Shown here piece after piece: positions 1-64,000 of a stretch of 64,000 nt of DNA. Made by a program: the position numbers and the translations under genes. Origin of the DNA: Lachnospiraceae bacterium (lineage in GTDB: Bacteria > Bacillota > Clostridia > Lachnospirales > Lachnospiraceae); the NCBI GenBank assembly GCA_024694965.1, contig JAILJC010000212.1, positions 1 through 64,000 of the forward strand, given 5' to 3'. Every line of letters starts with the position of its first letter. The first letter of the stretch is position 1. The notes beneath the pieces were generated by a model. The model worked only from the letters and a program-made list of their open reading frames with translations. It was not told where the DNA came from and ran no database searches.

Positions 1-1
1 A

Positions 2-2653
2 TTAACTGCCTTTCCCGGTACCGTACTTGCCGGTGAACTTACCGACGATCTGAAGGATAATGTTGCGGATGTGCAGCTTGAGGATGCTCCTGTCTTCTCC
101 GGTTCAGAAGATATCATTTTGGAACCGGTTTCCGAAGAGGAGCTTGCAAACATTGATGAGGTAGCAAACGAAGAGACGGAAGAGGTTGTGAATCTGGACG
201 GTGATCCCGCACCCGGTAACTGGAAGGAGCCTGTTGCATACAAATTGGGCACCACGGTAAAGGATTCCACTTACAAGCATGACTTAAATGATCCCGAACA
301 GGAGAAGCAGGGTATCTATTATGATAAGAAGTTTTATAAGTTCAGTACTGAAAAGGACGGATATTATAAATTAACCGCAACGGCAAATGGCGAGACCGAA
401 TTCCATCTTACCAATGACCTTGATAAATATTTTAATTCAACACAGCACAAAGATTTTAAATTCGGCAGCTGCGATAACAGCTCCCTCGAAAAAGAGATCA
501 AAGCTCTTAAAGGCCAGGAATTATTTATCGTAGTAGACGGTAATGTCGGTTGGGAAAAGAAGGATGAAAAGCCTTTCGAGTTTACATTCTCACTTGAAAG
601 AGAGGTTACCTTATTCGATAAGGAAAACCCGACAGAGATCTCTCTTGACAAGGCTCAGACAACGAAAGGTACAATTGAACACAATTTTGACGGTAAAAAC
701 ATATATTTTAACGAAAATGAAAACCTTTCTGCCCATTATCATTACTATCAGATGACAGTAGAGAATGCGGGCAGGCTTAATTTAGAAGTTTCAACCGATA
801 CGGGTATCGTTATCGATCTTTATGATGCTCCACATTGGACCAGCTCCGGAACAAAAGTAAATTGGACCCCGGGAACCGAAACCGTGAAAGAAAATGTAGA
901 TAAAGCCCGCTTCAGTGTGGATCTGAAAAAAGGTATTTATAACTTATTTGTCTCTGTAAATACTTCGGAAGAAGGTATGACCGATTATACGATCAAGACG
1001 GAGTTTAAACCGATCACTGCAGGTAAAAACGAAGAACTTCTCATTGATGACGTGCTTGGCGGATCAAGGAATGATGAGTTATCTGCCTGTCCCATTAAAA
1101 AAGATACCAAGTATGTTGCACAGTCTTCGGTAGAAACGCGCACTAAGACTGACTGGTATAAACTGACTCTTGATTCTCCTTCCAAGCTGTTTTTATCACT
1201 GAGCACCACCGAGATCGATTATTTCGAATTCATTATGAAGGATGATATCAAGGATACATCTTCATTATCATTTGAGGATTTTTCGGAGCAGAGTCATATA
1301 GCAAAGGATAAGCCTCTTGTCAGCAAACCGCTGATAGCAAGATACAGGGATTATACGGATATCTTCCCGACGGGTACCTATTACATCGGTATCATGAAAT
1401 TCTCATCCGGAAGCTATCATTTTGAACTTTCGAGCGGGGGCAAGAAGAAGGTAAGTTCCATCAAGCTTAACAAGAAGGAAACCACCTTGTCGCTTAAAGG
1501 CGAGGAAACCCTTACCGCTGCTGTAGGTCCCGCAGATGCCGACAATAAGAGTATTGTATGGACCGTTACGGAACATCCCGAATTGGTTGAAATATTAAAA
1601 TCCGACGATGAAACATGTACAATAAAGGGTGTGAGCTCAGGTTACGCTACCTTAACGGCTACCACCTCCAATCCTGATGTTTCCGCTACCTGCAGGATAC
1701 ATGTTCTTGACCAGGAATTAGATAATTTCACTAAAGATCTGGATGATGATTCGAATGTAGTTTCAAACGAAAAGATCGCTCTGATAAGCGAGGATTATTT
1801 CGGCAAGGATTTCCAGGTTGAATCGACAGATAAGTTTGAAGTAAGGGATCCCGCAACCGACAAGGTTGATAAGAAGCTTGGTTCGGTTAAGAAGGATAAG
1901 AAACTCGGCTACGTATTCTGCGGCGGTAAGAAGTCAGGTGACGTTAAGGTTACCAGGATGACCAAGGTCGGCAAGACCTATTTACCTAACGGCAGTGTTA
2001 CGTTTAAGGTTGAAGTTCCCAAGTACTTCAAGGATTCTGCTAAGAATAAGGATATCAAGGTAAAGAATGTTTCTAAGAGAGGTGACTCTGTAAAGCCTGA
2101 AGAAATGATAGATATGGCAGAAGCTACCGTTGTTCCCAACTATTTCGTATGTAATGCGAAGGCAGGATTTGTTGAATTTAACAACGAGACCGGTGAGCTT
2201 ACAGTCCTTAAGTCCGGCAAGTTCAAGGTAACCGCTTACTACGGATTTGATATCGAAGCATCAAAGAGCACCGATAAGAAGGTAGCCAAGAATGCGGCAA
2301 AGAATGCCGGCAAGCTCGAATACACAGTAACTGCCAAACTTCCTACCGTTAAGGATTTCAGTGTTAAGCCCGGTAAGAAGGGAAAGACAGTTAACGTAAC
2401 CGTTAAAAATATTCCCGAAAATGTTAAGCTTACGGCTGAAAACTGGAAGGCAGTTAAGGTTCTTCTATCTGATGACGGAACAAAGGAATTAACTGATGAA
2501 GGGGCTGATTTCAAGATCACTCCCACTGAAGTAAAGGGCAACTTTACAAAATGTGCGGTTGAAGTTCCTACAGGTACCGAACCTTGTGTATTTGCTGTTG
2601 TAGTTACGGTGGATGAAATTGATTACCCGAGCTTTATAACGGTAAAACAATAA
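2..2653 (+). CDS. Secreted/surface protein with PPC-like repeats and a bacterial Ig-like (BIG2) domain; 5' end truncated by window edge
   Basis: Frame is open from base 2 (LTAFPGTVLAGELTDDLKDNVADVQLEDAP...), so the listed GTG start at 71 is probably not the true start; BIG2-like segment KKVSSIKLNKKETTLSLKGEETLTAAV...CRIHV. Confidence 0.75.
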   Translation, partial: LTAFPGTVLAGELTDDLKDNVADVQLEDAPVFSGSEDIILEPVSEEELANIDEVANEETEEVVNLDGDPAPGNWKEPVAYKLGTTVKDSTYKHDLNDPEQEKQGIYYDKKFYKFSTEKDGYYKLTATANGETEFHLTNDLDKYFNSTQHKDFKFGSCDNSSLEKEIKALKGQELFIVVDGNVGWEKKDEKPFEFTFSLEREVTLFDKENPTEISLDKAQTTKGTIEHNFDGKNIYFNENENLSAHYHYYQMTVENAGRLNLEVSTDTGIVIDLYDAPHWTSSGTKVNWTPGTETVKENVDKARFSVDLKKGIYNLFVSVNTSEEGMTDYTIKTEFKPITAGKNEELLIDDVLGGSRNDELSACPIKKDTKYVAQSSVETRTKTDWYKLTLDSPSKLFLSLSTTEIDYFEFIMKDDIKDTSSLSFEDFSEQSHIAKDKPLVSKPLIARYRDYTDIFPTGTYYIGIMKFSSGSYHFELSSGGKKKVSSIKLNKKETTLSLKGEETLTAAVGPADADNKSIVWTVTEHPELVEILKSDDETCTIKGVSSGYATLTATTSNPDVSATCRIHVLDQELDNFTKDLDDDSNVVSNEKIALISEDYFGKDFQVESTDKFEVRDPATDKVDKKLGSVKKDKKLGYVFCGGKKSGDVKVTRMTKVGKTYLPNGSVTFKVEVPKYFKDSAKNKDIKVKNVSKRGDSVKPEEMIDMAEATVVPNYFVCNAKAGFVEFNNETGELTVLKSGKFKVTAYYGFDIEASKSTDKKVAKNAAKNAGKLEYTVTAKLPTVKDFSVKPGKKGKTVNVTVKNIPENVKLTAENWKAVKVLLSDDGTKELTDEGADFKITPTEVKGNFTKCAVEVPTGTEPCVFAVVVTVDEIDYPSFITVKQ

Positions 2654-2672
2654 GTTTATAAATATTGCTATA

Positions 2673-2708
2673 AAAATACCTCCCGGAAATTCCGGGAGGT
2701 ATTTTTTT
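2673..2708 (+). terminator. Intrinsic terminator
   Basis: TACCTCCCGGAA/TTCCGGGAGGTA stem followed by T run. Confidence 0.85.
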
Positions 2709-2727
2709 CACAGAAACGGTTTATCTC

Positions 2728-3909
2728 TTACAGCTTTCCGCCTTTGGAACCGCCGAAGCTTGCAGAATTTAATATGTTCGTATCAAATGTGAATGTAAGG
2801 CTTTCCTCTGTGCGTGCCCTCTTTAAACATAAGTCGATCATGCGTGTTAAGAGTTCCTTATACGGGATACCTATCGGTTCCCATAAGTAGAATGACAATG
2901 ATCCGGGGATCGTGTTTATCTCATTAAAATATAACTTTCCGTTATCCTCATCTATCATAAAGTCGATACGTGCCACTCCGTTGCAGCCAAGGAGCTTGAA
3001 TGACTTAACCGCCATCTCTCTTACCTCATTCCTCAGCTTATCGGGTATCTCGGCCGGTATCTTTCGTGATACGCTTGCCATCCCCTTGGAACCGCCGCTC
3101 TTTGAGTTGCTTACGTATTTATCCTCATAGCTTAATATATCTTCGCTGTGCATGGGCTCCTCGACCTCTGAAGCGATCGCCTCATTCTCATCACCCAGTA
3201 CCGCACAGTTGACTTCCCTTAAGTTTGATATCGCATGCTCAACAAGGACCTTGGTCGCATACCTGAACGCATCATCTACTGAATCTGCAAGGCTCACCCT
3301 GTCCTTTGCAACCGAAATACCGACGCTTGAACCTAAGTTTACGGGCTTAACGATGACAGGATATCCAAACGTCTTCTCTACATCATCAAGCAGCGCTTCC
3401 ATTTCAGCGTAATGGCTTAAGGTATAAAGCTTCGCATCAAGCACGGGAACATCGCCCTCCTTGAGTACCGCCTTCATGATGAACTTATCCATTCCTATGG
3501 CGGATGCGGTCACATCACAGCCGACAAACGGGATCCCCATGGTCTTAAGATAACCCTGGAAAGCTCCGTCCTCAACATTGGTACCGTGTACAACCGGAAA
3601 GGCTATGTCAATTTCCTGCTCCTGATTCTTCCCGAATTTCTTAAGCGGGAACTGTATGAGCTTAACGCGTCCGTTCTCGTTTACCATGATCACACGCTGC
3701 GACCTTAGGAGCAGGCCCTTAATATCCTTGTAAGCTTCGATGTTTCCGATATCACTCCCTATATACATCTCGTTTTTCTTGGTCATGTATACGGGGATGA
3801 CCTCATATTTATCGGTATCCATGCTCAGGATAGCCTGTATCCCGGAAATTACCGAGACCTCATGTTCCACGCTCTTACCGCCAAAGATCATGGCAACTCT
3901 TGTTTTCAT
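2728..3909 (-). CDS. ddl: D-alanine--D-alanine ligase family (ATP-grasp)
   Basis: MKTRVAMIFGGKSVEHEVSVISG N-terminus, GSSVGIS, NEINTIPGSLS; GGAG RBS before ATG at 3909. Confidence 0.9.
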   Translation of the reverse strand: MKTRVAMIFGGKSVEHEVSVISGIQAILSMDTDKYEVIPVYMTKKNEMYIGSDIGNIEAYKDIKGLLLRSQRVIMVNENGRVKLIQFPLKKFGKNQEQEIDIAFPVVHGTNVEDGAFQGYLKTMGIPFVGCDVTASAIGMDKFIMKAVLKEGDVPVLDAKLYTLSHYAEMEALLDDVEKTFGYPVIVKPVNLGSSVGISVAKDRVSLADSVDDAFRYATKVLVEHAISNLREVNCAVLGDENEAIASEVEEPMHSEDILSYEDKYVSNSKSGGSKGMASVSRKIPAEIPDKLRNEVREMAVKSFKLLGCNGVARIDFMIDEDNGKLYFNEINTIPGSLSFYLWEPIGIPYKELLTRMIDLCLKRARTEESLTFTFDTNILNSASFGGSKGGKL

Positions 3910-4012
3910 CCTACCGTCTCCTCTCATACTCTAAATCCGTTTTCTTAACGGTTTTCATCCTTGTCCTATCCATAAAACCCACTGTCTAAGATACCACAGT
4001 ATCCTGCTTTTA

Positions 4013-4879
4013 TCAAACTGCCGTCTTTCTTACCGCGCCCGGAGTTACGCCCTTATATTTCCTGAACATCCTTATGAAATGGCTCTGGTCCGCATACCCC
4101 AGTTCCTGCCCGATGTCATTTAATGACCGGTCCGTGAACTTAAGCATCTCCTCCGCCTTTTCAACCCTTAACGATTCCAGATGCTCCTTGCATGACCTGC
4201 CGTACATCTCCTTGAAACTCCTTGCGAAATGCGAATAGCTCATATTACATCTCTTCGCAAGATCATCTACCCTCAGATCCTCATCCAGATGAAGATCTAT
4301 ATATTCAGTTATATTCTGAAGGGACAGTTCTTCCCTGGTGATAAAGTCCGATACATTGTTAAAATCGATCCCTTCATCCTGCCACAGCCTTATAAGCTTC
4401 GTCATAAGAAGGCACAGCTTAGCATGGACTGCCACGTCGAACCCAATCTCTTTCCTGTCAAGCTCTTCCCTGCAGAATTCAAAAAAGCTTCCGTGTTCAT
4501 GGATCTCATCTCCGCCCGGAAAGAACACCCTGGCGTTCTGCTTTCGCGCCACGGCAAGCAATGTGCGCAGCCCCGGCGTATAATTTGTATTTACAGCCAA
4601 CCTTGATATGTCGAATTTGATCCCGGCAAACCTCGCGCTCCTCATGCTGCTCGCGGACATGGAATGCAGTACATTACTAAAGAACAGGATCATATCCCCT
4701 TCTTCAAGATAATATTCCTCTTCTCCGGCTGTCACGAACATGTTTCCCTCTGTCATGCATAAGATCTCGACATACGGATGAAAATGAGGCCTTACGGGAA
4801 AATCATTCACCGCCGTGTCAAATACAAATGATTCGTACGGAGTGTTCAATATATCACTGTATTCATACAGATAATTCAT
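4013..4879 (-). CDS. AraC family transcriptional regulator (cupin + HTH)
   Basis: C-terminal AraC HTH: DLAKRCNMSYSHFARSFKEMYG...IGQELGYADQSHFIRMFRKYKGVTPGAVRK. Confidence 0.92.
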   Translation of the reverse strand: MNYLYEYSDILNTPYESFVFDTAVNDFPVRPHFHPYVEILCMTEGNMFVTAGEEEYYLEEGDMILFFSNVLHSMSASSMRSARFAGIKFDISRLAVNTNYTPGLRTLLAVARKQNARVFFPGGDEIHEHGSFFEFCREELDRKEIGFDVAVHAKLCLLMTKLIRLWQDEGIDFNNVSDFITREELSLQNITEYIDLHLDEDLRVDDLAKRCNMSYSHFARSFKEMYGRSCKEHLESLRVEKAEEMLKFTDRSLNDIGQELGYADQSHFIRMFRKYKGVTPGAVRKTAV

Positions 4880-5059
4880 GCGAAACCTTCCTGCTCCGGA
4901 TCAAACAAAAAATTCTATATAGATATACCTATTTTACAGCATTTATTATATAAATGATAGATTTATTCTATATTTTGATTGATTCTTTATATCATTCACC
5001 GGGATATAGGATTACACTCTTTTCACAACTATCTTATATCAGTATCTGAGATGGAGGTG

Positions 5060-6508
5060 ATGGATATGAACAGAAGATTTGTAAAAGATATGACAACAGG
5101 TGACGAGTTTAAGCTTCTCATAGGCTTTTCTGTTCCGATGCTCATCGGCAATCTGTTCCAGCAGGTTTATAACATGGTGGATTCGATCGTCGTCGGCAAG
5201 TACGTAGGGGCCGATTCCCTTGCGGCAGTGGGAGCTACGGGATCTCTTAATTTCCTGTTCTTTTCATTATGCATAGGTCTGTCGGGAGGTATCGGCGTTG
5301 TGATATCACAGCATTTCGGAGCCGGGGATGAGACCAATGTACGCAAGACCATCTTTAATTCAATATATATAATAGCGACCGCGGGACTTGTGATGTCCCT
5401 GCTCGGAGTGTGTTTTGCAAGGCCCATACTTACATGGCTCCGCACTCCTGCCAATATACTTGATGATGCCACCGCTTATATGCAGATAGTAAGCGGCGGG
5501 CTGCTCGCAGTGGCTGCCTATAACTGTATTTCTTCTATATTAAGGGCGCTCGGTGATTCCAGGACCCCGCTTTTCTTCCTTATATTCGCCAGCCTTGTGA
5601 ACGTTATCCTCGATCTTGTGCTCGTTATCTTCTTCGGACTCGGAGTAAGGGGCGTCGCCTATGCCACGATAACAGCCCAGGTACTCTCAGCCGCGGGAAG
5701 CCTGGCTTTTGCAATAAAAAAGAACCCGTATTTCTTAATATCACGGGACGAGATGCACTATGATACCGGGATAGCGTCGAAGTGTTACCGCCTGGGTCTG
5801 CCTCTTGCATTGCAGTCATCACTCATCGCGATATCATGCGTGGCCTTACAGAGCGTTGTAAATACCTTCGGTTCGACCGTGGTCGCTGCGTTCACCGCGA
5901 CTTCCCGTATAGAGCAGCTGGTCCAGCAGCCCTTTAACTCGCTCGGAATGGCGTTATCGACCTTTACCGGCCAGAATATGGGAGCGGGCAAGCTTGACAG
6001 GGTCAAAAGAGCATTTGCAAAGTCAGTCCTTGTAGTTTCGTGTTTCAGCCTTCTCATGCTTGCAGTGTTCCATGTTTTCGGAAACGGGATAATGAAGATC
6101 TTCGTATCTGAGCCGTCAGTCATAGAGTTCGGAACACAGGCTCTTAAGATAACCTCGTGGTTTTACCTGTTTCTTGGTATGATATATATTGTAAGGGGCC
6201 TGTTAAACGGTGCCGGGGATGCTGTTTATTCAATGATAAACGGATGCGTCGAGGTATTCGGACGTATAGTTTTTTCCAATACTCTTGTGCTTATACCTTC
6301 TGTCGGCAAATGGGGTGTATGGCTCGCGACCGCGCTTACATGGTGTATAACCGGTATAGCAAGCCTTATAAGGTTTAAGCAGGGTAAATGGAAGACTATA
6401 AGGGTAGTTGACCGGAAGGAAAAGGAGAGATCATGGAATACATCAAAGGAATCACATACGGAGCCTTCGCAGGAGCCGGTTCTTTTGCGAAAAAGCAGGC
6501 TTATTTAA
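5060..6508 (+). CDS. MATE family efflux transporter
   Basis: MNRRFVKDMTTGDEFKLLIGFSVPMLIGNLFQQVYNMVDSIVVGKYVG; GGAGGTGA RBS at about 5053, so true start is 5060/5066 rather than 4979. Confidence 0.9.
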   Translation: MDMNRRFVKDMTTGDEFKLLIGFSVPMLIGNLFQQVYNMVDSIVVGKYVGADSLAAVGATGSLNFLFFSLCIGLSGGIGVVISQHFGAGDETNVRKTIFNSIYIIATAGLVMSLLGVCFARPILTWLRTPANILDDATAYMQIVSGGLLAVAAYNCISSILRALGDSRTPLFFLIFASLVNVILDLVLVIFFGLGVRGVAYATITAQVLSAAGSLAFAIKKNPYFLISRDEMHYDTGIASKCYRLGLPLALQSSLIAISCVALQSVVNTFGSTVVAAFTATSRIEQLVQQPFNSLGMALSTFTGQNMGAGKLDRVKRAFAKSVLVVSCFSLLMLAVFHVFGNGIMKIFVSEPSVIEFGTQALKITSWFYLFLGMIYIVRGLLNGAGDAVYSMINGCVEVFGRIVFSNTLVLIPSVGKWGVWLATALTWCITGIASLIRFKQGKWKTIRVVDRKEKERSWNTSKESHTEPSQEPVLLRKSRLI

Positions 6509-7389
6509 GTCTTGATAAACTGATCGAATGCACGGGAGCCAACTATATAGTACTTGTACCGAACGGCTTGCAGGATACTCCCCAGTCTCAGGAGATAGAC
6601 TATACATCTCCCGCGAGTCTTAAGGATGACGAGCTTAAAAAGATGATCGGTCATATCAAGTCGCGCGGATTAAAGGTTGCTCTCAAACCTACGGTCAACT
6701 GTAAGAACGGTACCTGGCGGGCTCATATCTGCTTTTTTGACAGGGATGTTCCCTGTGAGCCGAAATGGTCGGTATGGTTTAAGGCGTATACGGACTTCCA
6801 GCTGCATTACGCGCGTCTGGCTGAAGAAACGGATGTTGATATGTTCATTGCCGGCTGTGAAATGGTGCAGTCAGAGCACAGAGAAGATGAATGGCGTAAA
6901 GTCATTTCAGATATAAGGGAAGTCTACAGCGGACCCGTTACCTATAATACCGATAAATATCAGGAAGATAATGTGAACTGGTGGGACTGCGTGGACATGA
7001 TATGCTCAAGCGGATACTATCCCGTAAATGACTGGGATACCCAGCTTGACCGGATAGAAAAAGTTGTAAAGAAATTCGATAAGCCCTTCTTCTTTGCCGA
7101 GGCAGGCTGCAAATCAACCAAAGGTTCCATGTACCTGCCTAATGACTGGACACTCAGGGGCGATGCAGCTCCCGATGAACAGGCATTGTGGTATGATACC
7201 ATGTTCAGGGCCTGTGATAAACGTGATTTTGTTAACGGTTTCTTCCTGTGGGACTGGAGCTTAAAGCTCTATTCCCACAGGGAAGCCTCCCTTGATAAAG
7301 GGTACGACATCTACGGAAAACCTGCAGAGCAGGTCATCCGCGATCATTATATGTCTATTCCCAGAAAAGCTCATCCAGAGTCTTGTTGA
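6433..7389 (+). CDS. Glycoside hydrolase, GH113-like (endo-beta-mannanase family)
   Basis: TIM-barrel-like motifs: YIKGITYG, FIAGCEMVQSE (putative acid/base Glu), PFFFAEAGCKS (putative nucleophile Glu); RBS AAGGAGAG. Confidence 0.7.
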   Translation: MEYIKGITYGAFAGAGSFAKKQAYLSLDKLIECTGANYIVLVPNGLQDTPQSQEIDYTSPASLKDDELKKMIGHIKSRGLKVALKPTVNCKNGTWRAHICFFDRDVPCEPKWSVWFKAYTDFQLHYARLAEETDVDMFIAGCEMVQSEHREDEWRKVISDIREVYSGPVTYNTDKYQEDNVNWWDCVDMICSSGYYPVNDWDTQLDRIEKVVKKFDKPFFFAEAGCKSTKGSMYLPNDWTLRGDAAPDEQALWYDTMFRACDKRDFVNGFFLWDWSLKLYSHREASLDKGYDIYGKPAEQVIRDHYMSIPRKAHPESC

Positions 7390-7546
7390 GCACCTTGCAT
7401 ATCGCTATGCAAAGATTGATCGTAGGGTTATAATCACCCTTTTCGATGGCGCTTATCGTCTGTCTCGATACCCCGCATTTCTTTGCAAGGTCCTCCTGGG
7501 ACAGATCCATGCCGGCCCTGGCTGCCTTGAGTTTTAAGTTCTTCAT
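7355..7546 (-). CDS. Small XRE/Cro-like HTH regulator
   Basis: LSQEDLAKKCGVSRQTISAIEKGDYNPTINLCIAICKVLNKTLDELFW. Confidence 0.9.
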   Translation of the reverse strand: MKNLKLKAARAGMDLSQEDLAKKCGVSRQTISAIEKGDYNPTINLCIAICKVLNKTLDELFWE

Positions 7547-7549
7547 GGA

Positions 7550-8080
7550 TCAGTCCTCCTCATCTTTCTTATTTTTATCTATAAGATGCTTGATGCCAAG
7601 TTCAGTAAGCAATATCGCCATCATGATCATGACCAGAATGTTTAACACTGGTGCCCCGCTTATACCATTCCTTGCAAATTCCCCTCTTAAAGCAGGTACT
7701 ACTATCGGGAAAAGGTTAAGGAACAGACATACTCCGAAAATAATGTAATAACGCTTGTGGTCATTATTAAGTCCCCAGTAAACATCATGCCATATGCAAT
7801 ATCCGCCAAGAACAGTACATGATAAGAATATCCCTATGAATTCGGCAATATAGGGTTCGAAGGGTAAAGAAACCTCTCCTATTGAAAGTCCTATAAGAAG
7901 AGCCTGGTACAAAAGCATTGTATAAAATGCGATCTTATATGCCTTGCCTCTTATCTTTTCCTGTCTCTCATCATACTCACTCTTTATCTTCCTGTCAGTA
8001 TTGGCGACCTTATAAAGGATCACCACTATGACAAGACCTACCATCAAACCTGCTATAAATCCAATTCCCCTTCCGTTCAT
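7550..8080 (-). CDS. Membrane protein of unknown function, likely cotranscribed with the XRE regulator
   Basis: Four to five hydrophobic segments; stop 4 nt from HTH start. Confidence 0.6.
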   Translation of the reverse strand: MNGRGIGFIAGLMVGLVIVVILYKVANTDRKIKSEYDERQEKIRGKAYKIAFYTMLLYQALLIGLSIGEVSLPFEPYIAEFIGIFLSCTVLGGYCIWHDVYWGLNNDHKRYYIIFGVCLFLNLFPIVVPALRGEFARNGISGAPVLNILVMIMMAILLTELGIKHLIDKNKKDEED

Positions 8081-8288
8081 GATCTTCCTCCTTTACTTAT
8101 CTTAAATCTTATTATTTCCTTTTATTTCCGTGCTCAAAAAAAACTCCATCAATAAGTTCTTACATACATGAAAGGGTGACGTCTTTCCCTTTCTAAGCAT
8201 ATAATAACCTGTCAATGGAGTAATGTCAAGTATATTTTACAATTTTCTTTTATGAAATGATTTTAGCTTGATTTATTTGCTTAAATGA

Positions 8289-9896
8289 TCAGTAATTATC
8301 AGGCAGATCGTTCTCTAAAAGGATATACTTATGTCCCTGCCCCTTTATCTCATAAGCACAGGAAAGAGCTTCCTCAAGCTTATCGAATGCTTTTATCTTC
8401 TCTTCCGGAAAGCCCTTGCTCAAAGCCCCGTCATATATGGGCTTCGTACGTTTCTTACCGACAAGAAGTATATGATCGCAGCAATCCGCCGCATATGTTC
8501 CAAACTTATAGTTATATTCCTCTTCCTTATCACCGAGCTCGACCATTCCGGGAGTGATCATTATCCTTATGCCGTCAAACATCTTAAGAGTTTCAACCGC
8601 TGCCCTGCTGCCCACGGGATTTGAATTGAACGCATCGTCTATGATCGTAACAAGCCCGTGCTCCCTAAGCTGCATCCTGTGCTCAACGCTCTGAAGCCGC
8701 CTTACCGGAACTTTAAGGTCCTTAAGCTTAACGCCCAGTTTATTTGCGACCGCTATCGCACCCACTACGTTTATCACATTATGGGCGCCTAAAAGCTTCA
8801 TCTGGAACTGTTCGCTTTCACCGTCGGGAGATGTGACCGTAAAATCGGTACCCTGCTGCGATACCCTGATATCTCCTGCCCTATATCCGTTTACAGCTAT
8901 CCCGGACATATCAGATATGTCTTTTTCTTCCGCCGTATCCGATGCGTCCGTATAATAAAATACCTTATTCTTATATCCCTGCGCTTTATCCCTTATGTAC
9001 CCGTTATCCCCGTTAAGGAACAGCATCCCCCCATCCGGCAGGGCATCCGCGAGTTCAAACTTCGTGTTCTTTATATTTTCCATATTAAAGAAGGTTTCAA
9101 GATGCTGAGGCCCTATCGATGTGATAATCCCGTGATGAGGATGCACGATATCACCGATCTCCTTAATATCTCCAACATGCCTTGCACCCATCTCACATAC
9201 GAAGATCTCATGCGTTGACTTAAGCGATTCCCTTATCGTCTTTACCACGCCCATCGGCGTATTGTAGCTCTCGGGCGTTACCAGCACGTTAAAACTGTCC
9301 TTTAAGAGAGTCTGTAAGTAAAACTTGACGCTTGTCTTTCCGTAGCTTCCCGTAACACCGATAACGGTAAGGCCGGGTGATTCTTTAAGCATCCTCTTTG
9401 CATCGTTTATATAGTACTGCTTTACGCCCCATTCGACGGGATGGTTTATCGTATTGGCAACTACGTTCATCAGCAGCTGGAGCCCCGTAAGGATCAAGAG
9501 CATGCCGCTTAACCTGTTTATCCCGCAAAATACAAAGGTAATTACAAGTATTGCCGCTTCGACAACGATCATGGTCGCTATCATTCTCTTGACCCTTGCG
9601 GTGTATACGAGTTTCTTCTTTGTATTAAGCCTTCTCATCGCGTTATATACAAGGATGATGAGAAGCAGAGTCAGCCAGCTTAAGATATCAAGGCCCGTAA
9701 CCGGGAAGATCAGCCTTAATATGCCTGTGACAAGTGCAAATATGAGAAGCCACTGGGGCCTTAGGTTTTTCTTAAGCCTGTTTAAATGTTCCCCGTTCTT
9801 ATAGCCGTTCAACTGGAACATATGCATGTTGTGGCGCATGGCAAGGAAGAACGCGGGGATAAAAAGTATAAAAGTAATTATTGTTCGTATGATCAT
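8289..9896 (-). CDS. Membrane-anchored Mur ligase family protein (MurF-like)
   Basis: N-terminal TM segments; Mur P-loop GVTGSYGKTS, CEMGARHVGDI, DDAFNSNPVGSRAAVETL. Confidence 0.8.
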   Translation of the reverse strand: MIIRTIITFILFIPAFFLAMRHNMHMFQLNGYKNGEHLNRLKKNLRPQWLLIFALVTGILRLIFPVTGLDILSWLTLLLIILVYNAMRRLNTKKKLVYTARVKRMIATMIVVEAAILVITFVFCGINRLSGMLLILTGLQLLMNVVANTINHPVEWGVKQYYINDAKRMLKESPGLTVIGVTGSYGKTSVKFYLQTLLKDSFNVLVTPESYNTPMGVVKTIRESLKSTHEIFVCEMGARHVGDIKEIGDIVHPHHGIITSIGPQHLETFFNMENIKNTKFELADALPDGGMLFLNGDNGYIRDKAQGYKNKVFYYTDASDTAEEKDISDMSGIAVNGYRAGDIRVSQQGTDFTVTSPDGESEQFQMKLLGAHNVINVVGAIAVANKLGVKLKDLKVPVRRLQSVEHRMQLREHGLVTIIDDAFNSNPVGSRAAVETLKMFDGIRIMITPGMVELGDKEEEYNYKFGTYAADCCDHILLVGKKRTKPIYDGALSKGFPEEKIKAFDKLEEALSCAYEIKGQGHKYILLENDLPDNY

Positions 9897-9928
9897 TTTA
9901 TTCCTTTATTTTCTGTGCTGCTCTTAGT

Positions 9929-10699
9929 CTAGCACTCAAAGTAGCTCCTCATTATATTACGGAAGATAACCGGCTGTTCAAGGAAGGAAAAATGCCCGCA
10001 GCCCTGAAGTATTGCAAGTCCGCAGTTTGGTATCATTTCCTCCATCAACTTACCGTCGCTTATCGGTGTTGCCGTATCCTTATCGCCCCAGATAAGGAGC
10101 GTATCCTGTTTGATCTTCGGCAGCAGGTCCGTTAAGTCTTCGTTTACCGCCATTACCATGCACTGCCGCATCATGGGTGAAGCATTCCTGTAATCGGCCG
10201 AGCCCTGCTGACTCCTCCAGTCATCAATGAGCTCGGGAAACAGCGCATATATGAGCTTAACGCTTACTATCTTCTTTATAATCTTGTACTTTCTTATATT
10301 GAATTTCTGCTTAAATGACCTTTTCGGCATGATACCGGCGCTGTCTATGAGCACTAAGTTCTTTATCTCAAACGGTATGCTCTCCCTCGCCGCAAGCTTG
10401 ATTATTATCCTTCCGCCGTAGGAATGTCCTATAAGAGTCGCCTTCCTTATATCAAGCGCCTCCATGAACTTAATGAAAAAATCCGCGTAAGCATCCACAT
10501 TCCAGGGCTCTTTAGGCTCATCGGATCCGCCGAAACCGGGTAAGTCAAACTGGACAAAGCGGTATTTTTCGTTTATCGAATCCGCCACGGAATCATAAAC
10601 TCCAAGGTCTGTGCCCCATCCCTGGAGCATCACGACCGTATCGTCTCCCGATCCGGTTATCTTATAGCATATGTTCAATCCGTCAACTTCTATGTTCAT
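9929..10699 (-). CDS. Alpha/beta hydrolase
   Basis: DLPGFGGSD, nucleophile elbow LIGHSYGGR, GCGHFSFLEQP. Confidence 0.88.
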   Translation of the reverse strand: MNIEVDGLNICYKITGSGDDTVVMLQGWGTDLGVYDSVADSINEKYRFVQFDLPGFGGSDEPKEPWNVDAYADFFIKFMEALDIRKATLIGHSYGGRIIIKLAARESIPFEIKNLVLIDSAGIMPKRSFKQKFNIRKYKIIKKIVSVKLIYALFPELIDDWRSQQGSADYRNASPMMRQCMVMAVNEDLTDLLPKIKQDTLLIWGDKDTATPISDGKLMEEMIPNCGLAILQGCGHFSFLEQPVIFRNIMRSYFEC

Positions 10700-12141
10700 C
10701 TTCCTCTTCCCGTTTTCTTTTTCTGCTTTGCGTCATTTGCCGTCGGTTCTTTATCTTCGTAAATATAACTGTCGATAAGTCCCGATAAGATAAATTCCTG
10801 CGGCTCGTTGTAGTATTCCGATCCGTGATCATAAGCATAGTCTTTACCCAACGCATTTCTTCCATACAGGAAAGCGAGCCTGTCCTCGCAGCACTCAACA
10901 TAAGTAATACTCTTGCTTATGTAATTACCCAACACCACAAGCCTGGCGTTATCAAAAGCCTCTTTTACAGCTTCCTCTTCATTTTCACTATCGGAAACAG
11001 TAAAGAACTCCTCCTCCGGAGACTGCTTGACCACGGTATTTATATCATTCATAAGTGTGGTTATGAATATCTCGGCCACGTCAAGTTCAATGCTGTAATA
11101 GCAGGTAAGATATGCCACCGACCCGAAATATCCGCTTGCTTCTTCATTAAGTCCCTTCTGCAGTCCGTTCGGATTGCTGCCTGCGTAGCTTTCGGCGGTA
11201 AGCCGGTATTCCTTGATGCCTGTTAGCTTATACAGCTGCGCCGAAGCCCAGAACCGCTTGTCGTCACAGGGCTTCGTAGCGGAATACATTCCCTTTTCGT
11301 AATTATCCTCCGCCACATCATACACTGCCTGTGCTATCTTTGTACATTCGTCCGCAAATGCCTTATCGTATTCACTGTAGTTATAGGCAAACATCGCAAA
11401 CACCGCAGCATACTGGTACTGCCTTCCCACATCTGAATGCAGGAACGAAGGGCTTATCTCATCCTCGTCAAAAAACTCCTTAAGTACATCTATATCATCT
11501 TTTGCGATAAGTACCGTCTTTGGAACCTGTTTTCTTTCATCATCCAAAGAAATATCTGCCGCATCCGGAAAAAACTCATTGGAAAGCAGCCTGTCCGCTA
11601 TCCTCATGAAGCTTTGCCCCATGTTTTCCTCCGTGACCTTATCTGCCTCTTTATTGCCCGCAAAATAGTCAAGCCTTTTGGAAAGCAGCTCCTTATACAG
11701 TCCACCGGTTATCGTAAAGGGCTCCGATCTTGCTCCCTTATCGGTCTTTATGTAATACTTTCCTTCCTTCTTTACCTCCGTAAGATCACACACGGCGATG
11801 TTTTTTCCATCCGTTTCTCCGTTAATGTCATCCTCATCCCGTCTGTAACGTATCTTTCCTTCGTACACCGCTTTATCGGTGTCCGCATTCATAACCCTGA
11901 AGGCTTCATCACCGTCCGGGTCTACCACCATTGCCCGCTTAGAACCTGCGGACTCGTATATCCCGGCTCCCGTTGTGATAACGGTGTTTATCTCAGGCAC
12001 ATTATTACTTACCGTGATCCCCGTATCGTAATCGGGTGCAGGTACTAAAGGCTCGGGCTCCGGTCTCTTTTTACCGCACCCGGATGCCAGTATCATGATA
12101 ACGGCCGCGCCGGCAAGGATCAAAGATAAACGCCTACTCAT
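10696..12141 (-). CDS. Lipoprotein with CelD_N (GH9 N-terminal Ig)-like domain and helical C-terminal domain
   Basis: Lipobox ILASGC; V(I)YEGKI..DL(T)EVKKEGKYYIKT module typical of GH9-associated Ig domain; start ATGAGTAG overlaps upstream stop. Confidence 0.6.
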   Translation of the reverse strand: MSRRLSLILAGAAVIMILASGCGKKRPEPEPLVPAPDYDTGITVSNNVPEINTVITTGAGIYESAGSKRAMVVDPDGDEAFRVMNADTDKAVYEGKIRYRRDEDDINGETDGKNIAVCDLTEVKKEGKYYIKTDKGARSEPFTITGGLYKELLSKRLDYFAGNKEADKVTEENMGQSFMRIADRLLSNEFFPDAADISLDDERKQVPKTVLIAKDDIDVLKEFFDEDEISPSFLHSDVGRQYQYAAVFAMFAYNYSEYDKAFADECTKIAQAVYDVAEDNYEKGMYSATKPCDDKRFWASAQLYKLTGIKEYRLTAESYAGSNPNGLQKGLNEEASGYFGSVAYLTCYYSIELDVAEIFITTLMNDINTVVKQSPEEEFFTVSDSENEEEAVKEAFDNARLVVLGNYISKSITYVECCEDRLAFLYGRNALGKDYAYDHGSEYYNEPQEFILSGLIDSYIYEDKEPTANDAKQKKKTGRGR

Positions 12142-13894
12142 GCCCTTCCTTTCCGGAAGCGGCACTTCTCCTCTTTCTTATGAACAGAACGATCACGCAC
12201 ACTGCCGTTACAAGGCTTATTATTTCCGATATGTGCATCAGAACTGTTCCGTTATAGCTTACCTTAAGCCTTCCCGTATTACCGTTTAAATATACCCGGC
12301 ACATGCCGTTATGTCCTTCTCCGGTCACCGTTAAGGCAGTCTTCTTTCCGCTGCCGTCGGTTATCCCGGCACCGTATCCCAGATAATATATGAAAGGAAC
12401 ATCAACGCTATTCACGCTTTCCCCTATATCGGCTTCTATCGTGTTCTTTACCCGCGTAAAGGGGATCTCGCTCCCGTTATCGGCGATCATCTTCTCACTG
12501 TCATCAACAAGGCTTCCCATCTCCTTTACAGCCTCGGGCAGCCATTCACCCGCAATGACATTGGCCGTGACCGGTTTATATGAATAGTAGTCATCCGAAT
12601 AATCGTAGTACCCTGTAATGCCCGATTTATACGCATTGAAGGCACTCACACCGTTAAGCAGGAGAATCACTATAAGTACTACCGCACCAAGGTTTACGGA
12701 GCTTATCCCATCATCCGGATCTATGCTTAGCAAACGATTCCGGCCTTCTTCATCATCCCTTCCGGCAACCCTTGCATATATGAGGCCTGCTGCCACCGAA
12801 AACAGACAGGATCCCATTATGAAGAACCTCCAGGGAAACTGGATGAAGCTTATAAACCTCCCAAGCCTCTCCCAAGGCATCAGATCACAGGCAAGCAGTG
12901 TAAACAGTATGCCCGCAAGGATAAGCAGATCGGCATACCCAACAATGTTTATTTTAATCTGGCTGTATGCCTGATCGCCTGTTTTATTGTTTGCTGTCTT
13001 TGGGAACTTCTTTCTAATGAATATCCTCGGGATAAGAATAAGGATACATACGCTGCCAAGCCCCGGAAAAGCAGGTCCGAACAGGTTAACAAACCTTACC
13101 GCCTCATCAACGGGCTCCATCCACGGCGTACTCACATAGAATACGGTATTTATAAACTGCTCCAGCATGGGCAGCCAGTAGAAGCAGGTGATAAGAAGCG
13201 TAACTATTGTGCTGCAGATAAGCCTTAAGAACACCTTCTTATTTAAGAAAACCTTCTTAAAGCATATGATAAGAGCCGCCAGTCCGAACAGCGTACACAT
13301 CACAAAGCTCGAGGTATGGCACAAAAGTATTCCCGCATATCCGAGCACGAACAGCTGCGGCTTATCCATTTCCTCATAGACCGCATTGTATATCGCGTAT
13401 ATCACAAAGGGGATAAAGATGAATGCCGTATATTCCCCGACCGCAGCCCTTACATAGATATCATCGAGATGGTACTGGCAAAGGGTGAGGGTAACGGAAG
13501 CAATTAAAGCTCCGAAGGTCGATCCCGTCATTTTCTTAACACAGTAATATACCGACAGATAGCACAATATTATGCATACGGCGACAAAGATATGGTAGCT
13601 TGCGTTTATCGATACACCGATGACCCGAAGCAGTGCCGGTATGTACAGAAGGAAATCAGGATAGAACATGGAGCTTGCATATCCCGCTCCCCCGAAAAAG
13701 AGAACATTTATCTTAAGAAAAGGCTTACCCAACATAATGCCTTCCTTAAGACTTTCAATCCTCAAAAGGTGGTAGTCCAGGTCATGTCCGTTTACACAAT
13801 ACCTTGAAATGAGCGGTGCACACGCAATGACCATCGTAATAAGGAACACTGCCGCACTTATTTGGTTTTTCCTGTTTTTAAAGTATTCCTTCAT
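12134..13894 (-). CDS. Polytopic membrane protein, PTPS-related/YfhO-like (GT-C-like)
   Basis: Many TM helices; NGHDLDYHLLRIESLKEGI early loop, similar to 6-pyruvoyl-tetrahydropterin synthase-related membrane proteins. Confidence 0.65.
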   Translation of the reverse strand: MKEYFKNRKNQISAAVFLITMVIACAPLISRYCVNGHDLDYHLLRIESLKEGIMLGKPFLKINVLFFGGAGYASSMFYPDFLLYIPALLRVIGVSINASYHIFVAVCIILCYLSVYYCVKKMTGSTFGALIASVTLTLCQYHLDDIYVRAAVGEYTAFIFIPFVIYAIYNAVYEEMDKPQLFVLGYAGILLCHTSSFVMCTLFGLAALIICFKKVFLNKKVFLRLICSTIVTLLITCFYWLPMLEQFINTVFYVSTPWMEPVDEAVRFVNLFGPAFPGLGSVCILILIPRIFIRKKFPKTANNKTGDQAYSQIKINIVGYADLLILAGILFTLLACDLMPWERLGRFISFIQFPWRFFIMGSCLFSVAAGLIYARVAGRDDEEGRNRLLSIDPDDGISSVNLGAVVLIVILLLNGVSAFNAYKSGITGYYDYSDDYYSYKPVTANVIAGEWLPEAVKEMGSLVDDSEKMIADNGSEIPFTRVKNTIEADIGESVNSVDVPFIYYLGYGAGITDGSGKKTALTVTGEGHNGMCRVYLNGNTGRLKVSYNGTVLMHISEIISLVTAVCVIVLFIRKRRSAASGKEGHE

Positions 13895-13896
13895 CC

Positions 13897-14736
13897 CTAC
13901 ATCTCTTCCAGCATTTCATAAGTCTTGTTAAGCGTGTCTGATTCTTCCCTTGTTTTTAAGAATACGCCCGAACAATACGCGGAATGCGTATTCCAAGCCT
14001 CCTTAACCTCATACAGTTCCGTCTCCATACCGAGAATGGAAGCCTTGTCGCAGAAAGCCTGCGCCTGATCCCAGCCCAGCAGTCCGTCATGTTTGCTGTG
14101 TATCATCTTTAGCTTAAAATCATCCCTTGCAGAAAGCATGGAATAGGGCTCTCCCTTCTTCCAGTCGCTTACTTCCTTGCTGCCAAACAGGTATTTAAGG
14201 AGCGTTTTTTCGGTCCCCGTTTTTTCATAGTCAAAGCACAGGGGTCCCGCCATCAAAAGCAGTCCGTTAAATTCATCTTTTGAAATCGAAAACCTCTCCT
14301 GCCTTGCCCCGTCAAAGCACAGGACCGCCGCAAGATGGGCACCCGCGGATGAACCCATAAGTATCGTCTTATCGTATGATAAGCCCTTTTCCTTTATGTA
14401 TTTCCTTATCTCAGCATAATCCTTAAATACATCATCCGCTATATCCTCATAGGTATATTTAGGAGTTTTACGGTATTCCGGCATAAAACAGTCGTATCCA
14501 TGCATCGCAAGGTTCTGTCCGATATAGAAATCCTGCTTCGGGCTGTGAGAGTTCCAGCCTCCACCGTGAATATATATTATGAGCTTATCCTTCTTATCGC
14601 CTGCTGCCGGAAAGAACATAAAATACTGATCCTTTCCGCCCCAAACTACCTCATCCGCCTTTACGGTCTTTTTAACCTTTAGGAGCGGAACTATAAATTT
14701 CGGGTAGCTTAAGTATTCCCTTACAGTATCATTCAT
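13897..14736 (-). CDS. Alpha/beta hydrolase fold esterase/lipase (HSL-like)
   Basis: IYIHGGGWNSHSPKQD, GSSAGAHLAAVL; true start MNDTVREYL overlaps PEGA gene stop by 8 nt. Confidence 0.82.
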   Translation of the reverse strand: MNDTVREYLSYPKFIVPLLKVKKTVKADEVVWGGKDQYFMFFPAAGDKKDKLIIYIHGGGWNSHSPKQDFYIGQNLAMHGYDCFMPEYRKTPKYTYEDIADDVFKDYAEIRKYIKEKGLSYDKTILMGSSAGAHLAAVLCFDGARQERFSISKDEFNGLLLMAGPLCFDYEKTGTEKTLLKYLFGSKEVSDWKKGEPYSMLSARDDFKLKMIHSKHDGLLGWDQAQAFCDKASILGMETELYEVKEAWNTHSAYCSGVFLKTREESDTLNKTYEMLEEM

Positions 14737-16138
14737 CTTTGTTTTCCGTTTCTTTTTCCTTATCCTCAACCAGCTCCGAGAAGCTGAAGGTCACGTCATT
14801 CCCGTCATTTGCAATGCTCACCGAGTAGCTCTTTGTCTTGCAGCCGTCCTTGCTCAAAGTGATCACGTGCGCACCGGTTACCTTAGGCGTACTTGTCGGA
14901 GCTATGCCTATATAATTGCCGTCAAGGTATACCTCAGCTCCCGAGGGCTGTTCAATGTACAGTTTCTTCTCACCCGAGATCACTGCCTTGTTCGTGCTTG
15001 AAGAAGATGTTGTTGTCGTTGTACTTAAGCTGTCGGATGATAAGCTGTTACTGCTTACCGTCTGTGTCGAAGATGACGATGAGCTCGATGAAGAACTCGA
15101 AGAAGAATCGGTATCCTCATCCATAGTAACTTCTATCTCGGCGTAATCGGAACCCACCCTTATGTTTGAAGTTATGGTCTGGTATCCCGCACATTCGACC
15201 CTTATCGCATGTACGCCGAACTCAAGCGGTACCCTGTCGGTAAATTCGGTTATCTCATCATCCACATACAGCCTTGCGTAGTCGGGCGTGATCGTAAATT
15301 TGATATGTCCGATCGCAACTTCTTCTATCTCGATCTTTGACAGATCGAGGGATGACTCTTTATCCCTTACGACATTTATCTGTTCCTGGCCGGCATATCC
15401 GCGGTTCGTTACCTTTACAAGGTAGCTTCCCTCACCTACGGGGATCAGCATCTCCTCGGTGATCGGCTTTATTATCTCCTGTCCTATCTCGATCCATCCG
15501 CCGACGAAATACGTGTCGTTCAATACCCTTATGTATCCATGGCCCTTATCCACTACGACAGAGAGTATCTGCTTGTCGATCCCGCGGACGATGAGAGTGT
15601 CAAGTTCTGTAACGTCCATGATCTCGGCTTCCCTGCCCTGTGAGAAGATCTTTAAGTCGTCCGTGAACTTATACGCATCATCGGCTATCATCATTATCTT
15701 CTTGCGTTCGTCAAACGAAAACCTTGTAACGTCCGAATACGTCCAGGTTTTATCCGTTACCTTTATGCCGGTAAGCTTTCTTAGGCTCTTTGTATAATCA
15801 ATCTCAAATATCTCACCGGGGGCAAGCTGGGCAAGAGTCATCACATCACCGTACTTGCCTTCGATCTTTATCCCGTCCTCATACGGCAGTTCATATATCT
15901 TCCCCGAAACGATATCCTGAAACTTCATCATCCGGTGCTTCTCATCAACCTTTAAAAGGATGCCCCGGACCCCGTCATCGGTCTCTTCCGAAATCTCCGC
16001 GGCGGGCTCTTCCTGCATTTCAAGCTCGGCCTGCACCCTGTCGTTCGCCCGCTCTTTGGCATATTCCATTATTATAAGGTAACAGCCTGTGAACATTATA
16101 AACAATATAACGCATATAGGCACTATGGCTTTTCTCAT
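14729..16138 (-). CDS. Membrane-anchored PEGA-domain protein with poly-Ser/Thr linker
   Basis: N-terminal TM; two PEGA-like modules (ARLYVDDEITEFTDRVPLEFGVHAIRVECAGYQT; AEVYLDGNYIGIAPTSTPKVTGAHVITLSKDGCKT) around a Ser-rich linker. Confidence 0.82.
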   Translation of the reverse strand: MRKAIVPICVILFIMFTGCYLIIMEYAKERANDRVQAELEMQEEPAAEISEETDDGVRGILLKVDEKHRMMKFQDIVSGKIYELPYEDGIKIEGKYGDVMTLAQLAPGEIFEIDYTKSLRKLTGIKVTDKTWTYSDVTRFSFDERKKIMMIADDAYKFTDDLKIFSQGREAEIMDVTELDTLIVRGIDKQILSVVVDKGHGYIRVLNDTYFVGGWIEIGQEIIKPITEEMLIPVGEGSYLVKVTNRGYAGQEQINVVRDKESSLDLSKIEIEEVAIGHIKFTITPDYARLYVDDEITEFTDRVPLEFGVHAIRVECAGYQTITSNIRVGSDYAEIEVTMDEDTDSSSSSSSSSSSSSTQTVSSNSLSSDSLSTTTTTSSSSTNKAVISGEKKLYIEQPSGAEVYLDGNYIGIAPTSTPKVTGAHVITLSKDGCKTKSYSVSIANDGNDVTFSFSELVEDKEKETENKDE

Positions 16139-16153
16139 CTACCTCTTCCTTTG

Positions 16154-17515
16154 TCACCCCTGAACTTTCCTTACCTTCTCCATAAGATACTCTGCCGTGT
16201 TATGCTCCGGTACATCTAGCACATCCTCAAACAGCATTTCAAGCATCTCCCCAAGTCCGGGCCCGGGCTTTACTCCGGCCTTTATAAGGTCATTCCCCGT
16301 TACGGCAAGCTCCTTTATAGAAAGGCAGTCGCCCCTCTCCTTTATCCTTAGATACATCCGCTCAAAGTCATCTATATCCTTAAGCTTTGCTTCCCGCTCC
16401 ATCATGCTCTGTGCGCATATGTCACAGCGGCGTACGATGAGCCAAAGCGGTATCAGTTCCCTTGATATCTCAACTATGGTCCGCCTTACCCTCGGCTCCG
16501 TAAGCTTACGCCTGTGGTCATGATACTTAACGAGCCTGCGTACCTTATTCATAGTATCATTATCATACTTAAGGCGCCTTAATATATCCGCGGCTATCTT
16601 CTCGCTTATGAACGCATGACCCTTGAAATGATCTCTTCCGGTTTCTTCATCAACTGTCCTTGCCTCAGGCTTCCCGCAGTCATGCAGCAGCATGGTAAGC
16701 CGAAGGAGCTTTATATCGTTATCGCTTAATCCATCATCATATTTAACCGAATTTTTCAGCGCTTCTATCGTATGGATTCCCACGCTGTACATATGATGCG
16801 GCGTATTCTGTCCGGTTTCCATCATAAGGTCAAACTCCGGGAGGATCACCTTTGATACTCCGGTTTCATACAGTATAAGGAGCTTTTCCGGATGCTTTGA
16901 AGTTAAAAGCTTCTGAAGCTCCATCCTTATCCTCTCGGCACTTATGAGCTTAAGGCTATCTTTAAGCTCTCCCACCGCTTCAAGCGTTTTTTCGTCTATT
17001 TCATAATCAAGCTGGGCCGCAAACCTGACTGCGCGAAGGATACGCAGGGCATCCTCGTTAAACCTCTCCACAGGGTCCCCCACCGCCTTAATGACTTTGT
17101 TTTCCATGTCCTTAAGGCCGCCGAACAAGTCCACCAATCCCGCTTCATCATTGTATGCCATTGCATTTATGGTAAAGTCGCGCCTCTTTAAGTCTTCTTC
17201 AAGGCTCTTTGTAAAAGTCACCTGTTTGGGATGCCTGCCATCTTCATATATTCCATCTATCCTGTAGGTGGTCACTTCATACCCTTCATTACCAAACATG
17301 ATCGTTACGGTGCCATGCTGGATGCCTGTATCGATGGTCCTCCGAAACAGCGATTTTACCTGTAACGGCGAGGCTGAAGTGGTTATGTCCCAGTCGTTCG
17401 GTTCCTTACCCAACAAAGAATCCCGCACGCATCCTCCCACGGCATAAGCCTCGAAGCCTTCATCTGTTAGCTTATTGATGATAAGCCTGACCTTATCCGG
17501 TAGTTTGATCTGCAT
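16154..17515 (-). CDS. cca: CCA tRNA nucleotidyltransferase / HD domain
   Basis: AYAVGGCVRDSLLGKEPNDWDITTSASP; RRDFTINAMAYN; HD motif LLHDCGKP. Confidence 0.93.
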   Translation of the reverse strand: MQIKLPDKVRLIINKLTDEGFEAYAVGGCVRDSLLGKEPNDWDITTSASPLQVKSLFRRTIDTGIQHGTVTIMFGNEGYEVTTYRIDGIYEDGRHPKQVTFTKSLEEDLKRRDFTINAMAYNDEAGLVDLFGGLKDMENKVIKAVGDPVERFNEDALRILRAVRFAAQLDYEIDEKTLEAVGELKDSLKLISAERIRMELQKLLTSKHPEKLLILYETGVSKVILPEFDLMMETGQNTPHHMYSVGIHTIEALKNSVKYDDGLSDNDIKLLRLTMLLHDCGKPEARTVDEETGRDHFKGHAFISEKIAADILRRLKYDNDTMNKVRRLVKYHDHRRKLTEPRVRRTIVEISRELIPLWLIVRRCDICAQSMMEREAKLKDIDDFERMYLRIKERGDCLSIKELAVTGNDLIKAGVKPGPGLGEMLEMLFEDVLDVPEHNTAEYLMEKVRKVQG

Positions 17516-17543
17516 ACGGGATACCTCTGTATTTCAAATAAGA

Positions 17544-18737
17544 TTATTTAACCAGCTTTACCGTTTCCCTTGCTATCGCAAGTTCCTCGTTTGTGGGGAT
17601 CACGAGTACGCTTACCTTCGATGCGTCGGGCGAAATGACAGCCTCTTCACCCCTTATATTATTCTTTTTCGGATCGACGCCGGTACCTAAGTATCCAAGA
17701 TATCCGCCGATCATCTGCCTTACTTCGATATTGTTCTCGCCAACGCCTGCGGTAAATACTATGGCATCAACGCCGTTCATTGCCGCCGCATATGAGCCTA
17801 TATACTTGGCAACCCTGTAGGAATAAGCCTCCAGAGTGGTCTTTGCCTGGTCGTTACCGCTGTTTGCCGCTTCTCCAAGGTCCCTGAAATCACTGGATAC
17901 CCCTGATAATCCAAGGACACCCGACTTCTTGTTAAGGATGTTTAACATCTCATCTATCGAAAGCTCTTCCTTATTGCTTATAAACTGGAGGATCGCGGGA
18001 TCAAGGTCTCCGCTCCTGGTTCCCATGAACAGTCCTTCAAGAGGCGTAAGCCCCATGCTCGTATCAACGCATTTGCCGTTTTCTACGGCGCTTATGCTGG
18101 CACCGTTACCCAAGTGGCATACAATGACCTTGAAGTTGTTTATATCCTTTCCAAGGAATTCGGCTGCCCTCTTTGATACGAACTCATGGCTCGTACCGTG
18201 GAATCCGTACCTGCGCACCTTGTATTTCTTATAGTAATCATAAGGTATTCCGTACAGATATGCCTTCTTCGGCATCGTCTGATGGAAGGCCGTATCAAAT
18301 ACCGCAACCATGGGAACGTTCGGCATTATCTTCTGACATGAACGGATACCTATAAGGTTAGCCGGGTTATGCAGCGGCGCAAGGTCGTTGCATTCCTCGA
18401 TGGCCTTTATCACATCCTCGTTTATTAAAGTGGCGGATGAGAAGTTCTCTCCTCCGTGCACTATCCTGTGACCGACGGCACCAATCTCTTCAAGTGAAGA
18501 GATCACTCCGTTTTCCTTATCGATAAGGCTGTCGATAACAAGTTTTACCGCCTCCGTATGATCCGGCATATCGGCATTCTTCTTTATCTTATCCTTACCT
18601 TCGGGCTGGTAGGTCACCATACCCCCGTCAATACCTATCCTCTCACATAAGCCCTTGGCAAGAACCTCTTCCGAATCGGAATCTATGAGCTGGAACTTAA
18701 GTGATGAACTTCCGCAGTTGATGACTAAGATCTTCAT
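17544..18737 (-). CDS. ackA: Acetate kinase
   Basis: [43 protein letters not shown]. Confidence 0.97.
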
Positions 18738-18758
18738 TTTTTATACCTTCTTCCTGAT

Positions 18759-20192
18759 TTAATATGCCTTACCCCAGTAGACCATCTTCTTGGCGGGCTT
18801 TCCGCAGCATACGCAGGTCTTCGCCAGCTCTTCCTGCTCAAAAGGCATGCAGCGGCTAGTAACAGCCAGCTCCTCCTTTATCGCATCTTCACACTCCTGG
18901 TTGCCGCACCACATGGCCTTTACAAATCCCGTTTCCTCATTGAACAGGCGACGGAACTCCTCCATGTTCGTTGCAACAAAGGTATGCTTCTCACGGTGCT
19001 GCCTTGCACGCTCAAGCATTTCCTTCTGCATCCTGTCAAGAAGCTCTGTTACCTGTGATTCTAACTGATCAAATGCAACTTCCGTCTTCTCCCTTGTATC
19101 CCTGCGGCAGATAACGCACTTTCCTGCCTCCATATCCTTGGGACCTATCTCGACACGAAGGGGTATTCCCCTCATTTCCTGCTCGGAGAACTTCCATCCG
19201 GGACTCTTGTCTGTTTCATCAATGTCTGCCCTGCATACCTTCTTAAGCCTGTCGCAAAGCTCGTTTGCCTTCTCAAGCACGCCTTCCTTCTTCTGCTGGA
19301 TGGGTATCACCATCACCTGAGTGGGCGCGATCTTCGGAGGCAGGCACAGTCCCGAATTATCGCCGTGGACCATGATCACCGCACCGATGAGCCTTGTCGT
19401 CGTGCCCCATGAAGTCTGGTGTACATACTGAAGCTTGTTGTTATTGTCCGTATACTGTATATCGAAGGCCCTGGCAAATCCGTCGCCGAAGTTATGGCTC
19501 GTACCCGACTGCAGTGCCTTTCCGTCATGCATGAGTGCCTCTATCGTGTAGGTCGATTCCGCACCCGCAAACTTTTCCTTGTCTGTCTTGCGGCCCTTGA
19601 TGACCGGGATCGCCAGCACCTCTTCGCAGAATGACGCATACACATTCAACATCTGAAGCGTCCTCTCCTCGGCTTCCTCTGCAGTCGCATGCGCAGTATG
19701 GCCTTCCTGCCATAAGAACTCACGGCTCCTGAGGAACGGCCTTGTCTCCTTTTCCCAGCGCACTACCGAGCACCACTGGTTGCATATCTGCGGCAGATCC
19801 CTGTAGGACTGCACCGTATTCTTATAGTAATCACAGAACAGGGTCTCTGAGGTCGGACGTACGCACAGCCTCTCCTGGAGCGGCTGTAATCCGCCGTGTG
19901 TTACCCATGCAACCTCGGGAGCGAACCCTTCCACATGATCCTTTTCCTTATTTAATAAGCTCTCGGGGATGAACATCGGAAGGTATACATTCTTAACTCC
20001 CGTTGCCTTGAACCTCTCATCCATCTGGCTCTGAATGAGTTCCCAGATGGCATATCCCGCGGGCCTTATCACCATACAGCCCTTAACGGAAGTATAGTCA
20101 AGGAGTTCGGCCTTCTTAACAACATCCGTATACCACTGCGCGAAATCATCCTCCATCGCAGTTATCGCTTCAACCAGCTTTTTCTCTGCCAT
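18759..20192 (-). CDS. proS: Prolyl-tRNA synthetase, archaeal/eukaryote-type short form
   Basis: 477 aa, [37 protein letters not shown]-terminal Cys-rich zinc domain ending VYWGKAY. Confidence 0.95.
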
Positions 20193-20298
20193 TTTCTTTT
20201 CTCCTACTCAATAAAACTAAAATCAATACAATATATAATTGTATAAAAAATGCCGTTTTTATGCAAGTATTTTGCTGTATCGGAGCATGAACTCCCTA

Positions 20299-20979
20299 TC
20301 AGATCTCAAACATTTCCGTAGAATCAAACTCCATCCTCTCACCCGTGCGCGGATGGTTAAATCCCAGATGATACGCGCATAAGCCTATCGATTTTTCCGG
20401 TATACCGGCGATAGAAGCCTTTGTTCCCGGTTCGCGGATTTTCGAGCCGTACTTAACATCGCCCGCTATCGGGTGCCCCATATTTGATAACTGGGCCCTT
20501 ATCTGATGGAACCGTCCGGTGATGAGCTTTATATCAAGCAGAGCCACCCCCGCATCTTCATCGGTTTTTACCGTTTTATACTCAAGCTCCGCCCTCTTTG
20601 CATCTTTCGTATCCTTAGGTACCACCCTCGCGGTATCCTTATCCTTTAAAAGATAATCCGTAAGGCTTATCCATTCACCTTTTGTATCCACGATCCCTTC
20701 GACAAAAGCGTGATACTTTTTGTCAAAGTCACCGCCCGTAAGCTGGCGGTTAAGCTCTGCTGCCGCCTCTTTGTTAAGTGCAAACACGAGTATCCCGCCA
20801 ACCGGCTTGTCAAGCCTGTGAATAAGCCCGAGGTACGGTCCAAAATTGTTTGCTTTTCTGCTTAAGTGATTCTTAAGCATACTGACCATGTCCGCTTCCG
20901 AAACGTTCCGGGTCTCAACCGGTATTCCGGCCGGTTTTTTTACTACCATTATGTCCTTGTCTTCATACAGTATTTCCAT
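20299..20979 (-). CDS. RluA-family pseudouridine synthase
   Basis: YEDKDIMVVKKPAGIPVET; GLIHRLDKPVGGILVFA; LITGRFHQIRAQL. Confidence 0.93.
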   Translation of the reverse strand: MEILYEDKDIMVVKKPAGIPVETRNVSEADMVSMLKNHLSRKANNFGPYLGLIHRLDKPVGGILVFALNKEAAAELNRQLTGGDFDKKYHAFVEGIVDTKGEWISLTDYLLKDKDTARVVPKDTKDAKRAELEYKTVKTDEDAGVALLDIKLITGRFHQIRAQLSNMGHPIAGDVKYGSKIREPGTKASIAGIPEKSIGLCAYHLGFNHPRTGERMEFDSTEMFEI

Positions 20980-21087
20980 ATGTTTCCCACTTATGCATAG
21001 CCTTAAACCCTGCTGTTGGTGTTTCACTCATCATATGTTATAATACCGTATTATTAAGCCTGTAACAATTATGTATTAACGGTAAAA

Positions 21088-22422
21088 ATGAGCAATCTCG
21101 AAGAAGAAATAATAAGACGTAAATATGCCGCAAGGCGTGAAGAACTTATAAGGCAGAAAAAAAACCGGCATTACAGGGACATGGGAGTCAGGTACTTAGT
21201 CCCTGCTATTGTCATTATCTTAATTGTTACGGTGATCGTGTGCGTCCTTGTAAAAGTTTCCAAAAAGAAGGATGAAAAGGAAGCCTTTAACGGTCCCAAC
21301 ATCTCCATTGAAAAAAGCAAGGCGGTGGAAGAGGAGGTTTTGGATGAACCCGATGTCCCCGCACCGCACCTTGTCTATTCGGCAACGGACAATGCACAGA
21401 CCACCGGGCTTCCCGGCGATGTTGTAAGCAGCTACGGGATCCTTATAGATCTTGCGGATGATACCATCCTTGCACAGCGCAACGCCCGTACCCGCATAAG
21501 CCCGGCTTCGATGACCAAGATACTGACAGTCCTTGTTGCCGCTGAAAACATAAATTTGGAGCAGCTTGACGATACGGTCACGATAACCCTTGAGTATACC
21601 GATTACAGCTACGCCAATGACTTAAGTGCCGTCGGTTTTGCGGAAAACGAAGTTGTGACTGTCCGCGACCTTTTCTACGGCACCATCCTGCCTTCGGGCG
21701 GTGATGCCGCACTTGCGCTTGCCTGTTATGTCGCGGGGAGCGAGGAGGAATTCGTTAAGCTGATGAACGACCGCTTAAAGGAACTTCAGCTTAATGACAG
21801 CACTCATTTTACAAATGTAGCGGGAATGTATGATGAACAGCATTTCAGTACCGTATACGATATGGCCATGATCCTTCATGCGGCGATTGACAATGAACTG
21901 TGCCGCACCGTCCTTAATGCGCACACCTATACGACCTCCGTAACAAGGGAGCATCCCGAGGGCATAAAGATATCCAACTGGTTCTTAAGGCGTATAGAAG
22001 ATAAGGACTGCGGCTTTACGGTTGAATGTGCCAAGACGGGATTTGTCATGCAGTCAAGGAACTGTGCCGCGAGCTTTGCCGATGATGAGGACGGACACGG
22101 ATATATATGTGTTACGGCCGATTCTTCAAGCGGATGGCGCTGCATCTACGACCATGTTTCCATTTACTCCGCCTTTTCCGGACTTACCGAAAAGCCTCCC
22201 GTAGAGTCATCGGAGGATTCGATCCCGGTTGATAATACCCTTGATGAAACGGAGGGTGCTGATGAGGGGCTGAGCGATAATAACGAACTTCTTGATATGG
22301 ATGAGCCTTCTTTGGCTGAGGGCCTTTCCATGGGTGAAGAAAATCCGAAAGAGACTCCCGATACCGATACACAAAAGCCCGATAACAAGATCCCCGTGAA
22401 AAACGAGATCACGGGGAACTAG
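21088..22422 (+). CDS. D-alanyl-D-alanine carboxypeptidase (DacF-like) with acidic C-terminal tail
   Basis: PASMTK (SxxK), AKTGFV (KTG); N-terminal TM anchor. Confidence 0.88.
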   Translation: MSNLEEEIIRRKYAARREELIRQKKNRHYRDMGVRYLVPAIVIILIVTVIVCVLVKVSKKKDEKEAFNGPNISIEKSKAVEEEVLDEPDVPAPHLVYSATDNAQTTGLPGDVVSSYGILIDLADDTILAQRNARTRISPASMTKILTVLVAAENINLEQLDDTVTITLEYTDYSYANDLSAVGFAENEVVTVRDLFYGTILPSGGDAALALACYVAGSEEEFVKLMNDRLKELQLNDSTHFTNVAGMYDEQHFSTVYDMAMILHAAIDNELCRTVLNAHTYTTSVTREHPEGIKISNWFLRRIEDKDCGFTVECAKTGFVMQSRNCAASFADDEDGHGYICVTADSSSGWRCIYDHVSIYSAFSGLTEKPPVESSEDSIPVDNTLDETEGADEGLSDNNELLDMDEPSLAEGLSMGEENPKETPDTDTQKPDNKIPVKNEITGN

Positions 22423-22424
22423 CC

Positions 22425-22643
22425 TTACTCACATCCGAAATTGCCTACGCTTCCGTCTGCAAACGGACTTCCTATGTCACATCTGCCGTGGTGGTGGACC
22501 TCCCTTACAAAGTCCTCCCTTTCGGTTTCGACCCGGTGCACGCCTATGCGGCTCACACCCGATTCTGTCTTTGAATCAAGCATCTTTATGACTTCTTCTA
22601 TCTCTTCGTTCGTAACATCTTTTTTATCCATGCCTTCAGTCAT
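22425..22643 (-). CDS. Conserved-looking small Cys-containing protein, unknown function
   Basis: 72 aa, charged helical N-terminal part plus HHHGRCDIGSPFADGSVGNFGCE tail. Confidence 0.5.
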   Translation of the reverse strand: MTEGMDKKDVTNEEIEEVIKMLDSKTESGVSRIGVHRVETEREDFVREVHHHGRCDIGSPFADGSVGNFGCE

Positions 22644-22726
22644 TGCAGCCTCCCTGATACACTGTTTACGCCTCTTTTTTATGATACATCAATTTGCTTT
22701 TTTTTTCATTAGAATTTATACTTTTG

Positions 22727-23860
22727 ATGATGGATAAGAAGAAGAGAGTTTCCTATTTTGATACGGCCAGGGGGATCGGTATGATTCTGGTGCTTTTGGG
22801 GCACCTTCAGAATGATACCGTATTTTCTTATTCCCCGCATATCCTTGGCCTTTGCGCCTGGATATTCTCTTTCCACATGCCGCTTTTCTTTATTATCTCC
22901 GGAATGCTCATATGTTTTAAGGAAGAAGAAAAGGGTGATATCGGAACGATCGTTAAAAAAAGGTTCCGCCAGATCATGATCCCCTATTTCTGGTTCAGCT
23001 TTATCTATATTTTCATCGTACTGTATTATCTGATCATCGCCAGAGTCATTCTTTTAAAAACTCTGCTCATACAGCTTTGGTATGTGCTCGGAATGTACGG
23101 GATGAACGTGCTGTGGTTCCTACCCGCATTGTTCGCCGCCGAAATTATGTTCGTTCTCATTACCCAACGCTTTAAAAATCAAAAATCCATAATTGCCGTT
23201 TTAGTGCTTCTGATTGGCGCTATTATCATTAATTATGCCAGGAAGTTTTTACCCAACGATTCTGAGTTATTCGAAAGGATCAATGAATTTATAGTCACTT
23301 TGATCCGTCCCGTATTTGCCTGCTCGTTCATCCTTATCGGCTACCTTCTTTTTAAGGGCATCAAAGTTCTGAATGAAAAAACAAAAAGGGCATGGCTTGT
23401 CATGCTTTTAAGCCTTCCCCTTCTTCTTTTTGTCAACATCCTTATAAACATAAAGAACCGCCCGGTCGATTTCAGGTCACTTGTGTTTAACAACTATCCC
23501 CTGTATTACATCTGTTCAACCTGCGGTTCACTGTTCATCATAATTTTATGCATGCTTTTGTCAAAAATAAGGATCGGAAATAAGATAAACGGCGACAATG
23601 CCTTCCCGGTCCTTAAGTTCTACGGCGTTAATTCCCTTGTATTCATGGCTGTCCATAACAATTCATCGATCATGACTCTTGCCCTTAAGCTGGCCATGTA
23701 TCTTAACCAGTATTTAACAAGGGCACGCGGGTACATATGCTATGCCCTCGTCATCCTTATATTCCTTATCTACATAACCTTGACCATCATGGTCATAAAC
23801 CGGTTCTTCCCCTTCCTTGCGGGAAAGCCGTATAAACCGCTTAGGTCAGATGGTAAGTGA
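22727..23860 (+). CDS. Acyltransferase family 3 membrane protein
   Basis: YFDTARGIGMILVLLGHL; FSFHMPLFFIISGM; start at ATGATGGATAAG. Confidence 0.85.
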   Translation: MMDKKKRVSYFDTARGIGMILVLLGHLQNDTVFSYSPHILGLCAWIFSFHMPLFFIISGMLICFKEEEKGDIGTIVKKRFRQIMIPYFWFSFIYIFIVLYYLIIARVILLKTLLIQLWYVLGMYGMNVLWFLPALFAAEIMFVLITQRFKNQKSIIAVLVLLIGAIIINYARKFLPNDSELFERINEFIVTLIRPVFACSFILIGYLLFKGIKVLNEKTKRAWLVMLLSLPLLLFVNILINIKNRPVDFRSLVFNNYPLYYICSTCGSLFIIILCMLLSKIRIGNKINGDNAFPVLKFYGVNSLVFMAVHNNSSIMTLALKLAMYLNQYLTRARGYICYALVILIFLIYITLTIMVINRFFPFLAGKPYKPLRSDGK

Positions 23861-24106
23861 CAGGGCTTCCTCAATAGACTTTGCGAGCTGATCCGCACAT
23901 GAGGTACCCCTGCCCCCGCAGTCATTTCCCTTAAGTATCCTTGCAGCATCGGCGGCGTTTCCGCCCTCAAGCAGCAGTCCTATCGCCTTAAGGTTCCCGT
24001 TGCAGCCACCAATAAATTTAAGGTTATGAATGCTTCCGCTGTCATCAAGATCATAATCGATCTGTCTTGCACACACTCCCTTCGGAGTATAGGTATAATG
24101 CTTCAT
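23846..24106 (-). CDS. TSCPD-domain protein (TIGR03905-like)
   Basis: YTPKGVCARQIDYDLD..GGCNGNLKAIGLLLEG...CGGRGTSCADQLAKSI; ATGA overlap with trmB stop. Confidence 0.88.
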   Translation of the reverse strand: MKHYTYTPKGVCARQIDYDLDDSGSIHNLKFIGGCNGNLKAIGLLLEGGNAADAARILKGNDCGGRGTSCADQLAKSIEEALSLTI

Positions 24107-24762
24107 CTGTTTTCCTCCTGATCCTGTCTGATGATATACTTGCATATCGGATTTCCCATATTTGAAAACCGCTCTTCGTATTCAGTCATTATATTTCCTT
24201 TTATCATTTCCTCATCGTTATGCAGGTCATAAGTCATTTTAAGGATCTCCCAGCCTGCTGCCGGAGCCTCGGCAACGGAGTAATCAAACAGCACCCTGTT
24301 ATCCGTCTTAAACTCGACAACCCCGTCCTTTTTGATTATTTCCCTGTATCTGTCAAGGAAATTCCCTGATGTAAGCCGCCTCTTCGCGTGCCGATCCTTA
24401 GGCCAGGGATCTGAAAAATTAAGGTATATCCTGTCTACTTCATCCCTGTCAAAAACATCGGAAATATATTCCGCATCCATTCTTATGAAAACAAGGTTTT
24501 TAAGTTCGTTTGCTTCCATCTTCTGGACGGCACGGAGCAGAACGCTTGAATATTTCTCAATCCCCACGAAATTGATATCCGGGTTTTTTTCCGCAAGCTG
24601 TGTAATGAACCTGCCCTTGCCCATGCCTATCTCGATATACTGAGGATTATCGTTTTCAAAAACCTGCTTTTTCCATTTACCCTTTTGCTTTTCGGGCTCA
24701 TGGATGACATATTCGCTTCCTGCGATAACTTCCCTTGATCCCGTAATGTTCTTAAGTCTCAT
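24103..24762 (-). CDS. trmB: tRNA (guanine-N7-)-methyltransferase
   Basis: EIGMGKGRFITQLAEKNPDINFVGIEKY; LNFSDPWPKDRHAKRRL. Confidence 0.95.
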   Translation of the reverse strand: MRLKNITGSREVIAGSEYVIHEPEKQKGKWKKQVFENDNPQYIEIGMGKGRFITQLAEKNPDINFVGIEKYSSVLLRAVQKMEANELKNLVFIRMDAEYISDVFDRDEVDRIYLNFSDPWPKDRHAKRRLTSGNFLDRYREIIKKDGVVEFKTDNRVLFDYSVAEAPAAGWEILKMTYDLHNDEEMIKGNIMTEYEERFSNMGNPICKYIIRQDQEENR

Positions 24763-24868
24763 TCCTTATCTCCCTGGGTATTGATTATAACACGGTTAAA
24801 GGCTTAAAACCACCTGTAACGTGATTACGTATCTTCAATAATCGCTCCGTTTATAGTATTATATTTTC

Positions 24869-26305
24869 ATGAAACATTTAAAACGATTGACTCTTACTTT
24901 ATTTATCATATCCTGCATCCTTTTTGATGCTGTCCCTGCTTATGCGGTAAGTACCGTTCCCACCGCCGAGCAGAAGGCAGCGGCAGAAGAGCGCAAGCTG
25001 CTCAGGGTTGAGAGCAACGAATGGGAAGGCTGGCCGGAGGGCCCCGTCATAGGAGCCGAAGCCGCGATACTCATGGACTTTACAACCGGCACCATACTGT
25101 ATTCAAAGAACATCCATGAACAGCTGTATCCCGCAAGCACCACCAAAATGATGACTGCCCTGCTCACCATTGAGAACACCTCGATGGATGAGATAGTTAC
25201 TTTTTCACATGATGCGATCCATAATATCGATTCGGATTCAAGCCGCATAGGTATTGATGTCGGCGAGCAGCTGACGGTCGAGCAGTGTCTTTACGGACTG
25301 ATGCTCGGTTCGGCAAATGAAGTCGCCTATGCTCTTGCCGAGCACGTGGCCGGCAGCCTTGAAGCCTTTGTCGATATGATGAACGAACGCGCCTCCGCAC
25401 TCGGCTGCGACAATACCCACTTCATAAACGCAAACGGACTTCCCGATGAGCAGCATTACACCAGCGCCTATGACCTTGCTCTCATTGCCGCCGAATGCTA
25501 TAAGAACGAAGCATTTGCAAACATTTCGGGCACCAGGACCTACACCATACCTGCCACCAACATCCAGTCGGAGGAGCGTATAATGGACAACCACCATTTA
25601 ATGGTGCAGGGTTACAAATACCAGTACGACGGCTTCATCGGCGGTAAGACCGGTTACACCAAAGCGGCAAGGCAGACTCTTGTAAGCTGTGCGGAAAGAA
25701 ACGGCATCCGGCTTATCTGCGTCATAATGAAAGAGGAAGCTCCCAATCAGTTCATCGATACCCAGAAGCTTTTTGATTACGGCTTTGACGGTTTTCAGGT
25801 GCTGAACATAAAGGACAATGAAACAAGGTATACCCTTAACAGCTCGACCTTTTTTAAAACGGACCTTGATATCATGGGAAGCTCTCGCCAGGCCCTTGAC
25901 CTTAATGATTCCGGCTATGTGATCCTTCCGAAAACTGCCGCCTTTTTCGATGCGCAGGCCGAGCTTTCATACTGCGACGATCCTTCCGATCATGTCGCGA
26001 CCATAGATTATTATTATTCCGGGAATCATGTTGGCTATACAACTCTTGACTATGCCCGTACGTCGGCTGATTCTTTCGAATTCTCCAATATACTGAGGGA
26101 TACATCCGGTAAGGAACCCACCGCGCTTAAGAGATCAAAAAAGACCGTGTTTGTAAACGTAAAGCGGATCGTACTTATACTCACCCTGATCCTAGGTACG
26201 ATCATCGTCTTTCTGTTCCTTAAGTCATTCATTTCAAGCTATTCCTATTCCGACCGCCACCTTCGGAACCTTAAAAGAAACAGATATAAAAAAAGAAAGG
26301 GCTGA
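24869..26305 (+). CDS. D-alanyl-D-alanine carboxypeptidase (DacF-like)
   Basis: Signal peptide; PASTTK, GSANEVA (SxN), GGKTGYT; C-terminal TM. Confidence 0.93.
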   Translation: MKHLKRLTLTLFIISCILFDAVPAYAVSTVPTAEQKAAAEERKLLRVESNEWEGWPEGPVIGAEAAILMDFTTGTILYSKNIHEQLYPASTTKMMTALLTIENTSMDEIVTFSHDAIHNIDSDSSRIGIDVGEQLTVEQCLYGLMLGSANEVAYALAEHVAGSLEAFVDMMNERASALGCDNTHFINANGLPDEQHYTSAYDLALIAAECYKNEAFANISGTRTYTIPATNIQSEERIMDNHHLMVQGYKYQYDGFIGGKTGYTKAARQTLVSCAERNGIRLICVIMKEEAPNQFIDTQKLFDYGFDGFQVLNIKDNETRYTLNSSTFFKTDLDIMGSSRQALDLNDSGYVILPKTAAFFDAQAELSYCDDPSDHVATIDYYYSGNHVGYTTLDYARTSADSFEFSNILRDTSGKEPTALKRSKKTVFVNVKRIVLILTLILGTIIVFLFLKSFISSYSYSDRHLRNLKRNRYKKRKG

Positions 26306-26328
26306 CCTCAGCCTTCCCTTTCTTTTTT
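26287..26328. terminator. Bidirectional intrinsic terminator embedded in the convergent 3' ends of two CDSs
   Basis: AAAAAAGAAAGGGCTGACCTCAGCCTTCCCTTTCTTTTTT, including GGCTGA/TCAGCC stem with A/T tails. Confidence 0.7.
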
Positions 26329-27273
26329 AAGATGCCGCTTCTCCATCCTCTGGAGCCTTAACTTGTCCTGTTTTTCCCTTATCTGCATGGCAACATCGTC
26401 GCCCACGAGCTTAAGTGTTTTTATTACATATACCTTTCCGTCGTCCGCTTTCTTCATTCGGACCTTGCCTTTTAGGTATCCGTGTTTTTTACAGTATGCC
26501 AGGCAGAAATAATGCTTGCCGTTTACCGAAAACCATTTGATGAGCTTCGTTGCATTCCTTCCGCAAAGATAGCACTTGGTGGAGCTTACCGCCTTATCCT
26601 CTATAGCCGTATTCTTATCCTCAAACTCCCTTGAGATATACTTCGAATACGTCTTGAAGTTGACGTGGACCTCCTGTCTTTTGTTCTGCGGCACCATGAA
26701 AACGTCGTAAGAAACGTATTTCTCTATTTCCGGTTTGTAATCATCTATTATCTTAAATACCTTGGCCGTGTAATATGCATCCGAATACGCACGGTGGAAC
26801 GGGATATCCTTATCTATATGGAGGTAGTCAACCGCCCATTCAAGTGCGCGCCTTGTCTTTCCGTCCTCGTAGGTCATGCTGAAAAACTTCTGTATATCGA
26901 AGTACATTAATGGCCCGTTTGAAAGTTCATCCATTCCGTAATAGACCATGTTCCGCTGCAGCTCGGTAAGGTCAAGAGTTCCCCAGATGCAGAATACATA
27001 GTCCTTACCGCACCATTTTAAGAACTCTTCCATGACCTCGGGAAAAGGACGGCCGTCTTTTAGGTCCTCCTTATCCATATTTATGATCTTGGTCGTTATA
27101 TAATGAATGGTATGATATATCTGAGGTTTTATAAGCTCATCGAAATTGTCGACCACCTTCATCTTCCGGTTAAGCTTGACCGCCCCGATCTCCAGTATTT
27201 CAAACGGAAGCCCGAAGTCTCTGTTCTTGTCCGATGCCTGGTTCCATTCAAGGTCCAATACAATGTAATTCAT
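26308..27273 (-). CDS. DEDD-family 3'-5' exonuclease with C-terminal zinc-binding domain
   Basis: YIVLDLEWNQ; FHRAYSDAYYTAKVF; CYLCGR...CLAYCKKHG. Confidence 0.85.
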   Translation of the reverse strand: MNYIVLDLEWNQASDKNRDFGLPFEILEIGAVKLNRKMKVVDNFDELIKPQIYHTIHYITTKIINMDKEDLKDGRPFPEVMEEFLKWCGKDYVFCIWGTLDLTELQRNMVYYGMDELSNGPLMYFDIQKFFSMTYEDGKTRRALEWAVDYLHIDKDIPFHRAYSDAYYTAKVFKIIDDYKPEIEKYVSYDVFMVPQNKRQEVHVNFKTYSKYISREFEDKNTAIEDKAVSSTKCYLCGRNATKLIKWFSVNGKHYFCLAYCKKHGYLKGKVRMKKADDGKVYVIKTLKLVGDDVAMQIREKQDKLRLQRMEKRHLKKEREG

Positions 27274-27297
27274 ATGATTCTCCGTGTTAAAACATTC

Positions 27298-28713
27298 TCA
27301 GTCAAAATAGATGATGTCCCTGGCAAGGCCGTTCTCATCCTCGTGTCCGTAACCGAACGGGATCGCACAGATATGCCAGCCCGTCATGCGGTAACCCGTA
27401 CGCCAGCCTATCTCATAATCGGTATCGGTGACCGCATCGGCATATATGACAAATACCGTTTCCATGTCCGATGCCATTTCCTGTACTATCTGGCACTCAT
27501 CACTGTAATCGTTGCGGATGAAATCCTTAACCAGAAGACATTCTTCGTATATATCATTATAGTAATACAGGTTATTCCTGTTGTCTCCTTCGCCCATATA
27601 TGCAACATACGGCTGATGGGGTGAATAGAATATCGAATTTCCGGTATCGAAACAGAGCTTCGGGACTTCGCCTTCCGGCCCTTCCGAGTATTCCCTTTCC
27701 TCCTCATAGGTGTCCATGCCGTCCGTAACCTCAGTAAGGCTTCCCTCTGTTCCGGGTGTGGCCTTTATGGTTTTCCAGTCGGCCAGGAAATGTCCCGTTC
27801 CCTCATAATACCCTACACATAAATATATATCACCGTCCATGTTTTTTAACTGCTTCGGCTCCGGATTGCTTCCCTGCGGAGTGCCCATAGATCCGAGCTC
27901 GGTGACTTTTCCGCTTCCGTCGACCGAACACAATATGAATTCATCGTAACCCTTATGCAGAATTGTGATAAGGTCTTCGCCCGCAAATCCCACATATTCA
28001 TAATAAAGATCTTCTCCGCCGAGGCTTACTATATCATTACCGTCCTTTAAAAGGACCATATTTATATTCTCTCCGCCGTACCTTTCAACTGCAAGCAGTT
28101 CACCGCTCTTTGATATTCCGCGCGGCATGCCTTTGCAGTATACTTCTGACTTACCGGTTGCAGGATCATAAAACTCTGTACAGTAGCTGTCAAGGCTGTC
28201 AGGCCTCATCTCACCGATATAGAAGCCCTTGGGAGATGCATACAGCTCACCTACTCCGGTTATCTTTCCGACTTCCTCCCATTCACAGGTATTAAGATCA
28301 TAGCATATGAGCGGACACTCGACGGGATTCCATTCCGTACTTAAAAACTCGCCGAAGGTCGCTCCCTCTTCCATTGCCTCCGGTGATATGTTCCTGAAGT
28401 AAACCTTGTCTCCTATAGTTACAAAATATGTTCCGTTATTGCTTACCGCATTATTCTTAAATGCTTCTGCAAAGTCATACGCTTTTGACTCATTCTTATC
28501 AATGTCTGTTTCGGCTTCCTCTTCTTCCCATTTTATTGCCTCTTCCTGCTCCTGTCCTTCCTGCTTTGATCCTTCATTGTCAAGCTGCTCCTGCGCATTT
28601 GAGTTTACCGTTTCAAGTTTATCCTTAAGTCCTGAATCTTTTTTCCCGCCGCACCCCGTAAGAAGAATGCAGCACAGTATACCTGCCATGATCCTTACAA
28701 ATGATCTTTTCAT
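27298..28713 (-). CDS. Lipoprotein of unknown function
   Basis: Lipobox ILLTGC; Glu-rich linker then beta-rich domain. Confidence 0.7.
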   Translation of the reverse strand: MKRSFVRIMAGILCCILLTGCGGKKDSGLKDKLETVNSNAQEQLDNEGSKQEGQEQEEAIKWEEEEAETDIDKNESKAYDFAEAFKNNAVSNNGTYFVTIGDKVYFRNISPEAMEEGATFGEFLSTEWNPVECPLICYDLNTCEWEEVGKITGVGELYASPKGFYIGEMRPDSLDSYCTEFYDPATGKSEVYCKGMPRGISKSGELLAVERYGGENINMVLLKDGNDIVSLGGEDLYYEYVGFAGEDLITILHKGYDEFILCSVDGSGKVTELGSMGTPQGSNPEPKQLKNMDGDIYLCVGYYEGTGHFLADWKTIKATPGTEGSLTEVTDGMDTYEEEREYSEGPEGEVPKLCFDTGNSIFYSPHQPYVAYMGEGDNRNNLYYYNDIYEECLLVKDFIRNDYSDECQIVQEMASDMETVFVIYADAVTDTDYEIGWRTGYRMTGWHICAIPFGYGHEDENGLARDIIYFD

Positions 28714-28760
28714 TTATCAATATCCTTCTTTCTTCCCTGTTTGTTACTAAAAAACACAGC

Positions 28761-28883
28761 TTAAAAACCCTGGTACAGGATCGTTAAGTTGGAAGCCTGA
28801 AAAACGGCATAGATCACGACAGCCGCTTTAAATCCCATCCATACTATCTTTAAAATGTCTTTAATGTCAAACCTCTCATCCAT
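28761..28883 (-). CDS. DltX-like 40-aa single-TM peptide (not in supplied ORF track)
   Basis: MDERFDIKDILKIVWMGFKAAVVIYAVFQASNLTILYQGF*; AGGGGAA RBS 7 nt upstream of ATG; immediately downstream of an MBOAT gene; C-terminus resembles DltX FxYxxF acyl-transfer motif (I for first F). Confidence 0.75.
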   Translation of the reverse strand: MDERFDIKDILKIVWMGFKAAVVIYAVFQASNLTILYQGF

Positions 28884-28921
28884 TCTGTTTTCCCCTGTTT
28901 AAAATTCCGTTTTATCTTAAA

Positions 28922-30136
28922 CTATCGACCCGTAAAAAGCGACATCACAGGATACCCGGTAAAAGTGAATGTTAGGCAGATATACCCCCATGTCACGATA
29001 CGTGCAACGGTAATGACCACCGGATTATTTTCATACTTTTTGTTCTTTTCTTTACCGAGCCATTTTTTTCTTTTCGTTTTCCAAAGCGTCGCCACTACTA
29101 TACCAAGTCCCTGAAAAAGACCGTACATGACGTAATCCATGGTCGTTCCGTGCCAGATACCGGCAACCAGAAAAGTAACAAACAGCGAGATACACTGAGC
29201 AAGCAGGATCTTCTTTTTTAAAGGCACCGAGAGGAGCCATTTGTAAAACGGGGTAAAGATATAATCCCTGATCCATTCGGATAAGGTTATATGATGCCTG
29301 TTCCAGAACTCCACTACGTTTACCGACATATAAGGACGGTTGAAGTTTTCATGTATCTTCATTCCGGAAAGTCCTGCCGCACCTATGACGATATCACAAT
29401 AACCCGAAAAATTAAAATAAATATACCAGCAATTGAAAAATGCAAAAATACAAAATGCACCGGCGGCTTTTAAAAACCCGTCATGGTCTTTTAATCCGTC
29501 AAACCAGTATTTAGCCCACGAATCCAGGATGGCGGATATCACATAAACCTTAACATATCCGTTTATCACCCTGTTAATATCATCCAGTAATTCCTTTTTT
29601 GTTATCGGTATAAAACCTGTTTCTTCCCCGCTTCCGTAAAAGTCATCAACGAATTCCCTGTATCTTAATATCGGGCCTGCCATCAGGGTATAAAAATCCA
29701 ATATATAGTTCAGGTAATCGATACAGCCGAGGGAATATCCTTCTTCCTTAAGGCTTTTATACTGCATGATGTAGTCGATCTCCCTGAACAGAAAATACGA
29801 AAGCCCGAGGATCTTAAACAGGAATATCTCCGGAAGGTGTAACAGCGAGAAAACAAAACCGTATTTTGCAAGATACACATAGATGACAACTATGCCTGCG
29901 ATCATAAACGGCTTAAGCTTCTCCCTGCTGCCCCAAAAGTGCATCAGCAAATACGGCAGCATTACCCAGATGACAGTGATCACCCACTGCAGGAGTGAAT
30001 GGGAGGCAGCCGTAATGACCAATACATTAAGTGCAAGAAACACTGTCTTCCTTAAACGTGATCTGTATCTTAAAAGAAACGGAGCTACAATGATAAGGCA
30101 TGCGAAAAACAAGGATTTTGTCGACAATTCGATCAT
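28922..30136 (-). CDS. MBOAT family O-acyltransferase, DltB-like
   Basis: ENFNRPYMSVNVVEFWNRHHITLSEWIRDYIF; FLVAGIWHGTTMDYVMYG (catalytic His). Confidence 0.9.
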   Translation of the reverse strand: MIELSTKSLFFACLIIVAPFLLRYRSRLRKTVFLALNVLVITAASHSLLQWVITVIWVMLPYLLMHFWGSREKLKPFMIAGIVVIYVYLAKYGFVFSLLHLPEIFLFKILGLSYFLFREIDYIMQYKSLKEEGYSLGCIDYLNYILDFYTLMAGPILRYREFVDDFYGSGEETGFIPITKKELLDDINRVINGYVKVYVISAILDSWAKYWFDGLKDHDGFLKAAGAFCIFAFFNCWYIYFNFSGYCDIVIGAAGLSGMKIHENFNRPYMSVNVVEFWNRHHITLSEWIRDYIFTPFYKWLLSVPLKKKILLAQCISLFVTFLVAGIWHGTTMDYVMYGLFQGLGIVVATLWKTKRKKWLGKEKNKKYENNPVVITVARIVTWGYICLTFTFTGYPVMSLFTGR

Positions 30137-30137
30137 T

Positions 30138-30377
30138 TTATTTTCCCTGGATCTTATTATCGATCAGCTTGATAAAGTCACCGATGTTCTTTAAGGTATT
30201 TGTTTCCGCGATGGAAAACTTTATATCAAACTCATCCTGAACAGCTACGATAAGTACCACATGTGTAAGGGAATCCCATCCTTCAATGTCGTCCGCCGTT
30301 GTCTCATTGCTTATAACTATATCCTCATCATCAAACACATCCCTAAAAACTTCCTGTAATCTTTCCAGCGTACTCAT
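30138..30377 (-). CDS. Acyl/aminoacyl carrier protein, DltC-like
   Basis: GWDSLTHVVLIVAVQDEFDIKF phosphopantetheine motif. Confidence 0.9.
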   Translation of the reverse strand: MSTLERLQEVFRDVFDDEDIVISNETTADDIEGWDSLTHVVLIVAVQDEFDIKFSIAETNTLKNIGDFIKLIDNKIQGK

Positions 30378-31437
30378 TTATATCCTCCATAATCCTGTTT
30401 GTATATCTTATCCCCGCATCATATCCTAAATGTACTCCGTCTGCATATTCATTCTGCGCATAATCATCCCGGTAATCCACATATACGATCCCGTTTTCAT
30501 CAAGGAACGGTATCAGCCTGTTATCCACATAATCCTTATATGCATGTCCAAAGTCCGTGTTTCCCAGGTTTGGCGGCATGGGAGACAGTTCAACGATAAG
30601 ATGGCAGTTTTTATCTATATCCTTTATAAGGCCTTCCGTTATATCCTTCATGTCATCCGCTATATCAAGAGTTTCGGCTTCAGCCTCCGGACTGAAATAA
30701 TTATTCCTGAAATTTCCCGGGATCTTCAGATCGTCATAATTCCCGTTCATTTCAATCCCAAACTGTGCCGCTCTTTCGGTAAGACCGGTACCGTGGCTGC
30801 CTTTTAATACCTGATCCATATAATCCATAAAAAGCTCCCGGACATTCTGGATCCTTATAAGGTAAGTATTAAACGCATAAAGCGGGGCCAGTATCTTCGG
30901 CCCTTTTCTGATATCGATCCTGTTTTGTTCCCCTTCTTCATCCAAAACCTTGTATTTGCCCCATTTATCAAGGATCGTTTCGGTAATGGTGATCGATGGG
31001 TTCCGAAAAGTGGAAAAAGATATCTCCAGTTTGATGATATCCTCATCCCCTATAAGATCTTCCCCTGACAGCAGTTTAAACAATATCTGATCCGACCTGT
31101 AACATCCGTTCCCGCATGTCATAAAACGATAGGAGTAAGAATCATCATTCCCGGCGATCTCACCATGAAACGGAACAACACATACCGAAGAACCTATGGA
31201 TATCACACTTCTTTCATCCTTTTTGATCCTTGACATTTCTTCGATAAAACGGTTGTCTACAATATGATATCCCTCATCATACCACGGAGACGAAATACCG
31301 GTTGCATTTTCCCTGTATAGTTTTAGATAATCGGTGTTTAATCGATCTGTCAGATATATGGATAACTGTCCTGCCAGAATTATAAATAAGACGGCCAGCC
31401 CCAAAACCGCCGCAACTGCCGCAAATACTCTCTTCAT
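30343..31437 (-). CDS. DltD/SGNH-like membrane-anchored protein
   Basis: N-terminal TM, SIGSSVCVVPF (Ser), YADGVHLGYDAG (Asp..His); overlaps ACP start. Confidence 0.75.
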   Translation of the reverse strand: MKRVFAAVAAVLGLAVLFIILAGQLSIYLTDRLNTDYLKLYRENATGISSPWYDEGYHIVDNRFIEEMSRIKKDERSVISIGSSVCVVPFHGEIAGNDDSYSYRFMTCGNGCYRSDQILFKLLSGEDLIGDEDIIKLEISFSTFRNPSITITETILDKWGKYKVLDEEGEQNRIDIRKGPKILAPLYAFNTYLIRIQNVRELFMDYMDQVLKGSHGTGLTERAAQFGIEMNGNYDDLKIPGNFRNNYFSPEAEAETLDIADDMKDITEGLIKDIDKNCHLIVELSPMPPNLGNTDFGHAYKDYVDNRLIPFLDENGIVYVDYRDDYAQNEYADGVHLGYDAGIRYTNRIMEDINEYAGKITGSF

Positions 31438-31650
31438 CTTCTTTAGTTTACAACTCCCAACCGGTAATAGCCCCGGGCTGTATACGATCACCCTTCGCCC
31501 GGACCATTAGTTATTTTATCATGAATTTATTAAGCGGTGAATCCCTTAATTCTTCTAATTGTAGATTGAATTCTACGCTGTAGAGTGGCTTAATAAAGTT
31601 AGTAACTGCGCGGTTATCAATACTAATCAACCAAATACCGGAGGAAATAT

Positions 31651-32304
31651 ATGGATCAGAAAATTGTCGGTGCTTTTTTACAATCTCTTAGAAAAGAAAA
31701 AGGATTAACTCAAAAAGAACTTGCTGACAGGATATGTGTCAGTGACAAGACTATATCAAAATGGGAGAACGGAAACAGCATGCCAGATACATCCATGCTC
31801 GTTGATCTTTGCCGTGAACTTGACATTTCCATAAATGAACTATTAAGTGCCGAAAGGATCCCTCCGGAGGAATACACCGAGAAAGCAGAGGTTACTATCA
31901 TGAATCTAATGAAAGAAAATCAGGAGAATAAAAAGTCCGATAAGATACGGTATATTATTGGTACTGTATTTCTGATGATCACTATCGCGCTTACAGGCAT
32001 TGGAATTGGAACGAATATCGCATGGTATATTGATATACCGTCATTTCTGCTGCTTGCGTGCGGCTGTGCTGCTGTATCTCTTCTAAGTAATATACATCCG
32101 GGGAGATCAGCGGTCATCAGTGTTTTAAGAAAGAGTGTCATTCCTATCGGTACACTGATCGCATCTGTTTCTTTGATCGCCATGATCCACCGGACAGATG
32201 CCCCCGAAAAGATTGGCCCAAACATCGCAGTCTCACTGCTTGCTGTAGTATACGCCCTCATCGCCTACTTTATTCTCTTCTTACTGGAGCAACATCGTAA
32301 ATAA
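31651..32304 (+). CDS. XRE-family regulator with C-terminal membrane domain
   Basis: LRKEKGLTQKELADRICVSDKTISKWENGNSMPDTSMLVDLCRELDISINELLSAE; TM segments after aa 95. Confidence 0.92.
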   Translation: MDQKIVGAFLQSLRKEKGLTQKELADRICVSDKTISKWENGNSMPDTSMLVDLCRELDISINELLSAERIPPEEYTEKAEVTIMNLMKENQENKKSDKIRYIIGTVFLMITIALTGIGIGTNIAWYIDIPSFLLLACGCAAVSLLSNIHPGRSAVISVLRKSVIPIGTLIASVSLIAMIHRTDAPEKIGPNIAVSLLAVVYALIAYFILFLLEQHRK

Positions 32305-32331
32305 CTAACCCGTCCACGAGAGGGCGCACAT

Positions 32332-32367
32332 AAAAATGGGAAGGTATGCTTGATACCTTCCCTTTTT
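32332..32367. terminator. Bidirectional intrinsic terminator (XRE gene and tRNA-Arg)
   Basis: AAAAATGGGAAGGTATGCTTGATACCTTCCCTTTTTA, perfect 10-bp stem. Confidence 0.88.
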
Positions 32368-32375
32368 AATATATC

Positions 32376-32450
32376 CGTCCACGAGAGGATTCGAACCTCC
32401 GACCTTTCGCTTAGGAGGCGAACGCTCTATCCTGCTGAGCTACGTAGACG
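32376..32450 (-). tRNA. tRNA-Arg (anticodon CCT)
   Basis: Reverse complement CGTCTACGTAGCTCAGCAGGATAGAGCGTTCGCCTCCTAAGCGAAAGGTCGGAGGTTCGAATCCTCTCGTGGACG folds as cloverleaf. Confidence 0.95.
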
Positions 32451-32510
32451 TATTGTTACCCAAGGATTTCTCCTTGTTATAACCGCTATTCAATTATAAG
32501 CACAACAAAG

Positions 32511-32539
32511 ATTATATAGTTTTTTTCGTGAATTGGCAA
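32511..32539 (-). promoter_or_regulatory. Sigma-A-type promoter for tRNA-Arg
   Basis: TTGCCA-17 nt-TATAAT on minus strand. Confidence 0.7.
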
Positions 32540-32550
32540 GCCATTTCTTA

Positions 32551-33432
32551 TCAGTTAAAATCAACCTTTCCCTGCATAAGCACGGTTCCCTTGAACCTTC
32601 GTCCGGCCATCGGCTCCCCGAGCAGATCCTTTTTGTTTATGCTTATGTTCATTGCCATTCCGTTATAGTCAAGAGTCAGGATATACAGTTCCTCATCGGT
32701 ACTTAAGTTCTTCTCCGTCGTAAAATCAGTGATCTCACCCATTATGGAATAAAGGTTGCATTCCACACCGTAGGGCATAAAGTATGATTCAACGAGAGTA
32801 TAAACATCTTCGTTCCTTATCTTCTTTGACAGCTGGGCATAAGTATCTATATCATCAAGAGTAAGACTTTCGATCGCATTTTCATCACCATTCCTTGCCG
32901 CCATCAAAAGCTTGTTCCGGTTGCTCGCGTTCTTTTCGGTCTTTAGCTTTTCTTTCTTATCCTTCTTTATGGGAAGCATTATCATTCCGCTGACGGACAG
33001 TCCCGAAAAACTTACCGTCATCTTTTCCTCGGATTCCTTCTTCTCCTGTGCCATATGTTTCATGACATCAACCGAATTGCGGATATCAAAGATTAAGGTC
33101 ACGCCTATCCTTGGATCATCGCACACCCCGGCAAAATACTCATGCGCCGAATACCGTTCTACGCTGACATATTCATTGGTACTGACATTGTAGGCCCTGC
33201 ACACCGGATAATAAAAGTCGAGTGTCAATTCATTGCTGTCATCATATTCACCCCTGACCACTATGCCGGTAGTAGGAGAATAGTACCTTACATATTCACA
33301 TATTATGCTGTTCCTGTCCGTTTCAATAAAGCTCTTTTCCGAAGGCTCCATGATAACCTGCCTTACAAGTTCCATAAGATCCTTCTTTGTCTTAACATTA
33401 CTGAATCCGGCCGCACTTAAATACTGATGCAA
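32551..33432 (-). CDS. DUF3881-like protein
   Basis: Overall composition/motifs (MHQYLSAAGFSNVKTKKDLMELV...) and position near parB in Lachnospiraceae-type gene order. Confidence 0.6.
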   Translation of the reverse strand: MHQYLSAAGFSNVKTKKDLMELVRQVIMEPSEKSFIETDRNSIICEYVRYYSPTTGIVVRGEYDDSNELTLDFYYPVCRAYNVSTNEYVSVERYSAHEYFAGVCDDPRIGVTLIFDIRNSVDVMKHMAQEKKESEEKMTVSFSGLSVSGMIMLPIKKDKKEKLKTEKNASNRNKLLMAARNGDENAIESLTLDDIDTYAQLSKKIRNEDVYTLVESYFMPYGVECNLYSIMGEITDFTTEKNLSTDEELYILTLDYNGMAMNISINKKDLLGEPMAGRRFKGTVLMQGKVDFN

Positions 33433-33450
33433 TATTCTACCTCAATATGA

Positions 33451-33975
33451 TCAATCAAATTTCGTAGAGTCACCCTGAAGCGCAAGCATCAGCGCCTTCT
33501 TTTCCTCATCGCCGAGGGATATGGGTGATTCTCCGTCAATTATTTCCTTGGTATAGACATAGCAGCCATCCGAGCTGTGGACCGAGTTTAATATGAAACC
33601 CGTCCTGTTGTCATTAAGGAGAGCGATACTGAAGGACAGCTTTCCGCCCATCTCCTTAAATGCATCGTACTTGACTATGCCCACCCTCTGATATGTTTCC
33701 CTTAAATCTTCTATTATAAGACCGATATCCTTCTTGTTCTTTTCGGCCGTGACCTTAAGGAGAGTGATGTCATCAAATAAACTTTTGATCTCCTCCTCCA
33801 TGCTTTCCGGCCCGCGCCCTCTCATGAACGCGTCATAACTTGTCTTAAGACGGCTGTATTTTGCAAGCAGCGAAAGAAACGAAGCAAAAAGGATGATAAG
33901 GATTATGAAGAGCAGGATGAACAATACTCCGGGATCTATATCCAGCCCTATTGAATTAAAAAGCTTACTGTTCAT
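33451..33975 (-). CDS. DUF4446-like membrane protein
   Basis: N-terminal TM, KYDAFKEMGGKLSFSIALLNDNRTGFILNSVHSSDGCYVYTKEI. Confidence 0.8.
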   Translation of the reverse strand: MNSKLFNSIGLDIDPGVLFILLFIILIILFASFLSLLAKYSRLKTSYDAFMRGRGPESMEEEIKSLFDDITLLKVTAEKNKKDIGLIIEDLRETYQRVGIVKYDAFKEMGGKLSFSIALLNDNRTGFILNSVHSSDGCYVYTKEIIDGESPISLGDEEKKALMLALQGDSTKFD

Positions 33976-33984
33976 ACTTCTCCC

Positions 33985-34881
33985 CTACTCCGATATCGCC
34001 GAACCGATAAGCTGCTCCGCGATCCTTTCAAAATCATTCGCCGTGTAATATTCAATTTCGATCTTGCCCTTTTTGTTGTCCTTAGGTTTGATGGACACTT
34101 TGGTGCCGAGGGCGTTCTTTATCTTTTCTTCAAAATCCCTGTATATGAATTCATTGTCGAGCTTGACCTCGGGTTTTACCTTCGGAGTTTTTCCGAGTGA
34201 CTTGATAAGCCTCTCAACTTCGCGCACCGACATGTTCTGATCGAAAACCTGCTGCGCAATGTTATACTGCTGCTCCTTATCTTCTATAGCAAGCAATGCC
34301 CTTGCATGTCCCTGCGTCAGCATCTCGTTTATGAGCATCTGCTGGACTTCGTCGCACAGGTTCAAAAGGCGCATTGAATTGGTGATGGTCGTCCTGCTTT
34401 TTGATACTATCTCGGCAACTTCATCCTGCTTAAGATCATATTTTTCAAGCAGGGTCTTATAAGCCATCGCTTCTTCTATCGGGTTAAGGTCTTCCCTCTG
34501 GATATTTTCGATAAGGGAAATCTCGGCCTTTTCCTGTTCGGTAAAGCTTCTTATAAGAACGGGCACTTCCTTAAGGCCCGCCTTCATTGCCGCACGCCAC
34601 CTTCGTTCACCGGCAACTATCTCGTAATGATCTTTCTCCGCCTGGACTATTATGGGTTCTATGATCCCGTATTTTTTAATGGAATCTGCAAGCTCCTGAA
34701 GCTTGTCCTCATTGAAGTTTTTCCTCGGCTGGTCTTTCCTGGGTTCGATCTTTGATATCTTAACCATCTCATCCGGAGCGGATGTCTTCTTATTTACATC
34801 GATCTCGGGTTTTACATCGAGTTCGTCAAGCGGGATGAGAGCACCCAGGCCCTTTCCCAAACCCTTTGATTTTGCTGCCAT
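33985..34881 (-). CDS. parB: Chromosome partitioning protein ParB
   Basis: GLGKGLGALIP; PRKDQPRKNF; YEIVAGERRWRAA; TQGHARALLAI. Confidence 0.96.
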   Translation of the reverse strand: MAAKSKGLGKGLGALIPLDELDVKPEIDVNKKTSAPDEMVKISKIEPRKDQPRKNFNEDKLQELADSIKKYGIIEPIIVQAEKDHYEIVAGERRWRAAMKAGLKEVPVLIRSFTEQEKAEISLIENIQREDLNPIEEAMAYKTLLEKYDLKQDEVAEIVSKSRTTITNSMRLLNLCDEVQQMLINEMLTQGHARALLAIEDKEQQYNIAQQVFDQNMSVREVERLIKSLGKTPKVKPEVKLDNEFIYRDFEEKIKNALGTKVSIKPKDNKKGKIEIEYYTANDFERIAEQLIGSAISE

Positions 34882-34894
34882 ATATCTTCTCCTT

Positions 34895-35671
34895 TTAACA
34901 GAATTTGTCGTGAGCTATAAACTCGGCTGCGAGTTCCGCATACTTTTCCGCGCCGACGGATTTTGCATCATACTGATCGATTGGCTGCCCATGGCTGGGT
35001 GCCTCTGCCAAACGTATGTTCCTGGGTATTACGGTATCATAAACATAATAGCTTACATTATCCTTAACATTATCTACCACCTGCTGGGACAGGTTGGTCC
35101 TGGAATCATACATCGTAAATACTATACCGTTGACTTCAAGGTTGGGATTGATCCTGTTCTTTACCATGTTTATAGTCTTGACCAGCTGGCTTAATCCTTC
35201 GAGTGCATAGTACTCACACTGGATAGGTACAAGGATAGAATCCGCGGTTGTCATGGAATTGACCGTTAGTATATTAAGGGACGGAAGACAGTCAATGATG
35301 ATGAAGTCATACTTGTCCCTTATCCAGTCAACCTCCTTCTTAAGAATCATCCAGTTTTTTTCTATTCCGATGAGCTCGATCTCGGCTCCGGCCAGATCAG
35401 CATTCGCGGGAATGACCGAAAGGTTCTTAACGACATCCTTAATGATGCAGTCATTGATATCCTCCGCCTCACCGATCATGAGCTGATAAATGGTATTTAA
35501 GTTTTCCTGATTCTTATCGATACCGAATCCGCTGGTTGCATTTCCCTGAGGATCGCAATCTATAAGGAGCACCTTTCTTCCTTTTTTCGCCAAAGCAGAC
35601 GATAAGTTGATAGCGGTAGTGGTCTTACCGACACCGCCCTTTTGGTTAGCTATTGCAACTACTCTTCCCAT
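34895..35671 (-). CDS. parA: Chromosome partitioning ATPase ParA/Soj
   Basis: AIANQKGGVGKTTTAINLSSALA; IIIDCLPSLNILTVN. Confidence 0.97.
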   Translation of the reverse strand: MGRVVAIANQKGGVGKTTTAINLSSALAKKGRKVLLIDCDPQGNATSGFGIDKNQENLNTIYQLMIGEAEDINDCIIKDVVKNLSVIPANADLAGAEIELIGIEKNWMILKKEVDWIRDKYDFIIIDCLPSLNILTVNSMTTADSILVPIQCEYYALEGLSQLVKTINMVKNRINPNLEVNGIVFTMYDSRTNLSQQVVDNVKDNVSYYVYDTVIPRNIRLAEAPSHGQPIDQYDAKSVGAEKYAELAAEFIAHDKFC

Positions 35672-35822
35672 AATTCTCCTCTTCTGATATTTTTAGTAAG
35701 TCATTGTATTAGTATAGACCATAGAAAGTTTATTTTCAATGACATAAATGAGACGATTTGTTTCACGATTTGATGGTACGATGATGTTTCACAGTATCAA
35801 AACACAATATATGGATCATCGA

Positions 35823-35838
35823 TGTTTCACGTGAAACA
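35823..35838. promoter_or_regulatory. parS site 1
   Basis: TGTTTCACGTGAAACA, perfect palindrome. Confidence 0.95.
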
Positions 35839-35870
35839 TCATATTGTGTTTTACAAATTCAAACACTGAA

Positions 35871-35886
35871 TGTTTCACGTGAAACA
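35871..35886. promoter_or_regulatory. parS site 2
   Basis: TGTTTCACGTGAAACA, perfect palindrome. Confidence 0.95.
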
Positions 35887-35897
35887 TGATTGATTTA

Positions 35898-36476
35898 TTA
35901 CTTCAATGCATCCATTATCTTCTTCAGTTGACGCTTTATACTTTTGATCTCGTTCTTTGCACGATCACTGTCATTGTCAAAAATCTTCAGACACATGTCC
36001 AGTTTATGGGATATACCTGACAGCTTTTCCCTTATTTCATCATAGTCATAATTAAGACTAAGGTTGTAAACTACATCCTCATTCATATGTTCATTTACAA
36101 ACTTTTCCGATTCTTCAACAGCCCTTACTGCAGGATCGTCGCTTTCATTTTCTTTTATAACCAGAGGCCTGAGTTTATTACAATAATCATTATAATAGGT
36201 ATACTTCTCCCGGTACTCCTCGATCATTATCTCAAGCTCTTCCTGTTTTATCTCAAGATCCTCAAGTGAATCAACCTTCCGTTTATCTATTTCCCTTGGA
36301 GAAAACAGCTTTGATTCATCCTCTGTTTTTTCGCTGTATTCGATCTTCCTTCTGATTATTTCCTTTTCGGTTTCGTAATTATCGATCTCGATCTTATACT
36401 CATTCCGCTTTTTCAAAAAGTCATCGAACAGTTCTTTTAAAACCGATTCGGCTTCCGGCCTGCTGTCTTTTTTCAA
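35898..36476 (-). CDS. Coiled-coil protein of unknown function between parS and rsmG
   Basis: 192 aa, Lys/Glu-rich heptad character; ATG overlaps rsmG stop. Confidence 0.7.
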   Translation of the reverse strand: MKKDSRPEAESVLKELFDDFLKKRNEYKIEIDNYETEKEIIRRKIEYSEKTEDESKLFSPREIDKRKVDSLEDLEIKQEELEIMIEEYREKYTYYNDYCNKLRPLVIKENESDDPAVRAVEESEKFVNEHMNEDVVYNLSLNYDYDEIREKLSGISHKLDMCLKIFDNDSDRAKNEIKSIKRQLKKIMDALK

Positions 36477-37216
36477 GATAATACCACCTTTCTCCCAAGC
36501 GGATTCTTTATAGGGACACCCGCTTTTCTCGGATATTTTTTATCTACCCTACCCATGCTTTTTACGATCACAAACTTCCTTACTATATCGCTGTGAGGCA
36601 GGATCTCTTCCTTAACAGAAACGATCTTTGAATTTAAAAGCTTTATCGCCGCTTTCGATTCATTTATCTCTTCTTCCGATTTGTCGGATTTATAAGATAT
36701 GAAGCTGCCGCCGGGTTTTAAAAACGGAATACAATACTCACTTAATGTACTTAGGTTAGCAACCGCCCTTGAAACAGAATAATCAAAATTTTCCCTGAAT
36801 TTCGTTTCACGTGCAACATCTTCGGCACGCCCGTGCAGACATATTACATTTTCAAGTCCCAAAACCGAAACGGTTTCCTCAAGAAACCTGACTCTTTTGT
36901 TAAGTGAATCCAGCAATACCATCCTGCAATCCGGATTTAAGATCTTTAAAGGAATACCGGGAAAACCCGCTCCGGTCCCGACATCGATAATCGATACATC
37001 TTTATCTGCATCAATGAACTTACATATAAGTACACTGTCAACAAAATGTTTGATGATTACTTCATCAAGCTCGGTTATCGCCGTAAGGTTCATCCGCAAA
37101 TTCCAATCGATAAGAAGATCATAATATGCCTTAAACATTTCTATCTGCTTTTCATCATATTCTATTTTTAGTTCATTAAGTGAGTCCCTTAACAGGTCGT
37201 AACCGTCATTCATCAA
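36473..37216 (-). CDS. rsmG: 16S rRNA (guanine527-N7)-methyltransferase
   Basis: [44 protein letters not shown]. Confidence 0.96.
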
Positions 37217-39086
37217 TGTCCTGTCTTCCCTTAAGATAAACCAGCAGTACCGATATATCGGCAGGACTTACTCCGGATATCCTCGATGCCTGGCCGATCG
37301 AAACAGGATTGTAGGCAATGAGCTTCTGCCTTGCTTCATTCCTTAATCCGCTGACTTTTTCATAATCGAAGTCTTCCGGGATCTTCTTCTTTTCAAGCTT
37401 CTTAAATCCTTCAACCTGCTTTATCTGTTTTTCTATATATCCCGCATACTTTATATTTATATTAACCTGTTCCTTTACATCATCATCAAGTTCAGTCCTG
37501 TTATCATCGATCGGCGCTATCATATAATAATCAAGCTCCGGCCTGCTTATAAGTTCAAACAATGAACTTCCCGATTTAAGTTCCGTACTTCCCATTGAAT
37601 TAAGAAAATCTGAAACTCTTTTCGAGGACCCTACATATGTATTCTTAAGACGGTCAATTTCTTCATCGATAAGTTCCTGCTTCCTGACCGTTTTTTCGTA
37701 TTCTTCTTTTGAAACAAGACCGACCTTATATCCTGTTTCCCTAAGCCTTAAGTCGGCATTATCCTGTCTTAATAAAAGACGGTACTCAGCACGCGAAGTC
37801 ATCATCCTATAAGGTTCATGATTTTCCTTGGTTACAAGATCATCGATCAACACACCTATATATGCCTGCGAACGATCCAGAGTTATTTTCTCTTTTCCGA
37901 GCACCGACATCGCAGCATTGATACCTGCGATTATTCCCTGGGCAGCTGCTTCCTCATAACCTGAGCTTCCGTTAAACTGCCCGCCCGCAAACAGATTCTT
38001 TATTTTTTTAAACTCAAGAGTAGGATAGAGTTGTACAGGATTTATGCAGTCGTATTCAATTGCATAGGCATTCCTTACTATCTTACAGTTTTCAAGTCCC
38101 GGAACAGTCCTGTACATCTTAAGCTGAACATCTTCCGGAAGAGAAGATGACATGCCTCCTATATAAACCTCATTTGTTGACAGTCCCTCCGGTTCCACGA
38201 ATATCTGATGCTTATCCTTATCGGCAAACCTTACTACCTTATCCTCAATTGACGGACAGTATCTCGGCCCGGTACCTTCGATAACACCTGCATATAAGGG
38301 AGACCTGTCAAGGTTGTTCCTTATTATCTCGTGTGTTTTTTCATTGGTATAAGTAAGGTAGCATTTTACCTGTTCTTTTTGTATGCTGTCAGGATTCGTT
38401 GAAAACGAAAACGGGACTATCCTTTCATCGCCGAGCTGCTCGATCATTTTTGAATAATCAACTGTACGTCCGTCCATCCTCGCCGGTGTTCCCGTTTTAA
38501 AACGGACAAGTTCTATCCCCGCTTTTTCAAGCGACTGCGTCAGATGGTTGGCAGCCTGCAATCCGTTTGGTCCGGTATTTGTTATAGCTTCACCGCACAA
38601 ACACCTTGCCCTTAAATATGTTCCGGTACAAAGTACAACCGCCTTGGCATGATAAACACCGCCGGTACATATCTTTACGCCTTCGACCATGTTATCCTTT
38701 AGTATCAATTCTGATACCTCGGCCTGTTTTATCGTAAGGTGCTCCTGATTCTCAAGTACCTGCCTCATCGATCTTGAGTACTCGGCTTTATCCGCCTGCG
38801 CACGCAATGAATGTACCGCCGGACCCTTACTCTTATTAAGCATCTTTGACTGGATAAAAGTCTTATCGATATTTTTACCCATTTCACCGCCAAGGGCATC
38901 AACTTCCCTTACGAGATGTCCTTTTGAACTTCCTCCCACATTGGGATTGCAGGGCATAAGTGCAATACTGTTAACGCTTACCGTAAATACAATTGTTTCA
39001 AGGTTGAGCCGCGCACATGCAAGGGCTGCTTCACAACCCGCATGACCTGCTCCGACTACAACAACATCATAATACTCTTCAAACAT
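37206..39086 (-). CDS. mnmG: tRNA uridine-5-carboxymethylaminomethyl modification protein MnmG
   Basis: [53 protein letters not shown]. Confidence 0.97.
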
Positions 39087-39242
39087 TTTTACTTCCCGGA
39101 CATCAAAAATTTAATAACATCTTCGTGCGGCTAAAAACTTGAAAAAACAGGCAAAAATAAATTTAAAATAACATATTTGAATAACACATTTGGATAATGT
39201 GTGTTATTAAATAATCAAAGCAGCCCGCCTTTTCTGCATTGA

Positions 39243-40619
39243 TCATTTACCCATACAGAACTTTGAAAATATCTCATCAACTATATCATCACCTATCTGT
39301 TCACCGATCACGGCTCCCAGATATTCATATGCATTTTTAAGATCTATCGAAACAAAATCCTCCGGCATCATATCCCCGATCACTTTTTTAACTTCATCAA
39401 GACTCTTGATCGCATTATCAATAAGGAATAAATGTCTTTCATTTGTAATGATCACTTCATCGTTATATTCGAGCGATCCTTTTATAAACATCTCTTTGAT
39501 CTTATCCTTGAATTCATCAATGCCCGTTTCATCCTTCGCAGAAATAGACATTATACATTGCTGAGTTAGTTTTCTTACATCAGCTTCAGTTGTTTTCTGA
39601 TCCAGGTCGCTTTTATTTAAAAGGATCAGTGCCTGCTTGTCTTTTATGAAATCAAAGATCTTTATATCATCATTACTTATCTCTTCGGATGAATCAAGCA
39701 TCATTATTATAAGATCCGCATCCTTTGCAGATTCCATCGCCTTATCCACACCGATCTTTTCTATCACATCATCTGTATCACGTATTCCTGCCGTGTCAGT
39801 TACCTTAAGCGACAGTCCGTTTATCGTTATGTTCTGTTTAAGCGTATCTCTTGTCGTTCCGGCAATATCCGTCACTATCGCGGTATCTTCCCCGGTCAGT
39901 ATATTAAGCAGGGATGACTTTCCTACATTGGGCCTGCCTATTATAACCGTATTTATTCCCTCGGAAATTATCCTTCCTTCCTTAAACGACTTTTTAAGCT
40001 TAATAAGCTCATCATATATTTCATCGACAGTTCCCAAAAGACTGTCATAATATCCGTCAAGATCATAATGCTCCGGATCGTCCAGCGCCGATTCTATATA
40101 AGCTATCTCATATTTAATCTTATCTCTTAATGATACTATCTTCTCAGTCAGCTTTCCTGTCAGTTGTTTTATCGAATTACTTAAAGCATATTCATTTTCA
40201 GAATTAATAACATCTGTTACAGATTCTGCTTTGGAAAGATCGATCCTTCCGTTTAAAAAAGCTCTTTTAGTGAATTCACCGGGTTCTGCAAGTCTCGCCC
40301 CGTTATTTAATACTGTTATTAAAACCCTTCTCATCACAAGGTTTCCGCCATGACAGTTTATCTCAACAGTATCTTCCCTTGTATAACTCTTCGGTGCTTT
40401 AAGAGCTATAAGCAGCACTTCATCTATCGTTTCTTCACCGTCTTTTATAAATCCGTAATAAACCCTGTGAGAATCAAACGGATCCGGAACTTTTCCGGAA
40501 GGCATACAAAAAACACGGGATGCGATCTTAAAGGCATCCTCCCCGCATATACGTATTATACCTATCCCGGAATTGTTCATTCCTGTTGAAATTGCGGCTA
40601 TTGTATCGGAAATGTACAT
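39243..40619 (-). CDS. mnmE: tRNA modification GTPase MnmE
   Basis: DTIAAISTGMNNSGIGIIRICG; GRPNVGKSSLLN; DIAGTTRDTL; C-terminal FCMGK. Confidence 0.97.
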   Translation of the reverse strand: MYISDTIAAISTGMNNSGIGIIRICGEDAFKIASRVFCMPSGKVPDPFDSHRVYYGFIKDGEETIDEVLLIALKAPKSYTREDTVEINCHGGNLVMRRVLITVLNNGARLAEPGEFTKRAFLNGRIDLSKAESVTDVINSENEYALSNSIKQLTGKLTEKIVSLRDKIKYEIAYIESALDDPEHYDLDGYYDSLLGTVDEIYDELIKLKKSFKEGRIISEGINTVIIGRPNVGKSSLLNILTGEDTAIVTDIAGTTRDTLKQNITINGLSLKVTDTAGIRDTDDVIEKIGVDKAMESAKDADLIIMMLDSSEEISNDDIKIFDFIKDKQALILLNKSDLDQKTTEADVRKLTQQCIMSISAKDETGIDEFKDKIKEMFIKGSLEYNDEVIITNERHLFLIDNAIKSLDEVKKVIGDMMPEDFVSIDLKNAYEYLGAVIGEQIGDDIVDEIFSKFCMGK

Positions 40620-40642
40620 ATAACACCTCAAGTGAAAGACTA

Positions 40643-40680
40643 AAAAAGGCTCAAAATGCGCCAGCACCTTGAGCCTTTTT
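40643..40680 (-). terminator. Hairpin between jag and mnmE (attenuator/terminator)
   Basis: AAAAAGGCTCAA...TTGAGCCTTTTT. Confidence 0.75.
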
Positions 40681-40688
40681 CTATGATC

Positions 40689-41426
40689 TTATTTGTTTAA
40701 TGTTATAACAACTCTCCTGAAAGGCTCATCGCCTTCACTGTGTGTGCTAACATACTTATCATTCTGGAGTGCCGAATGTATCACCCTTCTCTCATAGGGA
40801 TTCATGGGCTCTAAGCTTACCGGCCTCTTTGTCCTCTTAACCTTATATGCAAGGTTCTTTGCAAGGTTTTCGAGCGTATCCTTCCTTCTCTTGCGGTAAT
40901 TCTCGGTATCAACCTTAACCCTTATATACTCATTGCTTCCCTTATTTACAACAAGGCTCGTAAGATACTGAAGAGAATCAAGTGTCTGGCCCCTCTTTCC
41001 TATAAGGACACCCATCTCATCACCCAATAACTCTATGTTCATGTCATTATTTATAAGCTCAACCTTAACATCAACCTTAAGGCCCATTGCATTGAATACT
41101 TTATCAAGGAATTCCTTGGGATCGTTATTCAGTACTATTTCACCGCTTTTTGCCTTATTTTCTTTAACGGTCTTTGCTTTTTCGGATTCTTCCTTCTTAA
41201 CTTCCTTTTCCTGTACTTCAGCCTTTTCTTCCCTTACCGGCTTTTCTTCGTTCTCACCTAAAGCCCTGGCCTTTATAACAGCAGCCTTTGTTCCTATTCC
41301 CAAAAATCCCGAAGATCCTTTTTCGATCACTTCATAATCAAGCCTGTCGCTTGTTACCGTAAATTTCTGACATGCTTCGGTTATGGCATCTTCAACTGTT
41401 TTGCCCGTAAACTCTTCATATTCCAT
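40689..41426 (-). CDS. jag: Jag/KhpB RNA-binding protein
   Basis: Jag-N EEFTGKTVEDAITEAC; KH GVLIGKRGQTLDSLQYL; R3H region. Confidence 0.95.
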   Translation of the reverse strand: MEYEEFTGKTVEDAITEACQKFTVTSDRLDYEVIEKGSSGFLGIGTKAAVIKARALGENEEKPVREEKAEVQEKEVKKEESEKAKTVKENKAKSGEIVLNNDPKEFLDKVFNAMGLKVDVKVELINNDMNIELLGDEMGVLIGKRGQTLDSLQYLTSLVVNKGSNEYIRVKVDTENYRKRRKDTLENLAKNLAYKVKRTKRPVSLEPMNPYERRVIHSALQNDKYVSTHSEGDEPFRRVVITLNK

Positions 41427-41443
41427 TACAATCGTCCTCCTGG

Positions 41444-42757
41444 TTATTTATTCTCGTTAAAATTCTTAACAAGGTTTGCCCTTGCAGCCAAACTTCCCGG
41501 CTTAGCACTTACATTATTAGCAGTTGATTCTTCTTTAACAGGGGCTTCATTCTTGTCAATATCATCATTGTTTACTATTGCCTTGGTGCTTAACTTCGCA
41601 TTGCTTACAAGACCTGAAGCTTCCCTCATCTGCTTCATCTTTTCAGTCTTCGCCTTTGCCTTGTCGGCATTTTTCTCAATTATCTCGTCCATATCCAATG
41701 AATCGAGATGCTTATTGATGGCAACCTGCTGTATACTCCTTACAACCGCACCGGCTATCCAGTAGATACCCATACCTACGGGAAGGCTGAAACAGAAGAA
41801 CATGGACATTATCGGCATCATGATATTCATTGATTTCATTGAAGCAGCCATTGTATCCTGCTGGCTGTTGCCGCCCTTGTTTGTTTCAGTCTGGGGCATG
41901 AGCTTTGTATTAAGCCACTGTGTAAGGGCAGACAAACCCGGAATAAGCAAAGCGCCTATTATAAGTCCGAAATGGTGCCCTGATATTCCTTCCTTAAAAT
42001 AATAGGAAGGTGAATTTGCAATATTAAGTCCCAAAAAGTTGTTGTACTTTTCAAAAATATCCAAAGCTCCCGTGTGCGAAGCATTTGTAATAAGATCCTT
42101 TAATTCCGGAAAATTACCGCTTGCAAAAATATTCTGCCACTCTGAAGTTGTAGCTTTGTTAAGTACATCAATAAAGGTATTTCTTATGTATTCCTTATCG
42201 CCGTTAATAAAAAGATCATTTGCAAACTGTTTTGAAAACCTTGTAACGGCAGCAAAGTTTTCCTTATTCTGGATAAATTCCTTACTTCCGCTGACTTCGA
42301 TAAATTTGTCCACAAAAGGGATAAATCCGTCTTTTACTTTTGTAACATAAGCAGGGATATTATCGATAACCCTGTAAAGTGCAAATAAAATGGGCATCTG
42401 AATGATAAGCTGTACGCAGCTTCCTGTCGGAGAAGTTCCGTACTTGGCATATACCGCCTTTGTTTCCTCATTCATCCGCATCATCGATTCATTATCTTTT
42501 TTTCCTTTATACTTTTCCTGTATAGCCTGAATCTCGGGATTCATCTTTGCGGAAAGCTTGGAAAACTTCTGCTGCTTAATCGTAAGAGGCATCAGTATAA
42601 GATAGATAACGATGGTGAACAGGATGATAGCAAGTCCCACATTCGGAATACCGATCTTATCAAGGGCGATGAATATACCATTCATCAGATAACCCAGGAT
42701 CTTTGCGATCGGACCCAATATGGCACCGCCGTATTGTGTAAGAATCACACTGTACAA
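41444..42757 (-). CDS. yidC: Membrane protein insertase YidC/OxaI
   Basis: QQKFSKLSAKMNPEIQAIQEKYKGKKDNESMMRMNEE; position. Confidence 0.95.
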   Translation of the reverse strand: MYSVILTQYGGAILGPIAKILGYLMNGIFIALDKIGIPNVGLAIILFTIVIYLILMPLTIKQQKFSKLSAKMNPEIQAIQEKYKGKKDNESMMRMNEETKAVYAKYGTSPTGSCVQLIIQMPILFALYRVIDNIPAYVTKVKDGFIPFVDKFIEVSGSKEFIQNKENFAAVTRFSKQFANDLFINGDKEYIRNTFIDVLNKATTSEWQNIFASGNFPELKDLITNASHTGALDIFEKYNNFLGLNIANSPSYYFKEGISGHHFGLIIGALLIPGLSALTQWLNTKLMPQTETNKGGNSQQDTMAASMKSMNIMMPIMSMFFCFSLPVGMGIYWIAGAVVRSIQQVAINKHLDSLDMDEIIEKNADKAKAKTEKMKQMREASGLVSNAKLSTKAIVNNDDIDKNEAPVKEESTANNVSAKPGSLAARANLVKNFNENK

Positions 42758-42780
42758 TTATGCTTCCTCCTTACCTGGTT

Positions 42781-42990
42781 TTAAGGAACAGGATCATATC
42801 CGCCTTTTGAAAAGGGATTACATCTTAATATTCTCCAAACAGCGAGCAGACTTCCTTTTAAGGCTCCGTATTTTTCTATTGCTTCCAAACCGTATTGGGA
42901 ACATGAAGGAATATAAGGACATTTAGTCCTCTTAAGACATGAAATATATTTTTGATAAAACCTGATCAAATATATTAGCAATTTCTTCAT
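42781..42990 (-). CDS. yidD: Membrane protein insertion efficiency factor YidD
   Basis: [35 protein letters not shown]. Confidence 0.96.
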
Positions 42991-43020
42991 ATCTATGCAA
43001 AATGATCTTATTATTAAAGA

Positions 43021-43365
43021 TCAAAAACCTTCATTATAAACCTTATGAAGCTTTAAAAGATGCAGCAATGCCGATTCTACATATTTGAAACTTAAATCAG
43101 CCGCACCACTGCGGGCTATGACTACAATGTCCAAACCACTATTGAACATTTTTTCGTGCAGTCTGTAGCTTTCCTTGATCAATCTTTTTATCCTATGCCG
43201 CTCAACACTGTTTCCGGTCTTTTTACTGACCGATACACCGATCCTGTTGTATTCTTTACCGTTTTCCAATACATAAACTACAAAATATCTGTTAGCTTTC
43301 GACTTTCCTTTTGAATATACGTTTTTAAAATCTGTATTTTTCTTTAAGGAATCTGTAAAAATCAT
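43021..43365 (-). CDS. rnpA: Ribonuclease P protein component
   Basis: DFKNVYSKGKSKANRYFVVYVL; NSVERHRIKRLIKESYR. Confidence 0.96.
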   Translation of the reverse strand: MIFTDSLKKNTDFKNVYSKGKSKANRYFVVYVLENGKEYNRIGVSVSKKTGNSVERHRIKRLIKESYRLHEKMFNSGLDIVVIARSGAADLSFKYVESALLHLLKLHKVYNEGF

Positions 43366-43417
43366 TCAACACTACCGTTAAAACATCAAAAAGAGAAATA
43401 GACCACATTTCTGCGGT

Positions 43418-43552
43418 CTATGCTGATAATCTTTTTCTTCCTTTTAATCTTCTGGAAGCTAAAACTTTTCTTCCGCCCGGAGTACTCATTCTACTTCTGA
43501 AACCATGAACCTTGGCTCTCTGCCTTTTCTTAGGTTGAAATGTCATTTTCAT
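43418..43552 (-). CDS. rpmH: 50S ribosomal protein L34 (not in supplied ORF track)
   Basis: [44 protein letters not shown]. Confidence 0.98.
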
Positions 43553-43669
43553 GATCAGGCCACCTCCTTCTATGTAAAATAATGAAATATGCTATTGGAA
43601 AACATCGTTACAATTATATTAGAAACGAAATATCCAGTCAAGCGATAAACTATCAAATTTACATAATAC

Positions 43670-43765
43670 TTTTCCACATATTGTTAATAGTTATCAACAG
43701 GGTTGTTGATAACTACCTGTTTTTCAGTTTTTAAGCCAAAAAAACTGTTGATAATGTTATCCACA
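43670..43765. promoter_or_regulatory. oriC DnaA-box cluster
   Basis: TTATCCACA 43757-43765; TTATCAACA-type boxes at 43691-43699 (+), 43704-43712 (-), 43746-43754 (-); TTTTCCACA 43670-43678. Confidence 0.88.
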
Positions 43766-43889
43766 GCCAATATCTTAAAAATACATATTTATTTGCTAAT
43801 TTTTCATAATTGGTTTAATATATAATAGATTGTAATTAACGTAAGCGGCCCTTAATCAGTTTTAGGGGTACCGCATGAGGTACACCCCG

Positions 43890-45245
43890 ATGGAAAAATT
43901 AATGAATAAATGGGAAGAGATTAAGTCGTCTATTCAAAAGGAATACTCTCTTTCCGATATTTCATTCAAAACGTGGATACAACCCCTTGATATTTACGAA
44001 GTCAAGGATGATACAATAACCATACTTATACCTTCCGATAAAGCTCAGTCTATCAACTATATCAGTAATAAGTATTATCTTCCTATTAAAGTAAGTATAT
44101 CCGAGGCCCTTAAAAAGGAATGTGATATCAAGTTTGTTCTTGAAAAGGATATCTATAACAATTCCAATATATCCTCATCTGCCTCATCAAACAATCTTTT
44201 ATATGAAAATTCAAAGCTTGAACCAAAGTACAACTTTGATACTTTTGTGGTAGGTAATAATAACAGCCTGGCTCATTCCGCAGCATTGGCTGTAGCCGAA
44301 ACACCGGGTGAGGTTTATAATCCTTTATTCCTTTACGGAGGAGTAGGTCTTGGAAAAACTCACTTAATGCATGCCATAGGTAACTTTATAATAAGTAACG
44401 ATCCGTCGGCTAAGGTAATGTATGTTCCAAGCGAACAGTTTACAAATGAGCTTATAGAAGCAATAAGGATAGGAAAGAATTCTCCCGCAGCAATTAACAA
44501 ATTCAGGGAAAAATACAGGAATATAGATGTACTTCTTATAGATGATATACAGTTTATAATAGGTAAGGAAAGCACCCAGCTTGAATTTTTCAACACATTT
44601 GAAAAGCTATATCAGGAGAAAAAACAAATAGTAATATCATCCGATAAACCTCCGAAGGATATGTATATCCTTGAAGAAAGGCTTAAATCAAGGTTTGGCT
44701 GGGGTCTTACAATTGATATCCAGTCACCTGATTATGAAACAAGGGTTGCAATACTTAAAAAGAAAAAGGATCTGGGCGGATACAATATAAGTGATGAAGT
44801 AATAGAATATGTTGCCCGGAATGTAAATTCAAACATAAGGGAACTTGAAGGATCCTTAAATAAGCTTAATGCTTATTACATACTGGGAGATAAAAGGGAA
44901 ATTACTGTTGAAAAAGCCAAGGATGCCCTTAAAGACATTATTTCTCCAAATACTCCAAATAAGATTACCCCACAACATATCATGGATGTGGTATGTGAAC
45001 ATTTGAATATAAAGCCTGAAGAAATAAAGTCAAAAAAGAGAAATGAGGAGATAGTAAGGCCCAGGCAGATAGTAATGTACCTTTGCAACAAATACACCGA
45101 TTGTTCTTCAACAAAAATAGGTGAATTTTTAGGAAAGGATCATTCAACCGTACTTCATGGAGTAACAAAACTTGAAGCCGATCTTGAAAATGATTCAGAT
45201 CTTAAAAACAAAGTAGACATTATAATAAAGAAGCTTAACCTTTAA
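43890..45245 (+). CDS. dnaA: Chromosomal replication initiator DnaA
   Basis: NPLFLYGGVGLGKTHLMHAIGN; LIDDIQFI; GKDHSTVLHG. Confidence 0.98.
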   Translation: MEKLMNKWEEIKSSIQKEYSLSDISFKTWIQPLDIYEVKDDTITILIPSDKAQSINYISNKYYLPIKVSISEALKKECDIKFVLEKDIYNNSNISSSASSNNLLYENSKLEPKYNFDTFVVGNNNSLAHSAALAVAETPGEVYNPLFLYGGVGLGKTHLMHAIGNFIISNDPSAKVMYVPSEQFTNELIEAIRIGKNSPAAINKFREKYRNIDVLLIDDIQFIIGKESTQLEFFNTFEKLYQEKKQIVISSDKPPKDMYILEERLKSRFGWGLTIDIQSPDYETRVAILKKKKDLGGYNISDEVIEYVARNVNSNIRELEGSLNKLNAYYILGDKREITVEKAKDALKDIISPNTPNKITPQHIMDVVCEHLNIKPEEIKSKKRNEEIVRPRQIVMYLCNKYTDCSSTKIGEFLGKDHSTVLHGVTKLEADLENDSDLKNKVDIIIKKLNL

Positions 45246-45475
45246 TGATTGTTTATAAATATACTTATAATATTGTTAACAGCGGTTAATATAGAAATTT
45301 ATAAGAAATACTTATAAACATCATTCCTCATAAATTATATATTTTTAAACATATTTATTATTCCGGTTTTTATAATAAACATGCGGTATTTAGAACTATT
45401 AAACATTTAAACAGCCATTATTATATATTATTAAGATATTTATTATTTATCTATATATTAAGAAAGGGATCAAAA

Positions 45476-46579
45476 ATGAAGATAAGCTGTTCAAAAAATA
45501 ACCTGTTAAACGGTGTACAGATAGTTTATAAGGCAGTTCCGAGCAAAACTACCATGACTATCCTTGAATGTATACTTATTGAAGCTGTTAACGGCAGGAT
45601 AAAGCTTACGGCTAACGATACCGAACTGGGTATAGAAACCTATATAGAGGGAAATATAACCGAAGAAGGAGACATATGTATTGATGCCAGGATGCTTCAG
45701 GATATGGTAAGGAAGCTTCCGGATAATGATATAAGGATAGAAACAGATGCAAATAATATGGCATTTATCACGTGTGAGAAGTCAAGGTTTAATATTTCCG
45801 GTAAATCATCGGATGAATTCTCATATCTTCCCGAACTGGAAAAAGATAATCCGCTTATTATTTCACAATATACATTAAAAGAAGTAGTAAGGCAGACTAT
45901 ATTTTCAACAGCTCCCGAAACAGAGCCTAATAAGATGATGACAGGTGAACTCTTTGAAATAAAAGGTAACAGGTTAAGAGTTGCTGCACTTGACGGACAC
46001 AGGCTTTCAATACGAAATATCGAATTAAGGAATGAATATGATGATAAAAGAGTCATCGTTCCGGGAAAGGTACTTAATGAAGTAAGCAAGATATTACCCG
46101 GAGATTCAGATAAGGATGTAAGCATCTATTTTACAAAGAATCATATAATATTTGAATTCGATGAGACAGTTGTGGTATCAAGGCTGCTTGAAGGCAAGTA
46201 TTTTAATATAGATCAGATGCTTACCAGTGATTATGAAACAAAATTCAACATAAATAAGAAAGAATTTATAGATTGTATAGACAGGGCCATGCTCTTTGTT
46301 AAGGAAGGAGACAAAAAACCTCTTTCAATAGACGTTACGGATGCAAATATTGCGGTGAGCATATCCTCTACTATAGGAAATTTCGATGAAGATATAGATA
46401 TCAATAAATCAGGCAAGGATGTAAAGATGGGATTTAATCCCAAATTCATAGTTGATGCCTTAAAGGCAATAGATGAAGAAAAGGTTGATTTTTACATAGT
46501 AAATGCAAAAGCACCCTGCTTCATAAGGGATGAAAAAGAAAATTACATCTATCTGGTATTACCCGTAAATACCAGATAA
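45476..46579 (+). CDS. dnaN: DNA polymerase III beta subunit
   Basis: MKISCSKNNLLNGVQIVYKAVPSKTTMTILECILIEA; position. Confidence 0.97.
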   Translation: MKISCSKNNLLNGVQIVYKAVPSKTTMTILECILIEAVNGRIKLTANDTELGIETYIEGNITEEGDICIDARMLQDMVRKLPDNDIRIETDANNMAFITCEKSRFNISGKSSDEFSYLPELEKDNPLIISQYTLKEVVRQTIFSTAPETEPNKMMTGELFEIKGNRLRVAALDGHRLSIRNIELRNEYDDKRVIVPGKVLNEVSKILPGDSDKDVSIYFTKNHIIFEFDETVVVSRLLEGKYFNIDQMLTSDYETKFNINKKEFIDCIDRAMLFVKEGDKKPLSIDVTDANIAVSISSTIGNFDEDIDINKSGKDVKMGFNPKFIVDALKAIDEEKVDFYIVNAKAPCFIRDEKENYIYLVLPVNTR

Positions 46580-46656
46580 TAAACGGATTAAATTAAATAA
46601 CACTATAAAATAACATATTAAAATAACACAAAAATATAAAATAAATAACATATATT

Positions 46657-46863
46657 ATGATAGAGATAAATATAAGGGATGAATATATAAAATTGGGTCA
46701 GCTGCTTAAGCTTGCCGGTTTGGTAGGATCAGGACTTGAAGCAAAGGTTGAAATAGTAAACGGAAATGTAAAGCTGAACGGAACTACCGAGATACAAAGG
46801 GGTAAAAAGGTATTTCTCGGAGATACCGTGGATTTTAACGGAGAAACCGTAAAGGTAATATAG
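46657..46863 (+). CDS. yaaA: S4-domain RNA-binding protein YaaA
   Basis: YIKLGQLLKLAGLVGSGLEAKVEIVNGNVKLNG. Confidence 0.93.
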   Translation: MIEINIRDEYIKLGQLLKLAGLVGSGLEAKVEIVNGNVKLNGTTEIQRGKKVFLGDTVDFNGETVKVI

Positions 46864-46864
46864 C

Positions 46865-49884
<3,020 letters not shown>

Positions 49885-49894
49885 GGGTGTAATA

Positions 49895-52513
49895 ATGGAA
49901 GAAAAAATATTCGACAAGATCCACGAGGTCGATCTTAAGAAAACAATGGAAGGCTCTTATATCGATTACGCGATGAGCGTTATCGCCGCAAGGGCACTTC
50001 CGGACGTAAGGGACGGAATGAAGCCGGTTCAGCGCCGTATACTCTACGCAATGTCCGAGCTTGGCAATTATCCCGACAAACCGCACAGGAAATGTGCACG
50101 TATAGTCGGCGATACAATGGGTAAATACCATCCTCACGGCGACAGTTCCATTTACGGAGCTTTGGTAAACATGGCTCAGGACTGGTCAATGAGGTGTACT
50201 CTTATCGACGGACACGGTAACTTCGGTTCGGTTGACGGCGACGGTGCCGCTGCGATGCGATACACCGAGGCAAGGCTTTCCAAGATTTCAATGGAGATGC
50301 TTGCAGACATTAATAAGGATACGGTTGACTTTATCCCCAACTTTGACGAAACGGAAAAAGAACCCACCGTACTTCCGAGCCGCTTCCCGAATCTTTTGGT
50401 AAACGGTACCACAGGTATTGCCGTAGGTATGGCTACAAATATTCCCCCGCACAACCTCGGGGAAATAATAGCAGCTGTTGTTAAAATGATAGATAACAGG
50501 ATCGAAGAAGACAGGGATACTGATATAGACGAGCTTTTACCTATAGTTAAGGGTCCCGATTTTCCAACCGGGGGTGTTATTTTAGGAACTCGCGGAGTTG
50601 AAGAAGCCTACCGGACAGGAAGGGGTAAGATAAGGGTCCGCGGTGTTACGGATATCGAAACGATGCCTAACGGAAAGAGCAGGATCATAATCACCGAGCT
50701 TCCTTACCTTGTTAATAAAGCCAAGCTGATAGAAAAGATAGCCGAACTTGTAAAGGATAAGAAGATCGACGGCATCACAGATCTAAGGGATGAATCGGAC
50801 CGCGAAGGTATGCGTGTCGTTGTTGAATTAAGAAGGGATGTTAATGCAAACATCATCCTTAACCAGCTTTATAAGCACACCCAGCTTCAGGATACCTTCG
50901 GTGTTATCATGCTTGCTCTTGTAAACAACGAACCGAAGGTAATGAATCTTATACAGATCCTTGCCCAGTACTTAAAGCATCAGGAGGAAGTGGTTACCAG
51001 GCGTACGAAATTCGACTTAAACAAGGCCGAAGAAAGGGCGCATATACTGGAAGGACTGCTCATAGCCCTTGATAATATCGATGAAGTCATAAAGATAATC
51101 AGGGGAAGCAAAACAGTTGCCGATGCAAAGGCACAGCTCATCGAAAGGTTTGCTCTTTCGGATGCACAGGCACAGGCTATTGTAGACATGAGGCTGCGTG
51201 CACTGACAGGACTGGAAAGGGAGAAGCTTGAAGAGGAATATGCGGAACTTCAGAAGAAGATAGCGGAATACAAGGCAATACTTGCGGATGAAAAGCTCCT
51301 GCTCGGTGTTATCAGGAGGGAGATACTTGTTATTTCCGATAAATACAACGATGAGAGGCGCAGCAAGATCGGATTCGACGAATACGATATCACCATGGAA
51401 GACCTTGTACCCAAGGAAAATACGGTAATTGCAATGACTTCCTTAGGATATATAAAGAGGATGACCGTTGACAATTTCAAGTCCCAGCACCGCGGAGGCA
51501 AGGGTATAAAGGGCATGTCCACTATAGAAGATGATTATATCGAGGATCTTCTCATGACGATGAGCCACGATTACATCATGTTCTTCACGGATAAGGGCCG
51601 CGTTTACAGGCTTAAGGCTTACGAGATCCCCGAAGCCGGCAGGACTTCAAGGGGTGTCGCGATAATAAACCTTTTGCAGCTTATGCCCGGTGAAAAGATA
51701 AGCGCGATCATTCCTATAAAGGAATATGATGAGAACCGCAACCTGTTCATGGTCACAAAGAAGGGTATAGTCAAGAAGACCAACATAATGGAATATGTAA
51801 ATATCCGTAAAAACGGTCTTATTGCGATAAACTTAAAGGACGATGACGAGCTTATCGAGGTTAAGTCGACAGATGCAAATACCCATATCTTCTTAGTAAC
51901 CAAAAACGGTATATGCATAAGGTTTAAGGAAACCGACGTAAGGTGTACCGGAAGGTCATCGATGGGCGTAAGGGGTATGAACCTTGTTGACGGTGACGAG
52001 ATCGTTGGTATGCAGCTTGACCACCAGGGTGAAACACTTTTGATAGCATCCGAAAAGGGTTACGGCAAGCGTACAAGGATAGATGAGTTCACCGTACAGC
52101 ACCGCGGCGGTAAGGGAATCAAGTGCTATAAGATAATGGATAAGACAGGCTATGTTGTCGGAGTAAAGGGCGTTAACGAGAATCACGAGATCATGATGAT
52201 AACGACCGAAGGCACGATAATACAGATACCGATGAAGGACGTATCCATCCTCGGAAGGAACACATCGGGTGTTAAGCTCATAAACCTTGACGATAAGGTA
52301 AGGGTTGCCAAGATAGCCAAGGTTCGTGAGAAGGTATCTGACGGAGTAAATGAAACCGAAGACGATGATATTCAGGATATCGTTGATGAAGATGCAAGGG
52401 ATGCGGTTGATTCTCCCGTTGTGATCGTACATGACGAGGTTGAGATCCCCGATGATCCTGATGATGAGGACGGTTTTGATGATCCTGATGAAAACGGTGA
52501 AGATGACGAATAG
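49895..52513 (+). CDS. gyrA: DNA gyrase subunit A
   Basis: [52 protein letters not shown]. Confidence 0.98.
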
Positions 52514-52541
52514 TCTGCACGTAAATGCATAGTATTATATT

Positions 52542-52572
52542 TAAGGGGTAAATTATAAAGTTTACCCCTTAT
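52542..52572 (+). terminator. Hairpin after gyrA
   Basis: TAAGGGGTAAA...TTTACCCCTTA stem, weak T tract. Confidence 0.5.
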
Positions 52573-52593
52573 AGATTATAAAGGGATAACAAT

Positions 52594-53436
52594 ATGCGCG
52601 AACTTAATGTAAGTATGATAACAAACAGCTTAAGGGATATGTGCATCGAAGCCACGCATTTTCTTACAAATGATATGAAGGACTGTTTATACAGGGCTGA
52701 AAAAAGTGAAGAATCACCCCTGGGAAAGCAGATACTTAAGCAGCTTGAAGAAAACCTTGATATCGCGGGAGAGGATATGATTCCCATCTGTCAGGATACG
52801 GGAATGGCAGTCGTGTTTGCGGAAATAGGACAGGATGTGCATTTTACCGGAGGATCGCTTGAAGATGCGATAAACGAAGGGGTAAGGCGGGGCTATACCG
52901 AAGGTTATCTCCGAAAATCCGTAGTATCCGATCCTTTAATAAGGGAGAATACAAAGGACAATACTCCCGCAGTGATACATTACGAAATAGTCCCGGGCGA
53001 CAAGGTCAGGCTTACAATAGCACCCAAGGGTTTCGGAAGCGAGAACATGAGCAGGATATATATGTTAAAACCGGCGGACGGGATCGAAGGTGTCAAGGAA
53101 GCGATCCTGAATGCGGTATCGGAGGCTGGCCCCAATGCCTGCCCGCCCATGGTAGTGGGAGTAGGTATAGGAGGGACATTTGAAAAGTGTGCGATCCTTG
53201 CAAAAAAGGCGCTGACGAGACCTGTTAATAAACGGTCAGATGTTGGGTATATTGCTGATCTTGAGGCAGAAATGCTTGAAAAGATCAATAAACTGGGTAT
53301 AGGGCCCGGCGGACTTGGCGGTTCAACTACCGCATTTGCGGTAAATATCGAAACCTATGCCACTCATATAGCCGGACTTCCGGTAGCGGTCAATATCTGC
53401 TGCCATGTAAACCGCCATGCGGTCAGGATCATCTGA
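52594..53436 (+). CDS. Fe-S fumarate hydratase (class I) alpha subunit
   Basis: PICQDTGMAVVFAEIGQDVHF; GPGGLGGSTTAFAV; NICCHVNRHA. Confidence 0.93.
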   Translation: MRELNVSMITNSLRDMCIEATHFLTNDMKDCLYRAEKSEESPLGKQILKQLEENLDIAGEDMIPICQDTGMAVVFAEIGQDVHFTGGSLEDAINEGVRRGYTEGYLRKSVVSDPLIRENTKDNTPAVIHYEIVPGDKVRLTIAPKGFGSENMSRIYMLKPADGIEGVKEAILNAVSEAGPNACPPMVVGVGIGGTFEKCAILAKKALTRPVNKRSDVGYIADLEAEMLEKINKLGIGPGGLGGSTTAFAVNIETYATHIAGLPVAVNICCHVNRHAVRII

Positions 53437-53445
53437 GGTATTGCC

Positions 53446-53703
53446 ATGGGATTTAATATATTCAAGAGTAAGGCTTCCAGGGAACTTGATGAGATAATAA
53501 CGGGCCTTGAGATGAACATGTCAAATAATTACAAGGATGCGGCTGGTGAAGATTTTGAAAAGCTTAAAAGAGCCTATGAAGAAATGTGTAAAGGCGATAA
53601 GCTTAAAGAAAAGGAAGTAACTCTTTATAACGGGATAATAGTGGGATTTGCCGCAAAGCTTGAAGGCTATTCGCATAAGGATCAGAAACCGTACTGGCAT
53701 TGA
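53446..53703 (+). CDS. Small protein of unknown function between the fumarase subunits
   Basis: 85 aa, mainly helical, starts 10 nt after alpha-subunit stop. Confidence 0.65.
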   Translation: MGFNIFKSKASRELDEIITGLEMNMSNNYKDAAGEDFEKLKRAYEEMCKGDKLKEKEVTLYNGIIVGFAAKLEGYSHKDQKPYWH

Positions 53704-53728
53704 AAAACAGAAGAAAAAGGAAAAAGCT

Positions 53729-54280
53729 ATGGAAAAACATATAAATGCGCCGCTTAGTGATGATATCGTGAACGAGCTTAAGAGCGGAGATTATGTTTAT
53801 ATAACCGGAACGATATATACGGCAAGGGATGCTGCACATAAAAGAATGTACGAAGCCCTTGAAAGAGACGAGGAGCTGCCCTTTGATATTGAGGGCAATA
53901 TAATCTATTACTTAGGACCGTCCCCGGCAAGGGAAGGGCGGCCAATAGGTTCGGCAGGTCCCACAACCGCCACAAGGATGGATAAATACACTCCTTCCCT
54001 GCTGGATCTCGGTTTAAAAGGGATGATCGGCAAGGGAAAGCGCAGGCAGAACGTCAAGGATGCAATGATAAGGAACAAAGCGGTCTATTTTGCGGCGGTA
54101 GGCGGTGCGGGAGCAATCTTAAGCAAGTGCATTGTGGAATCCGAAGTAATAGCATACGACGATCTTGGGACCGAGGCCGTAAGGAAGCTTAAAGTTAAGG
54201 ATTTTCCGGTAATTGTCGTTATTGACGCGAAAGGAAATGATCTTTATGAAACCGCAGCTCTTCAGTATAAAAAGGACTGA
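53729..54280 (+). CDS. Fe-S fumarate hydratase (class I) beta subunit
   Basis: GDYVYITGTIYTARDAAHKRM; GPTTATRMD; GGAGAILSKCI. Confidence 0.93.
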   Translation: MEKHINAPLSDDIVNELKSGDYVYITGTIYTARDAAHKRMYEALERDEELPFDIEGNIIYYLGPSPAREGRPIGSAGPTTATRMDKYTPSLLDLGLKGMIGKGKRRQNVKDAMIRNKAVYFAAVGGAGAILSKCIVESEVIAYDDLGTEAVRKLKVKDFPVIVVIDAKGNDLYETAALQYKKD

Positions 54281-54291
54281 AATTCGGTTTA

Positions 54292-54320
54292 TTGACAAAG
54301 ATTGGAGCCTTTAGTATAAT
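54292..54320 (+). promoter_or_regulatory. Consensus sigma-A promoter for tRNA-Ser
   Basis: TTGACA-17 nt-TATAAT. Confidence 0.9.
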
Positions 54321-54338
54321 CTTACTGTTCAGCGTTAC

Positions 54339-54426
54339 GGAGAAATACTCAAGAGGCTGAAGAGGCGCCCCTGCTAAGGGTGTAGGTCGGGCAACCGGCG
54401 CGAGGGTTCAAATCCCTCTTTCTCCG
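54339..54426 (+). tRNA. tRNA-Ser (anticodon GCT)
   Basis: GGAGAAATACTCAAGAGGCTGAAGAGGCGCCCCTGCTAAGGGTGTAGGTCGGGCAACCGGCGCGAGGGTTCAAATCCCTCTTTCTCCG, long variable arm. Confidence 0.95.
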
Positions 54427-54429
54427 CGA

Positions 54430-54472
54430 AGGCTTCATCCTTAAATCTTAATGATTTGGATGAAGCTTTTTT
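54430..54472 (+). terminator. Intrinsic terminator after tRNA-Ser
   Basis: GCTTCATCC...GGATGAAGC TTTTTT. Confidence 0.85.
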
Positions 54473-54514
54473 GATATAAATCCGGTGTGTAAAGCACGGT
54501 AAATACGGGGTTTT

Positions 54515-56056
54515 ATGACAAACATACTTGATATGCTCGAAAGAGCGGCAGATAAATACGGTGATAAGACGGCATATTCGGATCCGGATAAGGAAATAAG
54601 CTTTTCGGATCTTATGCTAAGTGCAAGGCGCACGGCATCCTGTATGCTTAAAAAAGCTGATGGGCAGGCATTCGGGCCGGGGACTGCGGTGGCGTTTTAC
54701 ATGGAAAAGAGTGTTGATGCGCTTATCGTTATGTTTGCTTCCATGTACCTTGGTTCATTTTATAGTTTTATCGATATAAGACAGACCAAAAACCGGGCCG
54801 AGAGCATATTATCGGTACTCGATCCGGTATTTATAATAACCGATGATGCAAACAGTGAGGCTTTAAATGCTTTTGAATTAAGCTCTGATACAGAAAGCCG
54901 TATCCTTAACATCGGTAAGCTTCTTAAGGAAGCAGGGGAAACCGGGGTTGATGAAGATGCGCTTTTGAAACGAAGGAGCGGTTTTTTTGATAAGATGCCT
55001 CTGTATGTGAATTTTACAAGCGGCAGCACGGGAGTTCCCAAGGGTGTTGTAGTGGGACATGCATCGGTTATCGGGTTTATTAGTGAGTTTACTTCGGTGT
55101 TTGGCATAACAAGCGAGGATGTAATCGCAAATCAGGCGCCGTTTGACTTTGACGTATCCGTTAAGGACATATACAGCGGCCTTTATACGGGAGCAAGGAC
55201 AGCGCTTATACCGAGGGAATATTTCTCAAATCCGTCTGTTTTAATGGATTATCTTGCGGATAACAGGGTCACGACCCTTATCTGGGCAGTATCGGCCATG
55301 TGCTTTGTATCGATAATGAACGGACTTGAATACAAAACGCCGGATACGGTCAAAAGAGTTATGTTCTCAGGGGAACTCATGCCTGTAAAACAACTTAATA
55401 AATGGAGGAAATTTATTCCCGATGCCATGTACGTCAATTTGTACGGGCCTACCGAGATAACTTGCAACTGCACTTATCATATATTAAACCGGGAATATGA
55501 AAAGGATGAAGTGATCCCGATCGGGATACCGTTTAAGAATGAGAAGGTTTTCCTGCTTGATGAAAATGACAATAAGGTAGAATCACCCGGAACCGAAGGA
55601 GAAATATGTGTATCGGGTTCCTGTCTGGCACTCGGTTATTATAAGGAACCGGAAAAAACGGCGGAGGTTTTTGTCCAGAATCCTTTAAATACAAGGTTTA
55701 TCGAGCAGATCTATAGGACCGGAGATCTTGGAAAATACGGAGAAGACGGCCTTCTGTATTATACCTCCCGTAAGGATTTCCAGATAAAGCATATGGGACA
55801 GCGGATAGAGCTTAATGATATCGATGTTTCCGCCATGTCTGTAGACGGAGTTTCAAGGGCTGTCAGTATATATGACGACAAACGTAAGAAGATAATCCTG
55901 TTTTATACAGGGGAAACTGATAAGGATGTTCTGGCTGAAAGCCTTCATAAGAAGCTTCCACCGTTCATGCTCCCGTCAAAGACAGTAAAGCTAGAGGAAA
56001 TGCCGCTTAACAAGAACGGAAAAATAGACAGAAAAGCTCTGGAAGGGCTTAAATAG
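54515..56056 (+). CDS. Amino-acid adenylating enzyme (DltA/NRPS A-domain-like)
   Basis: FTSGSTGVPKGVVVGH; FDFDVSVKDIYSGL (Asp at position of NRPS D235); NLYGPTEITCNCT; NKNGKIDRKAL. Confidence 0.88.
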   Translation: MTNILDMLERAADKYGDKTAYSDPDKEISFSDLMLSARRTASCMLKKADGQAFGPGTAVAFYMEKSVDALIVMFASMYLGSFYSFIDIRQTKNRAESILSVLDPVFIITDDANSEALNAFELSSDTESRILNIGKLLKEAGETGVDEDALLKRRSGFFDKMPLYVNFTSGSTGVPKGVVVGHASVIGFISEFTSVFGITSEDVIANQAPFDFDVSVKDIYSGLYTGARTALIPREYFSNPSVLMDYLADNRVTTLIWAVSAMCFVSIMNGLEYKTPDTVKRVMFSGELMPVKQLNKWRKFIPDAMYVNLYGPTEITCNCTYHILNREYEKDEVIPIGIPFKNEKVFLLDENDNKVESPGTEGEICVSGSCLALGYYKEPEKTAEVFVQNPLNTRFIEQIYRTGDLGKYGEDGLLYYTSRKDFQIKHMGQRIELNDIDVSAMSVDGVSRAVSIYDDKRKKIILFYTGETDKDVLAESLHKKLPPFMLPSKTVKLEEMPLNKNGKIDRKALEGLK

Positions 56057-56087
56057 TATTGACCTAATATTTCAAGGATGTAGGGTA

Positions 56088-57281
56088 ATGATCGAAGAAG
56101 CGCTTAAAAACATAATAAAAGAATATCCAACCCCTCTGTTTCTGTTTGATGCGGATGAATTAAGAAGCAGGGCGTTTAAGATTAAGGAAATACTTAATGC
56201 AAACGGAAATAAAACAGGACTTTGCTATTCCATAAAGGCAAATCCGTTCTTAATCCCGCAGCTTACGGATGTGGTGGATAAGTTCGAGGTATGTTCGCCT
56301 GGAGAGCTTTCAATCTGCATGTCATACAATGTAAAGTCGGAAATGATCATCTATTCGGGAGTGCATAAGGAAGAGGAAGATATAACCGAGGCAGTAAAAT
56401 TCGGAGTAGGTATACTTACGGCAGAGTCTGTACGGCATTACGGATTGATCGATAAGGTAGCCAAAAAGCTTGAAAAAAAGGTAAATATAATTCTTAGGTT
56501 ATCGTCAAAAAGCCAGTTTGGCATGTCGATCGATGATATCCGGCAAATTCTTAAGGAAAATGCAGGCAATAAATACGTAAATATCGAAGGTCTCCACTAT
56601 TTTGCGGGAACACAGCGTGTAAAGCTTAAGCACCAGAGGGAAGAACTTATGATGCTTAAGGATGTTTTTTCCGGGTTACGGGAGGAATTCGGCATGGAAT
56701 TACGTTTGTTCGAATACGGCCCGGGCCTTGCATTTCCTTATTTTACGGACGAAGACAGGAGCGATACGCTTAAACCCCTTAAGGAGCTCGCCGATGATCT
56801 TTATACGGCAGCAGGCTTCAGCTCCCTTACCGTTGAAATGGGGCGTTTCCTGGCAAGCAGCTGCGGATACTATCTAACAGGGGTGTGTGATGTTAAAAGA
56901 TCGCATGACAATATCTGGTGCATCCTTGACGGAGGGATTAATCACCTTAATTACCTCGGACAAATGATGGGAATGAAAACACCTGTTATAATAACACTTC
57001 CGAATAAGGACAGCACTGAATTAAATAACACCTTTGGATTGGCGGAAAATCAGACCTTGTGTGGATCCTTGTGCACGACCAACGATGTTATTTTAAGAAG
57101 TTTTAAAGACAGGCGCCTTGAGAGCGGAGACGTCCTTGTATTTTGCAATACAGGTGCTTATACCATAACCGAAGGACTGAATCTTTTCTTAAGCAGGAAC
57201 ATGCCGGTTGTCCTTATTAAAAGAGATGGTATAATATCAAAGGTAAGGGATGTTACCCCGACCTGGAAACTTAATTCCTAG
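56088..57281 (+). CDS. Fold-type III PLP-dependent decarboxylase (DAP/ornithine decarboxylase family; possibly carrier-protein-dependent)
   Basis: CYSIKANPFLIPQL (PLP Lys), EVCSPGELSICM, VEMGRFLASSCGYYLTGV, CGSLCTTNDVI, CNTGAYT. Confidence 0.85.
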   Translation: MIEEALKNIIKEYPTPLFLFDADELRSRAFKIKEILNANGNKTGLCYSIKANPFLIPQLTDVVDKFEVCSPGELSICMSYNVKSEMIIYSGVHKEEEDITEAVKFGVGILTAESVRHYGLIDKVAKKLEKKVNIILRLSSKSQFGMSIDDIRQILKENAGNKYVNIEGLHYFAGTQRVKLKHQREELMMLKDVFSGLREEFGMELRLFEYGPGLAFPYFTDEDRSDTLKPLKELADDLYTAAGFSSLTVEMGRFLASSCGYYLTGVCDVKRSHDNIWCILDGGINHLNYLGQMMGMKTPVIITLPNKDSTELNNTFGLAENQTLCGSLCTTNDVILRSFKDRRLESGDVLVFCNTGAYTITEGLNLFLSRNMPVVLIKRDGIISKVRDVTPTWKLNS

Positions 57282-57295
57282 GAGGAATACGTATT

Positions 57296-57517
57296 ATGGA
57301 AGAATTACTGGAATTACTTAAAGATGTAAGGGACGATGTTGATTTTGAGAATGCGCAGGATCTTATAGACGGTAAGATATTGAGCTCTTTTGATATAATA
57401 CAGATCATAAGCGTGATCGATGAGGAGTATGACGTTGCAGTTCCTGCAACGGAGATAATCCCTGCTAACTTCAACAGCGCAAAGGCCATCTATGATATGA
57501 TACAGAGGCTTAAATAG
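57296..57517 (+). CDS. Acyl/aminoacyl carrier protein
   Basis: DGKILSSFDIIQIISVIDEEYDVAVPATEI (Ser attachment site in LSSFD). Confidence 0.85.
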   Translation: MEELLELLKDVRDDVDFENAQDLIDGKILSSFDIIQIISVIDEEYDVAVPATEIIPANFNSAKAIYDMIQRLK

Positions 57518-57526
57518 GAACAGGAT

Positions 57527-58447
57527 CTAAAGCAGGCCCCTTGATCTTAGAAGATCCACGAGCTTTTCGGTATAGACGGTACGTCCCTTAGAGGACATAT
57601 GGCTCATATCCTCATAAAAATCGGGTTCGTGGTTGTCAAAATCGATATCATGCGCATATACGCATTCCACATCATATTCATTCATAAGATCGACAAAGTA
57701 TTTGTGGTATTCAACATATACCGGATCGTCCTCGAGCCTGTAATAATGGGGACTTTCGAGGAATATAAAGGGCTGTGAATCCCTTTTGCATTTTTCGATC
57801 ACTTCACGGACCGCATCAGCCTGTGCATCGATAAGAACGGAATCACTTATATCAAACTGTTCGTTTTCTAAAAATTCCTTTCCGGAACTCTTTGTATCAT
57901 CGGTTTTTGCACCTTTATAATACCTGGTCGAATAAAAACGTTCGGTCACCGGATAAGTTATAAGGTCATCCATTCCCGAGGTAACGAAGTATTCATACAT
58001 CACCGGAAGGCCTGCATTTCCCTCGTTTTTGAGCTTACCCCACAAAGCCCTCTTTCCATCAAACGACAGATCCCAGATAACCCTAGAGTCGGAAAGCTTT
58101 ACTTCCTCTGTGAGCATCAGGGGATCAAGTTCAAACACCATAAGTCCGTAACCGGCTTTCGAGCGTTTCTTTATCTCATCATACTGAATGGAGGTTGCGG
58201 CATACTGATTTCCTCCATAGGAAATGATGAAGGCTCTGTCATTTACGGCTTCATCCAGAGTATGGATGTTAAGGTTGCTCCTGAAGGTGGAAGAACCTAT
58301 AAACAAAAGGTCGAGGTCACCTTCCTTTATGGCCGCCCTTATCCCTCTGTTTCCGATAGGGATCTCACACGAATATACATTTTTAAAGGCTACGGCAGCG
58401 GTTATAACGATAAGTGCCGTAAGCAGGGATATCACAGTTTTTTTCAT
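57527..58447 (-). CDS. SGNH-hydrolase/DltD-like membrane-anchored protein
   Basis: LLFIGSSTFRSNL (Ser), YEDMSHMSSKGRTVYTEKL (Asp..His); N-terminal TM. Confidence 0.75.
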   Translation of the reverse strand: MKKTVISLLTALIVITAAVAFKNVYSCEIPIGNRGIRAAIKEGDLDLLFIGSSTFRSNLNIHTLDEAVNDRAFIISYGGNQYAATSIQYDEIKKRSKAGYGLMVFELDPLMLTEEVKLSDSRVIWDLSFDGKRALWGKLKNEGNAGLPVMYEYFVTSGMDDLITYPVTERFYSTRYYKGAKTDDTKSSGKEFLENEQFDISDSVLIDAQADAVREVIEKCKRDSQPFIFLESPHYYRLEDDPVYVEYHKYFVDLMNEYDVECVYAHDIDFDNHEPDFYEDMSHMSSKGRTVYTEKLVDLLRSRGLL

Positions 58448-58501
58448 AAAACACCCCGACAAACAACTTATTTGTGCATGTTAATGCGGTTTTTCCCGGT
58501 A

Positions 58502-59929
58502 TCAGAATGCCTGGTACATGAAATTTGACTGACCCGCGACCCCAAACAGGGCCATTACAACGAGCATTCCCGTAGCATACAGGTATCTGTGCCGGGAAAA
58601 GGCGTTTTCATTTTTTTCTTTTAACAGTTCAACAATGAACAGTACCGTCATCAGCACGGTGAGTATGATAACGGAGGCCGCAGCCTGATTTCCGTTCCCA
58701 AAGGGTGTAAGTGAAGCCATTATTGAACCGCCGTTTATCTTTGTTGTTGTGAAGATACGCTTATATATCATAAACGCATCGGAAAGACTGTGTGCCCTAA
58801 ACATCACTTCGCCGAGCAGCACGATTAAGAAAGTCCGTATTGTCGTAAATATCTTTATAAACACGTTATCATCATTCCAGTGTATCGCTTTTTTGAGTTT
58901 CTTCATATATGACATTGAACAAACGGAGAAAAGCATGATGATCGCAAAATAAACACCCCAGCCGATATATACATCTTCAGCTCCGTGCCAGATACCGGTG
59001 ATTATCCATACAAGGATAAGAGGAAATACCGTACGGAGGTTACCCTTTTTGGCTTTGGGAAAGATCTTTCCGAGGAACTTGGAAGCTTTTCTGTTCCAGC
59101 CTGATGTTACGGCCGGCATCATAAGGTGCTCTTTGAACCATTCGTTAAGGGAGATATGCCATCTTCTCCAGTATTCCTGAATATTCCTTGAAAAATACGG
59201 GCGCTTGAAGTTTTCGGTAAGCTTTATACCGAGCATGTAGGAAATACCGCAGACTATATCCATATAACCCGAAAAATCGGCATAAAGCTCGATCGCATAG
59301 AAAAACACTGCGATAATTAAGGTAAGTCCCGCATAATTTCCGGGTGAAGAAAATACGGTATCTACATAATAGGTAAGCCGGCCGGCTATTACGAGCTTTT
59401 TGAAAAGACCCTTTATTACCCTGTAACCGCCTGATTTTATATTGTTAAGATCAAAAGCGTGAGGAGATAAAAGCTGATCCTTCATGTTACCGTATGTACC
59501 GATGGGGCCCTGTGTTATCTGGGGAAAGTAGGAGATAAAAAGGGCATAATGCAGCAGGTTTTTCTCCGGTTCGATCTTTTTTCCCATACAGTCATGCGCA
59601 TATCCCAGTGTCATAAATGTGTAAAAGGAAATGCCCAGAGGCACGATCAGCGAATGTATATTGAAATAAATGCTGTACCTGAAAACGATAAGTATACCGA
59701 GGTTTATGATAAGAGTCAGTATCCACCGGACCTTTGAGGGTTTAAGCATCAGGTACCAGGTGGAGACAATGGATACTGCTATAAACACTATATAAACGGG
59801 GCGGACCCAGGCATAGAAAACAATACTGCCAAGAAGCAGCACCATCCATTGGTATTCCGGTTTCACCCTGTAATAAACAATGAGCAGAATGATTATAAAT
59901 ATAAGGAAAGAAATTGAAATAAGGCTCAT
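58502..59929 (-). CDS. MBOAT family O-acyltransferase (AlgI/DltB-like) with C-terminal FMYQAF motif
   Basis: ENFKRPYFSRNIQEYWRRWHISLNEWFKEHLMMP; WIITGIWHGAEDVYIGWG; ends AGQSNFMYQAF*. Confidence 0.93.
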   Translation of the reverse strand: MSLISISFLIFIIILLIVYYRVKPEYQWMVLLLGSIVFYAWVRPVYIVFIAVSIVSTWYLMLKPSKVRWILTLIINLGILIVFRYSIYFNIHSLIVPLGISFYTFMTLGYAHDCMGKKIEPEKNLLHYALFISYFPQITQGPIGTYGNMKDQLLSPHAFDLNNIKSGGYRVIKGLFKKLVIAGRLTYYVDTVFSSPGNYAGLTLIIAVFFYAIELYADFSGYMDIVCGISYMLGIKLTENFKRPYFSRNIQEYWRRWHISLNEWFKEHLMMPAVTSGWNRKASKFLGKIFPKAKKGNLRTVFPLILVWIITGIWHGAEDVYIGWGVYFAIIMLFSVCSMSYMKKLKKAIHWNDDNVFIKIFTTIRTFLIVLLGEVMFRAHSLSDAFMIYKRIFTTTKINGGSIMASLTPFGNGNQAAASVIILTVLMTVLFIVELLKEKNENAFSRHRYLYATGMLVVMALFGVAGQSNFMYQAF

Positions 59930-60065
59930 TTTTGGATTCCTTAAGCTTTAATAACTCGATTATAGTGTTAAGGATGTACAGGTGTCAAATATTGCGCTTG
60001 CACATAAGATGCATATTTTATAAAATTGGGAAGAAGACTTAAGCATAAGGTGGGCTTTAAGGATT

Positions 60066-62651
60066 ATGCGGGAATTCTTATATAAAAAAAGAAATATATT
60101 GTGCCCGTTACTGGCATTTTTGATCCCTGTTGCCGTAATGGTATTTATCTGCATTCTGTCAGGCTTTTATCCCTTCGGGGATACATCCATCCTGATGGCA
60201 GATATGAGATATCAGTTCGTGGATTATTTCGGGTACATGAAGAAGATATTCTTTTCGAACGATACCCTGTTTTACAGCTTTTCAAAGACGCTTGGCGGCG
60301 ATATGGCGGGGCTTGAGGCCTATTACTGCAATAACCCGTTTCTTCTGTTTCTCCTGTTTTTACCCAACAATATGCTCCCCGGCGGAATACTTGTAATGAT
60401 GATAGTAATGCTCGGTCTTATCGGGCTTTGCTTTAATATCTTCCTTACAGAGGTATACGGCAGCAGGTATACAACCCTTGTTTTTTCAACAGCTTATGCA
60501 TTCATGGGCTATCTTATGGGGTATTTCAACTGCGTTCATTATTTCTTTAATGTGATGATGCTTCCTCTTGTAATGCTTGGTATATACAGGATCATAAAAA
60601 GCGGAAAGATAAGCATTCTTTATATCATTTCGCAGGCTCTTTCCGTTTTTTCCAGTTATTATATAGGATATATGATATGCATCTTTTCGGTATGCTTCTT
60701 TATATATGAGTATTTCACGCTTTATACCGACATAAAGAGCGTGAAGAATATAAAAAAGCATTTAAAGCCCGTATGGATCTTCATATCTACCTCAATACTT
60801 GCCGCAATGTTATCGGCGGTCAGCCTCCTTTGCTCCGTGATATCTTTAAGGGAACAGAGCAGCAGGAAGCATATTCCGATATCACTTAAGGGAAATTTCA
60901 ATATAATAGACTTTTTCTCCGGCTTCTATTCAAATGTATTTAACGGAAACGTATCCGATGACGGCCTGCCGCTTATTTATTCCGGTGCCATTGCCCTAAT
61001 ATTCATAATGATCTTCTATCTTGCCGGATCGATAACAAAAAGGGAGAAGTTTATATCTGCAGGGGTATTTGTTTTTCTGATCCTGGGGTTTTATGTGGAT
61101 ATCCTTAATGTAGCATGGCACGGGTTCTCATACCCGATAGGCTTTCCATACAGGAATTCATTTCTTCTTAGTTTTTGGGTGTTATTTTTAGCTTACAAGT
61201 GTTTCCTGAAACCCGGTGAAATAAAGGCAAAGCAGGTGATCATACCGTTATTCATATGTGTTATTTATTCGTTGTACGCTGCTGTTATTTTAAGAAGCAA
61301 AATAGGATTACGGCCGATATATATTACCTGTTTTTATGTGGCTTTCATATATCTTCTTATATATATATACAAAAAAACGTCATTTAAAAAATATGTAATG
61401 CCTATGTTTTTGATGCTGGCTTTGGTAGATGCATCTTATAATGCATATGTTTCGGTCAATGCATATTTTCCGGAGAAAGAAGAAGATAAAAGCATAAGCA
61501 TCGGAGCATACAGGGACTTTGTTGATGAGACATCCGCCATCGTGGATCACATTAATAATGAAGACAGTGGGTTTTACCGTATTGAGAAGCTTTACAGGCG
61601 CAGCAATAACGATGCGATGCTCATAGGATACAACGGAATGTCGCACTTTTCCTCGTGTGAAGCTGAGCAGACCATGAGGTTTATGGGTACGCTTGGCTTC
61701 AGGGATAACGGAAACTGGGCATTTTACGGCGAAGGAAGCTCTGCATTTGCCGATTGTTTGTTGGGTATGAAATACCTGCTGTCCCAGTACAACGAAACAC
61801 CAAAGCCGTATGAGCCTTTCTACAGATATAACGAAAAATTTGTATTCCTTAATCCCTATGCGCTTCCGTTATGCTTTACGATGCAGAAAAGCTGCACTGA
61901 TCTAAAACCTGAAGGATATGACAAATTTTCCTATCAAAATGCACTGGCGGGAAGTTTTGGATATGAAGGAGACGATATTTATACTAAGGTGGAAGATGTG
62001 GAGGTTACCCTTGATAACCTGAACAGGGAGGGAAATACATATACGGTTATTGATGATAATAAAGAAGCCTGCATTCGATTAAGCTTTATCAACAATAGCA
62101 CGGATTTCATCTATATGTATTATGATGCAGACGCTCTTCAGGAAGCAGATATAGTAGTAAACGGCCTTTTAAAACAGCCTTATTTTACATCATACGGATG
62201 GAGCATAAGGGAGCTGGGCTATTATCCTGAGGGAGAGTCCGTAGAGGTACTTATATATCCCGGGCAAGATGAGATAACCCTTAACGGATTTGAATTCTAT
62301 TATGAAAACAAAGCTGCCATCGCCGATTGGTATGAGTGTGCAACAAAAGACAAATGTGAGCTTACAAAGGTAACATCTTCGCATCTTACCGGAAAAGCTT
62401 CTTCATCCGGAGATAAAATGCTTGTTTTTTCGTTCCCTTATGATAATACATGGCAGGTATTCGTTGACGGAAAGAAAGTCGAGAATAAAAAAGCAATAGA
62501 CGGCCTTCTGGCAGTCGATCTTGAAAAAGGAGATCACAGTGTTGAACTTAAATATACGCCCCGCGGTTTTGTGATCGGCCTTCCCGTAAGTATAGCCGGT
62601 ATCATTTCTTTATTTATAATAGTGTTTTATAAAAAACGCCGGGGTTGTTGA
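60066..62651 (+). CDS. YfhO-family polytopic membrane protein (GT-C-like)
   Basis: 861 aa, about a dozen TM helices, YfhO-like large extracytoplasmic domain and C-terminal VFVDGKKVENKKAIDGLLAVDLEKGDHSVELKYTPRG. Confidence 0.88.
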   Translation: MREFLYKKRNILCPLLAFLIPVAVMVFICILSGFYPFGDTSILMADMRYQFVDYFGYMKKIFFSNDTLFYSFSKTLGGDMAGLEAYYCNNPFLLFLLFLPNNMLPGGILVMMIVMLGLIGLCFNIFLTEVYGSRYTTLVFSTAYAFMGYLMGYFNCVHYFFNVMMLPLVMLGIYRIIKSGKISILYIISQALSVFSSYYIGYMICIFSVCFFIYEYFTLYTDIKSVKNIKKHLKPVWIFISTSILAAMLSAVSLLCSVISLREQSSRKHIPISLKGNFNIIDFFSGFYSNVFNGNVSDDGLPLIYSGAIALIFIMIFYLAGSITKREKFISAGVFVFLILGFYVDILNVAWHGFSYPIGFPYRNSFLLSFWVLFLAYKCFLKPGEIKAKQVIIPLFICVIYSLYAAVILRSKIGLRPIYITCFYVAFIYLLIYIYKKTSFKKYVMPMFLMLALVDASYNAYVSVNAYFPEKEEDKSISIGAYRDFVDETSAIVDHINNEDSGFYRIEKLYRRSNNDAMLIGYNGMSHFSSCEAEQTMRFMGTLGFRDNGNWAFYGEGSSAFADCLLGMKYLLSQYNETPKPYEPFYRYNEKFVFLNPYALPLCFTMQKSCTDLKPEGYDKFSYQNALAGSFGYEGDDIYTKVEDVEVTLDNLNREGNTYTVIDDNKEACIRLSFINNSTDFIYMYYDADALQEADIVVNGLLKQPYFTSYGWSIRELGYYPEGESVEVLIYPGQDEITLNGFEFYYENKAAIADWYECATKDKCELTKVTSSHLTGKASSSGDKMLVFSFPYDNTWQVFVDGKKVENKKAIDGLLAVDLEKGDHSVELKYTPRGFVIGLPVSIAGIISLFIIVFYKKRRGC

Positions 62652-62706
62652 TTCTTAACTAAAATGCTATTATATGTTTGTTATCTTTTTCCTAGCGGAG
62701 GTTGAA

Positions 62707-63651
62707 ATGGAAGATTACAAATTATCGGTGGTAGTCCCCGTATATAATGAAGAAAACGGAATAAAACCTTTTCTTGAAAGGACAGAAAAGGTTATAGATG
62801 ACTTGGGCTGCGATTATGAGATCATCTTCAGCCTGGATCCGTCAACAGACGATACTTATAATGTAATAAAAGGAGAAATGAAGCGTAATCCGCATATAAA
62901 GCTCATTACCATGAGCCGCAGGTTCAGGCAGGCAGCCGCAACAATGGCAGGAGTGCTTAACTGTACAGGCGATATCTGCGTGGTCATAGATGTGGATCTT
63001 CAGGACCCGCCGGAAGTCATCACCGAGCTTGTCGCAAAGTGGAAGGAAGGTTATGACGTGGTATATGCCCAGCGTATAGACAGGCAGGGCGAGACAAAGT
63101 TAAGAAAGCTTATCGATATGACCGCATACAGGGTTATCAATTTCCTGTCGGATGTTGAAATACCAGTAGATACTTCCGATTTCCGCCTTATAAACAGGAG
63201 GGTTATTGAAGAGATCCGCAAGATGCCCGAAACAAACATGTTCTTCCGCGGAATGGTATCTTATGTCGGATTTAAACAGGCTGCGGTCCGCTTTCACCGT
63301 GAAGCAAGGGAGGCTGATGACAGTAAATACAACCGCTTCTTTGGTGAATTCAGGATGGGCTTCCACGGGATATTCTGTTTTTCGAGCAAGCCGCTTGAAT
63401 ATGTTACCTTCCTTGGCGGTTTCATGACAGCATTCGGAGTGTTCCTTTCCGTTATATGGTTTTTACAGAACGCATTTTGTACCCGCGCTAAAAAAGCGGT
63501 ATCGGGAGTTACGGCGCTTATCTGGTTTATCGGAGGCCTTAACGTTTTCGTATCGGGACTGCTTGGAGAATACATTACAAGGATTTATGACGACGTAAAA
63601 GGAAGGCAGCGTTTCATCATTGATGAGTTCGATGAAAACAAGGGCGAATGA
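62707..63651 (+). CDS. Family 2 glycosyltransferase, CsbB/GtrB-like (polyprenyl-phosphate glycosyltransferase)
   Basis: LSVVVPVYNEENGI; ICVVIDVDLQDPPEVI; two C-terminal TM helices; start at ATGGAAGATTAC. Confidence 0.92.
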   Translation: MEDYKLSVVVPVYNEENGIKPFLERTEKVIDDLGCDYEIIFSLDPSTDDTYNVIKGEMKRNPHIKLITMSRRFRQAAATMAGVLNCTGDICVVIDVDLQDPPEVITELVAKWKEGYDVVYAQRIDRQGETKLRKLIDMTAYRVINFLSDVEIPVDTSDFRLINRRVIEEIRKMPETNMFFRGMVSYVGFKQAAVRFHREAREADDSKYNRFFGEFRMGFHGIFCFSSKPLEYVTFLGGFMTAFGVFLSVIWFLQNAFCTRAKKAVSGVTALIWFIGGLNVFVSGLLGEYITRIYDDVKGRQRFIIDEFDENKGE

Positions 63652-63702
63652 GATCGTTTTCTTCTATATAAAATAGAAGCAATGACAGGATAAAATGTTA
63701 AG

Positions 63703-63732
63703 GACGGATTAATACTATCCGTCCTTTTTTAT
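63703..63732 (+). terminator. Intrinsic terminator
   Basis: AAGGACGGATTAATACTATCCGTCCTTTTTT. Confidence 0.85.
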
Positions 63733-63815
63733 ACTACTAAATATAGAGAAAAACCATGGAAAAAATCATATATATTGTACCCGGGATATTTAGTAAAAAA
63801 ATTAAGAAAAAGCCC

Positions 63816-63844
63816 TTGACTTAAGCATTTAGGCATGTTAATAT
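63816..63844 (+). promoter_or_regulatory. Strong extended -10 sigma-A promoter
   Basis: TTGACT-17 nt-TAATAT with TGT immediately upstream of -10. Confidence 0.8.
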
Positions 63845-63914
63845 TGTTAAGCTGTCGCTGTTAAAGGCAGTAAGTACCTTGAAAATCTAATAGTATAAAC
63901 CATCCCTGAAATTC

Positions 63915-63956
63915 GTCATAAGGGAGGACCATCGAAGATGGTGGATTCCTTATGAC
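63915..63956 (+). ncRNA. Structured 5' leader hairpin of a transcript continuing past the window (identity unknown, possibly rRNA operon leader)
   Basis: GTCATAAGG...CCTTATGAC outer stem and ACCATC-GAA-GATGGT inner stem; no ORF. Confidence 0.45.
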
Positions 63957-64000
63957 ATTTCCAAAACATTTTTCAGAACTAACCCTAAAGTAAATTTAGG

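Follow-up and report, generated by a model that had tools for sequence, protein, structure and literature searches.

Machinery of the DltB/DltD type is, to our knowledge, known to place only one acyl group, D-alanine, on Gram-positive polymers. For DltA, the ligase of this system, Cys269 has been found important for D-Ala specificity (PMC11253843). Decarboxylation of an amino acid while it is bound to a carrier protein has been described in antibiotic biosynthesis, where BtrK converts glutamyl-S-BtrI to GABA-S-BtrI (PMC7857480). Similarly, the adenylation enzyme VinN loads 3-methylaspartate on a stand-alone ACP, on which a PLP enzyme decarboxylates it, and thioester formation is required before decarboxylation in this VinN/VinL/VinO system (PMC11284099). 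The literature within our reach, to which most subscription papers did not belong, yielded no Dlt operon with a decarboxylase and no lysyl, GABA or beta-alanine groups on teichoic acids.

We analyzed a 64,000-nucleotide stretch of Lachnospiraceae DNA (the window) containing a locus that brings relatives of these two kinds of system together:

54515..56056, plus strand: LIG, a stand-alone amino acid adenylation (A) enzyme, DltA-like, 513 aa (PF00501, E 1.9e-59)
56088..57281, plus strand: DEC, a fold-type III PLP decarboxylase, 397 aa (best solved relatives BtrK 2j66/7ru7)
57296..57517, plus strand: ACP, a DltC-like carrier protein, 73 aa (PRK05087 DltC, E 9.4e-6)
57527..58447, minus strand: SGNH protein, DltD-like, 306 aa, with an N-terminal hydrophobic helix (alignment blocks and predicted fold)
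58502..59929, minus strand: MBOAT acyltransferase, DltB-like, 475 aa (PF03062, E 2.1e-16)
59959..59988, minus strand: putative sigma-70 promoter TTGACA-18-TATAAT upstream of MBOAT-SGNH (from a 12/12 consensus match only)

An earlier note on this DNA had described the five genes as a plus-strand ligase/decarboxylase/ACP trio converging with SGNH and MBOAT genes, and we found them at the positions it gave, with the reported 9 nt (57518-57526) between the ACP and SGNH stops. Gaps of 31 nt and 14 nt separate LIG from DEC and DEC from ACP, and the SGNH gene more likely begins, like its relatives, at ATG 58447 than at the listed TTG at 58462. The analysis supports the earlier note's interpretation, and we put at about 70% the probability that the locus encodes a pathway of the Dlt kind whose acyl group arises on the carrier, through decarboxylation. 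The gene set, its co-conservation, the catalytic residues and the folds on which this reading is built are observations, presented below.

Chance proximity was rejected as an explanation for the gene set, which recurs in 118 related DEC loci, compared to lysA control neighbourhoods in related genomes, where any of the ligase, carrier, MBOAT and SGNH genes occurred in 0 of 20. Partners within 6 kb of DEC comprised a ligase in 111 of the 118 loci (always on the same strand), a carrier in 100, an MBOAT in 93 and a DltD/SGNH protein in 90. The two halves of the locus are co-conserved (the earlier note had named the opposite as a refutation): in several relatives they converge, and in most others they lie next to each other on a single strand. 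The set, usually on a single strand, was found in Lachnospiraceae, Oscillospiraceae, Erysipelotrichaceae, Coriobacteriia and one Treponema MAG, its carriers including Butyrivibrio, Roseburia, Lachnospira, Eubacterium ramulus, Gemmiger, Ruminococcus albus and Olsenella. Two-component system genes adjoin many of these operons. YfhO and a PgfS-like GT were considered as further conserved partners and rejected; they lie beside the set only in the near relatives L110 and L120, and their proximity is therefore shared synteny.

Four of the genes are related to DltA, DltB, DltC and DltD, as an ordinary D-alanylation operon beside an unrelated lysA-like gene would also have it. We consider such an arrangement highly improbable, given that DEC stays with the set in different genera, families and phyla and that the LIG, ACP and MBOAT scores all fall far under the cut-offs of the Dlt models: 258 bits against 559.85 for LIG (DltA-type TIGR01734), 25.6 against 68 for ACP (PRK05087, a weak likeness) and 149.5 against 375 for MBOAT (TIGR04091 DltB). 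The ligase code points the same way. Residues D213, V214, K217, S285, C317 and N318 of LIG correspond to GrsA positions 235, 236, 239, 301, 330 and 331, and the D-Ala pocket (Cys269 of DltA, equivalent to GrsA 301, with Met at 239) is absent, Ser and Lys occupying these positions in LIG and its relatives. Because of these two replacements LIG is, judged by its code, not a ligase of the D-Ala type, and we rejected a plain D-Ala Dlt operon on the ligase code together with the model scores.

The full code of LIG reads DVKIMSLCNK, and the pattern DVK..S.CN is common to 95 of 105 DEC-linked ligases. All 105 carry a basic residue (K/R) at GrsA position 239, in keeping with a substrate whose distal carboxylate is still present, and this suggests loading before decarboxylation. 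Since free amino acids are the substrates of most fold-type III decarboxylases, DEC might instead produce free beta-alanine, GABA or lysine for LIG to load directly, an order of events with which the gene order is compatible. This seems unlikely to us, both because the conserved basic residue suggests a loaded substrate that still has its carboxylate and because ligase/ACP/decarboxylase trios have ACP-bound decarboxylation as their precedent. The basic residue was rejected as a mark of DEC-linked ligases only, since Dlt-like ligases that have no DEC beside them also carry K239 (DAKCAGLGMK, and one DVKILSLGNK in L107). D235, V236 and S301 of LIG (GrsA numbering) resemble reported features of beta-amino-acid-activating domains, namely D230/F231/S299 of VinN and the A236V substitution in TycA (PMC11253843). 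V236 and S301 occur in Ser codes as well (DVWHLSLVDK; PMC12283262), so that the substrate cannot be read from the code. The length of the beta13-beta14 loop, a VinN-type sign of beta-amino acid activation, was alike among ligase groups by motif counting and thus uninformative. Overall, the LIG code fits a substrate with a second carboxylate, which supports loading followed by decarboxylation, and leaves the choice among Asp, Glu and DAP undecided.

Orn/DAP/Arg decarboxylase domains were recognized in DEC with E values of 1.3e-17 and 3.9e-12. The earlier note had named an ordinary LysA identity of the decarboxylase as a refutation of its proposal. DEC scored 161 bits against the TIGR01048 cut-off of 297.9 (~298), a cut-off that Lachnospiraceae LysA proteins themselves (265-459 bits) mostly just miss, and it forms its own clade in the tree. 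A separate LysA-type protein (265-459 bits) was present in each of the 35 other genomes tested, comprising 34 DEC-positive genomes and the same-genus G193. The score, the separate LysA elsewhere and the separate clade led us to reject an ordinary LysA identity. In the window's own MAG, which is 88% complete, no LysA was found and DEC was the sole LysA-like protein seen. The best solved relatives of DEC by phmmer were the BtrK structures (E 2.7e-30), an entry named L-glutamyl-[BtrI ACP] decarboxylase. DEC also shares the BtrK-type PLP lysine (K50, 56235-56237) and catalytic cysteine (C329, 57072-57074), with a carrier and a ligase encoded nearby, and K50, E250-G252-R253, C329, D333 and Y358 are invariant among 24 homologues. 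By analogy with BtrK, we propose that DEC acts on an aminoacyl-ACP.

The shared fold family of DEC and LysA suggests another substrate for such a reaction. LIG might activate one alpha-carboxyl of meso-diaminopimelate, after which, on the carrier, DEC would remove the carboxylate at the distal D-centre to give lysyl-ACP and, eventually, lysyl esters, which would make for a strongly cationic surface. In favour of this scheme, D235 is the usual partner of the alpha-amine when an amino acid is alpha-activated. However, the pocket (V236, L/M299, S301, L322) resembles small Ser/beta-amino-acid pockets rather than a deep one, and phmmer places DEC nearer to BtrK than to LysA, though long branches make the position of BtrK in the tree uncertain. 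We therefore regard the route through diaminopimelate as improbable.

The remaining two proteins support the Dlt-like logic of the earlier note's proposal, in which an MBOAT would transfer a decarboxylated aminoacyl group. The MBOAT has the histidine motifs RRWHISL and WHG, the latter in 87 of 87 relatives, and its solved relatives are DltB only (6bug/8jem, E 1.1e-21). The SGNH protein sequence had no Pfam or NCBIfam matches. Its blocks GSS (51-53), GGNQ (N80) and DxxH (D280/H283) are invariant in an 11-member alignment, and the top Foldseek matches of its AlphaFold model (pLDDT 88.6) were DltD structures (6pfx, 3bma, 6o93; E 1e-4 to 1e-3, TM about 0.5). The SGNH protein is thus, according to its model, a DltD fold with an SGNH triad.

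For the pathway with decarboxylation on the carrier, the order of steps, the substrate and the polymer are what we infer. LIG would adenylate a small amino acid that bears a second carboxylate (L-Asp or L-Glu most likely, activated at its side-chain carboxyl) and load it on the phosphopantetheine of ACP, whose likely attachment site is Ser31 (57386-57388) within a serine motif, (D/S/T/N)S(F/L)DI, kept in ACP homologues. DEC would then release the free alpha-carboxylate of the bound amino acid as CO2, as BtrK does, leaving an omega-aminoacyl thioester, either beta-alanyl-ACP (from Asp) or GABA-ACP (from Glu); conversion of DAP to Lys is less likely. The DltB-like MBOAT would carry this group through the membrane and, jointly with the DltD-like SGNH protein, esterify an extracellular polymer, adding positive charge. 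In the window's MAG we found neither LTA-synthase-type (PF00884) nor TagF/B-type (PF04464) genes, which counts against the pathway and gives no lead to the acceptor polymer. LtaS was rejected as a guaranteed acceptor pathway, given that it was not found in this MAG and that PF00884 was found in 31 of 34 genomes.

It is an even bet whether these loci form a widespread and so far undescribed Dlt-like class, spread over Clostridia, Erysipelotrichia and Coriobacteriia of gut and rumen, that modifies a surface polymer with an omega-amino acid (beta-alanine or GABA) obtained through carrier decarboxylation. The class would have two versions, the ligase codes DVK..S.CN and IAR..S.AS denoting different substrates. 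If so, abundant gut and rumen bacteria would bear a different cationic surface ester, with a bearing on antimicrobial peptide resistance and host sensing, and the carrier-bound decarboxylation of antibiotic pathways would also be used in envelope biology.

Compared to known systems, the locus resembles Dlt in encoding a ligase, a small carrier, a DltB-type MBOAT with its histidines kept and a DltD-fold SGNH protein together. It differs in its extra PLP decarboxylase, in K239 and S301 of the A-domain code where Dlt has Met and Cys, and in the order LIG-DEC-ACP, to which MBOAT/SGNH may lie upstream, downstream or in convergent orientation. The butirosin trio BtrJ/BtrI/BtrK likewise combines a ligase, a carrier and a fold-type III decarboxylase of the BtrK kind, but BtrJ is an ATP-grasp rather than an AMP-binding ligase and the product enters an antibiotic instead of meeting a membrane acyltransferase pair. 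D235 and S301 are common to LIG and VinN of vicenistatin biosynthesis, whereas VinN has its basic residues at 330/331 (Cys-Asn in LIG) rather than 239 and a bulky Phe at 236, and its product feeds a polyketide synthase. In AlmEFG lipid A glycylation an adenylation enzyme and a carrier also aminoacylate an envelope polymer, and we know of neither an MBOAT/SGNH pair nor a decarboxylase in that system. The same ligase/decarboxylase pairing occurs in the exosortase-A-associated TIGR03098/TIGR03099; TIGR03099 is the best NCBIfam match of DEC, and the scores on the two models are far below their cut-offs (181 bits against 592 for TIGR03098, 163 against 478 for TIGR03099). In contrast to that pair, the locus described here joins the pairing to proteins like DltB and DltD, and does so in genomes that are mostly Gram-positive.

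The five open reading frames described in the earlier note were recovered by ORF and family searches of the window, at exactly those positions and in the families named:

54515-56056, plus strand: AMP-binding ligase
56088-57281, plus strand: fold-type III PLP decarboxylase
57296-57517, plus strand: carrier protein (ACP)
57527-58447, minus strand: SGNH (DltD-like) protein, ATG start preferred
58502-59929, minus strand: MBOAT (DltB-like) acyltransferase

Nine nucleotides separate the stops of ACP and SGNH, and comparison with relatives makes the ATG at 58447 a likelier SGNH start than the TTG at 58462. A match to the promoter consensus lies upstream of MBOAT. Directly upstream of the ligase is a tRNA-Ser(GCT) gene (54339-54427, plus strand) with its own consensus promoter. 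Adjoining MBOAT, positions 60066-63651 (plus strand) encode a YfhO-type GT-C protein and a PgfS-like GT2, a pair resembling transmembrane glycosylation systems and syntenic with the set only in loci L110 and L120.

When 250 genomes from the window's bacterial family were searched for the decarboxylase, 61 gave a match, nearly fifty of them with clear orthologues (>140 bits); the remaining matches were mostly LysA-like (25-29% identity). We compared the neighbourhoods of 39 family loci, one locus (C57) of the genome that holds the window, and a further 80 named loci drawn from 84,980 species genomes. The earlier note had grouped the five genes as one system, and they do co-occur across 118 decarboxylase loci, whereas the same models found the partner genes in 0/20 neighbourhoods of lysA taken from that genome set. 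Within 6 kb of the decarboxylase lay a ligase in 111/118 loci (co-directional in every case, at a median gap of -3 nt), ACP in 100, MBOAT in 93 and DltD/SGNH in 90; all four were present in 52 of the 73 loci clear of contig ends. The usual orders are ligase-decarboxylase-ACP-MBOAT-DltD and MBOAT-DltD-ligase-decarboxylase-ACP. The window's convergent layout recurs in L117, L118, L120 and L121, and with at least one intervening gene in L110, L111 and L114; in L112, L113 and L115, genes of these SGNH and MBOAT types sit immediately upstream in the same orientation. Hosts include Butyrivibrio, Roseburia, Eubacterium ramulus, Lachnospira, Gemmiger formicilis, Ruminococcus albus, Slackia exigua, Olsenella, Tractidigestivibacter, Erysipelotrichaceae and one Treponema MAG. 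The order DltD-ligase-decarboxylase-ACP in this spirochaete record (Treponema sp. CETP13, L153) reflects either lateral transfer or mis-binning. Recurrent neighbours, named from sequence, are response regulators (17 loci), histidine kinases (13) and MacB-like permeases (8). Elsewhere, in G065 (L076, 7213-10557, minus strand), the decarboxylase forms a single fusion protein with a membrane-anchored extracellular region that is Ig-like/transglutaminase-like by eye, and a secreted protein resembling that region is encoded between decarboxylase and MBOAT in L065 (10705-11745).

The decarboxylase is other than LysA. It scores 161 bits against the LysA model (cut-off 298) and marginally more, 163, against the exosortase-associated family TIGR03099; its best solved relative is BtrK. 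All 82 decarboxylase sequences form one group on a long branch from LysA (support 100), with the placement of BtrK unsure because of long branches. No variation is seen at the PLP lysine, the E-x-G-R motif, Tyr358 or the catalytic Cys329/Asp333. The earlier note's alternative, an ordinary LysA that is the only one in its genome, is countered by a separate LysA-type protein (265-459 bits) in all 35 other genomes tested, namely 34 decarboxylase-positive genomes and the same-genus G193 (99% complete), which has LysA and lacks the decarboxylase. The MAG that holds the window, 88% complete, yielded no LysA; the decarboxylase is the only such protein seen there, and the case against this alternative comes from the other genomes.

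The ten-residue ligase code is DVKIMSLCNK (GrsA numbering is used for positions). Among 105 decarboxylase-adjacent ligases, 95 carry DVK..S.CN, nine IAR..S.A/GS and one DAKCAVLGVK, and position 239 is Lys or Arg in all 105. In codes such as those for Glu and aminoadipate, where the substrate is acidic or activated at its side chain, a basic residue here pairs with a carboxylate. V236 and S301 resemble changes for beta-amino-acid activation in VinN (F231/S299) and TycA (A236V; PMC11253843), and are also found in Ser codes (PMC12283262). From these features, we infer that the ligase would load a small dicarboxylic amino acid ahead of decarboxylation. Lys239 is not exclusive to these operons: Dlt-like operons lacking the decarboxylase mostly have different codes (DAKCAGLGMK in five), but some also carry it, including one DVKILSLGNK ligase. 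The IAR-code ligases match one decarboxylase clade (support 95). This second ligase type (IAR..S.AS, no Asp235, Arg239; L053, L057, L179, L181-L183, L185, L187, L189), mostly in the order ligase-ACP-decarboxylase, probably takes a different substrate.

Read from sequence, the most economical scheme is that the ligase would load an amino acid onto ACP, the decarboxylase would remove CO2 from the carrier-bound amino acid, and the DltB/DltD-like pair would transfer the acyl group to an extracellular acceptor. Catalytic residues for every proposed step are present, and the second step is modelled on BtrK and VinO, which decarboxylate on a carrier (PMC7857480, PMC11284099). The products that fit best are beta-alanyl esters, derived from Asp, or GABA esters, derived from Glu; a lysyl product, from DAP, is the rival. 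LTA-synthase-type proteins (PF00884) occur in 31/34 genomes tested, about 5 kb or less from the decarboxylase in G191 and G145; the window's MAG yielded none, nor did two other genomes that are each 99% complete.

The window's genome also holds a second Dlt-like operon, ligase-ACP-MBOAT-DltD without a decarboxylase (L089, G000:C57:8000-27900, locus 6680-11071) whose ligase has its own code, DAIRIGIGVK; thus, two distinct acylation systems coexist there. The same genome has a large NRPS cluster (G000:C1; L012, L015-L017) whose several A domains lie in ORFs 3095 and 1043 aa long. In L096 (G087:C12, 4222-6921), an apparent Asp/Glu racemase gene directly precedes ACP-MBOAT-DltD with no ligase nearby, which may point to loading of acidic D-amino acids by other Dlt-like sets.

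Our literature search returned no description of such a set, although subscription papers could still hold one. The SGNH protein has no match in Pfam or NCBIfam, and the first structural matches of its AlphaFold model (pLDDT 88.6) are DltD structures (6pfx, 3bma, 6o93; E 1e-4 to 1e-3, TM about 0.5); the only solved relatives of MBOAT are DltB. Position 239 is Met in DltA and Lys in this ligase; at position 301, Ser stands in place of DltA's D-Ala-defining Cys269. The pocket is thus not that for D-Ala, and the ligase and carrier scores likewise fall short of Dlt membership, as does the score of MBOAT, which nevertheless has the conserved histidine motifs; therefore, the name Dlt system does not suit the set, though it would work like one.
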